DNA of 64,000 nt, taken from contig JAILGE010000030.1 of the NCBI GenBank assembly GCA_024697065.1, positions 1 to 64,000 on the forward strand, read 5' to 3'. Numbering within the stretch: position 1 is the stretch's first letter; each line of letters begins with the position of its first letter. A model generated the notes under the pieces. It was given only the letters and a program-made list of their open reading frames with translations, searched no databases and was not told the origin of the DNA. This document shows, piece after piece, positions 1 through 64,000 of the stretch. The DNA comes from Lachnospiraceae bacterium (lineage in GTDB: Bacteria > Bacillota > Clostridia > Lachnospirales > Lachnospiraceae). The position numbers and the translations under genes are program-made.

Positions 1-2
1 AA

Positions 3-2816
3 AACGATTGTGACAATGAAAATGATAATGAAACTAAAGTAGAATCTGTAAAACTTGAGATCTGTGACGTATTTGATGAAACCATTTGGGAAGGCGATAT
101 CTTATCTGATGATGATTTTGAAACCTGGAGTGCTAAAGATACAGGTTTCGTACTCGGTGCAAATAGACTTATCTTTGATGTAATCTTCTCTGATGGCACT
201 GCTATGAAGGAAGAGCTTTTTGTTATAAATCGTGAGGCTACTAACATTAAGAATACTTCTATAGAACTCACAGATGAAGATGACGATAATATCTATGATT
301 ATTACGAAAAGTATTTTGGTACAGACCCTGATAAGAAAGATACCGACGGTGACGGACTTGAAGATGGCGCTGAGTTGTTCATTTTAGACACCGATCCTAC
401 AGATGACGATACGGATGATGATGGGATTAAGGATGACGATGAAGATGAAGACGGCGATGGTCTCAATGTACTGAAGGAATTTGAGCTTGGAACTTCTGAC
501 TTATCGGATGACAGTGACATTGATGAACTAAGTGACGACTATGAGGTAAATGTTCTGGGAACCGATCCGACATTCGCAGATACAGATTTCGACAAAATTA
601 TTGATAAAGAAGAAATAGACCTTGGACTGGATCCTTTAAATCCTGACAGTGATGGTGATAGGATCATCGATGGTGATGAAACTATTACAAGAGAAGTTTC
701 AAAGGATTACAACGGAGAATCGATCGATAAGGTTTGCGTAAGCATAGGATGCAAAGGAAGTATGGAGAATAAGCTCTTTATCAGTAAGGCTGCTGATAAG
801 AGCGGTATACTTCATGATACAGCAGGACTTATAGGTGAATTCTACGACATCGAATGTGATGCTGATTTTGAAACCGCTGATATCATCTTCAGCTATGATG
901 AATCTATGCTTGGAGATACAGATGAATCCGACCTTCGTCTGATATGGTACAATGAAGAAACGAGAGAGTTCGTGCTTTTAGAAGACTCTGTTGTAGATAC
1001 AGAGAATAACACAGTATCCTATACTACAACGCATTTCTCAAAATGGGGCGTAGTTGATGCGAGGGCACATGAAGCGGCGTATGCTACTCCTAATGCCCCC
1101 AGTATGACCGGTACGGATAATCCGTATATTGGTAATGAAAAGTTCAAGTATATCCATGATGCGTATATTATAAGTCTTGATTTAACGGCCTCACAGGATG
1201 ATATAGAAAGACAATTGAAGGTTACACAGGCAATAATTGATCAGATGGATGGATTTGACCGTCTCTATATTACCTGTTATGGATCTGAAAATGTGTTAAC
1301 GCAGCCATATTATTATTCAGATATGGATGACCCTTGGAATTTTGACGGGGAATATGAACTGAGTGATGTGAGTAGGATAGAAGAGATATTAGATTATAAC
1401 AACAATAATGTATATGTTGAGGAAGGATCGACTTACACAGGACATGTGGCTAGAGAGCTAGCTCGTATAGCGGGAGAGAGAGAATTTACATTAAGAAGTG
1501 AAAGAAAATCTCCATATAATAGGAACTATAAAGCATATGTGTTTTATTCAGGAAGCTTTTATGATGATAATATAGATGAATTCCTGGATAGTCCGGTAAC
1601 AGATTTATATGGTTCGTATGATAGATCAATTCGAGAAAGTATAAACCTTGCAGACAATAATGATATTATTATTAATACAGTTTCTATAGCAGCACCGTAT
1701 GGCGCAAATGAATACATGGATGAACTCGTACCTAAGACAGGTGGAAAATCGTATAATGATTGTGATGGAATAGGTACCCTTGTTAATGAAGTTATAAAAG
1801 ATCTGGACGATCAGAAAGAAGCTCAGAGACAGGGTGACTATGATGGTGATGGCTTATCGGATGGACACGAACTTGAGGGTATGATTGGAGATAATGGCCA
1901 TATATACTATTCCAATCCATACACAACAGATGTTGATCATGACACCGATAATGACCATGTACCTGATAATGTTGAAATGGGAGAGTACAATCCTGTTACA
2001 GGAACGTATAAAGTGTTGAGCGATCCGGAGAATCCCAACTCTGTACCGAGCGATGATGACTCTGAACCGGTGTATATAATTGGATGGTCATATAATAAAG
2101 ATACTGTTAAGGCCTTTGAACACAAATATAAAGAGAGTTTCCTTATTTTAAATGGTGATATGTATACCGATGAGTGGACTGATCAAGTGTGGGATTTGTT
2201 TGAAGAGACGGATGCTTTTTCAAGGGCGGCTCAGACCAAGGTTCGAGAATTGGTTGATTCAGGAATTAGTCGTGAAAGAATATTCCTAAGACGTATTGAT
2301 GGGGATTATGATAAACCGAGCAAAGAAATCAGAGGTGGAAATAATAGTTTAGTACTCATTTGGAATTGTGAGTGGAGTGATTTTGAATCTATTCAAGAAA
2401 TTCATTTGTATTCACATGGATTTGAAGGACATGCATTTATGTATAATACACATGAAAACTGGATAGAGAATAAAAACTGGTACCCAAAACTAAAGTGGGT
2501 AGAGACTGGAAAAATATATTTTCACGGATGCCATACGGCAGAGAGTTACACTGATAAAGATACTAATGAGACCTATTATCCTCTTCAAGAGTGTGCAAAT
2601 AATCAAGGCGTGCTGGTTTATGGAAATAGGACAGCAGCAAATTTATCCAGTGATCCCAAGGAATATAAAAAGATTACAGATACATCTGAAAATGTATATC
2701 TGGGTGCATATGGAATATCACCAAAGGATGTTAGAGATAATGATGAGGATACCTGGTTAACTAGGAAATGGGCTGGAAATAACGTTATTCCGATGACAGT
2801 TTTTTCGCCACAGTAA
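3..2816 (+). CDS. Large acidic surface protein, 5'-partial: TSP3 repeats, VWA-like domain, C-terminal His/Cys domain
   Basis: The reading frame is open from the first bases, so the true start and any signal peptide lie outside the window; an ATG at 204 is only internal. Seen in order: Asp-rich thrombospondin type 3-like calcium repeats (about nt 275-690, pattern DxDxDGxxD), a beta-rich segment ending in THFSKWG (about 730-1050), a VWA-like domain (about 1150-1810) with a MIDAS-like DLTAS and a typical end (NTVSIAAP...TGGKSY), a second TSP3 block (about 1840-1980), and a C-terminal region (about 2060-2816) with SHG (His codon 2415) and HGC (Cys codon 2529). The His-Gly / Gly-Cys spacing after two hydrophobic strands resembles caspase-like (clan CD) and DUF4347-type domains; that resemblance is my inference. 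Likely secreted or wall-associated. A small membrane-anchored gene follows 14 nt downstream. Repeats and VWA are fairly sure; the C-terminal function is unknown. Confidence 0.75.
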   Translation, partial: NDCDNENDNETKVESVKLEICDVFDETIWEGDILSDDDFETWSAKDTGFVLGANRLIFDVIFSDGTAMKEELFVINREATNIKNTSIELTDEDDDNIYDYYEKYFGTDPDKKDTDGDGLEDGAELFILDTDPTDDDTDDDGIKDDDEDEDGDGLNVLKEFELGTSDLSDDSDIDELSDDYEVNVLGTDPTFADTDFDKIIDKEEIDLGLDPLNPDSDGDRIIDGDETITREVSKDYNGESIDKVCVSIGCKGSMENKLFISKAADKSGILHDTAGLIGEFYDIECDADFETADIIFSYDESMLGDTDESDLRLIWYNEETREFVLLEDSVVDTENNTVSYTTTHFSKWGVVDARAHEAAYATPNAPSMTGTDNPYIGNEKFKYIHDAYIISLDLTASQDDIERQLKVTQAIIDQMDGFDRLYITCYGSENVLTQPYYYSDMDDPWNFDGEYELSDVSRIEEILDYNNNNVYVEEGSTYTGHVARELARIAGEREFTLRSERKSPYNRNYKAYVFYSGSFYDDNIDEFLDSPVTDLYGSYDRSIRESINLADNNDIIINTVSIAAPYGANEYMDELVPKTGGKSYNDCDGIGTLVNEVIKDLDDQKEAQRQGDYDGDGLSDGHELEGMIGDNGHIYYSNPYTTDVDHDTDNDHVPDNVEMGEYNPVTGTYKVLSDPENPNSVPSDDDSEPVYIIGWSYNKDTVKAFEHKYKESFLILNGDMYTDEWTDQVWDLFEETDAFSRAAQTKVRELVDSGISRERIFLRRIDGDYDKPSKEIRGGNNSLVLIWNCEWSDFESIQEIHLYSHGFEGHAFMYNTHENWIENKNWYPKLKWVETGKIYFHGCHTAESYTDKDTNETYYPLQECANNQGVLVYGNRTAANLSSDPKEYKKITDTSENVYLGAYGISPKDVRDNDEDTWLTRKWAGNNVIPMTVFSPQ

Positions 2817-2830
2817 AGCTGGAGAGAAGA

Positions 2831-3358
2831 ATGAATAAGAAAAAAAGGTTAATCTTAATTGGTTGCTGTTTGATTATGTTTAGTTTTATTTGTGTGATAC
2901 CATTATTAAACAGAGTATTTCTCTTGACTGTAAAATACAACGTTGAAGGAGAAAACATAGATTGTTCGCAAGCATGTAAAATTAGTTTGCACGGTTTTGA
3001 TGGTGTTAAATCATGTTGGGGATATTGTATAAATATGCAAGACAAAAAAATCTATTGCGGGATTGATTTTGAGGGATTATCATATGTCAGTCTGCACGAT
3101 GGATGTCGTGTAAATGGAGAATTTGTTGACATATCGTATGATTTAGAATTTCCTGAAAAGACAGTACATCGTTTCTGGAAAGAAACAGTATTTTTAAATT
3201 TTAAGAATGATGATGCAGGAAAAATATACGGAACTGTTAATTCTTTTCATAATACGCACTATCCGGATAGTGAATTAATAATAAATGACGAGGCATACTT
3301 GCTTGATAAAGTGGTTCCATTAGAGCATAATCAAACGTTGGTTCACCTAAGATTTTAA
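2831..3358 (+). CDS. Small membrane-anchored protein following the TSP3/VWA gene
   Basis: Encodes 175 residues starting MNKKKR followed by one hydrophobic segment (about residues 7-30), so it is probably a signal-anchored protein with an extracytoplasmic domain of about 145 residues containing several cysteines. It has a good ribosome site (GGAGAG, 2821-2826) and begins only 14 nt after the large surface protein, implying co-transcription. I do not recognise the family. Position directly downstream of a multidomain secreted protein with a possible enzymatic tip would fit an immunity or accessory protein, but nothing in the sequence proves that. Confidence 0.6.
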   Translation: MNKKKRLILIGCCLIMFSFICVIPLLNRVFLLTVKYNVEGENIDCSQACKISLHGFDGVKSCWGYCINMQDKKIYCGIDFEGLSYVSLHDGCRVNGEFVDISYDLEFPEKTVHRFWKETVFLNFKNDDAGKIYGTVNSFHNTHYPDSELIINDEAYLLDKVVPLEHNQTLVHLRF

Positions 3359-3423
3359 AAGAGAAAATGATTAGAGCATTTTGATGTTTACAAGTAAAAC
3401 ATTATGCTGTTGACAATAAACGG

Positions 3424-3455
3424 ACTGCAGAAGCATTTTTCTGCAGTCATTTTGT
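3424..3455 (+). terminator. Probable intrinsic terminator
   Basis: Perfect 7-bp inverted repeat ACTGCAG (3424-3430) / CTGCAGT (3441-3447) with a 10-nt loop, followed by a short T-rich stretch (CATTTTGTAT). It would end the transcript of the surface-protein operon. The T-run is short, so efficiency is uncertain. Confidence 0.5.
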
Positions 3456-3497
3456 ATGACAGGTATGATAATATTGAATATACGAAATAATTCAGAG

Positions 3498-3692
3498 CGT
3501 TGGTGGCCCTGCTGTGCGGGTGATAAATATGATGATATGATCATTTGGATAAGCCGTCTTATATGGGATTACTAAGACTGGGGACCTGGAATAATGGAAG
3601 ATCTATATTCACTTAATATGTTTGATTACGCATGTAATTTCCAAAATATTGGAAAAATGCATGGATCTGCTTTATCAGCTTGCAATAATTAA
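3498..3692 (+). pseudogene. Possible gene relic with an in-frame stop
   Basis: The 3359-3706 gap of about 350 nt has no intact gene. One frame here reads as protein-like sequence (Cys/Trp-rich, then DWGPGIMEDLY...NFQNIGKMHG) but is broken by TAA at 3573-3575 and has no ribosome site. An ATG inside it (3594) opens 32 codons ending at 3692. It may be the degraded 3' end of a displaced domain. The family is not recognised; this is a weak call. Confidence 0.3.
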
Positions 3693-3706
3693 AAAGGAAT
3701 AATGAA

Positions 3707-4108
3707 ATGAAAAAACGATGGAAAATGCTAATTGGAATAACTGCATTATTAATTTTAATTGTGTTGATATCCATACATATCATCCGTGAGGGAAGAGAGA
3801 TATATGGAGATAACTGGATCGATTATAGTCTCAATCCATCAACGTTGTATTATGAGGGCCAGGTGTTTTATGAAATTAGTACGGATACCTATTTTAAAGA
3901 GACAGCAGGTGATAAATATAGTTTCGAATATACCGACAAATTAATTCGAAGTGATGGAAAAAAAGCGGCTTTATGGACATATTTTACGCCTAAGATTTTA
4001 AGCGGATTGATAGGAGAAGCAAAGGATAAAAATGGTAATGTGAAATATGTATATGTTCTCGGGTTTGAACATACAGTTTACTGCTTTAAGCTAAGTGAAG
4101 AAGAATAA
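3707..4108 (+). CDS. Small membrane-anchored protein of unknown function
   Basis: 133 residues: a basic start (MKKRWK), one hydrophobic segment at about residues 7-26, then a soluble domain presumably outside the membrane. AAGGA lies upstream (3693-3697). A strong terminator follows directly. Same architecture (N-terminal anchor plus small domain) as the protein at 2831 but no obvious similarity. Family not recognised. In context it could be an orphan immunity-type protein of the upstream effector-like locus; this is inference only. Confidence 0.55.
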   Translation: MKKRWKMLIGITALLILIVLISIHIIREGREIYGDNWIDYSLNPSTLYYEGQVFYEISTDTYFKETAGDKYSFEYTDKLIRSDGKKAALWTYFTPKILSGLIGEAKDKNGNVKYVYVLGFEHTVYCFKLSEEE

Positions 4109-4128
4109 CTACAGCTAAATTTACTTTA

Positions 4129-4163
4129 ACAGCACCGTAAATGAGCGGTGCTGTTGTCATTAT
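4129..4163 (+). terminator. Strong intrinsic terminator
   Basis: Nine-bp perfect stem ACAGCACCG (4129-4137) / CGGTGCTGT (4146-4154), 8-nt loop, then TGTCATTATT. It closes the gene ending at 4108. Confidence 0.7.
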
Positions 4164-4183
4164 TATACTTCGTTCTGTAACTC

Positions 4184-4381
4184 ATGTCTGTAGATTTTAA
4201 ACATATGAAGATATATTATGGCGGGACCAGAGATGATTACAGTGATGCCGAAGGCGTTCTGTCTGCCGATCTGACACAGGAAGACAAGGATGAGATATGC
4301 GGTGAGATAGTTAAGTATATCAACATGAACGCTCCCGAGGACAGAGAACTAAAAGCAAAAGAGTATTCTTTCCCTTATTGA
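4184..4381 (+). CDS. Short hypothetical ORF, possibly a 3' gene remnant
   Basis: 65 codons, acidic, no membrane segment. The frame opens immediately after a stop codon (TAA 4178-4180) and just past a strong terminator, and I see neither a ribosome site nor a promoter before the ATG. Codon use is protein-like. It reads most easily as the surviving 3' end of a larger lost gene, in line with the relic at 3498-3692; a genuine small protein cannot be excluded. Confidence 0.3.
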   Translation: MSVDFKHMKIYYGGTRDDYSDAEGVLSADLTQEDKDEICGEIVKYINMNAPEDRELKAKEYSFPY

Positions 4382-4422
4382 TCCTGAAAAGGATTGAAGA
4401 CATCTTCCCGCAGCAGGCAATA

Positions 4423-4451
4423 TTGACAAGCTAACAGTTACTAGCTATAAT
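4423..4451 (+). promoter_or_regulatory. Perfect consensus housekeeping promoter
   Basis: TTGACA (4423-4428), 17-nt spacer, TATAAT (4446-4451): an exact match to the primary sigma factor consensus. It predicts a start near 4458 and a roughly 45-nt leader for the membrane-protein pair at 4505. Confidence 0.85.
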
Positions 4452-4504
4452 ACTAAAGTTTGCTATAAAGCGAAAAGCTTATCCAAAAGAAATGGGAGGG
4501 AACT

Positions 4505-4942
4505 ATGGATACAGCAGATTTAGTAATTAGTATTGTTTCGGGAATAGGAATTGCGGCACTGGTCGGAGGGGTGATCTTCGGTGTAATATGGGCAGTGATC
4601 TATTCAAAGAAGATGAAAGAGAAAACAGCTGAGTATATAAAGAACTTATCTGATGAGCAGCTGGATATACTTTCCAATACTCCGTACAGAAACCTTGGAG
4701 ATCCCAAGCGTCCCAACGCAGTCGTGGTTAAGGGAATGGTTATGGATATGAAGGAAAAGGGGGATAAGACAGTTTTCTCTATTCTGTTCTACGACAGATA
4801 TTTTCCTAATTCGGACGGACTGACGGTAACGGATATTGTAAAGCTTCCCAATAAGAAGGTTAAGGAAATGGGAATCCGTCTCAACGGTTACGTGGATATG
4901 GTTTTAAATGAAGACAAGGATCCGGTGATAATAAATGCATAA
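4505..4942 (+). CDS. Small membrane-anchored protein, first of a pair
   Basis: 145 residues with one strong hydrophobic helix (about residues 7-33, Gly/Ile/Val-rich) followed by a basic KKMKEK stretch, which places the rest in the cytoplasm. The soluble part (about 40-145) looks like a small beta-rich domain with conserved-looking VVVKGMV and NGYVDMVL strands. GGGAGGG (4495-4501) is the ribosome site. It overlaps the next gene by 8 nt, so the two are likely translationally coupled and act together. Family not recognised. Confidence 0.7.
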   Translation: MDTADLVISIVSGIGIAALVGGVIFGVIWAVIYSKKMKEKTAEYIKNLSDEQLDILSNTPYRNLGDPKRPNAVVVKGMVMDMKEKGDKTVFSILFYDRYFPNSDGLTVTDIVKLPNKKVKEMGIRLNGYVDMVLNEDKDPVIINA

Positions 4943-5882
4943 GGATCGTAAGGAAAGTGATTATTTGATTCCTGCGATAAATACAAGATATGCGGCAGCT
5001 AAGTTTGCCGCATATTCGTTTTTTTCAACAGGTATGTTTTTTCTTTTTATGCTGATACTTGATTCTGTTGATGGGGCGGGGGCTGATTCGGAAATCTTTG
5101 GAAATATTATTATAGTGTTGATGCTTATATGCATTGTGGCTTTCCTGATTACAGGCATAACATCCATAATAATGGCATTAACGGTAACCGCTAAGAGAAA
5201 TAAGATAAAGAGCAGGGATAAACTGTTAGGGCAGATATTCAGATCCGGAAGGTCATTTAGTCTGTCATTCCTCAAGGGCTGGAACAGATTTGGTATTAAC
5301 TTATTGAAGCGATCCATTATTGCGATCATCATTCCGTTGATAATGATCATGTTCACACTCATTGTATTCCGTGACGCAGAGATATTCGGAGGCTTTGTAG
5401 TCATTGTGATGGTAGGGCTTTTCAGCTGGGGATTGATTGACAGCTTAGCGATACTGCAAAGAGAAAGAGAAGAGACACTCTACAGATGTGGAGTTGGAGA
5501 ATCTTTCTGGAAATTAAGAAAAGCGGATACTACTGTTTTTGAAATGCTGGAATCCGAAAATGCAGAGGTCATATCATTGAATCTGTGGGAAAGAGGCGTT
5601 GGAGATTATGCTGCCAATGTGTGTAAAGAGGTAGTTACGGACGCAACCGACGTAACCGATTCGGTGTACTGTTTTAACGGAGAAGATATCAACAGATATT
5701 ATAACCGTGAGATCATAGCTGCCGAGTCAGCTGCCGATATGCATTTGATCGCAGTGCCTGTGATATCTTGTACCGGAGGTCAGAGAAAATATCTTATTTC
5801 CCGGAAAGCAGCTAATTGTTTAAAGCGTAGTCTGAGAAATCTTGGAGGAGTGGATTACGGCTGGTTTACTCATTTTGAATGA
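4935..5882 (+). CDS. Four-helix membrane protein with cytoplasmic C-terminal domain
   Basis: 315 residues. Hydrophobic helices at about residues 24-46, 55-82, 126-146 and 151-173, arranged as two hairpins separated by a basic loop, then a soluble tail of about 140 residues. Its ATG lies inside the end of the 4505 gene (8-nt overlap) and there is no strong ribosome site, which suggests coupling. The 3' end overlaps the convergent sensor-GGDEF gene by 13 bp. I do not recognise a family; the pairing with a second single-helix protein suggests a small membrane complex. Confidence 0.65.
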   Translation: MHKDRKESDYLIPAINTRYAAAKFAAYSFFSTGMFFLFMLILDSVDGAGADSEIFGNIIIVLMLICIVAFLITGITSIIMALTVTAKRNKIKSRDKLLGQIFRSGRSFSLSFLKGWNRFGINLLKRSIIAIIIPLIMIMFTLIVFRDAEIFGGFVVIVMVGLFSWGLIDSLAILQREREETLYRCGVGESFWKLRKADTTVFEMLESENAEVISLNLWERGVGDYAANVCKEVVTDATDVTDSVYCFNGEDINRYYNREIIAAESAADMHLIAVPVISCTGGQRKYLISRKAANCLKRSLRNLGGVDYGWFTHFE

Positions 5883-7774
5883 GCAGCCGATTTCATAAGC
5901 TTCTTGTTTTCGTACATTCTTTCATCTGCAGCATTCCGGATATCATCAACACTCTTGTGATTCGTTCTGTCAAAGATGCACATGCCACATGCAATCGAGA
6001 CCTTACCCTCGGGAGCTGTGGCTTTTTTATATATCGCATCCATATCCTGTTGAAATTTATTAAAAAGACTGTCTCTGTTGACATAGTCATTTCCTTCAAG
6101 GACAGCAAGGAATTCATCTCCGCCGATCCTGTAAACAGGACTGTGAGAGAAAACTCTGCAGATAAGTGCGCAGCAGTTTTTTAAATATTCGTCACCGGCC
6201 TCATGTCCGTAAGCATCGTTAATACCTTTCAGATCATTGGCATCAAACATCACGATACCGAACTCATACCCGGGAACGATATCGATATTATTCTGGAGTT
6301 CTTTACGCTTATTCTCGTAAGCCGCACGGTTTTTGATATGAGTAAGAGAGTCTATCTGTGCAAGTTCCGTAATGCGTTCATTCATATATTTGAGATACAT
6401 GTTCTGTCTGAACTTTTCCATGGAATAATTAAAGCCCTGGTAATAGGAACGCAGAGTTTTTTCTTCGAGTTCTTTGATGCTGTCAACAAAGACAATATAT
6501 CCGGCCGAATACTGATTAAAATGAAGAGGGGTAAAAATATAAAGGTGGGACTTATCATCCTCCGGAAGCGGGAGCAGTTTGGCAGAAGGAAACTTTGTAT
6601 TGTCGAGGATCTTTCCGTCACAAATTGAAAAGAAGACGGAGAGCTCTTCGTCGTAACCTATCCTTCGCATGCTCACGCTGACATCGGAGACGGATCTGTA
6701 AGCGCTTTCATCCATAAGTATGTGAAAGTTATCACCTTCGTAATCATGATTTTCAATAAGAGCCTGGGCAAATTTTTTCTTTATCTCGCTTATGGATTCA
6801 CATGACAGGATAAGACGCTCTATCTTTCTGTCGTATCTTGTCTGCATGGTATCGTTCATCTGCTTGCTGTAAGCATTGGCAGCAGCCTGCTGTCTGAGTA
6901 TTACACTTCCCGTATCCTCAGGACATCCGCAGCTTTCTCTCACGATCAGTTCGCTTTCCACGACTGTAACGGGTTCAATCTCTTTTCCGGCGAGGTGCGA
7001 GAGCAGTATTTTTGCTGCTTCTTCTCCGCAGTGCATAAAATTCTGATCTACTGTTGTTAAAGAAGGGAAGAAGATACGCGCATCAGGGCTGTTATCAAAT
7101 CCGGTGACTGCAACATCTCTCGGAATCTCTTTTCCACAATCCTTTAGTGTTACACAGGCGGTGAGGGCCAATGAATCGTTTGCGCAAACTATTGCTTCCG
7201 GAAGATCATCATTACGACACCATTCTCTTGTCTTGTGTGCCGCCGTGGTGATAAACCAGTCCGTATAAAAGATATTCGAATCGGGAAGACTTAAGCCATG
7301 CTCTTTCATTACATCCTTTAATGCACGTATTCGATCCTCTGCGCCTTCGTTATCCTTATTGCCTCCGATCACGTATATCTTCTTAATATTGTGTTCGTTA
7401 ATAAGATGTTCGGCGAGACACCGCATTCCGGAATAATTGTCCGATATAACAGAGTAGGTATCTTTAACAACGGAACCTATACTGACTACAGGGATACCTG
7501 CAGCTTGAGCACGGCTTACTATCTTATCGATCTCGTATTTAAAATCGATAAGGTTTGCACATATGATAACCCCGTCGAAATCATGAAGATCGGGAAGTCT
7601 GAATATATTGAGTTCACCTTCGGTTATATCCTGACTTTCGTGGAGAGCAGCAAATGTAAGAAACAGATACAGATCTGTTTCGTTTGCTTCAAATATTTTT
7701 TTTGCGCCCTGCAGGCACTGAACAAGAATATTAGACCCCCAGCCGGTGGAAAAAACTGCGATTTTTTTCTTCAT
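5870..7774 (-). CDS. LacI-type ligand-sensor / GGDEF diguanylate cyclase
   Basis: 634 residues. Residues about 3-280 are a type I periplasmic-binding fold as in LacI-family regulators (Peripla_BP_3), including the typical VTGFDNSPDA and LTTVDQ segments, but there is no helix-turn-helix, signal peptide or membrane helix, so it should be a cytoplasmic sensor. After an RESCGCP motif, as in other proteins of this architecture, comes an intermediate region (about 285-460), then a GGDEF domain (about 465-634) with intact GGDEF at 551-555 and the early DSLTHIKNR motif. The RxxD inhibitory site expected just before GGDEF is absent (FSHS instead), so product inhibition is probably lacking. It should make c-di-GMP in response to a small ligand, perhaps a sugar. 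Start supported by GGAG 7 nt upstream on the minus strand. Confidence 0.9.
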   Translation of the reverse strand: MKKKIAVFSTGWGSNILVQCLQGAKKIFEANETDLYLFLTFAALHESQDITEGELNIFRLPDLHDFDGVIICANLIDFKYEIDKIVSRAQAAGIPVVSIGSVVKDTYSVISDNYSGMRCLAEHLINEHNIKKIYVIGGNKDNEGAEDRIRALKDVMKEHGLSLPDSNIFYTDWFITTAAHKTREWCRNDDLPEAIVCANDSLALTACVTLKDCGKEIPRDVAVTGFDNSPDARIFFPSLTTVDQNFMHCGEEAAKILLSHLAGKEIEPVTVVESELIVRESCGCPEDTGSVILRQQAAANAYSKQMNDTMQTRYDRKIERLILSCESISEIKKKFAQALIENHDYEGDNFHILMDESAYRSVSDVSVSMRRIGYDEELSVFFSICDGKILDNTKFPSAKLLPLPEDDKSHLYIFTPLHFNQYSAGYIVFVDSIKELEEKTLRSYYQGFNYSMEKFRQNMYLKYMNERITELAQIDSLTHIKNRAAYENKRKELQNNIDIVPGYEFGIVMFDANDLKGINDAYGHEAGDEYLKNCCALICRVFSHSPVYRIGGDEFLAVLEGNDYVNRDSLFNKFQQDMDAIYKKATAPEGKVSIACGMCIFDRTNHKSVDDIRNAADERMYENKKLMKSAAHSK

Positions 7775-7864
7775 CTGATACTCCGATTTCTAAATGATCA
7801 CTGTTGGTATATCGTTGTTATATCATCCATAATTTTATGACAGGACTCTGTTTTATTTATCCGC

Positions 7865-7870
7865 TATTAT
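7865..7870 (-). promoter_or_regulatory. Candidate -10 for the sensor-GGDEF gene
   Basis: Reading on the minus strand, TATAAT occurs about 90 nt before the start codon at 7774. A convincing -35 is not visible (CTTATT with a 16-nt spacer is the best), so this is tentative. The 224-nt divergent gap before hypF shows no clear plus-strand promoter. Confidence 0.35.
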
Positions 7871-7998
7871 AGCATCATCATTAACGAAATAAGTCAGGTT
7901 AATAAGTATTTATTTTGAAACATAAAGACTGTATTTGTTGTACAATAAAGGACAGATCCGTATCGTACGGGTCATTTTCGGATAAGCAGGAGATCTGT

Positions 7999-10428
7999 TT
8001 GGAAAGATCAGTGATCATAAGAGAATACGGAATTGTTCAGGGTGTTGGTTTCAGACCCTTTATTAAAAGACTTGCCGACAGGTATGCTGTTACAGGAAGT
8101 GTCTGTAATCATGGTCCCTATGTGGAGATCATAGCCCATGGCGAGAGTTCTAAGATAAATGAATTTATTGACAGTATAAATAATGAAGCGCCGGACAGGG
8201 CGGTTATATTAAAGACTGAGATCAGAGATGATGGAACCGGGGAACTGACAGGGAATAGTTTTGAGATAGTGGAGAGCAGGAAAGATGATGGCTTGATATT
8301 TATCCCGCCGGATCTTGCAATATGTGATGACTGTCGACGCGAACTTTTTGACAGAAGAGACCGCAGGTATCTTCATCCCTTTATCAACTGTACCCAGTGC
8401 GGACCGAGACTGACAATTCTTGAGTCCCTGCCATACGACAGAGAGAGAACGGGAATGAAGATATTCCCAATGTGCAGGAGCTGTAAGGGAGAATACGAAG
8501 ATCCGGATACCAGGCGTTTTGATGCACAGCCGATCTGCTGCAACGAATGCGGACCGGAGTTCTATATAGTAGATAAGAATGAAAGCCGCGAAAAACTAAA
8601 AGGGACGGATGCCATAGAGTATGCACGTAGCGTGATCGCAGGTGGAGGTATAGTTGCCGTAAAAGGTATCGGCGGATTTCATCTGGCATGTGATGCTTCA
8701 AATGATGAGGCAGTGAAAAAGCTTCGAAAGAGAAAACATCGTCCGGAAAAACCCTTCGCTGTTATGATGAAAGACATGTCTGTGGTTTTCAGAGAGTGCA
8801 GGGGGATCACGCAGGAAAAGAAGAAGATCCTTGAAGGTACGCAAAAGCCCATATTGCTCCTTGAAAAAAAAGAAGGCGGGAAGCTGTCCGGATCAATAGC
8901 ACCGGATAATCCCACAGTGGGAGTGATGCTGCCCTATGCTCCGGTACAGCTTCTTTTATTCGATCTGCCGGAGAGTGGGATAAAAGATTTTCCGGATATG
9001 CTCGTGATGACCAGCGGAAATATTGCGGGAGCTCCTATCTGCCGCGATGAAGATGAGGTCATCAATGAGCTGTCGGATTTTGTTGACTGTATACTGTCCA
9101 ATGACAGACCGATCCTAACCAGAGCTGATGATTCGGTCATGGATCATCTGGATAACCGTCCTTATATGATAAGGAGATCCCGGGGATATGCACCGTTACC
9201 TTACGCGGTTGATTGCGGTGACGCCGGAGAGGCTACTGTTCTGGCCGTAGGCGGAGAGCTTAAGAATACTTTCTGTATAGTGAAGGGAGAGCTTTTTTAT
9301 CCTTCTTCATATATAGGCGATCTGAGTGATGAACGATCGGAAGAAGTGCTTCGGGAAACCGTAGCACGTTTTGAAGAGATGCTTGAATGCTCGCCGGATC
9401 TGATAGTGTGTGATAAGCATCCTGACTATCGTTCGTCTCAGCTTGCTGAGAGACTGGCCGGGGAGACAGGAGCAAAGCTTATAAAAGTGCAGCATCATTA
9501 TGCACATATAGTTTCATGCATGGCCGAAAATGATCATAAGGATCCTGTAATAGGTGTATCTTTTGACGGTACAGGCTATGGTGATGATGGGACGATATGG
9601 GGTGGAGAGATATTCGCCTGTGACTACAGAGGATATGAACGTTGCGGACACATTTCAGGATTTATGCAGGCGGGAGGAGATGCTTCTTCGAAGGAGGGGT
9701 TCAGGATCGCAATATCAATGGCAGAGCTTTCCGAAGACAAAGAAGCCGCTGAGGAGGTAAGATACCTTCTGTCAGGAGACTACGGATGTCCGGAGAACTT
9801 CGTAAAGATCGATGAAAAAGATGCGGACATCATTGCTGCCATGACACGAAAGAATTTGAACTGTGTAAGATCGACCAGCGCAGGCCGTCTCTTTGATGCC
9901 ATAAGCGCGGTATTAGGTATCAGATCGCGGTCTACTTTTGAAGGTGAGGCTGCCATGGCACTGGAATTTGCAGCAGGCAGATATGCTAAGAGGATGGCAG
10001 AAAAGGGAGAGATACCCGATGACTTCCGAAGTGTGGTTTTACAAACGGAAAGTGGCTTTAATACCGGCGATGGCGTGATCCCTACCGACAGGCTGTTTGC
10101 CCATATTGTGCGGGAAAGGATAAATGCCGTTAAGGGTCATCCGGGGGACGAAAACGCCCTTGCAGAAAATGCAGAAAAGCTTGCATATGAATTTCATCTG
10201 CTGTTGGCGCATATGACAGCGGATGCGGCGGTCGGAGCCGGAAGAGATCGGGGGATATCAACCGTTGCTTTGAGCGGTGGATGTTTTCAAAACAGACTCT
10301 TTACAACATTTGTAAAAGACTGTATCAGTGAAGCGGGAATGGATGTGCTTCTTCATTCGCTTATACCGCCAAATGACGGAGGAATAGCGCTTGGTCAGGC
10401 GGTTGCCGCAAGATGCATGATCAACTGA
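7999..10428 (+). CDS. hypF: HypF, carbamoyl phosphate-dependent carbamoyltransferase
   Basis: HypF uses carbamoyl phosphate and ATP to carbamoylate the HypE C-terminal cysteine, the first step in making the cyanide ligands of [NiFe]-hydrogenase. All modules are present in order: acylphosphatase (VQGVGFRPF near the N-terminus), two CxxC-x18-CxxC zinc fingers (CDDCRRE...CTQCGP and CRSCKGE...CNECGP), a YrdC/Sua5-like domain (KGIGGFHLACDA), and the Kae1-like carbamoyltransferase region with VQHHYAHI and LSGGCFQN. The TTG at 7999 is preferred because AGGAG sits 6 nt upstream and the protein (809 residues) then starts eight residues before the acylphosphatase strand; a TTG at 7915 would only add a non-conserved extension. 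No hypA-E or hydrogenase gene lies in the window. The next gene starts 23 nt downstream. Confidence 0.93.
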   Translation: MERSVIIREYGIVQGVGFRPFIKRLADRYAVTGSVCNHGPYVEIIAHGESSKINEFIDSINNEAPDRAVILKTEIRDDGTGELTGNSFEIVESRKDDGLIFIPPDLAICDDCRRELFDRRDRRYLHPFINCTQCGPRLTILESLPYDRERTGMKIFPMCRSCKGEYEDPDTRRFDAQPICCNECGPEFYIVDKNESREKLKGTDAIEYARSVIAGGGIVAVKGIGGFHLACDASNDEAVKKLRKRKHRPEKPFAVMMKDMSVVFRECRGITQEKKKILEGTQKPILLLEKKEGGKLSGSIAPDNPTVGVMLPYAPVQLLLFDLPESGIKDFPDMLVMTSGNIAGAPICRDEDEVINELSDFVDCILSNDRPILTRADDSVMDHLDNRPYMIRRSRGYAPLPYAVDCGDAGEATVLAVGGELKNTFCIVKGELFYPSSYIGDLSDERSEEVLRETVARFEEMLECSPDLIVCDKHPDYRSSQLAERLAGETGAKLIKVQHHYAHIVSCMAENDHKDPVIGVSFDGTGYGDDGTIWGGEIFACDYRGYERCGHISGFMQAGGDASSKEGFRIAISMAELSEDKEAAEEVRYLLSGDYGCPENFVKIDEKDADIIAAMTRKNLNCVRSTSAGRLFDAISAVLGIRSRSTFEGEAAMALEFAAGRYAKRMAEKGEIPDDFRSVVLQTESGFNTGDGVIPTDRLFAHIVRERINAVKGHPGDENALAENAEKLAYEFHLLLAHMTADAAVGAGRDRGISTVALSGGCFQNRLFTTFVKDCISEAGMDVLLHSLIPPNDGGIALGQAVAARCMIN

Positions 10429-10451
10429 GCAATATATGAAAAGAGAGTGTT

Positions 10452-11111
10452 ATGAGCAAGATAGAATTTAAGAAACCGGGTAATTTCGTATACCCCGTTC
10501 CCGCAGTGCTTGTAAGCTGTGGGAGAACAGACGGAAGTAAAAATATCTTTACGGTGGCATGGACAGGGACAGTGTGTTCAGACCCTCCGATGGTCTATAT
10601 ATCCGTAAGAAAAGAGAGATTTTCTTATGATATCATTAAGGAATCGGGGGAATTTGTTATCAACCTTCCGGATGAAAAGATGGTGCGTGCTCTTGATTAT
10701 TGTGGCTGCACTACGGGAGCAAAGGTGGATAAGTATAAGGAATGCGGATTAAGCACAGAGGAAAGCTCTAAGGTTTCCGCACCTTCAATTGCCGAGTCTC
10801 CGGTTTCCATCGAATGTAAGGTTAAGGAAATAATTCCTTTGGGAACGCATGATATGTTTTTAGCGGAAGTACTGGCAGTCCGTGTCGAGGACAGATATAT
10901 AGATGAGAGGGGCGCGTTCCATATGGATGATGTAAAGCTCATCGCTTATGAACACGGTCAGTACAGGGCGCTGGGAGCAAAGCTCGGTTCCTTCGGTTAT
11001 TCCGTTAAGAAGGAAAAAATCCACGGACGCAGGAAGCGGAAAAATAATAAGGATATGAAAGATCAAAAAAGCCGGAAGAATCATATAAACAGTAAACGAA
11101 AGGATAGATGA
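10452..11111 (+). CDS. Flavin reductase-like (flavoredoxin) protein
   Basis: 219 residues of the flavin reductase/DIM6-NTAB family. Seen: VSCGRTDGSKNIFTVAWTG (FMN-binding strand region), PPMVYISVRK, FVINLPDE and a CGCTTGAKVDKYKECGL segment typical of flavoredoxin-like members. Such proteins bind FMN and shuttle electrons or reduce free flavin. The last 40 residues are a highly basic tail (RKRKNNK...), unusual for the family and possibly nucleic-acid or membrane-surface binding. It sits between hypF and the LigB-AMMECR1 fusion with 1-nt to 23-nt spacing, so it belongs to the same operon. Confidence 0.85.
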   Translation: MSKIEFKKPGNFVYPVPAVLVSCGRTDGSKNIFTVAWTGTVCSDPPMVYISVRKERFSYDIIKESGEFVINLPDEKMVRALDYCGCTTGAKVDKYKECGLSTEESSKVSAPSIAESPVSIECKVKEIIPLGTHDMFLAEVLAVRVEDRYIDERGAFHMDDVKLIAYEHGQYRALGAKLGSFGYSVKKEKIHGRRKRKNNKDMKDQKSRKNHINSKRKDR

Positions 11112-11112
11112 T

Positions 11113-12531
11113 ATGTCTGTAATCTGCAGTGTGATGGTCCCTCATCCTCCAATGATAGTACCGGAGATAGGTAAGGGAAGCGAGAAGATGGTAAAGGATA
11201 CGGCGGACAGCTACATGTCTGCTATGGATTTTATTGTCCAGCATGATCCGGATACTGTAGTGATCGCAAGTCCCCATACCGTGATGTACGGTGATTATTT
11301 TCATATATCTCCCGGAAGTGCGGCGGAAGGAAGCTTCGCTCAGTTTGGTGCGCCTCAGATTAAGATAAGTGCCCGGTACGATGAAGAACTTGTGTCTGCA
11401 CTATGTGCCCTGGCAGATGAGGCGGGATTTCCCGCGGGTGTTGAGGGAGAACGTGATCCGTATCTCGATCACGGTACAATGGTGCCGCTTTATTTTTTGA
11501 AAAAATCCTATGAAAAAGCCGGCAGGGAGATGAAGTGCCGGATCGTAAGAGTGGGTCTCTCAGGGCTTTCTTTTGCAGATCATTACAGGCTGGGTGAGAT
11601 GATCGCGGAGGCATCCGATAAGTTAGGGAGGAAAGTTGCATTTATCGCCAGCGGTGATCTTTCTCATAAGCTTAAAGAAGACGGCCCGTACGGTTTTGCA
11701 AAGGAAGGTCCCGTATATGATGAGAAGATAATGGATGTTATGGGACGCGCTGCTTTCGGAGAGCTTTTGGAGTTTGAGCCTTCTCTTTGCAGTAAGGCAG
11801 CAGAGTGCGGACACAGATCATTTATCATAATGGCAGGTGCTCTTGATAAGAGAGAAGTCAGGGCGCAGAGATTTTCCCATGAGGATGTTACAGGCGTCGG
11901 TTACGGCGTATGTATCTACAATGCTATGGGTGAAGACGGCAGCAGGAATTTCCTGGAGATATATGAGAAGGAAAAAGCTGAACAAATAGAGAAAATGAGA
12001 AAAAACGAAGATATTTATCTGCTCCTTGCCAGGACATCCCTGGAATATTATGTGCTGACGGGGCAGCCCTGGGGCGTGCCGGATGATGTTCCGGAAGATA
12101 TGATGAACAGGAAAGCAGGTGCTTTTGTATCTCTGCATAAGAACGGCGAACTGCGGGGATGCATAGGCACCACAGAAGCTGTTCGTGACAGTCTTGCAGA
12201 AGAGATAATCATGAATGCCATATCCGCAGGTACTCACGATCCCAGATTCCCGAGAGTCAGGAAGGATGAATTACAGGAGCTTGAATATAACGTGGATGTG
12301 CTTTCGGAAGCAGAGCCTGTATCATCCACAGACGAATTGGATGTGAAGAAATACGGAGTGATCGTCAGCAAGGATTCCAGAAGGGGGCTCTTACTCCCCG
12401 ACCTCGAAGGTGTGGACACAGTTGAGGAGCAGCTTAGCATAGCAAAGCGCAAAGCCGGTATCAGCGAAATAGAAAGCGGTGTGAAGATCGAACGCTTTAC
12501 GGTAGAGAGACACTCCTGCAAAGAGGAATAA
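11113..12531 (+). CDS. LigB/MEMO-like domain fused to AMMECR1 domain
   Basis: 472 residues. Residues about 1-270 match the class III extradiol dioxygenase LigB / MEMO1 fold: VPHPPMIVPEIG, ASPHT, DHGTMVPLYFL and ASGDLSH supply the histidines and acids that would bind a metal. Residues about 295-472 are an AMMECR1 domain with its hallmark LRGCIGT motif and HDPRFPRV. This is the composition of proteins A and B of the AmmeMemoRadiSam system, here as one polypeptide; the radical SAM partner is not in the window. The biochemical role is not established; a redox or RNA/cofactor modification role has been suggested for the family. It starts 1 nt after the flavoprotein. Confidence 0.88.
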   Translation: MSVICSVMVPHPPMIVPEIGKGSEKMVKDTADSYMSAMDFIVQHDPDTVVIASPHTVMYGDYFHISPGSAAEGSFAQFGAPQIKISARYDEELVSALCALADEAGFPAGVEGERDPYLDHGTMVPLYFLKKSYEKAGREMKCRIVRVGLSGLSFADHYRLGEMIAEASDKLGRKVAFIASGDLSHKLKEDGPYGFAKEGPVYDEKIMDVMGRAAFGELLEFEPSLCSKAAECGHRSFIIMAGALDKREVRAQRFSHEDVTGVGYGVCIYNAMGEDGSRNFLEIYEKEKAEQIEKMRKNEDIYLLLARTSLEYYVLTGQPWGVPDDVPEDMMNRKAGAFVSLHKNGELRGCIGTTEAVRDSLAEEIIMNAISAGTHDPRFPRVRKDELQELEYNVDVLSEAEPVSSTDELDVKKYGVIVSKDSRRGLLLPDLEGVDTVEEQLSIAKRKAGISEIESGVKIERFTVERHSCKEE

Positions 12532-12537
12532 AGTTTA

Positions 12538-13161
12538 ATGGCAAGATACTACATAGCGGATCTGCATTTTTATCATGAAGCCTTGAACGATCGGATGGAC
12601 TGCAGGGGCTTTGCATCGGCCGAAGAAATGAATGAGTATATGATAACCAGGTGGAACGCCCGTGTCAGGAAGAATGATGAGGTAGTAATACTGGGAGATC
12701 TTTCCATGGAAAAGGCGACACTGACCATGGATGTGATAAAGCGTCTTAAGGGCAAAAAGATGCTGATCGAAGGGAATCATGACAGGTACCTGAGAGAGGC
12801 GACCTTCGACAGGAGTCTTTTTGAATGGATAAAATCTTATGCAGAGATGCATGACAACGGAAGAAAAGTGATACTCAGTCACTATCCTGTTTTTTGCTAT
12901 AACGGCCAGTATAAGCTTACCGATAAAGGGAAAGCCAGAACTTATATGCTTTATGGACATGTTCATAATACTTATGACGAAGCTCTGGTCATGAAGTTTC
13001 AGAAAGAGACACGTAAGCAGTCGCGGCCGGTATATGGAAGAGATACAGAGTTGTCCATACCCTGTAATATGATCAACTGCTTCTGTATGTTTTCGGACTA
13101 TACTCCGTTATCGCTTGATGAATGGATAGAAGTTCAAAAGAAGAGAGAAGCAGAAGTTTAA
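12538..13161 (+). CDS. Calcineurin-like metallophosphoesterase
   Basis: 207 residues with the complete metallophosphoesterase motif set: ADLHF (D-x-H), GDLS, GNHDR, LSHYP and YGHVHNT. These ligate two metal ions for hydrolysis of phosphodiesters or monoesters; the substrate is unknown. Bacterial members of this size act on nucleic acid ends, dinucleotides or cyclic nucleotides. The GAGGAATAAAG ribosome site overlaps the end of the previous gene, so it is the last gene of the hypF operon. Confidence 0.85.
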   Translation: MARYYIADLHFYHEALNDRMDCRGFASAEEMNEYMITRWNARVRKNDEVVILGDLSMEKATLTMDVIKRLKGKKMLIEGNHDRYLREATFDRSLFEWIKSYAEMHDNGRKVILSHYPVFCYNGQYKLTDKGKARTYMLYGHVHNTYDEALVMKFQKETRKQSRPVYGRDTELSIPCNMINCFCMFSDYTPLSLDEWIEVQKKREAEV

Positions 13162-13163
13162 GA

Positions 13164-13200
13164 GTAAAAAAACGCATCCTACTGTGAGGATGCGTTTTGT
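13164..13200. terminator. Bidirectional intrinsic terminator
   Basis: Perfect 10-bp stem AACGCATCCT (13171-13180) / AGGATGCGTT (13187-13196), loop ACTGTG, with an A-run on the left and T-run on the right. It ends the hypF operon and, on the other strand, purC. Confidence 0.85.
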
Positions 13201-13219
13201 CTTTATATTGTAGTTCTGA

Positions 13220-14107
13220 TCACAGATCTTTGCCTGTAAGAAGTTTGTATGCCTGAAGGTATTTGTCGATGGTCTTGTTAACGATATCTTCGGGAAGAAC
13301 CCATGCATCGGGATTTTCCTTATTTTCGTTGGCATCGGACTTGAGCCAGTCTCTTGCGAACTGCTTGTCGAAGGAAGGCTGACCGTGACCTGCTTCATAT
13401 CCCTCTGCGGGCCAGAATCTGGATGAATCGGGTGTAAGCATCTCATCTCCAAGGATGATATTGCCGTTTTCATCGAGGCCGAATTCGAATTTTGTATCTG
13501 CGATGATGATGCCCTTTGTCAGAGCGTAATCAGCACACTTTTTATATAATGCGATGGTGTAGTCGCGAAGCTTTTCGGCATATTCCCTGCCCTTTCCGGG
13601 GAAGTGCTTCTCAAGATGATCTATACTCTGCTCAAAAGAGATATTTTCATCGTGATCGCCGATCTCAGCTTTTGTGGAAGGTGTGTAAATAGGCTCAGGG
13701 AGCTTATCTGATTCCTTTAAGCCTTCGGGAAGCTTGATGCCGCATACGGTACCGTTCTTCTGATAGCTTGCCCAGCCGGATCCTGTGATGTATCCACGAA
13801 CGATGCACTCGATGGGAAGCATATTAAGCTTCCTGCACATCATGGAGTTGCCGTCAAAATCAGGCTGTCTGAAGAATTCGGGCATATCTTTTACATCTGC
13901 GCTGATCATATGGTTGGGGATGATATCCTTTGTAAGGTCGAACCAGAATTTGGACATCTGGGTAAGTACCGCCCCCTTCTTTACGATCTTATTCTTAAGT
14001 ATGACATCGAAACAGCTGATACGGTCGGTTGCCACCATAATGAGGCTGTCGCCGTTGTCATAGATCTCTCTGACTTTTCCTTCTTTGATAGGTTTGAATT
14101 CGGTCAT
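13220..14107 (-). CDS. purC: Phosphoribosylaminoimidazole-succinocarboxamide synthase (SAICAR synthetase)
   Basis: Catalyses ATP-dependent ligation of aspartate to CAIR in purine biosynthesis. The N-terminus PIKEGKVREIYDNGDSLIMVATDRIS, IVRGYITGSGWASY and the GIIIADTKFEFG/DSSRFWP segments are diagnostic. The start is placed at 14107 because GGAGGAG lies directly upstream on the minus strand (14111-14117); an ATG at 14143 would add 12 unsupported residues and place that SD inside the gene. Length is then 295 residues, normal for this long-form subfamily. Monocistronic, no other pur gene nearby. Confidence 0.96.
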   Translation of the reverse strand: MTEFKPIKEGKVREIYDNGDSLIMVATDRISCFDVILKNKIVKKGAVLTQMSKFWFDLTKDIIPNHMISADVKDMPEFFRQPDFDGNSMMCRKLNMLPIECIVRGYITGSGWASYQKNGTVCGIKLPEGLKESDKLPEPIYTPSTKAEIGDHDENISFEQSIDHLEKHFPGKGREYAEKLRDYTIALYKKCADYALTKGIIIADTKFEFGLDENGNIILGDEMLTPDSSRFWPAEGYEAGHGQPSFDKQFARDWLKSDANENKENPDAWVLPEDIVNKTIDKYLQAYKLLTGKDL

Positions 14108-14162
14108 TTTCTCCTCCATGTGCGCGGTGGGGCGCTTTTTCATATATTAATGATAGATTTCT

Positions 14163-14191
14163 AGAATAGTGTTTTTAATAAAAAGTGTCAA
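14163..14191 (-). promoter_or_regulatory. purC promoter
   Basis: On the minus strand TTGACA (14186-14191), 17-nt spacer, TATTCT (14163-14168), about 55 nt before the start codon. No palindromic PurR-type operator or purine riboswitch could be recognised in the short leader. Confidence 0.75.
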
Positions 14192-14283
14192 TAGTCCTGA
14201 ATATATGAATATGCCGTATCTAGTGATATAATAAGTGAGCAGAACCTTAAATCGGGGAGTACACATCGGGGAGCCATACTATC

Positions 14284-15054
14284 ATGCTTAAAAAGGTGAC
14301 TTTTATAAATGTGGGCGGTTTCATCGCCGGAACCGTAAAAGAGGCTTTTAAGAGAGCCCAGATGGAAGTAAATGACGCTGAACCCAAGGCTGAGGTAATA
14401 AGAAAGCTTGCGGGTACGCGTGATGTGATAGTTATTCTTTTAGGTGATTATCCTCACAGTAATGAGGATTTCTATAAGGAACTCAGTAATCTCTGCTCTA
14501 TGCAGGACAGACTGTTCATTCTCGGTGAGCAGCTTCAGATCAACGAATTCAAGAAGCTTGTTCCCGGTATCATCATATCAAAAGAGTTCAGAAGACCCTT
14601 TAATACAAGTGATATAGTTGAAGCGATAGAAGCCCATGATATGCTGGACAACAGTGTTGTGGGGAGAAAGAAGATACTGGTAATAGATGATGACCCCATT
14701 TATTTACGGTCTGTAAAGCAGTGGCTTTCCGGAGATTTTTCTGTCTCTGTGGTAAGCTCGGGATTCGAAGCCATCAAATATCTTGTAAATGCTACGCCGG
14801 ATCTGATCCTTCTGGATTATCAGATGCCTGCGGCAAACGGGCCTACAGTATTTTCAATGATAAGAGATAATGAGGCAACAAAACATATTCCCATTATCTT
14901 CCTTACGGGAAAGAGTGATAAGGAAAGTGTTATGAAGGTCCTGGAGTTAAAGCCGGACGGATATCTGTTAAAGAATATGAACGGTCTCCAGATACATAGA
15001 GCGATAAAAGAGTTCTTTGAATCTCCGGATCATAAGATCAAAAGTAATCTTTGA
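14284..15054 (+). CDS. Response regulator with two receiver domains, the first degenerate
   Basis: 256 residues. Residues about 130-250 form a canonical receiver: ILVIDDDP acidic pair, phosphoacceptor Asp in LLDYQMP, Thr in FLTGKSD and Lys in DGYLLK. Residues about 1-120 have a receiver-like pattern (FINVGGF, VIVILLGDYP, FILGEQ, ISKEFRRPF) but lack the acidic pocket, so this half is probably a non-phosphorylated docking or dimerisation module. There is no output domain; it likely signals by protein contact. GGGGAG precedes the ATG and a TATAAT (14227-14232) lies about 52 nt upstream without a good -35. No kinase is adjacent. Confidence 0.85.
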   Translation: MLKKVTFINVGGFIAGTVKEAFKRAQMEVNDAEPKAEVIRKLAGTRDVIVILLGDYPHSNEDFYKELSNLCSMQDRLFILGEQLQINEFKKLVPGIIISKEFRRPFNTSDIVEAIEAHDMLDNSVVGRKKILVIDDDPIYLRSVKQWLSGDFSVSVVSSGFEAIKYLVNATPDLILLDYQMPAANGPTVFSMIRDNEATKHIPIIFLTGKSDKESVMKVLELKPDGYLLKNMNGLQIHRAIKEFFESPDHKIKSNL

Positions 15055-15301
15055 GAACCAGCTCGGTGATTCCATCGTTGCTCCCGCTCTCGATCCTTTT
15101 TACCCTCGGCTCCCTGCCATAGCTGTACTCCTCGCGTATCATCCTGTAGAGACTTGTTCCCCGGTGATACCCGTGAATTAGGCGTATGCGGTATATGCCG
15201 ACACCTGCGCTGTCCAGGGCTTTATCTATTCTGGTCTTAGCCTCCTCGGCACGCATCCCGTGCAGATCCAATTCTATTATTCCCGATAGATTAAGATTCA
15301 T
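15038..15301 (-). CDS. Small Smr-domain protein
   Basis: About 87 residues almost entirely made of an Smr domain: LDLHGMRAEEA near the N-terminus, LIHGYHRGT (the H-G-x-G type motif) and a C-terminal strand. Stand-alone Smr proteins are nucleases or nucleic-acid binders; MutS2 carries the same domain. The ATG at 15301 starts four residues before the first strand, though no clear ribosome site precedes it; the frame is open upstream to a TTG at 15424 with a hydrophobic, non-conserved stretch. The 3' end overlaps the convergent response regulator by 17 bp. Confidence 0.7.
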   Translation of the reverse strand: MNLNLSGIIELDLHGMRAEEAKTRIDKALDSAGVGIYRIRLIHGYHRGTSLYRMIREEYSYGREPRVKRIESGSNDGITELVLKDYF

Positions 15302-15425
15302 AAATGAATGATAACATAAATGATAAAGAACTTCCTGTATAAGGATAAGGATCGGGATTAGACTTATTACAAGTTTTACGGATCTGAAGCCAGCTAAATT
15401 AGCAGGAATGCTGTTAAGCAACAAA

Positions 15426-15454
15426 TTGACTTGATGAAACTCAATAATTATAAT
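15426..15454 (+). promoter_or_regulatory. Strong promoter for the ABC-F gene
   Basis: TTGACT (15426-15431), 17-nt spacer, TATAAT (15449-15454), predicting transcription start near 15461, inside the left arm of the terminator-like hairpin that follows. Confidence 0.75.
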
Positions 15455-15458
15455 GATT

Positions 15459-15494
15459 CATATGCTGCGTCTTATTCGCAGCATATGTTTTTTT
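15459..15494 (+). terminator. Terminator-like hairpin in the ABC-F leader
   Basis: Perfect 11-bp stem CATATGCTGCG (15459-15469) / CGCAGCATATG (15477-15487), 7-nt loop, then seven T (15488-15494). The ribosome site AAGGGTGG of the ABC-F gene begins 1 nt later. It looks like an intrinsic terminator but stands between the gene's own promoter and its start codon; it may stop readthrough from upstream, act as a 5' stabilising hairpin, or attenuate expression. Confidence 0.75.
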
Positions 15495-15510
15495 AAGGGT
15501 GGAAATATTT

Positions 15511-17067
15511 ATGAGTATATTAAACGTAGAAAATCTATCGCATGGATTCGGAGACAGAGCGATATTTGAAGATGTAAGCTTCCGACTCCTTAAGGGTGAG
15601 CACATAGGACTTGTGGGTGTTAACGGTGAGGGCAAGAGTACCTTCATGAGCATCGTCACAGGTAAGCTTGCGCCGGATCAGGGCAAGATCGAATGGGCGA
15701 AGAATGTCCGTGCAGGATACTTGGATCAGCATGCGGAACTTAAGGCCGGGGATACTATCGGTACTGTACTCAAAGCTGCTTTCGATGATCTTTTTGATAT
15801 AGAGAAAAGACTTAATGAACTCTATGAGAAAATGGGCGAGGCGGATGAAAAGCAGCTTGAAGAATACATGGAAGAAACGGGCACACTTCAGGAGCTTCTT
15901 AATGCCCATGATTTCTATATGATAGATGCGAAGGTGGAAGAAGTGGCGCGTGCACTTGGTATGCTTGATCTCGGCCTTGACCGTGATGTCACGGAACTGT
16001 CCGGAGGACAGAGGACGAAGGTGCTTCTTGCAAAGCTCCTACTTCAGAAGCCGGATATCCTGTTGCTGGATGAGCCTACTAACTATCTGGATGAAGAGCA
16101 TATTGTATGGCTGAAGAGATATCTTACGGAATATGAGAATGCTTTTATCCTTATCTCCCATGATACGGAATTCATGAATGACGTAGTAAATGTAATCTAT
16201 CACATCAAGGACTGTATCCTCACCAGATATGCCGGAGATTACAAGCATTTCCTTGAAGTCTATGAAGTTCAGAAGGCACAGCAGGAGGCTGCATACAACA
16301 GGCAGCAGCAGGAGATAAAGGATCTTAAGGATTTCGTAGCCAGAAATAAAGCGAGAGTTGCCACAAGAAATATGGCAATGAGCCGCCAGAAGAAGCTTGA
16401 TAAGATGGATATGATAAGTAAGGTTACGGAGAAACCGAAGCCGGAATTCCGTTTCTTAACCGCAAGGACACCGGGAAAATATATCTTCGAGACTAAGGAA
16501 CTGGTGATCGGGTATGATGAGCCTCTTTCAAAGCCTCTTACATTATATATGGAAAGGGGAAGTAAGATAGTCCTTACAGGTGCCAACGGAATAGGAAAGA
16601 CCACTCTTTTAAAGAGCATACTGGGACAGATAAAGCCCATATCCGGATCGGTACAGTTAGGTGAATATCTGGAGATTGGATATTTTGAGCAGGAGACAAG
16701 TCCTGATATCTCTACAACATGTCTTGAAGAGATATGGAATGAGTTTCCATCCTTCTCGCAGTATGAGGTAAGAAGCGCTCTCGCTAAATGCGGGCTTACG
16801 ACAGAGCATATTGAAAGCAAGATAAAAGTGTTATCCGGTGGAGAACAGGCGAAGGTCAGACTCTGCAAAGTCATTAACAAGCCTTCGAATATACTGGTTC
16901 TCGATGAGCCTACAAACCATCTGGATGTATATGCTAAGGATGAACTCATACGTGCCCTTAAGGAATATACCGGAAGCATACTCATGGTATGCCACGAACC
17001 TGAATTCTACAAGCAGATCGCAACGGAAGTCTGGGACTGCACGGAGTGGACCACCAGGGCAGTATAA
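15511..17067 (+). CDS. ABC-F family ATPase
   Basis: 518 residues with two ATP-binding cassettes and no membrane domain, the ABC-F layout of ribosome-associated ATPases (EttA, Uup, YkpA/YbiT group, and antibiotic-protection factors). Cassette 1: GVNGEGKST, LSGGQRTKV, DEPTNYLD. Cassette 2: GANGIGKTT, LSGGEQAKV, DEPTNHLD. The charged linker between them (about residues 240-310) is the ribosomal P/E-site interaction segment. Start at 15511 follows AAGGGTGG at 8 nt. Whether it is a housekeeping translation factor or a resistance factor cannot be told from sequence; the leader hairpin is compatible with inducible control. Confidence 0.92.
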   Translation: MSILNVENLSHGFGDRAIFEDVSFRLLKGEHIGLVGVNGEGKSTFMSIVTGKLAPDQGKIEWAKNVRAGYLDQHAELKAGDTIGTVLKAAFDDLFDIEKRLNELYEKMGEADEKQLEEYMEETGTLQELLNAHDFYMIDAKVEEVARALGMLDLGLDRDVTELSGGQRTKVLLAKLLLQKPDILLLDEPTNYLDEEHIVWLKRYLTEYENAFILISHDTEFMNDVVNVIYHIKDCILTRYAGDYKHFLEVYEVQKAQQEAAYNRQQQEIKDLKDFVARNKARVATRNMAMSRQKKLDKMDMISKVTEKPKPEFRFLTARTPGKYIFETKELVIGYDEPLSKPLTLYMERGSKIVLTGANGIGKTTLLKSILGQIKPISGSVQLGEYLEIGYFEQETSPDISTTCLEEIWNEFPSFSQYEVRSALAKCGLTTEHIESKIKVLSGGEQAKVRLCKVINKPSNILVLDEPTNHLDVYAKDELIRALKEYTGSILMVCHEPEFYKQIATEVWDCTEWTTRAV

Positions 17068-17117
17068 ATATATATAAAAGAAATAACAGTTCTAAAGACT
17101 TACAGGGGGAACGACAA

Positions 17118-19325
17118 TTGAACATTACTAAGATCATAGCTGAAGAATTAAAAGTAAGAGAAGCCCAGGTAGAAGCTGCGGTAAAGCTTATAGATGAAGG
17201 GAATACCATTCCGTTTATTTCAAGATACCGTAAGGAAATGACGGGATCTCTCAATGATGAACAGTTAAGAAATCTGGATGAGAGATTAAAATACCTAAGA
17301 TCATTGGAAGAGAGAAAGTCAGAGATTATAAAATCCATTGATGAACAGGGAAAACTTACGGATGAGCTTAAAAGTAAGATAGAGGCAGCTGAGAAGCTGG
17401 TTACTCTGGAGGATATCTACAGACCCTACAAGGTAAAGAAGGCAACCAGAGCATCTGCAGCAAAGGCCCGTGGCCTGGAGCCTCTTGCAATGTATATATT
17501 AAAGCAGGATGCCACATCTCCTCTTGAGGAAGAAGCTGTCAAATATGTGACAGGAGAGATAAAGCCTGAGTCTGACAGCAAGGCTGACAAGCTTAAGGCT
17601 GCAGCAAAAGAAGTTAAAGATGAAGCAGCAGCTCTTGCCGGAGCTTCCGATATCATCGCGGAGATGATCTCCGATAATGCTGACTACAGGACATATATCA
17701 GAAAGGTGACAGGGGAAGAAGGAAGCGTAACTTCTAAGGCCAAGGATAAAGATACCCGCTCCGTATACGAGAACTATTATGAATACGAAGAGCAGATAAA
17801 AAAGGTGGCAGGACACCGTGTACTTGCTCTTAACCGTGGTGAGAGTGAGAAGATACTTACGGTATCCGTAAAAGCGCCTACTGAAAACATACTCTCTTAC
17901 TTAGAACGTAAGGTCATTACATCGGATAATAAATATACGTCACCCTTTCTTAAGGAAACGGTGGCTGACAGCTATGATCGTCTGATAGCTCCTTCAATAG
18001 AAAGAGAGATAAGATCGGAACTTACCGAGAAGGCAGAGGACGGAGCAATTGATGTCTTTGGAAAGAACTTAAAGCAGCTTCTCATGCAGCCTCCCATTGC
18101 CGGCCAGACTGTACTGGGCTGGGATCCCGCTTTCCGTACGGGATGCAAGCTTGCAGTAGTAGATCCTACGGGCAAGGTGTTGGATACTGTTGTGATCTAC
18201 CCTACGGAACCTCAGAAGAAGATAGAAGAATCCAAGAAGACGGTAAAATCTCTTATTAAAAAATACGGTATAACACTTATCTCTGTCGGCAATGGAACAG
18301 CATCAAGAGAATCGGAACAGGTAATAGTCGAGATGCTTAAGGAGATCCCTGAGGCAGGTGTAAAATACGTCATCACCAATGAAGCCGGAGCATCCGTTTA
18401 TTCCGCAAGCAAGCTTGCAACGGAAGAATTTCCCGAATTTGATGTGGGACAGAGAAGCGCCACATCCATTGCAAGACGAGTGCAAGACCCTCTCTCGGAG
18501 CTTGTTAAGATCGATCCAAAGTCCATTGGTGTTGGGCAGTATCAGCATGACATGAATCAGAAAAAGCTGTCCGAGAAGTTAAGCGGTGTTGTAGAAGACT
18601 CTGTTAATGATGTGGGAGTTGACGCAAATACAGCTTCTGCTGCGCTTTTACAGTATATTTCCGGTATCAGTTCCGTCATAGCCAAAAATATAGTTGATTA
18701 CAGAGAAAAGAACGGAAAGTTCACAAGCAGAAAAGAATTCTTAAAGGTTCCAAAGCTTGGGCCCAAAGCGTATGAACAGTGTGCCGGATTCATGAGGATC
18801 AATGACGGTAAGGAGCCCCTCGACGGAACCAGCGTACACCCGGAATCTTACGATGCGGCGGGAAAGCTTTTATCTGTTATCGGATGCGGAATAAAAGACA
18901 GTGCTGCCATTAAGGAATATGACGCAAAACTTAAGGACAGAAAGGCGGTTGCTGAGTCCATAGGAGTTGGTGTTCCCACTCTTGATGATATCCTCAAAGC
19001 TCTTGAGAAGCCCGGCAGAGATCCGAGAGAAGATATGCCCAAACCGATACTGAGATCGGATGTACTTGATATGAAGGATCTGAAGCCCGGCATGGTACTT
19101 AAGGGAACCGTAAGAAATGTTATCGACTTCGGTGCCTTTGTAGACATAGGTGTACATCAGGATGGACTGGTACATATCTCACAGATGTGTGACAGATATA
19201 TCAAGCACCCCTTAGAAGCGGTGTCGGTTGGAGATATAGTAAATGTCGAGATACTCAGCGTGGATACGGAACGTAAGAAGATATCTCTTTCCATGAAAAC
19301 CGAGAATGCAAAGGCGGCCAGATGA
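17118..19325 (+). CDS. tex: Tex-type RNA-binding transcription accessory protein
   Basis: 735 residues from a TTG start preceded by AGGGGG about 9 nt upstream. Family order is intact: helical Tex N-terminal region (IPFISRYRKEMTG, LEDIYRPYK), YqgF-like RNase H fold (LGWDPAFRTGCKLAVVD), two HhH elements (VGVDANTAS, KNGKFTSRKEFLKVP) and a C-terminal S1 domain (GMVLKGTVRNVIDFGAFVDIG). Tex proteins bind nucleic acid and influence transcription and virulence-gene expression. An in-frame GTG-like opening further upstream (17046) overlaps the ABC-F gene and has no ribosome site. The next gene overlaps by 4 nt (ATGA). Confidence 0.95.
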   Translation: MNITKIIAEELKVREAQVEAAVKLIDEGNTIPFISRYRKEMTGSLNDEQLRNLDERLKYLRSLEERKSEIIKSIDEQGKLTDELKSKIEAAEKLVTLEDIYRPYKVKKATRASAAKARGLEPLAMYILKQDATSPLEEEAVKYVTGEIKPESDSKADKLKAAAKEVKDEAAALAGASDIIAEMISDNADYRTYIRKVTGEEGSVTSKAKDKDTRSVYENYYEYEEQIKKVAGHRVLALNRGESEKILTVSVKAPTENILSYLERKVITSDNKYTSPFLKETVADSYDRLIAPSIEREIRSELTEKAEDGAIDVFGKNLKQLLMQPPIAGQTVLGWDPAFRTGCKLAVVDPTGKVLDTVVIYPTEPQKKIEESKKTVKSLIKKYGITLISVGNGTASRESEQVIVEMLKEIPEAGVKYVITNEAGASVYSASKLATEEFPEFDVGQRSATSIARRVQDPLSELVKIDPKSIGVGQYQHDMNQKKLSEKLSGVVEDSVNDVGVDANTASAALLQYISGISSVIAKNIVDYREKNGKFTSRKEFLKVPKLGPKAYEQCAGFMRINDGKEPLDGTSVHPESYDAAGKLLSVIGCGIKDSAAIKEYDAKLKDRKAVAESIGVGVPTLDDILKALEKPGRDPREDMPKPILRSDVLDMKDLKPGMVLKGTVRNVIDFGAFVDIGVHQDGLVHISQMCDRYIKHPLEAVSVGDIVNVEILSVDTERKKISLSMKTENAKAAR

Positions 19326-21745
19326 TGACGATTATTTTTTTGATATGTTCTGTTTTATGTCTTTTATATGCGGTATTGGTCTGGAGTGTTCATTCAGGAA
19401 CATCTTTTTTCCTGATATGGGTGGCTGCTGCTGCACTCTTTCTTATACTCGCTGCCGTAAAAAAATATCACATATGGAAAAAGCTGAACAAACCGGTTAA
19501 GGCAATCGTCATTTCTCTGTTCTCGTTAGGAGTATTGTTCATGCTGGTTACACAGTGTATGATCTTTTCCGCTTTTTCTTCAAAGGGAGAACCGGGTTTG
19601 GATTATCTGATAGTACTGGGATCCCAGGTTAAGGAAAGCGGTCCGTCTGCGGTAACGGTATGGAGACTTAAGGCTGCCATCGATTATCTCGAAGCTAATC
19701 CCGAAACAAAGGTGATCGTATCAGGTGGTCAGGGACCAAATGAACCTGCGCCGGAAGCCGTTATAATGAAGCAGTATCTCATTGAGAACGGAATTGATAA
19801 GGAGAGGATACTTACTGAAGAGAAATCCAAAAATACTTCTGAAAATATCAGTATGTCCGCAGAGTTGATAGATATCGAAAATGCCAGTGTCGGTATTGTA
19901 ACGAATAATTTTCATGTATTCAGAGGTGTTGCACTGGCAAGAACCTACGGTTACGCAAATGTCTGCGGCATTGCAGGTGGTTCTTCATTAAGCTTCCTTC
20001 CGAACAACCTTCTGAGAGAGAGTTGCGGACTGGCGAAGGACTTCGTGATGGGAAATATTTCTTTTTCAGGTGGGAAAGGGAAAACGGCATCGGTAAGTAA
20101 TGAAAATACGGTAAAAACAACGGCTCCCGTGAATTCGCATCCCAGCGGATTCTACGAGGAGCCGTTTGAGTTTGTGATTGATGTTAAGGAAGGCAGCAGG
20201 ATCTATTACACTCTTGACGGAAGTATTCCGGATAAAGAAGACAATTTATATTCCGGACCAATAAGCATTACGGATATTTCTTCTGAGGAGAATAAATTGT
20301 CCGCGAGAACAGATATTACTGCACCTTCCATGTGGGGTAATGTCGTAGCTCCCGGTGGACCTGTAGATAAAGCAACAGTAGTCAGATATGTTGAAGAAGA
20401 TTCAAATGGTGAACTGAGTGAAGTACAAAACTTTACTTATTTTGTGGGATATCAGGATAAGGATGATTATTACAGGAATGTAAAAGTGATCTCACTGGTG
20501 ACGGATCCGGACAATTTATTTGATCCTGAAAAGGGTATATATGTTACGGGCAGGAAATATGAAGATTGGACAGAAAGTGATGAATATGATCCCGGATTGG
20601 ATCAATGGCTTGTTCCTGCAAATTATCTGGAAAGAGGAAGGGCGTGGGAGCGGCCGGTCTATATGGAGGTATTTGAAAACGGGGTATCCGTATCCTGCGG
20701 AAATGCCGGTATGCGCATACATGGTGGATCCTCCAGGGCTGCCGAACAGAAGAGTTTTAATATTTACATGAGAAGCGAGTATGGACCTTCAAAATACAAA
20801 CAGGATCTTTTTTCCGGAAATAACATTTCCGAATTTGACGGTTCGGTCATCGATGAATACGACACCTTTGTTCTGAGGGACGGAGGAAATGATCTGAAGT
20901 TCTCAAGGCTTAGAGATAAACTTATCCAGGGGCTTGTGAGAGACAGATCATTTGCGACGCAGGCAATGGAACCCTGCATTGTATTTATAAACGGTGAATT
21001 CTGGGGACAGTATGAGATCACAGAAAGGTTATCGGATGATTATATAGAGTCACACTTTGGTGTGGATGAAAAGAACGTCATACTAATTAAGAACGGTGAG
21101 TTGGAAGCCGGTGAAGAAGGAGATGAAGAAGAATATTCTGAGCTTGTCAAATGGATAAAAGAAACGGATTTCAAGGATCAGGCCAATTATGAGGAGCTTG
21201 AAAGAAAGGTGGATCTCAGGGAGTTCGCCGAATATATGTGTGTACAGTTTTATATATATAATTACGATCTGGCCGATCAGAATCTGGCTATGTGGAGAGC
21301 TTCGACACCTGATCCGGAGAATCCCTATGCGGATGGAAAGTGGAGATTCATCCTTTTTGATACTGAATACAGTTCGGGACTGTACGGAGAGGCGGTGGTC
21401 TCAGGTAATGCATTTAAAGAGCTGGAGAAGAAAGACTGTTTGCCTCGATATCTTTTCTTTAATGCGATGGAAAATGAAAATTTCAGGGATTTATTTACAG
21501 ATGCATACAAAGACATAACTGAAAATGATTTTGAAAAGGAAAGAGTGGATTCGGAAATTGTTGCACTGGATGAAGAATATCATGAAATGGTGCTTGATAC
21601 GTATGACAGATTCTGGCCATTCTGGCCGGGAGGTTCCAACAGAGAAAACAATCTTGCCGAACAGATATGGGGATTGAGAGCATTTTTCGGAAGCAGGAAG
21701 TTTTACATGGACCAAGATCTTGAAGAACTGCTGGAAAGGTACTGA
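19322..21745 (+). CDS. Membrane protein: DUF218 (YdcF-like) fused to CotH-kinase-like domain
   Basis: 807 residues. Three hydrophobic helices (about 1-20, 26-46, 59-84) precede a DUF218 domain (about 96-250; DYLIVLGSQV, VIVSGGQGP, NTSENISMS), the family of YdcF and SanA implicated in envelope functions. Next comes a chitobiase C-terminal-like beta segment (IYYTLDGSIPDKED, about 295-315) and a CotH-type domain (about 355-720: MRIHGGSSR, FVLRDGGND, INGEFWGQYEITER, FILFDTEYSSG). CotH proteins are atypical protein kinases in spore coats. It overlaps tex by 4 nt. The fusion is membrane-anchored with the catalytic domains probably outside; ATP availability there makes kinase activity questionable. 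Confidence 0.85.
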   Translation: MMTIIFLICSVLCLLYAVLVWSVHSGTSFFLIWVAAAALFLILAAVKKYHIWKKLNKPVKAIVISLFSLGVLFMLVTQCMIFSAFSSKGEPGLDYLIVLGSQVKESGPSAVTVWRLKAAIDYLEANPETKVIVSGGQGPNEPAPEAVIMKQYLIENGIDKERILTEEKSKNTSENISMSAELIDIENASVGIVTNNFHVFRGVALARTYGYANVCGIAGGSSLSFLPNNLLRESCGLAKDFVMGNISFSGGKGKTASVSNENTVKTTAPVNSHPSGFYEEPFEFVIDVKEGSRIYYTLDGSIPDKEDNLYSGPISITDISSEENKLSARTDITAPSMWGNVVAPGGPVDKATVVRYVEEDSNGELSEVQNFTYFVGYQDKDDYYRNVKVISLVTDPDNLFDPEKGIYVTGRKYEDWTESDEYDPGLDQWLVPANYLERGRAWERPVYMEVFENGVSVSCGNAGMRIHGGSSRAAEQKSFNIYMRSEYGPSKYKQDLFSGNNISEFDGSVIDEYDTFVLRDGGNDLKFSRLRDKLIQGLVRDRSFATQAMEPCIVFINGEFWGQYEITERLSDDYIESHFGVDEKNVILIKNGELEAGEEGDEEEYSELVKWIKETDFKDQANYEELERKVDLREFAEYMCVQFYIYNYDLADQNLAMWRASTPDPENPYADGKWRFILFDTEYSSGLYGEAVVSGNAFKELEKKDCLPRYLFFNAMENENFRDLFTDAYKDITENDFEKERVDSEIVALDEEYHEMVLDTYDRFWPFWPGGSNRENNLAEQIWGLRAFFGSRKFYMDQDLEELLERY

Positions 21746-21767
21746 CGGGAATAAAAGGAAAATGAGA

Positions 21768-21806
21768 AAAGGGTCGTTCAAAATTATTGAAAGGCTCTTT
21801 TTTATT
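21768..21806 (+). terminator. Intrinsic terminator
   Basis: Imperfect stem GGGTCGTTCAA / TTGAAAGGCTC (two G-T pairs, one mismatch) followed by TTTTTTATTTTT. Ends the tex operon. Confidence 0.65.
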
Positions 21807-21841
21807 TTTATCAAAATGCCGATATAAAAGATACAAAGATA

Positions 21842-21869
21842 ACGGGGAAAAGGCCTGCCCCGTGTTTTA
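21842..21869 (+). terminator. Second terminator-like hairpin
   Basis: ACGGGG (21842-21847) / CCCCGT (21858-21863), then GTTTTAT. It lies about 34 nt before the ribosome site of the next gene and may be a leader hairpin rather than a terminator. Confidence 0.4.
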
Positions 21870-21902
21870 TTAAATGCGCTCAAAATTTGAAAGGAGGATT
21901 TT

Positions 21903-22952
21903 ATGATCATAAGTTCCGGTACGGTAAGTATGGGGGCCAAGCGGAGCTTTGCCCGGGAATCAAAGTCAGGACAATTGTTTGTTATAAAGGGGGCAGACAG
22001 TAAATTTGAAGGAACATCCATGCGCTTTGGAAATGTAGCCGAACGGATGAGGGATGGTTCCTCTCTGGCAAGAGATATGCTGCGTCATGATTTTAAAATG
22101 TCAGTGGAAAAACGTGTTGCAGAACATGATGAAGAAAAAGCTCTTGAGGAGATCAGAAGAAAGAGTCTCAGATATATCCTTGAGCATTTCTACAGACTGT
22201 TTTTTGGAAGAGGATATGAAGCGAAGAACAAAGGGGTGCAGGACAACACAGAAGTATCAACGGAAAGCAATAACATGCTCGCATCTTACAGTGAATATGC
22301 TTCCTATGAGGAATCCGAACAGACAGATTTCATGACAACGGGGACAGTGATCACTGCCGATGGCAGAGAGATATGCTTTGGATTGAGTCTTGCAATGAGC
22401 AGGAGTTTTAAAGAAGAATACCTCAAGAAGACGGAGGTATACGCTCAAAATGCATCGAATGCCATAGATCCGCTGGTGATCAATTTAAGCGGAAATATAG
22501 CTTCTGTGTCGGATCAGAAGGTGATGTTCGATCTGGATGCGGACGGAGAACCGGACAGCATATCACGATTAAATCCTGACAGCGGTTATCTTGCATTGGA
22601 TATTAACGGTGACGGAAAGATCAATGATGGACGTGAACTTTTCGGAACCGAGTCCGGTGACGGATTTGCCGATCTTGCAAAATATGATGAAGATGGAAAC
22701 GGGTGGATAGATGAAGCCGACCCGATCTTTGCAAAGCTTAAGATATTTGTGACGGATGAGGAAGGTCATGAGACACTTTACCGTCTTAAAGACAAAGGTG
22801 TCGGTGCCATATGTCTTCAGAAAGTTGATACGGATTTTTCTCTTAATTCTCTTCAGGATAATAAAAGGAATGCACAGATAAGGGAGTCCGGAGTCTTTCT
22901 GTATGAAAACGGAATGGCAGGTACTGTCCAGCACATAGATCTTATGAGATGA
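21903..22952 (+). CDS. EF-hand-like calcium-binding protein without signal peptide
   Basis: 349 residues preceded by a very strong ribosome site (AAAGGAGG). The N-terminal half is charged and helical with no membrane segment. The C-terminal part (about 205-290) carries EF-hand/dockerin-like loops: LDLDADGEPD-type, ALDINGDGKINDG, KYDEDGNGWIDEAD, the layout FDLDxDG...LDINGDG...LFGTxxGDGFADL that also occurs next to RTX-type calcium repeats. No signal peptide is visible, so it is cytoplasmic or exported by a non-Sec route. I know this layout from hypothetical proteins in Lachnospiraceae; function unknown. Confidence 0.7.
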   Translation: MIISSGTVSMGAKRSFARESKSGQLFVIKGADSKFEGTSMRFGNVAERMRDGSSLARDMLRHDFKMSVEKRVAEHDEEKALEEIRRKSLRYILEHFYRLFFGRGYEAKNKGVQDNTEVSTESNNMLASYSEYASYEESEQTDFMTTGTVITADGREICFGLSLAMSRSFKEEYLKKTEVYAQNASNAIDPLVINLSGNIASVSDQKVMFDLDADGEPDSISRLNPDSGYLALDINGDGKINDGRELFGTESGDGFADLAKYDEDGNGWIDEADPIFAKLKIFVTDEEGHETLYRLKDKGVGAICLQKVDTDFSLNSLQDNKRNAQIRESGVFLYENGMAGTVQHIDLMR

Positions 22953-22993
22953 ATATCAGCAGTTCAGGATCTGAACATATTGCTGAACAGATC

Positions 22994-23037
22994 TCACAGG
23001 GCTCAGGGTCGGAATATCCGGGGCTCTGTGATTTTTT
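22994..23037 (+). terminator. Intrinsic terminator
   Basis: TCACAGGGCTC / GGGGCTCTGTGA (outer 6 bp perfect, inner part with G-T pairs), then TTTTTT (23032-23037). Confidence 0.7.
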
Positions 23038-23097
23038 GGGCAGGGGAGAGAATACTGTATTTACGAATTATTTGAGATGCCGGGGCTGTTAAGATGG

Positions 23098-23103
23098 TAT
23101 AAT
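23098..23103 (+). promoter_or_regulatory. -10 element before the licD-type operon
   Basis: TATAAT about 60 nt upstream of the ATG at 23162. A -35 at proper spacing is not evident (TTGAGA lies 20 nt away). Confidence 0.5.
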
Positions 23104-23161
23104 AATAAAGCGGAGCGGTAGCATGAGTCTGATAAATGTATTGTGATTAAAGGGTGTTTAA

Positions 23162-25423
23162 ATGTCCCATTCTATAGATTTTTTAAAGGATGAAGTCAGA
23201 AACGGATTTTATATAACTACCCCTATCAAACAGGCGTGGGCTGAAACACTGGACGTTCTTGCTGAGATAGACAGGATCTGCAGGAAGTATGACATCCGGT
23301 ATTTTGCTGACTGGGGGACTTTTTTGGGTGCCGTAAGGCACGGTGGATTTGTCCCCTGGGATGATGATCTGGATATCTGCATGCTCCGTGATGATTATGT
23401 AAGATTCAGGCAGGTGGCAGACAGTGAACTTCCGGAACAATTTATGATCCATGATTATGCGAGCAAGGAGGGGCACTGGCTTTTTCTTTCCCGTGTAGTT
23501 AATAACCATACCATGTGTTTTGATGAAAGTTATCTTGATAAACACAATAATTTTCCATGGCTTACCGGTGTTGATATCTTTATCAAAGATTATCTGTATG
23601 ATGATGATTGCGATGAGATAGAAAGAGATAAAGAGATACTGAATATTCTTGCAGTGGCAGACGGAGTCATAGACGGAAGTCTCAGCAGACAGGCTGTCTG
23701 TTCTGAGATTGAAAAACTACAGGAAAAGTATTCATACGATCTGTCAAAAGAAAGCAACGATCATGAACTTGCTGTTGCTTTGTACAGGCTGGCTGAGACG
23801 CAGATGTCCAGAGTGTTGCCAAAAGACAGTAAAAGGGTGGGACAGATCTTCCCATGGGTCATAAAACGAAGACCTGGTTGTGAAGAAAATAAAGAGATAT
23901 ATGATAATATCATTTATCTTCCTTTTGAAGATACAAAGATACCGGTCCCTGCTGCTTACAACAGATCGCTGCTGTCAAGATACGGGAATACCTACTGCGA
24001 GATCAAAAAGGTATGGGGCGGACATGACTATCCATTCTTTGAAGGACAGAAAGCGGAGATGGAAAGACTCCTGGATAACAGATTGCCGGGATTTTATTTC
24101 GAAAGATCTATGCTTACACGTCTCGGAACGGATAAGAGCGCTTCTTATAAAGAGACTGCAAAAGACTGTTTCAGGGAGCTGGAAGTGATGCTTTCGGATG
24201 CTATGAAGTCTTTGGCTGACAGAAACTATGAGGATTTCATGGCTCTGATTTCCGATAGTCAGCAGTTGGCAGCCGATCTTGGAACTCTCATAGAAAAGAC
24301 CAGAGGAGAAGATGATCCTGTCACTTTGCGGATAACAACGGTTTTACAAGGTTATTGCGATGCACTGTGGGAAGATTATCAGGCGATTTCAAATGGTGAA
24401 GATAAAGAGGGACTCACATTAAGCAGATCTGCTTTTGAGAGATTATGCGAATGTATCAAAACAGATCTGTTAAACAGAAAAGAAATATTGTTCCTGACTA
24501 CCGGAGCAAAAGAATGGAAGGGCTTTGAGATATATCACAGAAACCTGTCCGATATGGATACTGACATATATGTTGTTTACACCCCGCTTATGAAGCGGAG
24601 TTTTACCGGTAAGGTGGTGACTCCGGATGAAGACCGGTGCCCTGATCATCTTCCTGATGATGTCCGCGTTATCGACCACAGGTTTTACGATATTTCGATA
24701 CATTGTCCGGATGTGATATATGTCCAATATCCGTACGATAGTTATAATCCATGTCTGACTATCCCGCAGGAATTCTTTGTCAGAAATCTTCAAAGATACT
24801 CAGAAAAGATAATATTTATCCCTCCGTACAAAATAGGAGAATTCGACTGCAATGACAGAAATGATATATATAATCTGAGACATTATGCAGTATCTCCTGC
24901 CGTCATATATGCAGATAAAGTAATACTTCAGTCTGAAAATATCAAAGAGAGGTATGTGGAAGTATTATGTGATGCTGCGGGAGAAGATACAAAAGAAATA
25001 TGGGTTGAAAAAATCCATGTTGAAGATACAGTGCGTGATCAGGACAGGGATTGTGAGAAAAAGAAATTACTCATATGCGTTGGTGAAAATGAGGTTGCGG
25101 AACATAAGGAAAGATTTCCCGAGTCTCTGAAACGCAAGATGGATCATATTATAATGAGACATGACAAAGTGCAGCTTTTTATTTCACTGTATCCGGGTGA
25201 TAAAAACGAATGGCTTAAGGCTGATAAAACAGTATCGGAAAGGGTTTTTGAAGAACTTGAAAAGATGTCTTCAGAGTATGGATATGAGTGGGTGGATTTT
25301 AATGCGTCGAATGCTGATGAGATCGCTGAAAGGTTTGATGCTTATTACGGAAGTCCATCACCGTTAGTTCCGGCTTTTAATACAAAGGGAAAGCCGGTGA
25401 TGCTGGCAGACTACGGTAAATGA
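23162..25423 (+). CDS. LicD-family phosphotransferase with C-terminal CDP-glycerol-transferase-like region
   Basis: 753 residues. Residues about 27-290 are a LicD domain: FADWGTFLGAVRHGGFVPWDDDLDI contains the G-T-L-G-x-x-R and DDDLD metal/nucleotide-binding signature of phosphocholine and polyol-phosphate transferases. Residues about 430-620 resemble the N-terminal half of CDP-glycerol glycerophosphotransferases found in Lachnospiraceae wall-polymer loci (PDVIYVQYPYD, EKIIFIPPYKIGE, ADKVILQSENIKERY). No signal peptide or helices; it should act at the inner face of the membrane on a lipid-linked or wall polysaccharide. Downstream genes can produce an activated pentitol phosphate, which suggests CDP-ribitol as donor rather than CDP-choline (inference). 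Confidence 0.85.
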   Translation: MSHSIDFLKDEVRNGFYITTPIKQAWAETLDVLAEIDRICRKYDIRYFADWGTFLGAVRHGGFVPWDDDLDICMLRDDYVRFRQVADSELPEQFMIHDYASKEGHWLFLSRVVNNHTMCFDESYLDKHNNFPWLTGVDIFIKDYLYDDDCDEIERDKEILNILAVADGVIDGSLSRQAVCSEIEKLQEKYSYDLSKESNDHELAVALYRLAETQMSRVLPKDSKRVGQIFPWVIKRRPGCEENKEIYDNIIYLPFEDTKIPVPAAYNRSLLSRYGNTYCEIKKVWGGHDYPFFEGQKAEMERLLDNRLPGFYFERSMLTRLGTDKSASYKETAKDCFRELEVMLSDAMKSLADRNYEDFMALISDSQQLAADLGTLIEKTRGEDDPVTLRITTVLQGYCDALWEDYQAISNGEDKEGLTLSRSAFERLCECIKTDLLNRKEILFLTTGAKEWKGFEIYHRNLSDMDTDIYVVYTPLMKRSFTGKVVTPDEDRCPDHLPDDVRVIDHRFYDISIHCPDVIYVQYPYDSYNPCLTIPQEFFVRNLQRYSEKIIFIPPYKIGEFDCNDRNDIYNLRHYAVSPAVIYADKVILQSENIKERYVEVLCDAAGEDTKEIWVEKIHVEDTVRDQDRDCEKKKLLICVGENEVAEHKERFPESLKRKMDHIIMRHDKVQLFISLYPGDKNEWLKADKTVSERVFEELEKMSSEYGYEWVDFNASNADEIAERFDAYYGSPSPLVPAFNTKGKPVMLADYGK

Positions 25424-25467
25424 GGAGAGGGTAGTGCAAAAGGTGTTGATACACGGAGGGGGAAAAT

Positions 25468-26130
25468 ATGAGTTTTGAATTGATGGCATCTATGATGTGT
25501 GCGGATTTCGGACATTTGGAGAGAGAAGTCAGAGACCTGGAAGAAGCGGGTATAGATTCGTTCCATATAGATATAATGGATGGGAGATATGTTCAGAATT
25601 TCGCAATGTCACTGAATGATATGAAATGCATCCGTGCACTGACGGATAGGCCTATGGATGTACACCTTATGGTTGAGCATCCGATCAATACTATAGAGCT
25701 CTTTATACGCAATCTTCGAAAAGGGGACACGATATATATACATCCGGAAGCGGAATATCATCCCTCAACAACCATTCAAAGGATAATGGATGCAGGTATT
25801 ACTCCGGGTATAGCTATCAATCCCGGAACCAGTGTGGAACAGGTAAAGATGCTCTTACGTATTGTAAAAAAAGTGCTGGTGATGTCGGTTAATCCGGGAA
25901 ATGCAGCTCAGATCTTTCTTCCTTATGTCAGGGAAAAATACGATGAGCTGTTGGTCATGAAGGAAGAAATGGATTTTGATATCTATTGGGACGGTGCCTG
26001 CGGTGCAGACAAGATAAAGGAGTTCGCACCTCTGGGTGTAAAAGGATTTGTGCTTGGCACGACGCTGCTGTTCGGCAAGAACAAGCCATACGCCGAAACA
26101 CTTGTTTCGGTAAGAAATCTGTTAAACTGA
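25468..26130 (+). CDS. Ribulose-phosphate 3-epimerase family protein
   Basis: 220 residues, a TIM barrel of the Rpe family: MASMMCADFGHLEREV, FHIDIMDG (metal-binding His and Asp), DVHLMVEHP, GIAINPGT, MSVNPGNA and WDGACGADKI. The canonical ending strand VDGG...VAGSS is diverged here (WDGA...VLGTT), so this is probably a specialised paralogue rather than the housekeeping Rpe. In this operon it would convert D-xylulose 5-phosphate to D-ribulose 5-phosphate (or a related pentulose/hexulose phosphate), feeding the TarJ-like reductase. Ribosome site GGAGGGGG upstream. Confidence 0.85.
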   Translation: MSFELMASMMCADFGHLEREVRDLEEAGIDSFHIDIMDGRYVQNFAMSLNDMKCIRALTDRPMDVHLMVEHPINTIELFIRNLRKGDTIYIHPEAEYHPSTTIQRIMDAGITPGIAINPGTSVEQVKMLLRIVKKVLVMSVNPGNAAQIFLPYVREKYDELLVMKEEMDFDIYWDGACGADKIKEFAPLGVKGFVLGTTLLFGKNKPYAETLVSVRNLLN

Positions 26131-26177
26131 TCCCGGGATCTGGTGATAAAGGATTATGACCGAAGGAGGATCCTGAA

Positions 26178-26882
26178 ATGAATCATGCGATATTATTATC
26201 CGGCGGCAGAGGTACACGGGCAGGATCGGATATCCCAAAACAATATATCGAAGTTCGGGGACGGATGATGATCACATATTCCCTGAAGACACTGCTTGAA
26301 TGCGAGCGGATAGATGCGATCTATATTGTGGCTGAGGAGGCCTGGAGAGAACGTATTTCGGAAGAGGCAGAAGCTACAGCCGTTTGCGGAAACAAGATCA
26401 AGGCTTTTGTAACACCGGGCCCAACCAGACAGATGTCAATCTTTAACGGCATTAAAGAGATCATTAAAGACTTCGGAGATATACCGGAAACAGATACCGT
26501 ACTTATCCATGATGCCGCAAGACCTTTCCTTACTTTGAGATTATTGAAGGCTTGCTATGAGGCATTGCCCGGACATGAAGGAGTCATGCCGGTACTCAGG
26601 ATGAAAGATACGGTTTATAAAAGTCAGGATGGGAGAACTGTATCTGCGTTACTTAAGCGTGAAGAGATATTTGCGGGACAGGCTCCGGAATTGTTTTTAC
26701 TGAAACCGTATCTCAGGGCAAATGAGGAACTGATGCCGGAAAAGATCCTTTCGGTCAACGGAGCGAGTGAACCTGCTGTAATGGCAGGAATGGATATAGC
26801 CATGATACCGGGAGATGAAGGTAATTTTAAAGTAACTACAGACGCGGATCTGTCGCGGTTTAAAGAGATCACGGAGGCGTGA
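26178..26882 (+). CDS. tarI: TarI/IspD-type cytidylyltransferase
   Basis: 234 residues: nucleotide-binding GGRGTRAGSDIPKQY, IHDAARPFL and the C-terminal TTDADLSRF are the marks of the IspD/TarI family, which couples CTP to a phosphorylated C5 polyol. Adjacent to a medium-chain polyol dehydrogenase, as in tarIJ operons of ribitol teichoic acid, so CDP-ribitol synthesis from ribitol 5-phosphate is the best assignment; IspD (methylerythritol) would not normally sit in this context. Ribosome site AAGGAGGAT 8 nt upstream. Confidence 0.8.
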   Translation: MNHAILLSGGRGTRAGSDIPKQYIEVRGRMMITYSLKTLLECERIDAIYIVAEEAWRERISEEAEATAVCGNKIKAFVTPGPTRQMSIFNGIKEIIKDFGDIPETDTVLIHDAARPFLTLRLLKACYEALPGHEGVMPVLRMKDTVYKSQDGRTVSALLKREEIFAGQAPELFLLKPYLRANEELMPEKILSVNGASEPAVMAGMDIAMIPGDEGNFKVTTDADLSRFKEITEA

Positions 26883-26884
26883 TG

Positions 26885-27919
26885 ATGGCAAAGGCGTGGG
26901 TATTACACGAAGCAGGTAACATATCGCTTGATGAAGTTATTATTCCGGACCCCCTTCAAAACGAAGTAAGAATAAGGGTAATGGCCGCGGGAATATGCGG
27001 CTCGGACATACCGAGGATTTACAAAACCGGAGCACACAAAATGCCGCTGATCCCCGGACATGAGTTTTCAGGAGTGGTGGACAGTGTCGGAGAAGGTGTC
27101 GATCCCTTACATAGAGGGAAGCGAGTCGGGGTATATCCCCTTATACCCTGCGGAGAATGCGGACCTTGCAGGGAGGGGAGCTTTGAGCTTTGCAGACACT
27201 ATGATTATGTGGGATCCCGCAGGGACGGAGCTTTTGCGGAATATGTTACTGTTCCTGTAAACAATCTGATCGAACTGCCGGATGAGGTTTCTTTTGAAGA
27301 AGCGGCTATGCTTGAACCCATGGCTGTTGCCGTGAATGCTGTAAAGAAAGGTACTGACAGGTTTAGTGTCGGCAGGGAAAAGAAGATCACGATAATCGGA
27401 ATGGGGACTATAGGTTTATTTGTCGCCATGTTCCTTAAAGAAGCCGGATATAATAATATATATGTAACAGGTAATAAAGAAGGACAGCAAAAAAGGGCTG
27501 AAAGTCTGGGAATAGATCATTTTACGTTCCAAACCGAAGATATAAGTGAGGCTTACGGATCGGCGGTTGTATTTGAATGTGTCGGCAAATCCGAAACAAT
27601 AGTGCGTTCGATCGAAATGGCAGGGCCTTTCGGCAGGGTAACACTTGTGGGTAATCCCTATGGAGATGTTTTATTTAAAAGAGATCAGTACTGGAAGATA
27701 CTTCGTGATCAGTTAACCGTATCAGGAGTATGGAATTCACGTTTTAACGGTCGGGATGATGACGACTGGCATTATGTTCTGGACAGATTAAAGAAAAAGA
27801 GGATCGATCCCCGGAGATTCATCACGCATCGTTTACCGTTGGATATGCTGGAAAACGGGTTTCTTGTAATGAGAGACAAAAAAGAAGATTATTGTAAAGT
27901 AATGATGGCTGAGGGGTGA
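26885..27919 (+). CDS. tarJ: TarJ-like zinc alcohol dehydrogenase (ribulose 5-phosphate reductase type)
   Basis: 344 residues, medium-chain dehydrogenase: catalytic zinc site GICGSD and GHEFSG, structural zinc cysteines in CGECGPCREGSFELC, and a Rossmann glycine motif GMGTIGLF. Next to the cytidylyltransferase it most plausibly reduces D-ribulose 5-phosphate to D-ribitol 5-phosphate; a polyol phosphate dehydrogenase such as galactitol-1-phosphate dehydrogenase is the alternative by similarity. Start at the third of three consecutive start-like codons (GTG 26879, ATG 26882, ATG 26885), which has the best spacing (7 nt) to GGAGG inside the end of tarI. Confidence 0.8.
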   Translation: MAKAWVLHEAGNISLDEVIIPDPLQNEVRIRVMAAGICGSDIPRIYKTGAHKMPLIPGHEFSGVVDSVGEGVDPLHRGKRVGVYPLIPCGECGPCREGSFELCRHYDYVGSRRDGAFAEYVTVPVNNLIELPDEVSFEEAAMLEPMAVAVNAVKKGTDRFSVGREKKITIIGMGTIGLFVAMFLKEAGYNNIYVTGNKEGQQKRAESLGIDHFTFQTEDISEAYGSAVVFECVGKSETIVRSIEMAGPFGRVTLVGNPYGDVLFKRDQYWKILRDQLTVSGVWNSRFNGRDDDDWHYVLDRLKKKRIDPRRFITHRLPLDMLENGFLVMRDKKEDYCKVMMAEG

Positions 27920-27949
27920 TACCGGAAGGTATCACTGATATATAAGTAT

Positions 27950-28507
27950 ATGGAAGATGCAGTTGAATATAAACTGATCAGATCGTCAAGAAAAACTATC
28001 GGGATAGAAGTGACTCCGGAGGGAGTAACAGTCAGAGCTCCTTACAGAACCCCCGTTGGCGAGATAGATGAATTTGTTATATCAAACAGAGAGTGGATCA
28101 GAAAACATACCGAAAAGGTAAGACTTCGGAAAGAAGAGAATATACAAAGGCTTTCCAAAGAAGAGATAGATGAGCTGGCGGACAGAGCCCTGAAAGTGAT
28201 ACCGGAACGCGTGAAATATTATGCACCTCTTGTAGGTGTTACCTACGGACGGATCACTATCAGGAATCAGAGATCGCGCTGGGGAAGCTGCTCAGCTAAG
28301 GGAAATCTTAACTTCAACTGCCTGCTAATGCTGGCTCCGGAAGGTGTAATCGATGCGGTAGTGGTACATGAACTGTGCCACAGACTGGAAATGAACCATT
28401 CCGAAAGATTTTACGAAAATGTATACCGGGTTTTCCCTGAATACAGGAAATACGATATCTGGCTTAGGAAATATGGCGGTAAATTGATGAGGAGGATGAC
28501 GGGCTGA
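27950..28507 (+). CDS. YgjP-type zinc metallopeptidase (DUF45)
   Basis: 185 residues. The active site HELCHRLEMNHSERFY is the HExxH...NHS pattern of YgjP/WLM zincins, preceded by RWGSCS, a hallmark of the family. Soluble, cytoplasmic. The substrate is unknown; related WLM/SprT proteases act on DNA-protein or SUMO-type conjugates in eukaryotes. It follows tarJ by 30 nt and may be co-transcribed, without an obvious functional link. Confidence 0.88.
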   Translation: MEDAVEYKLIRSSRKTIGIEVTPEGVTVRAPYRTPVGEIDEFVISNREWIRKHTEKVRLRKEENIQRLSKEEIDELADRALKVIPERVKYYAPLVGVTYGRITIRNQRSRWGSCSAKGNLNFNCLLMLAPEGVIDAVVVHELCHRLEMNHSERFYENVYRVFPEYRKYDIWLRKYGGKLMRRMTG

Positions 28508-28509
28508 TT

Positions 28510-28538
28510 TTGACCCGCGTCATCAATGATGGTACAAT
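28510..28538 (+). promoter_or_regulatory. ddl promoter
   Basis: TTGACC (28510-28515), 17-nt spacer, TACAAT (28533-28538), immediately after the stop of the previous gene; start expected near 28545, about 65 nt before ddl. Confidence 0.7.
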
Positions 28539-28611
28539 TACGCGGTGACAAAAATTATTTGTTAAGTATAAGATCTGAAATAAAACGCCGAAGCGTTTTG
28601 GAGGTAGAAGT

Positions 28612-29643
28612 ATGAAGGTTGCAGTACTTGCAGGTGGTACCAGTACGGAACGTGAAGTATCCCTGATAACAGGTGCGGGAATATACAGGGCACTTAAGGA
28701 AAAAGGACATAAAGCTGTTCTTATTGACGTTTATCTTGGGATTGAATATGACGGAGATAAGCTTGATGACATATTTGAATATGACAGAGACTGGGCAGAA
28801 GGCATAGATGCTATTAAAGAAGAAAGCCCGGATCTTGATGAGATAAAGAGCCTTCGAAAGGATGGGGCAAAATGTTTCTTTGGCCCGAACGTGATGGAAA
28901 TATGCAAGCGCGCCGATGTTGTATTTATGGCATTGCACGGAGCTAACGGGGAGGACGGCAAGATACAGGCAACATTTGAGCTGTTTGGAATACCCTATAC
29001 CGGAACGGATCATTTAAGCAGTGCCATCTGCATGAATAAGATGATCTCAAAAGACATCATGATAGCTAACGATATCCCCACACCGGAAGGATATACAATG
29101 AAGCTAGGTGATACTGTGAAGGAGATAGGTTATCCTGCTGTCGTAAAAGTAAATAACGGCGGTTCTTCCGTTGGAACGTATATAGTTAATGATCGCGCGG
29201 AATTCGATGAAGCTCTCAGATCAGCTGCCAGGTATGACGAATATGTGGTTGTGGAGAAGTGCATAAAGGGCAGAGAGTTTACATGTGGACTCATTGAAGG
29301 AAAGTCTCTCCCCATTGTTGAGATAATGCCTAAAGAGGGCGGATATGATTATAAGAATAAATATCAGTCCGGCAAGACTTTGGAAGTATGCCCTGCGGAA
29401 TTATCTGAAGAGAAGACAAAAGAGATCAGGGACGTGGCTGAAAAAGTATATCGTGCTTTAAGACTTAAGGCTTACGCCAGAATAGATTTTATGATGGATG
29501 AAGATGAGAATATATATTGTCTTGAAGCAAATACTCTTCCGGGGATGACTCCCGTATCACTTTTCCCGCAGGAAGCGGCAGCAATAGGATTGAGCTACGG
29601 CGATCTCTGCGAGAAACTGATAGAGGTATCATTGAAAAAATAA
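28612..29643 (+). CDS. ddl: D-alanine--D-alanine ligase
   Basis: 343 residues, ATP-grasp enzyme that joins two D-alanines for the peptidoglycan stem. Seen: AVLAGGTSTEREVSL, GANGEDGKIQ, KVNNGGSSVGT and the C-terminal EANTLPGMTPVSLFPQ. Strong GGAGG ribosome site. It converges with murF, whose product uses the D-Ala-D-Ala made here; only 5 nt separate their stops and no terminator is visible between them, so their transcripts probably overlap. Confidence 0.96.
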   Translation: MKVAVLAGGTSTEREVSLITGAGIYRALKEKGHKAVLIDVYLGIEYDGDKLDDIFEYDRDWAEGIDAIKEESPDLDEIKSLRKDGAKCFFGPNVMEICKRADVVFMALHGANGEDGKIQATFELFGIPYTGTDHLSSAICMNKMISKDIMIANDIPTPEGYTMKLGDTVKEIGYPAVVKVNNGGSSVGTYIVNDRAEFDEALRSAARYDEYVVVEKCIKGREFTCGLIEGKSLPIVEIMPKEGGYDYKNKYQSGKTLEVCPAELSEEKTKEIRDVAEKVYRALRLKAYARIDFMMDEDENIYCLEANTLPGMTPVSLFPQEAAAIGLSYGDLCEKLIEVSLKK

Positions 29644-29648
29644 AGATA

Positions 29649-31115
29649 TTACGTAAGAGCCTTAACGATTCTTTCAAATTTCATGCTGTGAGATGCTTTG
29701 ATAAGGATGGTATCAACAGGTGTGATAAGATCGTTAACGGGCGTTTCCAGAAGATCATCAACAGTTTTAAAATAGTGAACAGTGATCGGATCGGCACCTG
29801 GTGCACTTGCATTGGGTGCCTTTTTTAACGCATCTTCTGCTCCTCTTACCATATTTTCGGAAAGTTCTCCTACGCAGATCAGAGTATCAGTCTTGCCCTT
29901 TACTGCATATGCGCCGATTTCTTCATGTAATTTTTTCTCATCGACACCAAGCTCAAACATATCACCGAGTATAGCTGTTCTGTGACCGGATGCAGTGGCA
30001 AGCAGGTCAAGGGCTGCTCTGACGGAAGTGGGATTTGCATTGTAGCAGTCATCAATGATGGTGTGATCACCGGCTTTGATAACATTGCTTCTTCCTCCGG
30101 TCGCATTTACTTCTTCAATTCCTTTTTTGATGAGATCGGGAGTAAGACCGAAGAGCGTTCCTGCTGCGGCAGCTGCCATGGCATTGAGGATCATATGTCT
30201 TCCGGGAAGAGGAACGTGAACGCGGATATTGAATCCGTCAGGGCCTGTAATGGTAACAACGCTTCCGCTAAGGCCTTTATCTTCAATATCTTTTGCCACA
30301 TAATCAACTTGAAGATCCCGGGGATCAAAGGTTCCTTCAAAAGCATATCGTATGGGTATTTTTCCGTTTACGTTGCTTAATCCTGCCAACTTATCATCTG
30401 AAGCATTAAGAATTGCTCGTCCTTCCACGGAGAGACATTCAAATATCTCTGATTTTGCGCGTAACACGCCTTCTCTGTCTCCCAGGTTTTCCAAATGACA
30501 CTCGCCTATATTGGTCATAACGACATGATCCGGCTTAACGATATTTGTGAGTCGTGTCATTTCTCCGAAATGATTTATACCCATTTCAACGACAGCACAG
30601 TCATTGTCTTCGCGTATTCTGAGGATCGTAAGAGGAACGCCGATCTCATTGTTGAAATTTCCCTCCGTTGCACACACACTTTTTCCCTGACGAAGGACGG
30701 ATGCGATCATTTCCTTTGTGCTGGTCTTACCAACACTTCCGGTGATGCCGATGATGCGGCAGTTCAGGCGTGTGCGATAGAAGGTAGCGATGTCTTTAAG
30801 AGCCTGAAGGCTGTTCTTAACGAGAATAAAATACTGATCCTGTGACGCGGAGGTTTTATCGGGAAGTTTTTCACAGATAACTGCAAGTGCGCCTTTTTCA
30901 AAAACACTTTCGATATAATCATGTCCGTCAACTCTTTCACCTTTGGTGGCGATGAACAGGCCCGAAGGCTGTATCAGTCGTGAGTCGATGACGGCACATG
31001 TGGTCTCTTTGTCGGAGATGTCGGAAGCAGCAGTTTCCTTTATCTCGCCGTTGCAGCAGTTATATACGGAGCCCCCGCAGGCGAGAGCAATATTCTTAAC
31101 ATTCATATCTTTCAT
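29649..31115 (-). CDS. murF: UDP-N-acetylmuramoyl-tripeptide--D-alanyl-D-alanine ligase
   Basis: 488 residues. Mur ligase with ATP loop GITGSVGKTST, EMGINHFGEM, the central domain HLENLGDREGV and C-terminal DDCYNANPTS. It adds D-Ala-D-Ala to the UDP-MurNAc-tripeptide. ATG at 31115 is chosen because GGAGG (31125-31129, minus strand) lies 9 nt upstream; a start at 31139 would have that site inside the gene. Confidence 0.95.
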   Translation of the reverse strand: MKDMNVKNIALACGGSVYNCCNGEIKETAASDISDKETTCAVIDSRLIQPSGLFIATKGERVDGHDYIESVFEKGALAVICEKLPDKTSASQDQYFILVKNSLQALKDIATFYRTRLNCRIIGITGSVGKTSTKEMIASVLRQGKSVCATEGNFNNEIGVPLTILRIREDNDCAVVEMGINHFGEMTRLTNIVKPDHVVMTNIGECHLENLGDREGVLRAKSEIFECLSVEGRAILNASDDKLAGLSNVNGKIPIRYAFEGTFDPRDLQVDYVAKDIEDKGLSGSVVTITGPDGFNIRVHVPLPGRHMILNAMAAAAAGTLFGLTPDLIKKGIEEVNATGGRSNVIKAGDHTIIDDCYNANPTSVRAALDLLATASGHRTAILGDMFELGVDEKKLHEEIGAYAVKGKTDTLICVGELSENMVRGAEDALKKAPNASAPGADPITVHYFKTVDDLLETPVNDLITPVDTILIKASHSMKFERIVKALT

Positions 31116-31427
31116 TTGTTTATTCCTCCGTTCGTTCAATTATAAGCTTAATCGGCATAAATCTCAAAATCCGTCAAAAAACTCTTGCATTCTTTTTTTA
31201 AATGTGATAATTTTAGTCTCAGTCAAAGCAGAAGTCATCTGCAATGATCTGTCGATTCCGAAAAGGAAATCCATCGACAGAATTTCCAACTACAGTAATG
31301 ATGAGTACGAAAAGGCCTGTATTTATTGGCTCCAAGGGCATTAAGTTGTTTTATGACACCGTACAATTTTAAGAGCCCTGTATACCAAAAGAAGAAAAAT
31401 ATTAAAAAAAATATAGGAGAATAAAAC

Positions 31428-31856
31428 ATGACGATAACAGCAATCCTCTTATCAGTGGCAGCTGTTGTAACTGATGTGAGGACAGATAAGATCCCAAATG
31501 TTTTAACTGTGATCGGAATAATAACCGGTGCGCTGTTCAGGATCATCCTGAGCGGACCGGGTGAAGCAGGGGCCATCATAGTGGATGTTGCGGCAGCTTT
31601 CGCGGTGACTTTCATTTTGTTCCTGATCAAAGCGCTTCGCGGAGGAGACGGTAAATTATTGTGTGCTTTAAGTGCAATGCTGGGTTTTCCGGCAACTGTG
31701 ATGATCCTTGTTTTTTCTCTTTTGCTGGCAGCCGTCGTCGGGTGCGTAAAGATGATCTTCACCAAGAGGAAGCTCTTTTCAAAAACTTTTATTCATTTCA
31801 GTATCCCTATGGCATGTTCGGTGATGGTTTATGCTACGGGATTGATAACAAGATAA
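31428..31856 (+). CDS. Prepilin peptidase, CpaA/TadV type (first copy)
   Basis: 142 residues, all membrane. A24 aspartic prepilin peptidase: first catalytic Asp in TDVRTDKIPN and the second in RGGDGKLL (GxGD). It cleaves the leader of the Flp pilin and TadE-like pseudopilins encoded downstream. First gene of the Tad locus; AGGAG upstream. The 288-nt gap before it (31140-31427) contains only weak promoter-like sequence and a short open frame of no known identity. Confidence 0.85.
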   Translation: MTITAILLSVAAVVTDVRTDKIPNVLTVIGIITGALFRIILSGPGEAGAIIVDVAAAFAVTFILFLIKALRGGDGKLLCALSAMLGFPATVMILVFSLLLAAVVGCVKMIFTKRKLFSKTFIHFSIPMACSVMVYATGLITR

Positions 31857-31874
31857 ACAATACGGAGGGTGATT

Positions 31875-32888
31875 ATGAAGAGAAGATCGATCGCGTTATG
31901 TGATGATGATGAAAAATATATCGTTAAGCTTCAGGAGAGTCTGGAGCAAAAAGAAAATTTTCCGTTTTCAGTAAATACATATACGGGAGTGGACAGGCTT
32001 AAAGAAAGTCTTACGGATACGGATTATGAATTGATCCTTGCGGAAGAAAAAGCATTTGATGAACTGAAAAAAGATTTGATGAAAGACAAGGATAAACACT
32101 CTCTGATACTTCTGAAAGAAAGAGGGAGCATAAATGATTCGAATGATTTTATCTGGAAATATCAGTCAGCCGAAAAGATCAGAAAGGATATCCTGAAGAT
32201 CTGCGCGGAAAAAGGTGATCCGGACGTGATATTCGGATCTGCGGAAGGCAGGACAAGGATGATAGGGATTTTTTCTCCCGTTGGGAGAGATATACAGACG
32301 TCCTTTTCGTTACTGTTGGGACAGTTCCTTGCAAAGAAGAAGAAGGTCCTGTACCTGAATCTGGAGCCTTTTTCGGGATTATCAAATATGCCGGGGTACG
32401 ATCCTGAAAGTGATCTTACAGATCTCATCTATTATCTTGAAAGTGGTAAAGAAAAGATACGATGTAAGCTGGAAAGCATGGTTGGAAACATCGGAGGTCT
32501 TGATTATGTATCTCCTGCATTTTCATTTTTGGATCTTAGTCAGATCTCTGAATCCAATTGGCTGCTTTTGCTCCAAACCATTATAAACACGGGAAAATAT
32601 GATTACCTGATAGTGGATCTTTCGGAAATGATAAAAGGGCTGTTAAGTATTTTACGGGAGTGTGATGTTGTTTATACCATAACAGGAAGAGAAGGGCTTG
32701 CACCTGCCAGGATGAAGCAATACGAAGAATTGCTGAGACAACAGGAAGGAAATGACATCCTCGAACATACAAGAAAGGTTGAAATGCCGACATTCAGCAT
32801 GCTTCCGTCAGACCTGATGGAACTGCCATATTCGGAACTGGCGGGATATGTTGGAGAGATAGCGGAAGCAGAACTGGAGTGCAGGTAG
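31875..32888 (+). CDS. tadZ: TadZ/CpaE-like pilus localisation protein
   Basis: 337 residues. An N-terminal receiver-like half (about 1-115, without a complete acidic pocket) is followed by a MinD/ParA-like ATPase fold (about 125-300) with IFSPVGRDIQTS at the place of the deviant Walker A and YLIVDLSE as Walker B. CpaE/TadZ proteins position the Tad apparatus. The P-loop lacks the usual KGGxGKT, so ATP hydrolysis may be lost. ATG 31875 follows GGAGG by 6 nt. Confidence 0.8.
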   Translation: MKRRSIALCDDDEKYIVKLQESLEQKENFPFSVNTYTGVDRLKESLTDTDYELILAEEKAFDELKKDLMKDKDKHSLILLKERGSINDSNDFIWKYQSAEKIRKDILKICAEKGDPDVIFGSAEGRTRMIGIFSPVGRDIQTSFSLLLGQFLAKKKKVLYLNLEPFSGLSNMPGYDPESDLTDLIYYLESGKEKIRCKLESMVGNIGGLDYVSPAFSFLDLSQISESNWLLLLQTIINTGKYDYLIVDLSEMIKGLLSILRECDVVYTITGREGLAPARMKQYEELLRQQEGNDILEHTRKVEMPTFSMLPSDLMELPYSELAGYVGEIAEAELECR

Positions 32889-32895
32889 TATCGTG

Positions 32896-34113
32896 ATGAC
32901 CGAGGAAGAAGTTAGAAAAAAACTAAAGGACGAGATAAATTCGCAGATCAGCATGGATCGTGAACTGTCTGATGAAGAGGTGCGGGAGATCATCGACAGA
33001 ACAGTTATCGGTAACGGCAGGAGAATGGGATTATCTCTTGAAATGAAACAGAGATTATCGAGAGATCTGTTTTACTCTATCAGACGTCTTGACGTGCTGC
33101 AGCAGCTTACCGATGATCCGGAAGTTACGGAGATCATGATAAACGGGTATGACACGATTTTTATTGAAAGAGCGGGACATCTGTACAAATGGGATAAGAA
33201 GTTTGAGTCACCGGAAAAACTAAGTGATGTTATCCAGCAGATAGTTGCCAGGTGTAACCGCACGGTAAATGAAGCTTCACCCATTGTTGATGCAAGACTT
33301 GAAAACGGATCCAGGGTAAATATTGTTCTCAATCCTGTGGCTTTGAACGGTCCCATAGTAACTATCCGACGTTTTCCGGAGAAACCGTTTCTGATGGAGG
33401 ATCTGATGAGATTCGGAGCGATCAATGAAGAAGCGGTTTCTTTTCTAAAGAATCTGGTTATAGCCGGATATAACATCTTTATCAGCGGAGGTACCGGAAG
33501 TGGAAAGACCACTTTTCTGAATGCATTATCGGATTTCATCCCAAAAGATGAAAGGATAATTACCATCGAAGACAGTGCCGAATTGCAGATAGTGGGAGTC
33601 GACAATCTGGTGAGGCTTGAGACGAGGAATGCAAACGTGGAAGGATGCAGCGAGATAACCATAAGAGATCTGATCCGGTCCAGTCTCAGAATGAGACCTG
33701 ATCGGATCATAGTAGGAGAAGTGAGAGGAGCTGAAGCCATAGATATGGTCCAGGCCCTTAATACAGGACACGATGGAAGTCTCAGTACGGGACACAGCAA
33801 CAGTGCTTCCGATATGCTGTCGCGTCTGGAGACCATGATAATGATGGGAATGGATCTTCCGATATCTGCCATCAGAGGACAGATCGCAAGCGGGATAGAC
33901 ATAATAGTTCATCTCGGGAGATTACGTGACAAAAGCAGAAAGGTACTGGAGATAGTGGAAATACTGGGTTATGAAGATGATGTCATAAAGACATCGACGT
34001 TGTACAGTTTTAAAGAGGAAGGTGAAGATGAAAAAGGAAAGATCGTCGGAAGGCTTCTTGCAGAGGATCCGCTTAGCCATACTGAAAAGCTCAGGGCGGC
34101 GGGGCTCATGTGA
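32896..34113 (+). CDS. tadA: TadA/CpaF secretion ATPase
   Basis: 405 residues. Type II/IV secretion ATPase: Walker A GGTGSGKTT, Asp box IITIEDSAELQ, Walker B-like IIVGEVRGAEA and His box LNTGHDGSLSTGHSN. It powers Flp pilus assembly. The N-terminal region (LTDDPEVTEIMINGYD) is typical of CpaF. The next gene begins inside its 3' end. Confidence 0.95.
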   Translation: MTEEEVRKKLKDEINSQISMDRELSDEEVREIIDRTVIGNGRRMGLSLEMKQRLSRDLFYSIRRLDVLQQLTDDPEVTEIMINGYDTIFIERAGHLYKWDKKFESPEKLSDVIQQIVARCNRTVNEASPIVDARLENGSRVNIVLNPVALNGPIVTIRRFPEKPFLMEDLMRFGAINEEAVSFLKNLVIAGYNIFISGGTGSGKTTFLNALSDFIPKDERIITIEDSAELQIVGVDNLVRLETRNANVEGCSEITIRDLIRSSLRMRPDRIIVGEVRGAEAIDMVQALNTGHDGSLSTGHSNSASDMLSRLETMIMMGMDLPISAIRGQIASGIDIIVHLGRLRDKSRKVLEIVEILGYEDDVIKTSTLYSFKEEGEDEKGKIVGRLLAEDPLSHTEKLRAAGLM

Positions 34114-34864
34114 GGGAATCGTAAAAGCTGATTATAATGAATATACGCTTACTTTGAACGAGATCATATTGTACGGCGCAGAAGCCATAGCACTTATCAT
34201 TCTGATATCTTATATCTTCTACAGATCATTTCTGGCAGTGTTCCTGCTGTCACCGACAATAATACTGTTCCTTGATCATAAAAGAAAAAGAAGGATCAAA
34301 TCCGAAAAAGAAAAACTCACATTACAGTTTAGAGAAATGATGCATTCGGTAATTGCCGGGCTGCAGGCAGGTTACTCGGTTGAAAATGCATTTGAACACA
34401 GCTACGACGATCTTATTCTTTTGTACGGAAGGGATGAGATCATACCCAAAGAGATAGAAGTGATCAATCGAAATCTCAGGAACAACCACAATCTTGAAGA
34501 GGTCCTGACAGATCTTGCAGAAAGGACACATGTAAAAGATATAGCTGATTTTGCGGAAGTATTCAGGATAGCCAAGAGAAGTGGAGGAGATCTTACGGCT
34601 ATACTCGGAAACACGGCAGAAGCCATAAGCGACAGGATTGAGGTCAGAAGAGAGATTGCTGTTGGCATCAGCGACAAGAAGATGGAACAGAAGATAATGG
34701 ACTTGGTGCCATTTGGGATCATTTTTTATATCGATGCAACTTCACCGGGTTTTTTTGAACCGCTGTACCACAATCCGGGAGGAGTAGCACTTATGACAGT
34801 TATGCTGGGCGTGTATATATTTGCGTTCCTTCTGGGAGAGAAGATTCTTGATATCAGATATTGA
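34028..34864 (+). CDS. tadB: TadB-like platform protein
   Basis: 278 residues. Two helices near the N-terminus (about 50-85), a T2SSF-type cytoplasmic domain (about 100-225; LQAGYSVENAF, FAEVFRIAKRSGGDL) and C-terminal helices. With TadC it forms the inner-membrane platform. The ATG at 34028 has AGGAAGG upstream and gives an 86-bp overlap with tadA in another frame; no better internal start is visible. Confidence 0.85.
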   Translation: MKKERSSEGFLQRIRLAILKSSGRRGSCEGIVKADYNEYTLTLNEIILYGAEAIALIILISYIFYRSFLAVFLLSPTIILFLDHKRKRRIKSEKEKLTLQFREMMHSVIAGLQAGYSVENAFEHSYDDLILLYGRDEIIPKEIEVINRNLRNNHNLEEVLTDLAERTHVKDIADFAEVFRIAKRSGGDLTAILGNTAEAISDRIEVRREIAVGISDKKMEQKIMDLVPFGIIFYIDATSPGFFEPLYHNPGGVALMTVMLGVYIFAFLLGEKILDIRY

Positions 34865-34887
34865 TAATGAAAAATATGAGGTGAGGA

Positions 34888-36342
34888 ATGAAGATTATCC
34901 TTTTATTATTATTGGCGGCTTTGATCGCGTTTGTTGTGATAACACGAAATGAAGAGCTTCCGGCCGAATGTACTTCTTCGAAGATCCTGATCCCTTTCTT
35001 TCGGACGGGTATGTGGATCACAGGAAAGATATCAGCATCGGAGCGATTTAAGAATCTTCTGATACAAAAGAATTCGGAGAAGATATATCTGTTGCGTCCC
35101 GGTAAGGATGTGACCAGGGAAGGATACATCCATTGTGTAAAAAAATGCGGATTCCTGCTTTTAGCTTTGATAGTAGGAATGGTTATGGTTTTGATCCTGT
35201 CAGTTAAAGGAACAGGAGAGACCTACCTGCAGGAGGGAGATATACTTAACCGTCGCGAATTTGGAGAGGGTGATTATGAGGCGAAGTTATGCGTGACGGT
35301 CGGAGATGAGACTTTTCAAAATGAAGAGATAAGGGTATTAAAGAGAGACTATTCCGATGCGGAAATACAGGAGATGATGCCTGAATTTAAAGAAAAGCTC
35401 GAGCTGGCATTCCTGGGAAATAACGAGTCACTATCCCGGATCAATGAAGATCTGAATCCGATAGGAGAGATAAAGGGCTATCCGTTTAAGGTTGAGTGGA
35501 GCTTTGACAGGAATGTTATAGATTTCAAAGGCCATCTTAATGAGGGAATTCCTCAAAAGGGAGTCATTACTTCAGCTGAAGCCACAATCACCTATCTGGA
35601 TCATATAGAGTTATATGAATTTCCATTGAAGGTATATCCGAAGAATTACTCTCATCGTGATGAGATGCATATGAAGATGTTAAGTGCTCTGGAAAAAGCT
35701 GATGAAGGAAGCAGCACCCAAAAAGAGTATCGTCTTCCCAATACGGCTGACGGGATAGAAGTTGTATGGAAGGAAGAGAAGAAGGATGCTACTGCAGTAT
35801 TCTTTATCATTGCTATTGCTGTTTCTGCTGTGATCTTCTGGGCGCCGGATAATGATCTGAACAGAAAGGTAAAGGCGAGGGATGAACAGCTCCTGTCCGA
35901 TTATCCTGAAGTAGTCAATAAGATAGCCCTCTATGTCGGCGCCGGAATGACTATAAGAAACGCATGGAAGAAAATGACTGATGAATATCAATCTGTAAGA
36001 AAAGCCGGTGCGGATATGAGATATGTTTACGAAGAGATGCTGTTGGCAGTTTATGAGATGGAAAGCGGAAGCGGAGAACTGGCAGCATACAGGAATTTTG
36101 CAAAGCGCTGCAGGCTGCAAAAGTATATTAAGCTGGTATCGCTTTTAGAGCAGAATATAAAACTGGGAGCAAAGGGATTTCTTGATGCCATAAGGCATGA
36201 AGCCATGGATGCGCTGGAAGAGCAGAAGGCCACAGCAAGGAAAAAAGGAGAAGAAGCGGGAACTAAACTGCTTGTTCCCATGATACTAATGCTTTTGATA
36301 GTTATGGTGGTGATAATAGTTCCTGCGTTTGTGACCCTATAG
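34888..36342 (+). CDS. tadC: TadC-like platform protein with large extracytoplasmic insert
   Basis: 484 residues, longer than the usual 290-320. Helix at about 1-20 and another at about 90-110, then about 185 hydrophilic residues (about 112-300) including two strand-rich repeats, a helix at about 304-321, a T2SSF-like domain (about 340-455; YVGAGMTIRNAWKKM) and a final helix. The insert lies between membrane segments and by topology is outside the cell. GAGGTGAGG precedes the ATG. Confidence 0.8.
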   Translation: MKIILLLLLAALIAFVVITRNEELPAECTSSKILIPFFRTGMWITGKISASERFKNLLIQKNSEKIYLLRPGKDVTREGYIHCVKKCGFLLLALIVGMVMVLILSVKGTGETYLQEGDILNRREFGEGDYEAKLCVTVGDETFQNEEIRVLKRDYSDAEIQEMMPEFKEKLELAFLGNNESLSRINEDLNPIGEIKGYPFKVEWSFDRNVIDFKGHLNEGIPQKGVITSAEATITYLDHIELYEFPLKVYPKNYSHRDEMHMKMLSALEKADEGSSTQKEYRLPNTADGIEVVWKEEKKDATAVFFIIAIAVSAVIFWAPDNDLNRKVKARDEQLLSDYPEVVNKIALYVGAGMTIRNAWKKMTDEYQSVRKAGADMRYVYEEMLLAVYEMESGSGELAAYRNFAKRCRLQKYIKLVSLLEQNIKLGAKGFLDAIRHEAMDALEEQKATARKKGEEAGTKLLVPMILMLLIVMVVIIVPAFVTL

Positions 36343-36410
36343 ATTCGATCATTGTATCGTCAGAAATGACGGATGAAATATAAGAGGTAAAAAGAAAGGA
36401 GGATGGGAAT

Positions 36411-36578
36411 ATGGAAGCTTTGAAGTCGTACTTTAAAGACGAAGGCGGTATGGGTACCGTAGAGATAATACTGATCATCGTGGTATTAGTCGGACTTGTA
36501 ATGCTCTTCAGAGATCAGATCACGGATATTGTTAACAGTCTGTTTGAAAAGATCACTGACAGAACTGAAAAGTTTTAG
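36411..36578 (+). CDS. flp: Flp-type major pilin
   Basis: 55 residues. A 13-residue basic/acidic leader ends in GG, followed by MGTVE and a long hydrophobic helix (IILIIVVLVGLVMLF): the type IV prepilin pattern with cleavage after Gly13 and Glu at +5. Mature pilin about 42 residues, like other Flp subunits. Excellent ribosome site AAAGGAGG 8 nt upstream. Its place between tadC and the TadE-like genes supports the call. Its 192-nt downstream gap contains stem-loops (GGCAG...GATCTT/AAGATC...CTGCC, 36610-36645) without a T-run, possibly stabilising the pilin mRNA. Confidence 0.9.
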   Translation: MEALKSYFKDEGGMGTVEIILIIVVLVGLVMLFRDQITDIVNSLFEKITDRTEKF

Positions 36579-36770
36579 TTTTATCCTGCAGGCGTGGATA
36601 TGTGGCAGGGGATCTTTATCCTGAAGATCTGGCTGCCGTTCTAACAGTCATATCTAGCAGTTCTATTTCATCTTATGTCCGGTCTGGACAAAAGATTCTT
36701 CTATTTAAACCGGAATAACGGGAAGACGGGAACCGGATTCCGGGAATCGGCGGAAAAAAGGAGCAGTTAA

Positions 36771-38261
36771 ATGTTCAGTAAACAAGATTATCAAAAAGGC
36801 GCATTAAGCGTTTATTATGCGATGATGCTGGCGGTTATGATACCTCTTATTTTTACAATGATGGAAGGTGCCAGAGTAAATGCAATGAAGATGCGTATGG
36901 AATGTGCCGTTGATCTTGCCATGGACTCTGCGCTTGCAGAATATAACAGAGAATTATTTAAGCAGTACGATCTTCTTTTTATTGATACTGCCTATGATAA
37001 GGGACGGGGATCCCTTGATAATACGATCGCTCACATGGAGGATTATCTTTCCTATAACCTCGAGACGGATAAGGAGGTTATCTTTATTGGAGATCATTCG
37101 GATCTGTTAGGACTTAGATCGGACGATATTGAATTTACAAGAGTATCAAGAGCAACTGACGGAGGCGGAGAGGTATTCAGATATATGGTTCTCTCTTACA
37201 TGCTTGAAAAATACGGACTAGCTTATATTGAAGATGCAAAAGATCTGGCCGGAGTATCGGAAACATCCGGATTGTTTTCCGGTGATATCGAGGAAGAAGA
37301 GGCAGAGGCACAACAGGAACTTGATGATTACGAATTTGAAGTACCTCAGGTCGATGATGGGAACGGAGGAAAAATGGACGATCCCGACTGGGAAGAACCG
37401 GAGAAGGAAGATCCGGCGGCAAACGTAAACCAGATAAGAAATACAGGGATATTGGGGCTGGTGTGCAGTGATGAAATATCACAACAAAGTATAGATCCAC
37501 AAAAATATGCAATGCAAAGGGATCTTGTGGCCGGAGACGGTATGTGCGAAGGATGGGATGAAAGAAAAGGTACGGATTATGAGTTGATGTTCAATGAATA
37601 CATCATGGATAAATGCGGAAATTACAGATCTCCCAAAGAGGGAAGTCTTTTGCGATATGAAACAGAATATATTATTTCGGGAAAAGATAATGACGTTGAT
37701 AACCTCAAAGCTGTGGTTCACAGACTATTGCTGATAAGAGGGACAGCCAATTCGATATATTTTTTTACGGATGTGGAACTGATGTCTGAAGCTGCTACGC
37801 TGGCATCATCTCTTGCAGCCTTAAGTGCGACTCCCGAACTTGAACCTATTTATAAAGCGCTGATCATTGCTGCCTGGATCTACGCGGAAAGCATGAATGA
37901 TCTCAAAGAGATCATGGGAGGAGGAAGAGTCCCCCTTCTGAAGAAAACAGGAGAATGGAAACTGAGTATTGAAAATGCGCTGGGGCTTACTGCCGGAGAC
38001 ATTGAAGGAAGCAAAGGGGAGGTCAGGGATACTGCGGATACGGGCCTGGATTACGGTCAGTACCTGAGGTTATTGCTTTTTGTTACGTCTAAAGAAGACA
38101 GAGTGGGACGTCTTATGAATGTTGTGGAAATGGATCTTCGAAAAGCAGGGTATGAGAATTTTAAATTAGATGAATGCATAGCTGCGGCGACAGTTCAATT
38201 TACTTTCCACAGTACATACGGATACGACTTTTTTATGGAAAGGAGCTTCGGTTATGAATAA
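36771..38261 (+). CDS. DUF5702-type Tad-locus protein
   Basis: 496 residues. The N-terminus has a short KGALSVYYAMMLAVMIPLIFT segment, a pilin-like signal anchor, followed by a long extracellular domain with an acidic low-complexity stretch (about 170-220). Large proteins of this kind sit between the pilin and TadE genes of Clostridia Tad loci and may be a minor pilin or tip component, comparable in position to TadG. Ribosome site AAAGGAG upstream. It overlaps the next gene by 8 nt. Confidence 0.75.
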   Translation: MFSKQDYQKGALSVYYAMMLAVMIPLIFTMMEGARVNAMKMRMECAVDLAMDSALAEYNRELFKQYDLLFIDTAYDKGRGSLDNTIAHMEDYLSYNLETDKEVIFIGDHSDLLGLRSDDIEFTRVSRATDGGGEVFRYMVLSYMLEKYGLAYIEDAKDLAGVSETSGLFSGDIEEEEAEAQQELDDYEFEVPQVDDGNGGKMDDPDWEEPEKEDPAANVNQIRNTGILGLVCSDEISQQSIDPQKYAMQRDLVAGDGMCEGWDERKGTDYELMFNEYIMDKCGNYRSPKEGSLLRYETEYIISGKDNDVDNLKAVVHRLLLIRGTANSIYFFTDVELMSEAATLASSLAALSATPELEPIYKALIIAAWIYAESMNDLKEIMGGGRVPLLKKTGEWKLSIENALGLTAGDIEGSKGEVRDTADTGLDYGQYLRLLLFVTSKEDRVGRLMNVVEMDLRKAGYENFKLDECIAAATVQFTFHSTYGYDFFMERSFGYE

Positions 38262-39045
38262 GGGAAGCTTAACGCTGGAAGCTGCTTTTCTGATGCCGTT
38301 GTACACGTTCTTTATGGTATCGCTTCTGTCATTTTTTGAGATCCTTCATCTGGAACAGAATGTAGATTTTTACTTAAGCAGAGCAGCAAAAGAAATGGCC
38401 CTTTACTCTCCGGCCGGGGATATTTTGTCTGAGGGGGAAGAGGAGATCGATGACGGATTTGCAGAGACTGTAATCTCGGATATCTATTCATACGGAGTGC
38501 TTACGGATAATATTCCGCAAGCATATAGAACGCAGTGTGGGATGAAGGGTGATTTTATATTTCTTCCCACCGATAACGTAGAGGATGTTATCGATCTCAG
38601 TGCTTCCTACAGCGCGACACCCGGAGCAAACGTATTTATGATACCTGACATCGGTCTGATAGGGAGAGCCAGGACACGTGCATGGACAGGTTTTAATACA
38701 GGGGCAGGGAGTGGCCCGGCTCCGGAAGAGAGAATGGTTTATGTCACTGAAAAAGGAGAGGTCTATCACTTAAGCAGAAGCTGTTCGCATCTGAGTCTCT
38801 CTGTGCATTCCATTGATGAAGGCAGCCAGGATTCATACCGTAACAGCAGCGGAGGAAAGTATAAATGCTGCGAAGTCTGCGGAAGTGGTAAAGCCTGTGG
38901 AGAATACTTTATTACAGATGACGGAGACAGATATCACACGGATATAAACTGCCCGGGGCTGAAGCGGACAATATATGAGATCCCTTTGTCGGAAGTAGGA
39001 GACCGGAGAGTGTGTTCGAGATGTTCCGGTGCATATGGAGAGTAG
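38254..39045 (+). CDS. TadE-like pseudopilin carrying two Cys/His modules
   Basis: 263 residues. N-terminus NKGSLTLEAAFLMPL matches the TadE prepilin motif (cleavage after KG, Glu at +5). The C-terminal 100 residues contain two tandem copies of a small module with the pattern V-Y-x-T-x-x-G-x-x-Y-H...C...C-x-x-C (YHLSRSCSHL...CCEVC and YHTDINCPGL...CSRC), a probable zinc- or metal-binding unit seen in various Firmicute secreted proteins. Such a fusion on a pseudopilin is unusual. Ribosome site GGAG inside the previous gene. Confidence 0.8.
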   Translation: MNKGSLTLEAAFLMPLYTFFMVSLLSFFEILHLEQNVDFYLSRAAKEMALYSPAGDILSEGEEEIDDGFAETVISDIYSYGVLTDNIPQAYRTQCGMKGDFIFLPTDNVEDVIDLSASYSATPGANVFMIPDIGLIGRARTRAWTGFNTGAGSGPAPEERMVYVTEKGEVYHLSRSCSHLSLSVHSIDEGSQDSYRNSSGGKYKCCEVCGSGKACGEYFITDDGDRYHTDINCPGLKRTIYEIPLSEVGDRRVCSRCSGAYGE

Positions 39046-39048
39046 AAG

Positions 39049-39495
39049 ATGATCATAAGAGAAGTATGGATTTTTATAATGCTGCTGGCAGGCGGGATAA
39101 AAGACATTAAAACGCAAAAATTATCATATATTTATATGACGGTTTTTGCGTTGGGAAGTCTGATCCTGAGTATGTATCTGTCATATAAGGACGGAATTCG
39201 TGTGGACTGGTTTGAAAGAGGGATGGCGCTGATGCCGGGTTTGTTTTTTATCATGATCTCGATATTGGGAAAAGGTGCGGTAGGATTCGCGGACGGGATA
39301 GTGATTTGCGTGTTGGGGGTCGTGTATAGTCTTAAAGAATGCACAGCGATATCAATGTATGGGATCCTGCTTGCCGCATTGTTCTCGGTTCCGCTCATTG
39401 CTTTAAAAAAGGCGGACAGGCATTCAACGATCCCTTTTATCCCTTTTTTGGGAGCCGGATATATCATCTTTATCTTCATGAGGTATCTTGCATGA
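39049..39495 (+). CDS. Second prepilin peptidase-like protein, variant motif
   Basis: 148 residues, polytopic membrane protein of the A24 fold. First Asp conserved in GGIKDIKTQKLS; at the second site the sequence is GFADG instead of the canonical GxGD, keeping the Asp but changing the preceding glycine. Either a peptidase of altered specificity for the TadE-like proteins that flank it or a weakened paralogue. It lies 3 nt after one TadE-like gene and overlaps the next by 4 nt. Confidence 0.75.
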   Translation: MIIREVWIFIMLLAGGIKDIKTQKLSYIYMTVFALGSLILSMYLSYKDGIRVDWFERGMALMPGLFFIMISILGKGAVGFADGIVICVLGVVYSLKECTAISMYGILLAALFSVPLIALKKADRHSTIPFIPFLGAGYIIFIFMRYLA

Positions 39496-39989
39496 ATGAT
39501 AAAGGAATGATGACAATAGAAGCCTGCGTGATAATCCCATTATCCATTTTTCTATCCATTACGATCCTGTGGATAGGGATAATGGTCTATAACAGAACTG
39601 CGATCGATTATGCTGTATCCGGAGGTCTTATATATGGTGGACAGATAGCGGATAAAGATAATGAAACGGTATGCCGTGAAGTGAGACTTAAAACGGCTGA
39701 GTTATTGAAGGACAGACTGGTATTGGTTGGAGAACCTCAGATAACTGTCAGCGTGGAATTTGGAAATATTGAATCAAGACTGGAGGCCTCCATGGACTCG
39801 CCTCCCGTTCCGGCAATGGGTGAATTATTTAAGGCGAAGACCTGGGATCTCGGAGTAACGAAGAAAGTCAGAAGAGAGAGGAGATCGCAGGTCATCAGAC
39901 TGATCCACAGACTTGATATGGCTGCTAAAGAGGCCGGAAAAGAAATATCAGGAGAAGTGTCAGAAGAAGAAGGAATCCAATCGGAATAA
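39492..39989 (+). CDS. TadE/TadF-like pseudopilin
   Basis: 165 residues. NDKGMMTIEACVIIPLSIF is a prepilin-type N-terminus (cleavage after KG, Glu at +5), then a helix and a soluble domain with a basic C-terminal tail. The ATG overlaps the stop of the peptidase gene (ATGA), which fixes the start; the frame is open further upstream but only inside the peptidase gene. Confidence 0.8.
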   Translation: MNDKGMMTIEACVIIPLSIFLSITILWIGIMVYNRTAIDYAVSGGLIYGGQIADKDNETVCREVRLKTAELLKDRLVLVGEPQITVSVEFGNIESRLEASMDSPPVPAMGELFKAKTWDLGVTKKVRRERRSQVIRLIHRLDMAAKEAGKEISGEVSEEEGIQSE

Positions 39990-40005
39990 AGGAGTGATAG
40001 GAGAT

Positions 40006-41391
40006 ATGGAGATCAAACAGGAGTTTAAACGTACAGCAACCAGAAATTACATCGCGGTAGAAAAAGCAGAAGGTTACAGGGATGATTATCAGATCACAAT
40101 GATAATGGAAAATAATATAAAGGGACTGCTTAAGATGGAGAACCGCCAGACGGACGGGAGGGAATATCTATACTATGACATCAGTTCCCTGCAGCCGCTC
40201 ATAAGGATGTACGAGCATAAAGGATTAAGCGGCATGGATATCAGGAGCACTGTACGAAATATCGTAAATGCTCTGAAGGAAGCGGATGAATATATGCTAG
40301 AAATGTCCCACATAGTTTTATCACCTTCATGCATTTATACGGATCCGGATGACAGAAGTATCCATATGATGTTTTATCCGTATGATGAAGATAAAGAAAT
40401 GAAAGGGATGATGGAACTTGCGGAATTCTTTCTTGAGAGGATAGAAAGAAGCGATCCTGATGCGGCGGTTTTTGCTTATAATTTCTACAAAACTGTAAGA
40501 AAAGAAAATTATGTTCTTGCGGATCTGGAAGCGGTCGCTGATGAAGGCATTGTTCAAAAAGACGGAGTAAAGGGAGTGTCATCTGTAAGGCAAAATGATG
40601 GCCCCGGAAAAATATTTAACAGTGAGAACAGACAGTTAACCTCGTCCAAATGTGAAACTATAAATATATGTAAGCGCACACCGACAAAAGCTTCGCAGGA
40701 TGAGAAGATACCGTTTGCGCTTTTGGCGGGGGGATTTTCCCTCATGGCAGTTATATGTCTCCTCGTGATGTCGGGAATTATCCCGGGGGTTGGTCAGAAC
40801 GCAGGAGAGAAGATAGTTGCTGCCGCTCTGGCAGTTTCATTCCTGGCGGCTTTGATAGTGTGTACCGTAAACCGTTTAAAAAAAGATAAACCCACTGACC
40901 TGAAAAATTCAATGAATACGGAACGGGCCGAAACAGATAAAACTGCAATGGATGGATCCGTACCGGAAAAACCCGATGATTTCGACAGCTTTTTTAATGA
41001 TATGACACCCGGTGATCTGAATGGCGAAGACAGTAAAAAAGAAAATGTATCCGGGAATGAAAATACATTCGGAAAAACAGTATTTCTTTCCGATGACAAT
41101 GAAAAACCCGATAACATTCTTGAGGACAGGAAAGGAAAGGAGTACAGGATAGATCATTTTCCCTTTCTTATAGGTAAGATGGCGGATTCGGCAGATCTTG
41201 TTCTAAATGACAGGACCGTAAGTCGTATTCATGCACGGATAACCACGGAGAATGATCATTACTTCATTCAGGATTGCAATTCTACCAACGGGACCTTTTT
41301 AAACGGGATGGAGCTTAAGGGCGATGAGATGGCGATGTTATCCAAAAACGATGAGATAGAGATAGGACACGTAAAACTAAACTACAGGTGA
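40006..41391 (+). CDS. DUF6382-FHA membrane protein of the Tad locus
   Basis: 461 residues. A DUF6382-like N-terminal domain (about 5-185; resembles an inactive kinase-like module), a linker, two membrane helices (about 230-250 and 265-285), an acidic linker, and a C-terminal FHA domain (about 385-461) with LIGK, VSRIHARI and NSTNGTFLNG. FHA domains bind phosphothreonine, so the pilus machinery is probably linked to Ser/Thr kinase signalling. GGAG at 39991 and TAGGAG at 39999 precede the ATG at 40006. Last gene of the locus. Confidence 0.8.
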   Translation: MEIKQEFKRTATRNYIAVEKAEGYRDDYQITMIMENNIKGLLKMENRQTDGREYLYYDISSLQPLIRMYEHKGLSGMDIRSTVRNIVNALKEADEYMLEMSHIVLSPSCIYTDPDDRSIHMMFYPYDEDKEMKGMMELAEFFLERIERSDPDAAVFAYNFYKTVRKENYVLADLEAVADEGIVQKDGVKGVSSVRQNDGPGKIFNSENRQLTSSKCETINICKRTPTKASQDEKIPFALLAGGFSLMAVICLLVMSGIIPGVGQNAGEKIVAAALAVSFLAALIVCTVNRLKKDKPTDLKNSMNTERAETDKTAMDGSVPEKPDDFDSFFNDMTPGDLNGEDSKKENVSGNENTFGKTVFLSDDNEKPDNILEDRKGKEYRIDHFPFLIGKMADSADLVLNDRTVSRIHARITTENDHYFIQDCNSTNGTFLNGMELKGDEMAMLSKNDEIEIGHVKLNYR

Positions 41392-41531
41392 TGAGAAGTT
41401 ACCGGTTCGGATACGGGATATTTGATCGGTAATGAACATGAGGAGCGTGTATAATACAGATTGAAGCATATTAACTGATGATCCCGTATTTCGTAATGAA
41501 GGTAAAGAGCGGATCGGAAAGGCGGATTCCT

Positions 41532-43031
41532 ATGTCATCTAAATTTGTAATGTCTCTTGATGCAGGTACCACAAGCAACAGATGCATGATATTTGATCAT
41601 ACCGGACGTGTGGTCTCTATGGTTCAAAGGGAGTTCACTCAGATATATCCGAAACCGGGGTGGGTGGAGCATGATGCCAATGAGATCTGGTCCACAATGC
41701 TTGGAGTTGCGGTGGAGGCAGTACAGAAAGCTGCTTTGTCGGCTGAGGATATTGCTGCCATCGGTATCACAAATCAAAGAGAGACTACCATAGTTTGGGA
41801 TAAGCTGACGGGAGAGCCGGTTTGTAATGCGATAGTATGGCAGTGCCGCAGGACTGCCGAATATTGCGATACTCTTAAGAAAAAAGGTCTCACCGATATG
41901 ATACGCAGTAAGACGGGACTGGTGATAGATGCATATTTTTCCGGAACAAAGCTTAAGTGGATCCTTGATAACATTCCCGGAGTAAGAGAAAGAGCACGCA
42001 GGGGAGAGTTGTTATTCGGAACAGTGGAAACATGGCTTATATGGAAGCTTACCAAAGGTCTTGTTCACATAACCGACTATTCCAATGCTGCCAGGACAAT
42101 GATGTTCAATATCAACACTCTTTCCTGGGACAGTGACATCCTTAAGGAATTTGATATACCTGAATGCATGTTGCCGAAGCCCCTGCCATCCTCTGAAGTG
42201 TACGGGATGGCTGATGCGGTTTGGTTCGGCAGGGAGATACCAATCGCAGGGGCTGCAGGTGATCAGCAGGCTGCACTCTTCGGACAGAATTGCTTTAACA
42301 AAGGTGAAGCCAAGAATACATACGGGACAGGGTGTTTTCTCCTTATGAATACGGGAGATAAGCCTGTTTACTCAGAAAACGGCCTGGTAACGACCATAGC
42401 CTGGGGGAGAGGAGGCAGGGTTAATTATGCCCTTGAAGGTTCCGTATTTATAGCCGGGGCTTCTATACAGTGGTTACGTGATGAGATGCGTCTTATCGAA
42501 TCCTCGGCCGATTCCGAATATATGGCGGAGAAAGTAAAAGATACCAACGGCTGTTATGTAGTGCCTGCTTTTACGGGTCTTGGGGCGCCTTACTGGAATC
42601 AGTACGCGAGAGGAACCATAGTAGGTATAACACGCGGTGTCAACAAATATCACATCATAAGGGCGGTTCTGGAGTCCATAGCCTACGAAACCCATGATGT
42701 GTTAAAAGCCATGGAAGCCGATTCGGGCATAAAGATTGAAATGCTCAGAGTTGATGGTGGAGCAAGCGCCAACGATTTCCTGATGCAGACACAGGCAGAT
42801 ATCATAAACAGAAAAGTTGTGAGACCCGCCTGTGTTGAAAGTACCGCCATGGGTGCTGCTTATCTGGCCGGTCTTGCTACGGGATTTTGGAAGTCTGAGG
42901 AAGATATCAAGCTCCACAACAGTACAGACAGGATATTTGATCCCATGATAGGTGATGATGAAAGGCAGAAAAGGATAGAAGGCTGGCAGCGTGCGATAAG
43001 AACTGCTTCATTCTGGGCTGATGAAGGATAA
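41532..43031 (+). CDS. glpK: Glycerol kinase
   Basis: 499 residues, FGGY kinase: [10 protein letters not shown] (ATP loop), [34 protein letters not shown] and [13 protein letters not shown]. Phosphorylates glycerol to sn-glycerol 3-phosphate. The ATG at 41532 is preferred because family members begin just before the ATP loop; GGAAAGGCGG lies upstream. An ATG at 41478 in frame has no ribosome site. A TATAAT (41450-41455) lies upstream. No glpF or glpD adjacent. Confidence 0.93.
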
Positions 43032-43057
43032 GACTTAAAACCGTATTTTCAGCGCTC

Positions 43058-43110
43058 TTGTATAACCCCTCGGATATGTACTATAATTTAAACACACATA
43101 TCCAAGGGGT
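43058..43110 (+). promoter_or_regulatory. Promoter embedded in an inverted repeat that can mask the ribosome site
   Basis: Inverted repeat of 15 positions with one mismatch: arms 43065-43079 (ACCCCTCGGATATGT) and 43096-43110 (ACATATCCAAGGGGT). The loop contains TATAAT (43082-43087), with TTGTAT (43058-43063) 18 nt upstream as -35. The right arm contains AAGGGG, the ribosome site of the gene at 43119. It may be an operator, a terminator for glpK, or an RNA switch. Confidence 0.6.
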
Positions 43111-43118
43111 AATTTTAT

Positions 43119-44258
43119 ATGATATTTGTTCCGGCAGAAAAACTTAAGGCGGGTATGCGGTTAGCCAGACCGATCTTCAACAAGACCGGTGTTCTTTTGT
43201 ATGACCGCAATACAAAGCTTACCAGACAGGGTATTTCCAGTATAAGGAATTTCAACCTTATTGGTGTTTATATCCTGGAACCGGCAGAGCCGCTTCCTCC
43301 GTTAACAGAGGAAGACAGAGCATTTGAACGCTTTCAGACAATGGGAGTGTTTGCGCTTCGTGACGTGCTCTCGGAGCTTCGTCAGTATGGAAATGAAGGC
43401 CCCTTGATAAAACTTACGGATGAGATCATAAGGCACTATGGCCTGAAACCCGGCAAGATTACTTTTACACAGAATCTCAGAAGCGCGGAGGACAATGTAT
43501 ATAAGCATTCTCTCAATACAGCCATCCTTTCCGCCGCCATATTCAGCAAGCTTTCCACAGACCCTAACAGTGCAAGAAGAGTTGTTATGTCTGCACTTCT
43601 TCATGACATGGGATTGTTGGACATTCCTGCGCCCATACTTCATAAGACGACGGGAGAGCTTACGGAAGAAGATTATGCCGTGATCGATAAGTGCAGGGTA
43701 AACGGACACAATCTTATCCTTGAGAAATGTCATCTCGACAGTACGATTTTGAAGAATATTGCCATGCTCATCAGAGATATCAAGGAGAGGCGCGATGATT
43801 TCCACACGGTAAGCATCGTTCCGGATATGCAGCTTGAGACCCTCAAGACAGCATTTCTTTTTGATACTCTTACTGCCATGAAAATGGGGGAGGAGCCCAA
43901 GTCGGATATTGAGGCTTACAGATTTCTTCATCACCCCCGCAATCATGTAAATGCACAGACCGTTAAGGCTCTTACGCAGGCCATAAAGATAGTGCCGGTG
44001 GGATGCTGTGTCAGATTTACCAATGGTGACAAAGGTATAGTTCTGACTGAAAATGAAGACGATATCCTTCGCCCCTTCGTATTGTCATTCCGTGACAACA
44101 AGATATATAACCTCTCGGACGGTAAAGTGTTTGAGAAGATCCAGATAGCTGATGTACTCAAGACCATGGACAACAGACACATTATGACAGACCAGTACGA
44201 GAAATACAGAGAGGCGCTTAAGACCGGAAAAGTCAAGGCCGTTTCTCTGGAAACGTAA
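43119..44258 (+). CDS. HD-GYP-like protein with degenerate GYP motif
   Basis: 379 residues. An N-terminal DUF3391-like segment (FVPAEKLKAGMRLARPIFNKTG) is followed by an HD domain with YKHSLNTAILS and LLHDMGLLDIP (the HD dyad), the order of HD-GYP c-di-GMP phosphodiesterases. However the HHExxDGxGYP motif is missing (the region reads LIRDIKERRDDFH). It therefore probably lacks normal c-di-GMP hydrolysis and may bind a nucleotide or act as a sensor. Downstream GH2 gene begins 30 nt later. Confidence 0.75.
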   Translation: MIFVPAEKLKAGMRLARPIFNKTGVLLYDRNTKLTRQGISSIRNFNLIGVYILEPAEPLPPLTEEDRAFERFQTMGVFALRDVLSELRQYGNEGPLIKLTDEIIRHYGLKPGKITFTQNLRSAEDNVYKHSLNTAILSAAIFSKLSTDPNSARRVVMSALLHDMGLLDIPAPILHKTTGELTEEDYAVIDKCRVNGHNLILEKCHLDSTILKNIAMLIRDIKERRDDFHTVSIVPDMQLETLKTAFLFDTLTAMKMGEEPKSDIEAYRFLHHPRNHVNAQTVKALTQAIKIVPVGCCVRFTNGDKGIVLTENEDDILRPFVLSFRDNKIYNLSDGKVFEKIQIADVLKTMDNRHIMTDQYEKYREALKTGKVKAVSLET

Positions 44259-44288
44259 TAAGTAATCAGACTAAGGGATCGGATAAAT

Positions 44289-46811
44289 ATGATCAAAGAA
44301 AGTTTATGTGGTGATGGCTGGCTCGTAAGAGAAAAAGGCGCGGCCAGCGGATATAAGGCAAAAGCACCCTGTTCTGTTCTGTCTGTTCTCATGGAACAGA
44401 AACAGATCGATAATATCTATTACAGGGAAAACGAAAAGAACGCATTTGCCTGCCTTGAAAAGGATTATGAATTTATAAAGAATTTTTCCGTGGGTGGCGA
44501 GCACATGCAGCAGGAGTCTGTTGAGCTCGTTTTTTACGGTCTGGATACATGTACCGAGATCTATCTGAATGATGAGCTCCTGGGACGTACCAGGAATATG
44601 CATCGCACCTATCGTTATCAGGTCAAGGATAAGATACGTGTGGGAGCAAATGAGCTTCGCATAGTATTCGAGTCACCTCTCAGATATATTTCGGAATACA
44701 GACCCGAGGACAATAAAAAATCGGATTATTCGCCCACCGGCGCGGTTTTCGGAGGACAGTACCTCCGTAAGCCCCACATGATGTTTGGATGGGATTGGGC
44801 ACCTTCGTTACCCGATATAGGGATTTTCAGGGATATCACGATAGAAAGTTTCTCTAAGGTAAGGATAGGAGATGTATTTTTTTCACAGGATCATTACGGA
44901 GACGAGCTTATCGTCAGAGTAGATCCCATATTGGAATACACAGATCCCATACCTGTTGAGATCGCTGTCAATATCACGGGCGAGGAAGAGAGAACCGTGA
45001 TGACCAGAATGCCGGAGCCCGGAACAATAGAGTCGGATCCCGGTGAGAATGAATTTGTGATCCCTATCCAGTCGCCTCAGTTGTGGTGGCCCAACGGAAT
45101 GGGACCCCAGCCTCTTTACACGGTTAAGGTCTCTGTTAGAAAAGCTGACAAGGCCTATGACGAGAAGACATATCAGATAGGACTCCGTACCATAGAGGTT
45201 GAAAGGAAGAAAGACGAAAAGGGAGAATCCTTCTGTTTTGTTGTAAACGGCAGAAAGATGTTTGCCCGCGGAGCTGACTATGTTCCGGAAGATTCTGTTT
45301 TTTCCAATATCTCAGAGAAGAAAACAGTGTCTCTTGTTGAAAATGCGGCGAAGGCCAATTTTAACTGCCTGCGCGTATGGGGAGGCGGTTATTATCCGTC
45401 TGATGCTTTTTATGAAGCATGCGACAGATTCGGTATCGTTGTATGGCAGGATCTTATGTTTGCCTGCAATACATATGAGATGACAAGACAGTTTGAGAGA
45501 ACGGTACTTTCCGAGATCCATGACAATGTCAGCCGTATCCGTCATCATGCATGTCTGGGACTCTGGTGCGGTAATAACGAGATTGAATCCTTCTGGGCCG
45601 GGAACGGGGTATTATCAAAGGAACCTTTAGCTCTTAAGTCCGACTACGTAAAGCTTTTTGAGTATCTGCTTCCCCGTGCAGTTGCGGCAGATGATTCACA
45701 GACTTTTTATTGGAATTCTTCTCCTTCGTCGGGAGGCAGTTTTGATGCTCCGGATGATGAAAGCAGGGGAGATTCTCATTACTGGGATGTATGGCACGGT
45801 AACGGAGTGATAGAAGATTATAAAAAGCACGACTTCAGATTTTTATCTGAGTTCGGCTTCCAGTCTTTCCCTGGGATCAAAACCGTAAAAGCCTTTACCG
45901 GCGAGGTAGACAGGAATATCTTCTCTCCTGTGATGGAAGATCATCAGAAGTCTCCCGATGGAAACGGTAAGATCCTTCAGCATATAGCAAGGAATTTCAG
46001 ATATCCCAAAGATTTTGTTCAGTTCCTGTATGTCAGTCAGATCATGCAGGGAATGGCAGTGAAGTATTGCGTAGAGCATATGAGACAAAAGCGCGGTACC
46101 TGCATGGGAACTATTTTCTGGCAGTTCAATGACTGCTGGCCCGCCGTTTCATGGTCATCCGTGGATTATTACGGAAGATGGAAGGCGCTTCAGTATATGG
46201 CAAGGAAATTCTACGCTCCCGTAGTGGGAAGTATAGATGTTGAAGGCACTTCGGTACGTGCATTTGCCGTAAATGACAGTAATGAAGCACTGACAGTCAA
46301 GGTCCGCACCGCACTTTGCTCCATGGATGGTAAAGAGCATATACATTATGTGGAGTCCATAAAGCTCCCTCCCGACAGCTCCGTGGCTCTTAAGGTTCAT
46401 GATTTCAGCAGACAGCTGGAAGAGAACTTTAAGCGTGATGTTTTTGTATGTGTTGATTTTGAGTTTTCCAACGGTATAAAGCAGACAGAAGATGCTGTAT
46501 TTGTTCCTTACAAGCATCTCAATCTGAAAGAAAACGGCGTGGAGATATATGCTGATGAGAAAGACGATGTATATGAGATCACCATCGAGAGTGAAGTATA
46601 TACACCGTTTGTAATGGTTGAATTATCAAGGGGAGATGCCGTATTCTCCGACAATGTGGTGACTGTATTTAAGGATCGTCCCGCTGTTATCACAGTCAAT
46701 AAGGATGAGATCGAGAATGCAACATTTGAATCTCTGGATGATTTTATCGATTCTCTTGTGGTCTATACTCTCCAGGGCTCATTTGATATGGGCGATGTGA
46801 TATACAGTTGA
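44289..46811 (+). CDS. GH2 beta-mannosidase
   Basis: 840 residues, no signal peptide. Domain order: jelly-roll N-terminal domain (about 1-190), immunoglobulin-like domain, TIM barrel (about 300-620) and C-terminal beta domain. VWGGGYYPSDAFYEACD, LWCGNNEIE (acid/base Glu) and FLSEFGFQSFP (nucleophile Glu) are typical of beta-mannosidases. It would hydrolyse beta-mannosides or mannooligosaccharides imported into the cell. Confidence 0.9.
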   Translation: MIKESLCGDGWLVREKGAASGYKAKAPCSVLSVLMEQKQIDNIYYRENEKNAFACLEKDYEFIKNFSVGGEHMQQESVELVFYGLDTCTEIYLNDELLGRTRNMHRTYRYQVKDKIRVGANELRIVFESPLRYISEYRPEDNKKSDYSPTGAVFGGQYLRKPHMMFGWDWAPSLPDIGIFRDITIESFSKVRIGDVFFSQDHYGDELIVRVDPILEYTDPIPVEIAVNITGEEERTVMTRMPEPGTIESDPGENEFVIPIQSPQLWWPNGMGPQPLYTVKVSVRKADKAYDEKTYQIGLRTIEVERKKDEKGESFCFVVNGRKMFARGADYVPEDSVFSNISEKKTVSLVENAAKANFNCLRVWGGGYYPSDAFYEACDRFGIVVWQDLMFACNTYEMTRQFERTVLSEIHDNVSRIRHHACLGLWCGNNEIESFWAGNGVLSKEPLALKSDYVKLFEYLLPRAVAADDSQTFYWNSSPSSGGSFDAPDDESRGDSHYWDVWHGNGVIEDYKKHDFRFLSEFGFQSFPGIKTVKAFTGEVDRNIFSPVMEDHQKSPDGNGKILQHIARNFRYPKDFVQFLYVSQIMQGMAVKYCVEHMRQKRGTCMGTIFWQFNDCWPAVSWSSVDYYGRWKALQYMARKFYAPVVGSIDVEGTSVRAFAVNDSNEALTVKVRTALCSMDGKEHIHYVESIKLPPDSSVALKVHDFSRQLEENFKRDVFVCVDFEFSNGIKQTEDAVFVPYKHLNLKENGVEIYADEKDDVYEITIESEVYTPFVMVELSRGDAVFSDNVVTVFKDRPAVITVNKDEIENATFESLDDFIDSLVVYTLQGSFDMGDVIYS

Positions 46812-46815
46812 TTTT

Positions 46816-46844
46816 TTGACCCATTCAGTGGTTTGTGTTATAGT
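46816..46844 (+). promoter_or_regulatory. Promoter of the phosphodiester glycosidase operon
   Basis: TTGACC (46816-46821), 17-nt spacer, TATAGT (46839-46844), about 40 nt before the ATG at 46884. Confidence 0.7.
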
Positions 46845-46883
46845 TACGTGCGTTATGGCAATTTGAAGATTAGCGCATTAGTT

Positions 46884-48023
46884 ATGAAGAAATTATTCCA
46901 AGCCCTCGGATGGGTCTTTCTGTTTTTAATAACTGCTCTGGGTGTGACTTTTGTTACACTCTGGCTTCTTATGTACATGTTCTGTAACGGTCCCTCGGAA
47001 TCCGCAAAGAAAACATTCGTTGCCACCATGCTTGAAACAGGTGGCCTTAAGTTTGTCGTATCCTGGTATATGACGGATGATGAGGTCATGTCCATAATGA
47101 ATGAAGGGATCGCGTCTGCTGCACCTGTAACGGAAAAATCTGCCGATACGGATGCTTCTCTTGTGAATATGAATGAAAACGGTACGGTATCCGGCAATCT
47201 GGGAGACGGTGCTGTGGACAGTTCCATTCCGCAGATATTAAAGGATGCATATGCTCAGGATACGGATGGAGACGGTCTGATACTGGTGCCGGTAACTTCA
47301 CATACTTTTTCCGGCGGACTGTTGGTGGTAAGGGATCCTTCCCGTATACGGATTTCTTCTTCATATCCCTGGTCTGATGAAACCAGAAATAAAAACGGTC
47401 TTACTGTAGGAGAGCACTGCGAACAGTCAGGTGCTGTTGCGGGTATTAATGCGGGAGAATATGTTACTTCCGGTACAAACTGGGGCGGAATGCCGGTGGG
47501 AGTCGTGGTCGAGGACGGAGAGATATTATACAACGGTCCCGGTTACGGTGACGTTATGGTAGGTTTTAATTCGGATAATGTATTGATCCTTACCGATGTG
47601 GGCGGTATGTCCGCATCTTCATTTGAAGCTTACGTAAAAGAGAATAACATAACCGATGCTGCTTCTTTTAAAGATATGGCAGGCGGAAATATCAACCATT
47701 TCACAAAGCTTATCGTTAACGGTGAGGCTGTTGAGCTTGGAGGAAAAGGTATCGGCGCAAATCCCCGTACTGCCATAGGACAGTGTGCGGATGGTACAGT
47801 ACTCTTTCTTTGCACGGACGGACGCGGAACGGGTGGACATCTTGGCGCGACGGGGCAGGATCTGATAAATGTCATGCTGCAGTACGGCGCGGTGAATGCC
47901 GCAAATCTGGATGGCGGCAGTTCCTCATCTCTTTATTATGAAGGTGAATATGCAGTCACTTCCACACACATGAGATATGCCGATACATCCAGAAGAGTTC
48001 CGACTGCATTTGTAGTGGAGTAA
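46884..48023 (+). CDS. Phosphodiester glycosidase (NAGPA/DUF2233) family, membrane-anchored
   Basis: 379 residues. One N-terminal helix (about 7-30), then an extracellular domain. Residues about 170-379 match the NAGPA/DUF2233 fold: GINAGEY, VGFNSDN, GANPRTAIGQCADGTVL and ANLDGGSSSSLY are the conserved blocks, including the acid in LDGGSS. Family members remove sugars from phosphodiester-linked glycans and act in envelope glycan processing. The N-terminal ATG at 46884 follows a weak ribosome site; an earlier TTG at 46833 lies inside the promoter. Confidence 0.88.
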   Translation: MKKLFQALGWVFLFLITALGVTFVTLWLLMYMFCNGPSESAKKTFVATMLETGGLKFVVSWYMTDDEVMSIMNEGIASAAPVTEKSADTDASLVNMNENGTVSGNLGDGAVDSSIPQILKDAYAQDTDGDGLILVPVTSHTFSGGLLVVRDPSRIRISSSYPWSDETRNKNGLTVGEHCEQSGAVAGINAGEYVTSGTNWGGMPVGVVVEDGEILYNGPGYGDVMVGFNSDNVLILTDVGGMSASSFEAYVKENNITDAASFKDMAGGNINHFTKLIVNGEAVELGGKGIGANPRTAIGQCADGTVLFLCTDGRGTGGHLGATGQDLINVMLQYGAVNAANLDGGSSSSLYYEGEYAVTSTHMRYADTSRRVPTAFVVE

Positions 48024-48038
48024 CAGATATAAGCAGGT

Positions 48039-49217
48039 ATGGATAAGCACAGTAAAAAAAAGATCAAGGAAAAAAAGAGCCGCATGCCTCGGATTTATCT
48101 TTCATATCTGGGCATACTTATCTTGCTTATGCTCATTTTGCTGATGTATGCCAGAAAGAGTCTGATACTCTATGAGTGTTCACAGCCAGACCGTATACTT
48201 GAAAGCATATCGGAATCTCTTTCCCGTAACGGTATAACCAACTTTGTTACTGCGGAAAAGAGCACGGACGGCGAAGACAAGGTATCATACGAGATACCGG
48301 TCACCGTTTCCGTAAGCTGCAATGATTATGAAGAAGTAAAAGATTATGTGACAGAACTTGGGAAGGATCTTTCTCAGAGTGAGATCACATATTATAAGAC
48401 TACAGAGGATTTTGCTTCCGGAAAAGTAACATATACCGCATATCTCGGAAACCGCCGATTTGCGGATGTGGTACTCGGTTCGAAGGGGAGCAAAACAAGG
48501 CTTAAATATCTGACTATCGTTGACTGGTGTCCGGAATCTATAACTGTATATAGGGACTCGGATACATATGATATCAATATCACCATTCCTGAGAACTGCA
48601 CCGCATGGGTAAACGGGAAAGAAATAAGTGAGGACCTTGTAACATCATCCGAACCGGTGGAAGCGCTTGCATATTGCAGCGAGTACACGGAGATACCTGA
48701 CATCGTTACCGTAAGATTAAACGGCTTTTATGATCCTGCTGAAGTAACGGTAAAGGATGATGCCGGCAACAGTCTTGAAGTTACGGAAGTGAGCGATGAA
48801 GCAAGCGGTAACAGGGAGTATAAGTGTGAATTTCCCTCTCCTGACATGCCTTCGGATCTTAGGAGTATGGTACTCGAAATGGCAGAAGATTATTCGCGCT
48901 TCTTTACCAGAGATCTTCCCGGAGCTACGGTAAGCATCGATCCTATAAGAGATCTTTTTCCCGAGGGTTCGGACTACCTGACGCTTGCGGAAACATACCG
49001 CCGTCAGGATATGGAGATCATCGTAGCGCATACAGGTACCGAATTTATTGACGAAGAAGTATCGGATTACACGGTTTATACGGATAAATGCTTCTCATGC
49101 CGGATCGTTTTTACGAAAACAATGCAGATGGGAAACCAGACCGTTACGGATAACACGGACAGTGTATATTATTTTGTTAATACAGATGGTGAGTGGAAGA
49201 TAGCCGATATTGAATGA
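48039..49217 (+). CDS. Membrane-anchored protein, TcaA-like/NTF2-like
   Basis: 392 residues. Basic N-terminus, one helix (about 20-42), then several beta-rich extracellular domains; the arrangement (repeat-like domains with a conserved VYRD...VNGK and a C-terminal NTF2-like fold ending DGEWKIADIE) resembles TcaA/YvbJ-type proteins linked to cell-wall stress and glycopeptide response. 15 nt after the phosphodiester glycosidase, so the same operon. Confidence 0.6.
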   Translation: MDKHSKKKIKEKKSRMPRIYLSYLGILILLMLILLMYARKSLILYECSQPDRILESISESLSRNGITNFVTAEKSTDGEDKVSYEIPVTVSVSCNDYEEVKDYVTELGKDLSQSEITYYKTTEDFASGKVTYTAYLGNRRFADVVLGSKGSKTRLKYLTIVDWCPESITVYRDSDTYDINITIPENCTAWVNGKEISEDLVTSSEPVEALAYCSEYTEIPDIVTVRLNGFYDPAEVTVKDDAGNSLEVTEVSDEASGNREYKCEFPSPDMPSDLRSMVLEMAEDYSRFFTRDLPGATVSIDPIRDLFPEGSDYLTLAETYRRQDMEIIVAHTGTEFIDEEVSDYTVYTDKCFSCRIVFTKTMQMGNQTVTDNTDSVYYFVNTDGEWKIADIE

Positions 49218-49241
49218 TAGAGGCCGGATCGTTTTTATAAA

Positions 49242-52172
49242 ATGAGATCATCAAAGAATAAAAAAATCATAAGAGCTCTGCTGTCAGCATCTGTCTTCTT
49301 TGCGGCAGTTTATTTTTTCCGTATTAAAACTGAACCTGCCGAGCAGGGGGCGGTGATAGTTGCCAATGCTCCCGGAGATATGCCTGTGATCTGTGCTTTG
49401 GGATCTCCGGATGCCGCAAAGGGAAATATCCTTCCGGAATCGGTGCTTCCGCTTGCGGGATCAGGCGACGGAATAGCTGCGCCTTTCGGAAGATATACAG
49501 AGAATTTTTCCGTGAAGGCAGGAAACAACGGTACATGGTATTCTCTTGCGGATATGGATCCGGGTGACGGATCCGATGTGACTGCGGATCCTGAAAAGAT
49601 CCTTAGAGATGCCGAGGAGAGATCTCTCGTTCCCGATAAACTTACTCTTTATAAAACATCAGACAGAACATCTTCATATGCCGATACGGAATTCAGTATC
49701 GAAGGAAATGTGATAACAATAGGACTTACTCTGGACACCAATGATAAAGTCCTTTATTCTTCATATCCGGAGTTTTCGGTTTCCGGCGGATCCTGTGAAT
49801 ATGTAGGGTTTTCGGACGACACGGGTCTTATAGATCTGACTGAAAAGCCTACTTTACGCGTGACCAATTCCAACGGTGAATTCAGTGATTACACGGTCTG
49901 TGCAGATTATCTCACTGATCTTCCCGTTCTCCATATCGATCTGAACGATCCTTCCAAACCTATAGAAAGATACAATACCGTAAGCGCCAACCTTATGATC
50001 GACGGCGAAAATTATCCAATGGATATAAGAGGAAGGGGAAATACCAGCTGGTGGTCTTTTGCTCAGAAAGCTTATCTCCTGAAACTGGATGACAGAGCAC
50101 CTCTTTTGGGATGGGATGCTTCCGATAAGTGGATACTGGTTCCTACATATATAGACCGTACTCTTATCAGGAATCCCGTATCCATGGAGATGGCATCGGT
50201 CATGGACAATCTTGAGTACACTCCCAGGCAGATCCCTGCTGACGTTTTCTTAAACGGGGAGTACGCAGGTGTATATACTTTCTCGGAATGTCTGGATCCC
50301 GGCGAAGGAAAGGTTGATATTTTCACCGCTGATACATATGTGCCCGGATCCGGGGAAGCCTTTGAGGCCCTTGCTTCCGGAGAGTATATAACTACGGTTT
50401 CTTCGAATGAAGGACTTACCGAGATACCTTTCTTTCTTGAATGCGGCGGTGATCTTCGCAGTCCGCAGACGTTTACCAAAGATTATTTCACTACCGCATA
50501 TATGCCGAAGCTCTTTTTCCACTATCCGGAGCCGGATGCAACCTATTCTGACGAGTACAGGTTTGTCCAGTCCTACATGGATCAGGTTGGAAAAGCCATC
50601 AAGTCGGGCGAGGGTTACGAAGAGTATATAGATGTGGATTCCTGGGTGGACTGGTTCATCATCATGGAGCTGTCATGCAATACGGATTCGGGATTCTGGC
50701 GCAGTACTTTTATGTATAAGCGTAACGGCGAAAAACTTATGTTGGGTCCCCTCTGGGATTTTGACCGTGCATACGGAAATTTTGCAAACGACAATCCTTC
50801 ATATCGTTACTGGTCAATGGCGGAGCAGGTTTACGATCTGGCGCAGGGCCACTACATGTCTTATCTGTACGAGTCTGATGAATTCATGGAAAAAGTCCGG
50901 GACAGGTGGGATGAGAAAAAGGAGGAACTGCTTGCGACTGCTTTGGAATCCGTGGATGAATACGGAAGGATGACGAGGACATCAAGCGTTTATAACGGAA
51001 AACGTTGGGGGACCTATGTTTCCGACAAGAATCTGGAGAATTTAAAGAGCTTTATAAAAAAGAGATACGAATGGATGGACGAAAGCCTTCATATGGAAGG
51101 GTTTAACAGACATCCAGCTCCCTTTACGGTTTCCGACCCGAAGCCGGATGAACCTGAAGCGATAGACGGGATACTTCCTGACGGAGGGGAACTGGGTCCA
51201 ATACCGCCTGACGGAACCGTACCTTTTCCGGGTACTACCGACGGCACATTTCCGGTTAATACAGAGACTACTGAAATGACACCGGGAGCACCCTTTGTGA
51301 TACCGGTGAATAATGAGCTCAGGGAACCGGAGGAAACAGAGGAGGAGAATACGGTATCGGAAAATATTTCCGTTTCTCTTACCGATTTTGAGAGTGATGA
51401 TACAATGGATGAAGAAGCATCCGTTTCGTTTAATTTCGTAAATGGCGGAGTGACAGTGCGGTTCCCTAAGGGAGAGGATGCATCCACCGGCAGGATCTCG
51501 ATAGAAGGCAAAAGAGTAAAGATACTATCCGAAGGTACGTATGTGTTCAGCGGATCTGCCACAGATGCTCAGATACTGGTAGATGCTCCCGATGATGCAA
51601 AAGTTCATCTGGTCTTTAATCGACTTCATCTGCATTGCAACGATTCGGCTCCGGTATGTAATCTTGGCGCGGGAGAGGTTGTGATCACCATATTGAGTGA
51701 TACATATAATGCTGTCTCGGATGGAAGAACCTATTCTGTCGAGGCTGAAAATGAAGGGATCAATGCATGTATCTATTCCGTATCGGATATCGCTTTTAAC
51801 GGCGGGGGGATACTCTGCGTGGAGGGTAGCTGCAATAATGGTATCGGAAGCAAAGATAATATAAGGATCGCCGGGGCTGATATTTATGTTCATTCCTGCA
51901 ATAACGGCATAAAGGGAAAAGACAGTGTGGCCTTCCTTGGCGGAAATGTCATTGTCCATGCATCGGGAGATGCGGTAAAGTCCGATAAAAAAGAAGAAGG
52001 GTATATTTTCATTGATGGCGGAAATATGAGCTTTACAGCTCAGGATGATGCTTTTCAATGTCCGAAAGCCTTTGTCTTAAAGAGCGGCAATGTCCATGTC
52101 AGATGTTTCGGAAAGATCGTGGACTGTGACGGATATACCGAAGGAGAAGATGCCCTGAATTTTGTAATGTAA
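49242..52172 (+). CDS. CotH-like protein fused to a DUF4353 carbohydrate-binding-type domain
   Basis: 976 residues with a single N-terminal signal anchor (about 8-26). Region about 225-600 is CotH-like: MDIRGRGNTSWWSFAQKAY, ADVFLNGEYAGVYTFSE, LGPLWDFDRAYGNF. A Pro/Thr/Glu-rich linker (about 630-710) leads to a C-terminal beta-helix-like domain (about 745-976; GEGVVITI-like, NGGGILCVEG, NNGIKGKDS, DDAFQC) of the DUF4353 'carbohydrate-binding' type. Found with many polysaccharide- or cellulosome-linked CotH proteins. Third gene of a surface operon starting at 46884. Confidence 0.85.
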   Translation: MRSSKNKKIIRALLSASVFFAAVYFFRIKTEPAEQGAVIVANAPGDMPVICALGSPDAAKGNILPESVLPLAGSGDGIAAPFGRYTENFSVKAGNNGTWYSLADMDPGDGSDVTADPEKILRDAEERSLVPDKLTLYKTSDRTSSYADTEFSIEGNVITIGLTLDTNDKVLYSSYPEFSVSGGSCEYVGFSDDTGLIDLTEKPTLRVTNSNGEFSDYTVCADYLTDLPVLHIDLNDPSKPIERYNTVSANLMIDGENYPMDIRGRGNTSWWSFAQKAYLLKLDDRAPLLGWDASDKWILVPTYIDRTLIRNPVSMEMASVMDNLEYTPRQIPADVFLNGEYAGVYTFSECLDPGEGKVDIFTADTYVPGSGEAFEALASGEYITTVSSNEGLTEIPFFLECGGDLRSPQTFTKDYFTTAYMPKLFFHYPEPDATYSDEYRFVQSYMDQVGKAIKSGEGYEEYIDVDSWVDWFIIMELSCNTDSGFWRSTFMYKRNGEKLMLGPLWDFDRAYGNFANDNPSYRYWSMAEQVYDLAQGHYMSYLYESDEFMEKVRDRWDEKKEELLATALESVDEYGRMTRTSSVYNGKRWGTYVSDKNLENLKSFIKKRYEWMDESLHMEGFNRHPAPFTVSDPKPDEPEAIDGILPDGGELGPIPPDGTVPFPGTTDGTFPVNTETTEMTPGAPFVIPVNNELREPEETEEENTVSENISVSLTDFESDDTMDEEASVSFNFVNGGVTVRFPKGEDASTGRISIEGKRVKILSEGTYVFSGSATDAQILVDAPDDAKVHLVFNRLHLHCNDSAPVCNLGAGEVVITILSDTYNAVSDGRTYSVEAENEGINACIYSVSDIAFNGGGILCVEGSCNNGIGSKDNIRIAGADIYVHSCNNGIKGKDSVAFLGGNVIVHASGDAVKSDKKEEGYIFIDGGNMSFTAQDDAFQCPKAFVLKSGNVHVRCFGKIVDCDGYTEGEDALNFVM

Positions 52173-52206
52173 TGGGGACTTTATAAAAGTCAGTGTCCGC
52201 GAGACG

Positions 52207-52235
52207 TTGTAAGTAAAAGGCTGTAATGGTATAAT
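52207..52235 (+). promoter_or_regulatory. pgi promoter
   Basis: TTGTAA (52207-52212), 17-nt spacer, TATAAT (52230-52235); the 45-nt leader can fold GGAATCC/GGATTTCC. Confidence 0.75.
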
Positions 52236-52287
52236 TGCATCCGGAATCCAGGTGGATTTCCAAAACCGGAGAAGGAGAAAAAACAAA

Positions 52288-53634
52288 ATGAGTAAGGTTA
52301 CATTTGACTATTCCAAAGCAGCACCGTTTATCGCGGATCACGAAGTTGAGAACATGAAAAAGATCGCTGAAGATGCGAAGGAGCTTCTTGTTTCCAAAAA
52401 GGGAGCAGGAAATGATTTCCTCGGATGGATAGATCTTCCCGTCAACTATGATAAGGACGAGTTTGCCAGGATCAAGAAGGCAGCAGAGAAGATCAAGAGT
52501 GATTCGGATGTTCTTGTTGTCATCGGTATCGGCGGTTCCTATCTCGGAGCACGCGCAGCGATCGAGTATTTAAGACACAGTTTCTATAACGTTATCGGAA
52601 AAGATGAGAGAAAGACCCCGGAGATCTATTTCTGCGGTAACTCCATCAGTTCCACATATCTTTCACACCTCGTTGATGTGATCGGAGACAGAGACTTCTC
52701 CATCAACATGATCTCAAAGTCAGGTACAACAACCGAGCCGGCCATTGCTTTCAGGATCCTTAAGAAGAAGCTTGAGGCAAAGTACGGAAAGGAAGAGGCA
52801 GCAAAGAGGATCTATGCTACTACCGATAAGGCAAAGGGATCTCTTAAAAACCTTGCCAACGAAGAAGGCTATGAGAGCTTTGTTGTTCCCGATGATATAG
52901 GCGGACGTTTTTCCGTTCTTACAGCAGTAGGTCTTCTTCCTATCGCAGTATCCGGTGCTGATATCGACAAACTCATGGAGGGTGCGGCAGCGGGAAGAAA
53001 GGCTGCTCTTGAGTCTTCCTTCGAAGAAAATGATGCGGTTAAGTATGCGGCAATAAGAAATATCCTGCTTAGAAAGGGTAAGACAGTTGAGATTCTTGCC
53101 AACTATGAACCTTCCGTTCACTATGTATCCGAGTGGTGGAAGCAGCTCTACGGTGAGTCAGAAGGTAAGGATCAGAGAGGTATCTTCCCTGCAAGCGTAG
53201 ATCTCACAACCGATCTTCACTCAATGGGACAGTTCATACAGGATGGTGCCCGTATCATGTTCGAGACTGTCATCAATATAGAGACTCCGAGAGTAGAGCT
53301 TACTATCGAAGAGGAGCCGGTAGATCTGGACGGACTCAACTATCTCTCAGGCAAGACAGTTGATTTTGTAAATAAGAGCGCTATGAACGGTACGATACTC
53401 GCTCATACCGATGGTCAGGTTCCCAACCTTATGATCAGTATTCCTGAGGTTAACGAGTTCTATCTCGGTGAACTCTTCTATTTCTTCGAGTTTGCCTGCG
53501 GCGTAAGCGGATATATTCTGGGAGTTAACCCTTTCAACCAGCCCGGCGTTGAGTCATATAAGAAGAACATGTTTGCACTTCTTGGAAGACCCGGTTATGA
53601 AGCTCAGAGAGAAGAGCTTATGAAGAGACTTTAA
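52288..53634 (+). CDS. pgi: Glucose-6-phosphate isomerase
   Basis: 448 residues, typical Firmicute short form. [29 protein letters not shown] and the active-site region [15 protein letters not shown] are present. Interconverts glucose 6-phosphate and fructose 6-phosphate. ATG 52288 follows GAAGGAG at 10 nt. Codon use is strongly biased toward highly expressed-gene codons compared with its neighbours. Confidence 0.97.
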
Positions 53635-53666
53635 TTCAAACATCTTTTGAATTATTTGAAAAAAAT

Positions 53667-53708
53667 GACAGCATCGGAGGAAAAGATGGTATCCGGTGCT
53701 GTCTTTTT
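53667..53708 (+). terminator. Strong intrinsic terminator after pgi
   Basis: 12-bp stem GACAGCATCGGA / TCCGGTGCTGTC (one G-T pair), then CTTTTT. Confidence 0.85.
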
Positions 53709-53730
53709 GTATGTTTTACACCGCGCTGTC

Positions 53731-53759
53731 TTGACTTTCGAGTAAATTTGCTCTAAACT
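53731..53759 (+). promoter_or_regulatory. Promoter of the histone-like gene
   Basis: TTGACT (53731-53736), 17-nt spacer, TAAACT (53754-53759), about 115 nt before the ATG at 53874. Confidence 0.55.
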
Positions 53760-53873
53760 CATCAATGGAAAATTGTACACTTTTGTATTCATTGCATGGG
53801 GCTAGGCAGTTATATGCCTGTATCACAGTACACGAAGGGACGGGGGGAACCGGATCCCGGAAAGAGATGAGAG

Positions 53874-55250
53874 ATGGCAGATAAGAAGAACAGCAAAGCT
53901 AAAAAGGAAAAAAGCATTATGAAGCGTAATGCTACAGCCTTCCTGAAGATGGCACCTGAGGAAGAAAAGCCCTTGTTTGAGGAGAAAAAGCCGGTTTCAT
54001 CAGGAAGTTCCGAACCTGTTAGACATACTTTCGCGGAGCTGTTTTCCGGTGAGATGAGTCGTGAGGAGACCAAGGCTATACTTCGCGAGCAGCTGGTTAC
54101 CAGAAAGAGCGAGGATTCCGATAAAAAGGAATCTGATGTTAAGCCCGAGGCTAAAAAGGCTGATAAAAAAGAAGCCAAGTCGGCAGCTAAGACTGCTGCA
54201 TCGGATAAAAATGCTGCCAAAAAGGCTGAAGTGAAAAAAGCTGAGGTTAAAAAGCCGGCAGCGAAAAAAGATACAGATAAAAAGGCAACAGCCAAAGCTT
54301 CTGATAAGAAGCCGGCAGCAAAGAAGGTTGCGGATAAGAAGACTTCCGATAAGAAGATTTCAGATAAGAAAAATGTTGCTAAAAAAGCTGCAGATAAGAA
54401 AACAACAGCTAAGAGTACTGTAAAGAAGACAGAAGTTAAAAAGCCTGCAGTAAAGAAGGCGGCAGCCAAAGTAACAGCTAAAAAGCCTGCAGCTAAGAAG
54501 GCAGCAACCAAGGTAACAGCTAAAAAGCCTGCAGTAAAGAAGGCAGCATCCAAGGTAACAGCTAAGAAGCCTGCAGTAAAGAAGGCAGCAGCCAAAGTAA
54601 CAGCTAAGAAGCCTGTAGCCAAGAAGGCAGCAACCAAGGTAACAGCTAAGAAGCCTGTAGCCAAGAAGGCAGCAGCCAAAGTAACGGCAAAGAAGCCTGC
54701 AGTAAAGAAGGCGGCAGCCAAAGTAACGGCAAAGAAGCCTGTAGTAAAGAAGGCGGCAAGCAAAGTAACAGCTAAAAAGCCTGCAGTAAAGAAGGCGGCA
54801 AGCAAAGTAACAGCAAAGAAGCCTGCGGTTAAAAAGTCAGATGCAAAGAAACCTGCGGCTAAAAAAACTGCTGTAAAAGCTACAGCAAAGAAGCCTGTTG
54901 CAAAGACAACACCTGCAAAAAAGACCGCAGTTAAGAAAACCGCTGTCAAAGCTGCAGTAAAAAAGACTGCAACAACAAAGGCTCCTGCCGGTAAAAAAGT
55001 TGCAAAGAAGGCAGAAGTAAAAAAAAAAATAAATGATGAAAAAAGCGTGATATCCGAGAAGGTTTTTCTGCAGTACGGCGGAAAGACAGCGGAAGGATCT
55101 CGGTTCGTGGAAGAAGCTCTTTCGATATGGACAAAGGATATGAAGAGAGCGGAAAGCGACCTCAAGACCATGGATCTGTATGTTAAACCGCAGGAAGGAA
55201 AGGTTTATTACGTTTTTAATAAGAAAGAAAACGGAAGTTTTTCAATCTGA
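53874..55250 (+). CDS. Histone H1-like Lys/Ala-rich protein with C-terminal DUF6465-type domain
   Basis: 458 residues. N-terminal 65 residues are mixed-charge; residues about 85-385 are a disordered Lys/Ala/Pro/Val tail like histone H1, AlgP or HupB extensions, including nine tandem 14-residue repeats (KKPAVKKAAAKVTA type, residues 189-314). The C-terminal part (about 385-458: VFLQYGGKTAEG, MDLYVKPQEGKVYYVFN) is a small folded domain I know from Lachnospiraceae as DUF6465. Likely a nucleoid-associated, DNA-compacting protein; the folded domain's role is unknown. The long open frame on the opposite strand is a composition artefact. Confidence 0.8.
   Translation: MADKKNSKAKKEKSIMKRNATAFLKMAPEEEKPLFEEKKPVSSGSSEPVRHTFAELFSGEMSREETKAILREQLVTRKSEDSDKKESDVKPEAKKADKKEAKSAAKTAASDKNAAKKAEVKKAEVKKPAAKKDTDKKATAKASDKKPAAKKVADKKTSDKKISDKKNVAKKAADKKTTAKSTVKKTEVKKPAVKKAAAKVTAKKPAAKKAATKVTAKKPAVKKAASKVTAKKPAVKKAAAKVTAKKPVAKKAATKVTAKKPVAKKAAAKVTAKKPAVKKAAAKVTAKKPVVKKAASKVTAKKPAVKKAASKVTAKKPAVKKSDAKKPAAKKTAVKATAKKPVAKTTPAKKTAVKKTAVKAAVKKTATTKAPAGKKVAKKAEVKKKINDEKSVISEKVFLQYGGKTAEGSRFVEEALSIWTKDMKRAESDLKTMDLYVKPQEGKVYYVFNKKENGSFSI
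54438..54815 (+). repeat. Nine tandem 42-bp repeats
   Basis: Nine contiguous in-frame 42-bp units, each coding KKPxxKKAAxKVTA with substitutions A/V at positions 4-5 and A/T/S at position 11. DNA copies are similar but not identical. Copy number may vary between strains by slippage. Confidence 0.9.
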
Positions 55251-55275
55251 AAATAATACCAGTCAGAAGATGATT

Positions 55276-55303
55276 ACCCGGAAGAGAGATCTTCCGGGTT
55301 TTT
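55276..55303 (+). terminator. Strong intrinsic terminator
   Basis: 10-bp stem ACCCGGAAGA / TCTTCCGGGT, GAGA tetraloop, then TTTTTAATTTTT. Separates the histone-like gene from the heat-shock operon. Confidence 0.9.
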
Positions 55304-55313
55304 AATTTTTGCA

Positions 55314-55342
55314 TTGACAATAAATGGGGTGAGTGATATTTT
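55314..55342 (+). promoter_or_regulatory. Heat-shock operon promoter
   Basis: TTGACA (55314-55319), 17-nt spacer, TATTTT (55337-55342); transcription would begin just before or in the CIRCE element. Confidence 0.75.
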
Positions 55343-55356
55343 ATGTTTAGGCTGTG

Positions 55357-55383
55357 TTAGCACTCCAAATAAATGAGTGCTAA
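55357..55383 (+). promoter_or_regulatory. CIRCE operator (HrcA binding site)
   Basis: TTAGCACTC-N9-GAGTGCTAA, an exact match to the CIRCE consensus, located between promoter and hrcA; HrcA represses its own operon here. Confidence 0.97.
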
Positions 55384-55410
55384 CAAATAAAAAGAAGGGA
55401 GGCTCGGACA

Positions 55411-56517
55411 GTGGCAAAGCAGGAAAAAAAGGAAACTGCTGGTGAACTTGACGGAAGAAAGTTAAAAATCCTGCATGCGATCATCAGGAATTATCTTGAG
55501 AGCGGAGAACCTGTCGGAAGCCGTACCATTTCCAAATATACGGATCTCAACTTAAGTTCCGCCACCATCAGAAATGAGATGTCGGATCTTGAGGAACTGG
55601 GATATATAGTTCAGCCTCATACATCAGCGGGACGTATCCCTACGGACAAGGCTTATCGTCTCTACGTGGATACCATGATGGAGGAAAAGGACAGAGAGAT
55701 AAGCGACCTGAAAGGTATGCTGACCCAGGCTGAAGAAAAGATGGATCAGATGCTGAAAAATGTGGCCAGGGTCCTTGCGGTAAATACCAATTACGCCACA
55801 ATGGTTACTGCACCTGCGATCCGTGGAAATAAACTTAAATTCATACAGATTTCGAAAGTAGATGATACACAGATCCTTGCAACGATAGTTGTTGAGGGTA
55901 ATGTGATCAGAAACAATATGATAGCCATTGAGGATCCTCTTTCGGATGAAACGATACTCAAGCTCAACATACTGCTTAATACACATCTTACCGGCATGAG
56001 TCTTGATGATATCAACCTTGGCATGATCACTCTTTTAAAAGAGCAGTCGGGGATCCACTCCAAGATAGTCGGAGAGATCCTGGATGCCGTAGCTCAGGCT
56101 ATAAGAGGTGACGAAGACCTGGAGGTCTACACCAGCGGCACGACAAATATCCTGAAATATCCCGAGCTTGCCGATAATCAGAAGGCCGGAGCACTTATCA
56201 GTACATTTGAAGAGAAACAGGCACTCGCAAGGATAGCATCGGAATCCTTAGAAGGAAATGAGAACAACGGGATTCAGGTATATATAGGAGATGAAGCTCC
56301 CATAGAGTCCATGAAGGACTGCAGCGTAGTCACTGCCACATACGAGCTTGGAGAGGGAATGCGGGGAAGCATAGCGATAGTAGGTCCCAAGCGAATGGAT
56401 TACGATAAAGTGGTTGGAACCCTCAAGACCATGAAAGATGAGCTTGAGACGATGTATAAGAAGAAAAATAAATCCGGAAAGTCCGGGTCGCCGAAGGATA
56501 AAAGGGGTGACAATTAG
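55411..56517 (+). CDS. hrcA: Heat-inducible transcription repressor HrcA
   Basis: 368 residues with a GTG start after GGGAGG. Winged-helix N-terminus (VGSRTISKYTDLNLSSATIRNEM, RIPTDKAYR) and the HrcA-type GAF-like and dimerisation regions. Represses the hrcA-grpE-dnaK-dnaJ operon through the CIRCE site directly upstream; GroE normally keeps it active. Confidence 0.97.
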   Translation: MAKQEKKETAGELDGRKLKILHAIIRNYLESGEPVGSRTISKYTDLNLSSATIRNEMSDLEELGYIVQPHTSAGRIPTDKAYRLYVDTMMEEKDREISDLKGMLTQAEEKMDQMLKNVARVLAVNTNYATMVTAPAIRGNKLKFIQISKVDDTQILATIVVEGNVIRNNMIAIEDPLSDETILKLNILLNTHLTGMSLDDINLGMITLLKEQSGIHSKIVGEILDAVAQAIRGDEDLEVYTSGTTNILKYPELADNQKAGALISTFEEKQALARIASESLEGNENNGIQVYIGDEAPIESMKDCSVVTATYELGEGMRGSIAIVGPKRMDYDKVVGTLKTMKDELETMYKKKNKSGKSGSPKDKRGDN

Positions 56518-56548
56518 GGACCCGGGATAAAAGAAAGGAATGAAAGTA

Positions 56549-59156
<2,608 letters not shown>

Positions 59157-59309
59157 TGAGTATTGCCGTTGATCGGCAGAGTCGTCAGCAGTAGCAAAGA
59201 GCGGGAAGAATGTCCGGTAACGGAGTTCTCCCCGTATTCTTGCTTTATGAGTGTTGCGGTCGATGGGAATGACAGATCGTAGATTTCTTAAGAAAAGAGT
59301 TTGATTATT

Positions 59310-60497
59310 ATGGCTGAGAAGAGAGATTATTATGAGGTACTCGGTGTAGACAAGAATGCCGATGCCGATACCCTGAAAAAAGCATACAGACAGCTGGCAA
59401 AAAAGTATCATCCGGATGTTAATCCCGGAGATAAGGAAGCGGAAGCCAAGTTCAAAGAGGCGTCCGAAGCGTATGCCGTACTTTCTGATCCGGAGAAGAA
59501 GCAGAAGTATGATCAGTTTGGTCATGCCGCATTTGAAAATGGCGGTGGCGGTTATGACGGAGGATTTGATTTCTCCGGAATGGATTTCTCTGATATATTT
59601 GGCGACCTGTTCGGTGATCTGTTTGGCGGCGGAAGATCCAGAGGCAGCAGAAACGGCCCGTCAAGAGGAGCGAATATCAGAACCAGTGTCCGCATGACTT
59701 TTGAAGAGGCTGTATTCGGATGTAAGAAGGAAGTAGAGCTTAATATTAAAGAGCCCTGCAAGACCTGTAACGGAACCGGAGCAAAGGCAGGAACTACACC
59801 TGAGACATGTCCCAAGTGCGGAGGCAAAGGTCAGGTAGTATTCAGACAGCAGTCTTTCTTCGGTGTGGTTCAGAATGTTCAGACTTGTCCCGAATGCGGA
59901 GGCTCGGGTAAGATAATAAAGGAAAAATGTTCTGACTGTCGCGGTACGGGATATGTATCCATGCGCAAGCGCTATGAGGTTGAATTCCCTGCCGGTGTTG
60001 ATAATGGTCAGTGCAAGCGTATGACAGGACTCGGTGAGCCGGGCAGAAACGGTGGTCCCAGAGGTGATGCTTTGGTTGAGGCTGTGGTTGCACCTCATCC
60101 TATCTTCCAGAGACAGGATATGAACATCTTCTCTACCGTGCCGCTTTCTTACGCTATAGCTGCACTTGGCGGTGATGTTGTAATAGATACAGTCGACGGA
60201 CCTGTAACCTATGAGGTTAAACCGGGTACTGCTACCGATACTCAGATCAGACTCAGAGGAAAAGGTGTACCGAGTCTCAGAGATTCAAAGACAAGAGGAG
60301 ATCATTATGTAACTCTCGTAGTTCAGACTCCTTCAAAGCTTTCAGCTAAAGCAAAGGAACTTCTCAGACAGTTTGATGAAGAGACCGGAAGCAGTCTCAC
60401 TGCTGCTGAACGTTTCCGTGCACAGCGAAATGCGGGTTCCGGCAGTCAGGAAGCAGCACCTAAGAAGACCAAGAAGAAGAAAGGATTATTCTCTTGA
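59310..60497 (+). CDS. dnaJ: Co-chaperone DnaJ (Hsp40)
   Basis: 395 residues: J-domain with HPD (YHPDVNPGD), G/F-rich region, four CxxCxGxG zinc repeats ([32 protein letters not shown]) and C-terminal substrate domain with a basic tail. The 153-nt gap after dnaK has a weak stem and no terminator; ribosome site is weak (AAGAAAAGAG), consistent with lower expression than DnaK. Confidence 0.97.
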
Positions 60498-60527
60498 TCC
60501 TTTCGGATGTGATGGGGAGGTAAATAA

Positions 60528-60950
60528 ATGGGCAATCCCTTTGAGGATGCGTTAAGCTCCGAGATCAGACTTGAAAAACCTAAGGCGAAAAAAGCCGTGG
60601 AGAAGGATATAATCAAGATCCTGGAAAATGCTGATGCGGTCGATCCCGGTGCGGTATATACGCAGGAACAGCTGAAGGATGCGGCAAACGACGGTGACAA
60701 TGCCATAAAGGATATCAGGAAAAGACTAGAAGGTATCCTCTATGAGCTTGATACCATCACGGATGAGATATCGGCGGAGCACGAAAGTCAAAAGAGCATC
60801 TATAATGATATGACCTACGGACAGCAGCACGACCTGATCGGACCCGGAGACAGGATACATGATCAGGCGGGTATGCTTGCTGAGGCATCAAAACTGCTGG
60901 AAGGTATATCCGGCAGGATATCCGAAGCAATATCCGCGTTGGATGACTGA
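60528..60950 (+). CDS. Helical hypothetical protein downstream of dnaJ
   Basis: 140 residues, acidic, predicted mostly alpha-helical with heptad-like segments (about 65-90 and 112-138), no signal peptide or membrane helix. GGGGAGG (60513-60519) is the ribosome site. It lies 30 nt after dnaJ with no terminator between, so it should be heat-shock induced. Family not recognised; a chaperone-associated or stress protein is possible by context only. Confidence 0.65.
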   Translation: MGNPFEDALSSEIRLEKPKAKKAVEKDIIKILENADAVDPGAVYTQEQLKDAANDGDNAIKDIRKRLEGILYELDTITDEISAEHESQKSIYNDMTYGQQHDLIGPGDRIHDQAGMLAEASKLLEGISGRISEAISALDD

Positions 60951-60992
60951 GAAGCTTATGTGCGTTTGAAATAATTTTTAAATTAATATCTT

Positions 60993-61055
60993 AAAACACC
61001 CCTGAAGGGTAATGTTCATCTTTATTTTATGACATTCCCCCTGAGGGGTGTTTTT
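60993..61055 (+). terminator. Large intrinsic terminator of the heat-shock operon
   Basis: Long hairpin with outer stem AAAACACCCCT (60993-61003) / AGGGGTGTTTT (61044-61054) and a second inner pairing (AGGG..ATGT / ACATTCCCC), ending in TTTTT. Confidence 0.85.
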
Positions 61056-61180
61056 AATGATAAAGAGACTTCGCTGTATTTACTCTCGCTGCCGCGGGTT
61101 CTTCTCTCTATCGCTGTGTGTGAGAAATCGGACCGTCGGGCTTTTTCCAAAAAAAAATGAAAAAACTCCGGGTATACCTC

Positions 61181-61211
61181 TTGACATGTAATACTATGCG
61201 ACGTATAGTAT
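61181..61211 (+). promoter_or_regulatory. Promoter with overlapping palindrome, probable PadR operator
   Basis: TTGACA (61181-61186), 17-nt spacer, TATAGT (61204-61209). A perfect inverted repeat ATACTAT-N7-ATAGTAT (61191-61197 / 61205-61211) covers the spacer and -10. A dimeric repressor here would block RNA polymerase; the first gene encodes a PadR repressor, so autoregulation is likely. Confidence 0.75.
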
Positions 61212-61233
61212 AGTGCGTAAGGAGGCATATCAA

Positions 61234-61554
61234 ATGGATAAGCAATTGAAAAGAGGCATGCTTGATATATGCGTTCTTGCCGTTCTCGTGGGGGGAGATT
61301 CTTATGGATACAAGATAATACAGGATCTGAATACAGTAGTATCGATCTCTGAATCTACCTTGTATCCAATATTACGAAGACTCGAAGAAAGCGGTGCGGT
61401 AAGAGTATATTCGGTTGAGCACAACGGAAGACTGAGAAAGTATTATGCGATCACAGATATCGGTAACCAGAAGATAACCACATTTCTTGATGAGTGGAAA
61501 TCCATGATGGACATTTACGCATTTATCAAAGGAGCGGCAAACGAAAATGAATAA
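61234..61554 (+). CDS. PadR-family transcriptional repressor
   Basis: 106 residues, winged helix of PadR type: LKRGMLDICVLAVLVGGDSYGY, SESTLYPILRRLEESG and RKYYAITDIG. ATG 61234 follows AAGGAGG at 8 nt. Overlaps the DUF1700 gene by 8 nt. The operator-like palindrome in its promoter suggests it controls its own operon. Confidence 0.92.
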   Translation: MDKQLKRGMLDICVLAVLVGGDSYGYKIIQDLNTVVSISESTLYPILRRLEESGAVRVYSVEHNGRLRKYYAITDIGNQKITTFLDEWKSMMDIYAFIKGAANENE

Positions 61555-62158
61555 AACTGAATTTTTGGAAAAATTAAAAACAGAATTAAACGTATATTCC
61601 AGCGATGAGGTCGACAGATCGATCAGCTTCTATTCGGAAATGATAGATGACCGTGTGGAAGACGGTATGGAGGAAGAGGCCGCAGTCGAATCACTGGGAT
61701 CCATCGAAGAGATAGTAAACCAGATAAAATGTGAGCTTCCGCTTTCAACCTTATTAAAGAATAAGGCTCAGGAAAAGTTTGAAAAGAACAAGGACAAAGG
61801 GGGAAGAAATGCAGTCATCATCACGTTGCTGATACTGGGATTCCCCGTATGGTTTCCGATCATGGCAGGTGTATTTGCGATATTATTCGCTCTGTTTGTA
61901 GTACTGTGGTCTTTGGATCTGTCACTTTGGATAGTATCACTTTCCGGAATACTGGCGGCAGTAATTGGGATTCTGAGCATAGTCCCTGCGGCGTCCATAG
62001 GATTATGGCCGGTAATATACTGTATCGGAGTTTTCTTTGTCGGGATCGGCGCAACAATATTGTTCTTCTACGCTGCTTTATATACAGCCAAGGGTATCAT
62101 CAAAATGTCGGTTGCTTTTATCAAGTTCATAAAGAGATTGCTTGTAAACGGAAAATAA
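61547..62158 (+). CDS. DUF1700 membrane protein
   Basis: 203 residues. Soluble helical N-terminus (about 1-75; MNKTEFLEKLKTEL, EEEAAVESLGS) followed by four hydrophobic helices: the DUF1700 layout. Commonly found as PadR-DUF1700-DUF4097 modules, thought to sense or respond to membrane stress; mechanism not established. Confidence 0.88.
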   Translation: MNKTEFLEKLKTELNVYSSDEVDRSISFYSEMIDDRVEDGMEEEAAVESLGSIEEIVNQIKCELPLSTLLKNKAQEKFEKNKDKGGRNAVIITLLILGFPVWFPIMAGVFAILFALFVVLWSLDLSLWIVSLSGILAAVIGILSIVPAASIGLWPVIYCIGVFFVGIGATILFFYAALYTAKGIIKMSVAFIKFIKRLLVNGK

Positions 62159-62193
62159 TGAGGGACCGCGATCGGCGGTAAAAGGAGGAAAAA

Positions 62194-63135
62194 ATGAAGA
62201 AGGCGGCTAAAATTGTGCTTGCAGCAGGTGCGGCATCAGCGGTTTTAGGGTCGGTATTATGCGTGACTGCCGGCTCAATGATCTACAAAAATATAGATTT
62301 ATATAATGCAAACAGACATCTCACAAAAATAGAATATACTGCACCGGAAGAGATCACGGCTATCAGGACTAATCTTTCAGCAGATGATATAGACATAGTA
62401 ACGGGAGATGTTGAAAATGTCGAAATGATCTATTGGGAAATCGAAGATAACGAAAAATACAACGTTAAGGTAAATGACGGAGTACTTTCTATATCGAGAA
62501 ACGAAGATTTTCGCGTGAAATGGGAATTAAGCTTACCTGGATTTACCAATGAGAGAAAGATAAGTATTGTTGTTCCGGAAGATTCTGATATTGAATACTC
62601 GCTCAAAGGTTCATCAGGCAGCATCAAGATGTCTGATGTAAGTACCAGTTCGGATCTCAACGTTGAAGCAACATCCGGCTTCATATCGCTGGATAATGTG
62701 TCATCCGAAGGTGCGGTCGTATGCGAAATGACCAGCGGTTTATCAGATCTCAAGTCCATATCCTGCAACAGCCTTTCATATAAAGCATCATCCGGTGAAC
62801 TGAAAGTCAGTGATGTTGAATGCAGCGATGAGATAAACCTGGAACAGACATCGGGAATGATGATCGCAAACAACTTAAACTGCAATAGCTTAAAGGCAAA
62901 GGGAAGCTCCGGTGAGATGATACTTAAGAATGTCGAGTCAAAAGATATAAATATAGAAGGTACTTCCGGCGATATCCAGCTGACTCTTCCCGACAGCAAA
63001 GAAAATTACAATGCGACCTTCAACATGACAAGCGGTTTTTGCAATCAGGATTCGATCAGCAACCCGGATGCCGAAAAGAATCTGAACATCAGGATGACAT
63101 CCGGAAATATAAATGTTAAATATGGTAAAGAATAA
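62194..63135 (+). CDS. DUF4097-type beta-repeat membrane-anchored protein
   Basis: 313 residues: one N-terminal helix (about 5-28) and a repeating beta-strand region with recurring TSG/SSG turns (KGSSGSI, EATSGFI, EQTSGMM), a DUF4097 beta-helix likely exposed outside the membrane. AAAGGAGG ribosome site. Third gene of the PadR module. Confidence 0.88.
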   Translation: MKKAAKIVLAAGAASAVLGSVLCVTAGSMIYKNIDLYNANRHLTKIEYTAPEEITAIRTNLSADDIDIVTGDVENVEMIYWEIEDNEKYNVKVNDGVLSISRNEDFRVKWELSLPGFTNERKISIVVPEDSDIEYSLKGSSGSIKMSDVSTSSDLNVEATSGFISLDNVSSEGAVVCEMTSGLSDLKSISCNSLSYKASSGELKVSDVECSDEINLEQTSGMMIANNLNCNSLKAKGSSGEMILKNVESKDINIEGTSGDIQLTLPDSKENYNATFNMTSGFCNQDSISNPDAEKNLNIRMTSGNINVKYGKE

Positions 63136-63156
63136 AAATCTTCTAAAAGTGTAGCA

Positions 63157-64000
63157 ATGGATATCATAAAAAAAGTTTTTAAAAATGCAGGTGTGATAAT
63201 ACTGTCCATAGTAATATTTATTATCGGAGATACCATAGGCGGACTGACGAATATGTTTATTTCCGGGGATGGTCTTCAAACAGTGATCTATGCGACAGTG
63301 AGGATCGCGGTAACCATGGTACTGGCCGGGTTCGTATCTTACAGGCTGTTAAAAATGGATCCTGATGAATTGGGGATAAAAATAAAACCTATAGATATAA
63401 GACTTGTGGTTTTAGCCATAGCCTTGCCGGTAGCAGTGTTGTTGTTTTATGCGTATATACTTCCCGGAAAACCGTATATCGCAAAGCAGGGAGAATTTTG
63501 GGGATCTTTGATAAAAGCTGTTTTCGGAACCGGAATAACAGCGGGGATATGTGAAGAACTGGTGTTCAGGGGAATGATATTTCGTTACATGAAAAAGACA
63601 CTGGGGATCAAAGCAGCGGTGATAACACCTGCAATATTGTTTGCATGCCTGCATATCATGAATATGGAGAAGTTTGATATTGTGGATGTCACAATACTCA
63701 TACTGGCAGGTTCCTCTGTTGCCGTGATGTTTACTTTATTCGCGCTGTCATCCGGATCCATCTATCCGGGAGCTTTGTCTCATACTCTGTGGAATACGCT
63801 GATAATAGGCGGCATTTTCGGTATAGGCGAAATAGTGAACGGCACCGCTAACGATTCGTATATCATCATTCCGGTAGAATACGGTCAAAAGCTGCTCACA
63901 GGCGGTAACTTCGGTGTTGAGGCGTCCATTCCGTCAATCATAGGCTATATAGTAGTTATCATCTTTATAGCGATATATATGAAAGCGGGAAACAAACGTT
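63157..64000 (+). CDS. CPBP-family intramembrane protease, 3'-partial
   Basis: Open from ATG 63157 to the window end (281 codons so far). Eight or more hydrophobic helices; CPBP/Abi motifs EELVFRG, ACLHI and HTLWN supply the Glu and His residues of the site. Type II CAAX-like proteases process membrane proteins. It starts 21 nt after the DUF4097 gene and likely belongs to the PadR operon. Confidence 0.85.
   Translation, partial: MDIIKKVFKNAGVIILSIVIFIIGDTIGGLTNMFISGDGLQTVIYATVRIAVTMVLAGFVSYRLLKMDPDELGIKIKPIDIRLVVLAIALPVAVLLFYAYILPGKPYIAKQGEFWGSLIKAVFGTGITAGICEELVFRGMIFRYMKKTLGIKAAVITPAILFACLHIMNMEKFDIVDVTILILAGSSVAVMFTLFALSSGSIYPGALSHTLWNTLIIGGIFGIGEIVNGTANDSYIIIPVEYGQKLLTGGNFGVEASIPSIIGYIVVIIFIAIYMKAGNKR

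Follow-up and report, generated by a model that had tools for sequence, protein, structure and literature searches.

A conserved Lachnospiraceae operon encoding a LicD–GT-B fusion protein and a candidate supply pathway for a CDP-activated sugar alcohol

The window analyzed here, a stretch of 64,000 nucleotides from a Lachnospiraceae genome, carries at positions 23162..27919 four tightly packed open reading frames, all on the forward strand, which encode a LicD protein (Pfam E-value 2.6e-31), an RPE-like epimerase (Ribul_P_3_epim, 5.5e-48), a cytidylyltransferase of the TarI-like/IspD family (IspD, 1.3e-31) and a zinc-dependent medium-chain dehydrogenase (MDR; ADH_N, 1.4e-30). All four genes reported in an earlier note on this DNA were recovered where that note had placed them, each with its Pfam match. 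The features of the locus are the following.

23162..25423, +: LicD–helical bundle–GT-B fusion protein, 753 aa (open reading frame, Pfam, AlphaFold2 model)
23279..23986, +: LicD domain, residues 40-275, with the nucleotidyltransferase fold of FKRP
23315..23383, +: acidic motif GTFLGAVRHGGFVPWDDDLDICM, residues 52-74, a putative metal/CDP site aligned to FKRP 295-342; D138 lies further on
24143..24481, +: helical bundle module, residues 328-440 (predicted model; profile matches on stand-alone proteins)
24473..25420, +: GT-B domain, residues 438-753, of the TagF/TarL type, without the WHG motif and without the second histidine
25468..26130, +: RPE-like epimerase paralog, 220 aa (PF00834, 5.5e-48)
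25990..26001, +: DGAC replacing canonical DGGV, residues 175-178, the signature of the paralog
26178..26882, +: TarI-like/IspD-family cytidylyltransferase, 234 aa (PF01128, 1.3e-31; ranking of PDB matches)
26679..26690, +: QAPE replacing QTPQ, residues 168-171, the signature of the cassette cytidylyltransferases
26879..27919, +: zinc-dependent MDR, 346 aa (ADH_N, 1.4e-30), overlapping the end of the TarI-like gene by 4 bases

Promoter-like and terminator-like sites showed no excess over shuffled sequences, and there was no Rfam match at gathering scores. A search of phage families returned a generic alcohol dehydrogenase and one weak match of unknown function.

The operon is a conserved unit and not a chance arrangement, given that RPE paralogs with an identity of at least 69% are present in 33 of the 299 genomes of the family (the window included) and that, at 20 of the 35 RPE-paralog loci outside the window, the TarI-like and MDR genes both have the same orientation and lie no more than 3.5 kb away. 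The complete four-gene set recurs in genomes G027 (locus L047) and G030 (L062) and at loci L098, L101, L104 and L144. The named relatives of the host come largely from rumen and gut samples. Because the genome encodes a canonical RPE (236 bits) and a canonical IspD (179 bits, against 110 for the TarI-like enzyme) elsewhere, the RPE-like, TarI-like and zinc dehydrogenase genes are a dedicated set.

The RPE-like paralog shares 30% identity with the canonical RPE encoded elsewhere in this genome and, aligned with it, retains the catalytic residues His33, Asp35, His66 and Asp175. DGAC is found in 54 of the 55 paralog rows examined, and DGGV in the canonical enzyme of the genome. The protein reaches 171.5 bits with the NCBIfam RPE model TIGR01163, below the cut-off of 212.6, against 143.5 bits with the D-allulose-6-phosphate 3-epimerase model. 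At the signature site of the cytidylyltransferase, PE is present in 45 of 45 cassette rows (APE in 40, TPE in 3, SPE in 2); the canonical IspD of the genome has QTPQ. The closest solved cytidylyltransferases are 3f1c, 4jis, 2vsh and 6xhp (135-103 bits; the next chain scores 94.4), of which 4jis and 6xhp were deposited as ribitol-5-phosphate enzymes and 3f1c and 2vsh, which we take to be TarI-type, under the methylerythritol name. The cut-offs of both the TarI-type NCBIfam model NF001183 (128.5 of 166 bits) and the IspD model TIGR00453 (155 of 181.3 bits) are missed, the IspD model outscoring the ribitol model.

The dehydrogenase matches ADH_N (1.4e-30) and ADH_zinc_N (2.8e-14), and the four-cysteine structural-zinc pattern is present in 36 of 36 MDR rows. 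Its closest named NCBIfam model is galactitol-1-phosphate 5-dehydrogenase (219.7 bits, below the cut-off of 550), the enzyme that also provides its best PDB match (4a2c, 9.5e-58); no TarJ by name occurs among the best 60 of its 202 PDB matches. The TarJ-type reductase of the earlier note holds as to the zinc MDR family, to which TarJ belongs. The three enzymes had been considered sufficient for CDP-ribitol synthesis; what stands is a dedicated set that could yield a CDP-alditol from a ketose phosphate. Given that the supply enzymes fall below the curated cut-offs and bear signatures of their own, CDP-ribitol is not established; considering also the methylerythritol names of two of the four closest chains and the higher IspD score, we put it forward as the product only tentatively, with the odds somewhat against it.

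The LicD domain scores 109.9 bits with PF04991 (cut-off 22.6), and D67, D68, D69, D71 and D138 are invariant in 55 of 55 fusion rows (alignment A7). The AlphaFold2 model of the fusion protein has a pLDDT of 91.3 and a pTM of 0.89, and no transmembrane stretch was found in the protein (maximum 19-residue hydropathy, 1.04). Fold comparison, which the earlier note had proposed as a check, detected the FKRP nucleotidyltransferase fold in the LicD domain. However, the FKRP match (1e-4) has the same score for the other LicD protein of the genome, which is not associated with a cassette, so the human parallel is not specific, and FKRP similarity was discarded as evidence for CDP-ribitol in particular. 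The hG[GS] motif described for the FKTN/FKRP subfamily in PMC11982090 is absent, the window protein having W-G-T at residues 51-53 where FKRP has G-G-S; the deviation is mild, given that of the 55 fusion rows 44 carry Thr and 11 carry Ser at position 53. The sole NCBIfam match of the LicD protein is cholinephosphotransferase (58.3 of 225 bits, below the cut-off). Of the parallel drawn earlier with fukutin/FKRP and ISPD, the FKRP fold and the IspD-family gene in the same operon as LicD remain, but the FKRP match is generic and the parallel is partly in print: ISPD-LicD fusions in bacteria were noted by Gerin 2016 (PMC4873967), and a 2024 paper (PMC11666461) shows that the LicD-family protein Cps7C uses CDP-glycerol to polymerise glycerol phosphate and draws a comparison with FKRP. 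The use of CDP-polyols by LicD enzymes is already published.

The helical bundle module also forms the N-terminus of stand-alone GT-B relatives; its FliS-like fold score has no support from sequence. The GT-B domain occupies the last 316 residues of the LicD protein. In structure comparison, the copy of this domain in a relative aligns with TagF, TarL–CDP-ribitol and the capsule multienzyme 8a0c, with TagF and TarL ranking below UDP-GlcNAc 2-epimerases for the same single-domain model; TagF and TarL are absent from the best 50 matches of the full-length fusion structure. The window protein has no Pfam match to PF04464, and because hhalign of the GT-B module against canonical PF04464 rows from the loci compared gives a weak match (E 0.0046, 70 columns, probability 7.6%), the TagF/TarL-type assignment rests on fold comparison. 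The CDP-glycerol-transferase-like C-terminal region described earlier was accordingly recognized correctly at the fold level. TagF/TarL enzymes have two catalytic histidines, that of WHG and a second one (PMC11666461). As judged from the sequence alignment, none of the 55 fusions has WHG in the aligned stretch; at the second position, 7 of the 55 carry His, whereas the window has Tyr and His is found in none of the 30 domains of its clade. The RPHP histidine is kept in all 7 stand-alone rows (alignment A4), and 2 of 6 stand-alone relatives pass the PF04464 cut-off of 22.1 (L113 with 35.5 bits and L102 with 27.4 bits), the other 4 matching below it. The claim that a TarK/TarL polymerase gene is missing is correct for a separate gene in the operon, but the fusion itself ends in a GT-B domain, and two genes elsewhere in the genome score above the PF04464 cut-off with matches that cover part of the profile.

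Partner genes were counted at the 35 cassette loci other than the window among six-frame open reading frames within a radius of 3.5 kb. The partner is a LicD+GT-B fusion at 7 loci, a stand-alone helical+GT-B protein at 7, a canonical PF04464 protein at 5 and LicD alone at 2; at the other 14, neither kind lies within this radius. A GT-B partner (19/35) is commoner than a LicD partner (9/35), which weakens the earlier proposal that LicD is the natural acceptor of CDP-ribitol. Within 3 kb, a cassette gene is found near 17 of the 30 domains of the window's LicD clade (window included), the corresponding figure for the remaining domains being 23 of 102 (Fisher 6e-4, or 1.2e-3 when the window is left out); this clade was chosen after inspection of nested clades. 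On the LicD tree, the cassette label undergoes 22 changes, whereas 500 shuffles gave 34.5 on average and none had as few as 22. Over the 133 LicD domains besides that of the window, GT-B fusion was not significantly associated with the cassette or with flagellin, nor was flagellin with the cassette.

Of 132 related LicD domains, 49 have a flagellin gene no more than 6 kb away, against an expectation of about 1.6% of a genome; binomial p-values for such neighborhood counts assume independence of related loci and are not used here as probabilities. This proximity is a new finding, and it suggests a flagellin glycan as the acceptor in the relatives. The window operon itself, on contig C27, is not surrounded by a flagellin island, the flagellins of this genome being encoded on contigs C10, C12 and C42. 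In the open-licence literature, where absence is weak evidence, we found no paper on flagellin and CDP-ribitol or on Lachnospiraceae, LicD and flagellin or the flagellum; flagellin, LicD and glycosylation together matched one Campylobacter genome paper.

With a probability of about 0.5, we propose that the operon serves to synthesize a CDP-activated sugar alcohol, from which LicD transfers the alditol phosphate to a glycan. Whereas the genes, folds, motifs, gene order and distribution were observed, all substrates, the sequence of the reactions and the acceptor are inferred, as follows. The RPE-like paralog would provide a ketose phosphate, most likely ribulose or xylulose 5-phosphate, and reduction by the zinc dehydrogenase would give an alditol phosphate, in all likelihood a pentitol 5-phosphate; with CTP, the TarI-like enzyme would activate this to a CDP-alditol, and the LicD domain, with its acidic active site intact, would pass the alditol phosphate on to a glycan in the cytoplasm. 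The helical module and the GT-B domain, in which the TagF-type histidines are missing throughout the clade, probably serve in acceptor or donor binding and not in catalysis. In favor of this proposal are the dedicated paralogs, the recurrence of the four-gene set, the two ribitol-5-phosphate enzymes among the four closest solved cytidylyltransferases, the FKRP fold with its invariant acidic residues, the cassette genes near the window's LicD clade and their distribution on the LicD tree, the flagellin genes near LicD domains and the lack of a transmembrane stretch. Pointing away from it are the commoner GT-B partners, the 14 cassette loci with neither kind of partner, the missing associations over the 133 LicD domains, the generic FKRP likeness, the location of the window outside a flagellin island and the IspD score above the ribitol score, as well as the below-cut-off cholinephosphotransferase match as the only NCBIfam match of the LicD protein and the choline-kinase/nucleotidyltransferase locus in the genome.

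The GT-B part rather than LicD could be the CDP-alditol transferase, the cassette having evolved with GT-B partners and the LicD of the fusion adding another group, e.g., phosphocholine, to the same acceptor. The stand-alone helical+GT-B (7) and canonical PF04464 (5) partners at cassette loci without LicD agree with this, as do the two stand-alone relatives above the PF04464 cut-off, the structural alignment of a relative's domain with TagF, TarL–CDP-ribitol and 8a0c, and the RPHP histidine of the 7 stand-alone rows; nevertheless, the lack of WHG in every fusion, the second histidine in only 7 of 55 and in none of the window's clade, and the invariance of the LicD acidic residues make it unlikely. 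The alditol might instead be a hexitol, with the RPE-like protein acting as a hexulose 6-phosphate 3-epimerase and the MDR either making a hexitol phosphate or reducing a CDP-ketose to a CDP-hexitol. PF01128 enzymes that yield CDP-hexitols, the reduction following cytidylyl transfer, are indeed described in PMC10918830, the MDR is closest to galactitol-1-phosphate 5-dehydrogenase (219.7 bits; 4a2c), the RPE family takes in D-allulose-6-phosphate 3-epimerase, and the DGAC and PE signatures differ from the canonical enzymes of the genome. We consider this quite unlikely, however, given that the RPE model outscores the allulose model and that TarI-named enzymes are among the closest cytidylyltransferases.

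Contig C39 of this genome encodes a choline-kinase-like protein, a nucleotidyltransferase and a third IspD-family protein, which, along with the cholinephosphotransferase match, would fit a LicD that uses only CDP-choline made elsewhere in the genome, the three neighboring genes belonging to another pathway. Yet no choline kinase or LicC-like gene lies beside licD in the operon, and LicD, RPE, TarI-like and MDR genes recur together in several genomes, so that this reading appears improbable. Far less credible is a role of the TarI-like enzyme as a spare IspD for isoprenoid synthesis: it belongs to the same Pfam family, scores higher with the IspD model than with the ribitol model and has methylerythritol-named chains as two of its four closest structures, but it misses the IspD cut-off, its gene travels with those of the RPE, the MDR and the transferases, and the canonical IspD encoded elsewhere scores 179 against 110 bits.

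Several known systems resemble the proposed CDP-alditol pathway in part. Human ISPD and fukutin/FKRP, which synthesize CDP-ribitol and transfer its ribitol phosphate to alpha-dystroglycan, likewise combine an IspD-family cytidylyltransferase with a LicD-fold transferase, sharing the FKRP fold and the acidic motif, whereas the window protein is bacterial and soluble, has additional helical and GT-B modules, W-G-T in place of G-G-S and a putative donor, and matches FKRP non-specifically. The TarI/TarJ supply of CDP-ribitol for wall teichoic acid shares the IspD-family cytidylyltransferase and the zinc MDR, with TarI-named structures among the closest; the window differs in the extra RPE paralog, the change of PQ to PE, the missed TarI-type cut-off and an MDR nearest to galactitol-1-phosphate dehydrogenase. 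Unlike TagF/TarL (PF04464), the window protein lacks the Pfam match and both catalytic histidines, and the Lic1 phosphocholine system (LicA–LicD) has the LicD domain in common with an operon devoid of choline kinase and LicC-like genes. According to PMC11666461, Cps7C of Actinobacillus pleuropneumoniae, a glycerol-phosphate polymerase, is also a bacterial LicD-family protein with a demonstrated CDP-polyol donor and noted FKRP homology, but it is a TPR+LicD protein that uses CDP-glycerol in capsule priming, unlike the LicD+helical+GT-B protein with its own supply cassette.

If correct, the proposed pathway would provide a soluble bacterial model for an FKRP-fold transferase together with its CDP-alditol supply. 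Given that FKRP-type and TarL-type folds are joined in one protein, CDP-alditol transfer could be assigned to one of them by point mutants. It would also represent a phospho-alditol modification, perhaps of flagellin, of which we found no description in the open-licence literature. In a bolder version, which we regard as doubtful, the flagellin glycans of Lachnospiraceae would receive alditol phosphate (pentitol or hexitol) from cytoplasmic LicD–helical–GT-B relatives of FKRP, served by a cassette that has evolved for the purpose and includes an epimerase of its own, and the GT-B half would be a decayed TarL-type binding module, so that both known CDP-alditol transferase folds would be united in a single protein.

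Four open reading frames lie on a single strand at positions 23162-27919, the first three spaced 44 and 47 bases apart and the last pair overlapping by 4 bases:

23162-25423, (+), LicD protein
25468-26130, (+), RPE-like epimerase
26178-26882, (+), TarI-like protein of the IspD family
26879-27919, (+), zinc dehydrogenase (MDR)

These positions and the Pfam assignments (LicD, Ribul_P_3_epim, IspD and zinc alcohol dehydrogenase) bear out the four genes proposed in the earlier note; in the 753-residue LicD protein, the Pfam search detected no domain besides LicD at E 0.01. The operon is real and conserved, and in the closest relative genome (G027, locus L047) the genes follow each other as in the window, from Tex and the CotH protein through to Ddl. 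Upstream of licD, in both the window (21903-22952) and this relative, is the gene for a 349-aa protein without a Pfam match in which we read EF-hand-like DxDxDG stretches; the window further encodes a single 807-aa protein combining DUF218 and CotH-kinase domains (19322-21745). By reading only, 31428-36342 resembles a Tad pilus cluster (prepilin peptidase, CpaE-like protein, CpaF-type ATPase and TadB/TadC).

With 44 contigs totalling 2.69 Mb and a completeness of 99.8%, the genome carries three IspD-family genes (179 bits on contig C12, 110 bits in the window and 100 bits on contig C39), two RPE genes (236 bits on contig C20, 163 bits in the window), two LicD genes and two genes that match PF04464, the TagF/TarL family, with partial profile coverage only. 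Given that canonical-type IspD and RPE copies are located outside the window, the isoprenoid and pentose-phosphate roles are covered by genes elsewhere, and the window copies are, judging by sequence comparison, dedicated paralogs. The window RPE shares 30% identity with its canonical counterpart and retains the catalytic residues His33, Asp35, His66 and Asp175; DGAC replaces the canonical DGGV in 54 of 55 RPE paralogs examined. The third IspD-family gene adjoins an NTP-transferase gene and a choline-kinase-like gene (C39, L011:7246-9931), perhaps a supply of CDP-choline or a related compound; a LicD profile match is absent from this contig.

The earlier note had the three supply genes (the cassette) produce CDP-ribitol. 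This reading stems from the TarI likeness of the cytidylyltransferase, for which the nearest solved chains are 3f1c, 4jis, 2vsh and 6xhp (135-103 bits; next 94.4), 4jis and 6xhp being deposited as ribitol-5-phosphate enzymes. However, the protein misses the curated cut-offs, with the IspD model scoring above the ribitol model; PE replaces PQ in all 45 cassette cytidylyltransferases; the MDR is nearest to galactitol-1-phosphate 5-dehydrogenase; and the cassette has an additional epimerase compared with TarIJ pathways, which are not known to carry one. The identification of ribitol is therefore uncertain: CDP-ribitol would be the product with a probability of roughly one in three, and xylitol, arabinitol or a hexitol are possible.

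Of 299 family genomes, 33 (the window's counted) carry an RPE paralog of at least 69% identity and six more have copies of 44-50%, the remaining matches listed being at 40% or below. In a class-wide sample, the paralog passes E 1e-55 in 10 of 391 genomes: seven of the family (the window's counted), one elsewhere at 61% and two at 47-50%. The neighbourhoods analysed are all 35 loci outside the window at 69% or above, which come from 32 genomes, plus five of the six at intermediate identity. Among the 35, part of which lie near contig ends (one at 62 bases), 20 have TarI-like and MDR genes on the paralog's own strand no further than 3.5 kb away, 4 have the TarI-like gene only and 11 have neither; both accompany 2 of the five intermediate copies. 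At three loci (L108, L115, L118) the paralog adjoins a canonical PF04464 protein, with TarI-like and MDR genes absent within 3.5 kb; the epimerase can thus travel with a transferase alone.

What chiefly changes in the earlier interpretation is the place of LicD, which had been taken as the natural acceptor of CDP-ribitol. Within 3.5 kb, the 35 loci encode a LicD+GT-B fusion (7), a stand-alone helical+GT-B protein (7), a canonical PF04464 protein (5), LicD alone (2) or none of these (14, including L119 and L127, where such proteins sit at greater distance). GT-B partners (19) are commoner than LicD partners (9), so the cassette is not tied to LicD. At L142:10001-14589, two tandem LicD-GT-B fusions precede RPE, TarI-like and MDR genes; L116:2866-8963 encodes, on a single strand, a flagellin, a GT2 protein, a stand-alone helical+GT-B protein and the RPE paralog. 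The window LicD matches human FKRP (1.1e-4), but the proposed parallel is not specific: the genome's other LicD, in a cassette-free neighbourhood, matches equally (1e-4), which makes the likeness uninformative on the donor. The literature already describes bacterial ISPD-LicD fusions (PMC4873967), as well as a glycerol-phosphate polymerase of the LicD family that is homologous to FKRP (PMC11666461). The nearest gene-order counterpart of ISPD plus LicD is at five loci (L147, L149, L150, L168, L173) with a TarI-like gene immediately upstream of LicD and RPE and MDR not nearby.

When named genomes were searched with an alignment built from 12 LicD proteins, some of them cassette-linked, so that the sample is not neutral, at least 590 stretches matched. 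Of these, 571 passed confirmation, and the top 80 were used (by title, 73 come from Lachnospiraceae or from genera placed in that family). The fusion is present in 66 of these 80; the fetched stretches contain a cassette gene in 27 of the 66, a flagellin gene in 31, both in 8 and neither in 16, the counts for the 14 loci without the fusion being 3, 3 and 1 (both). In a tree of 132 LicD domains, a cassette gene lies within 3 kb of 17 of 30 members of the window's clade (window counted; support 90; chosen after inspecting nested clades) versus 23 of the 102 domains outside it (Fisher 6e-4, or 1.2e-3 with the window left out).

A flagellin gene is located within 6 kb of 49 of the 132 domains; the chance expectation is about 1.6%, derived from 34 genomes of the window's genus averaging 3.6 flagellin genes per 3.1 Mb, although the LicD sample reaches beyond this genus and some loci contribute more than one LicD gene. 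The order at L101 is FliD-like and FliS-like genes (by reading), LicD fusion, RPE, TarI-like, MDR and two flagellins; at L052, two LicD fusions flank an MptE-like protein (PF01973, the Maf-type flagellin glycosyltransferase domain), and a flagellin gene lies past the second fusion. Flagellin genes occur within 6 kb at 5 of 32 cassette loci (those with RPE retained in the first ORF call), and across 133 LicD domains linkage to flagellin shows no association with linkage to the cassette. Gram-positive genera with flagellar O-glycosylation include Butyrivibrio (PMC13317340). Given that the window genome's own flagellins are all on other contigs, a flagellin glycan as acceptor is a hypothesis for the relatives only. 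The system is a variant, itself new, of known CDP-alditol systems, and its interest is greater for the family than for the single locus.
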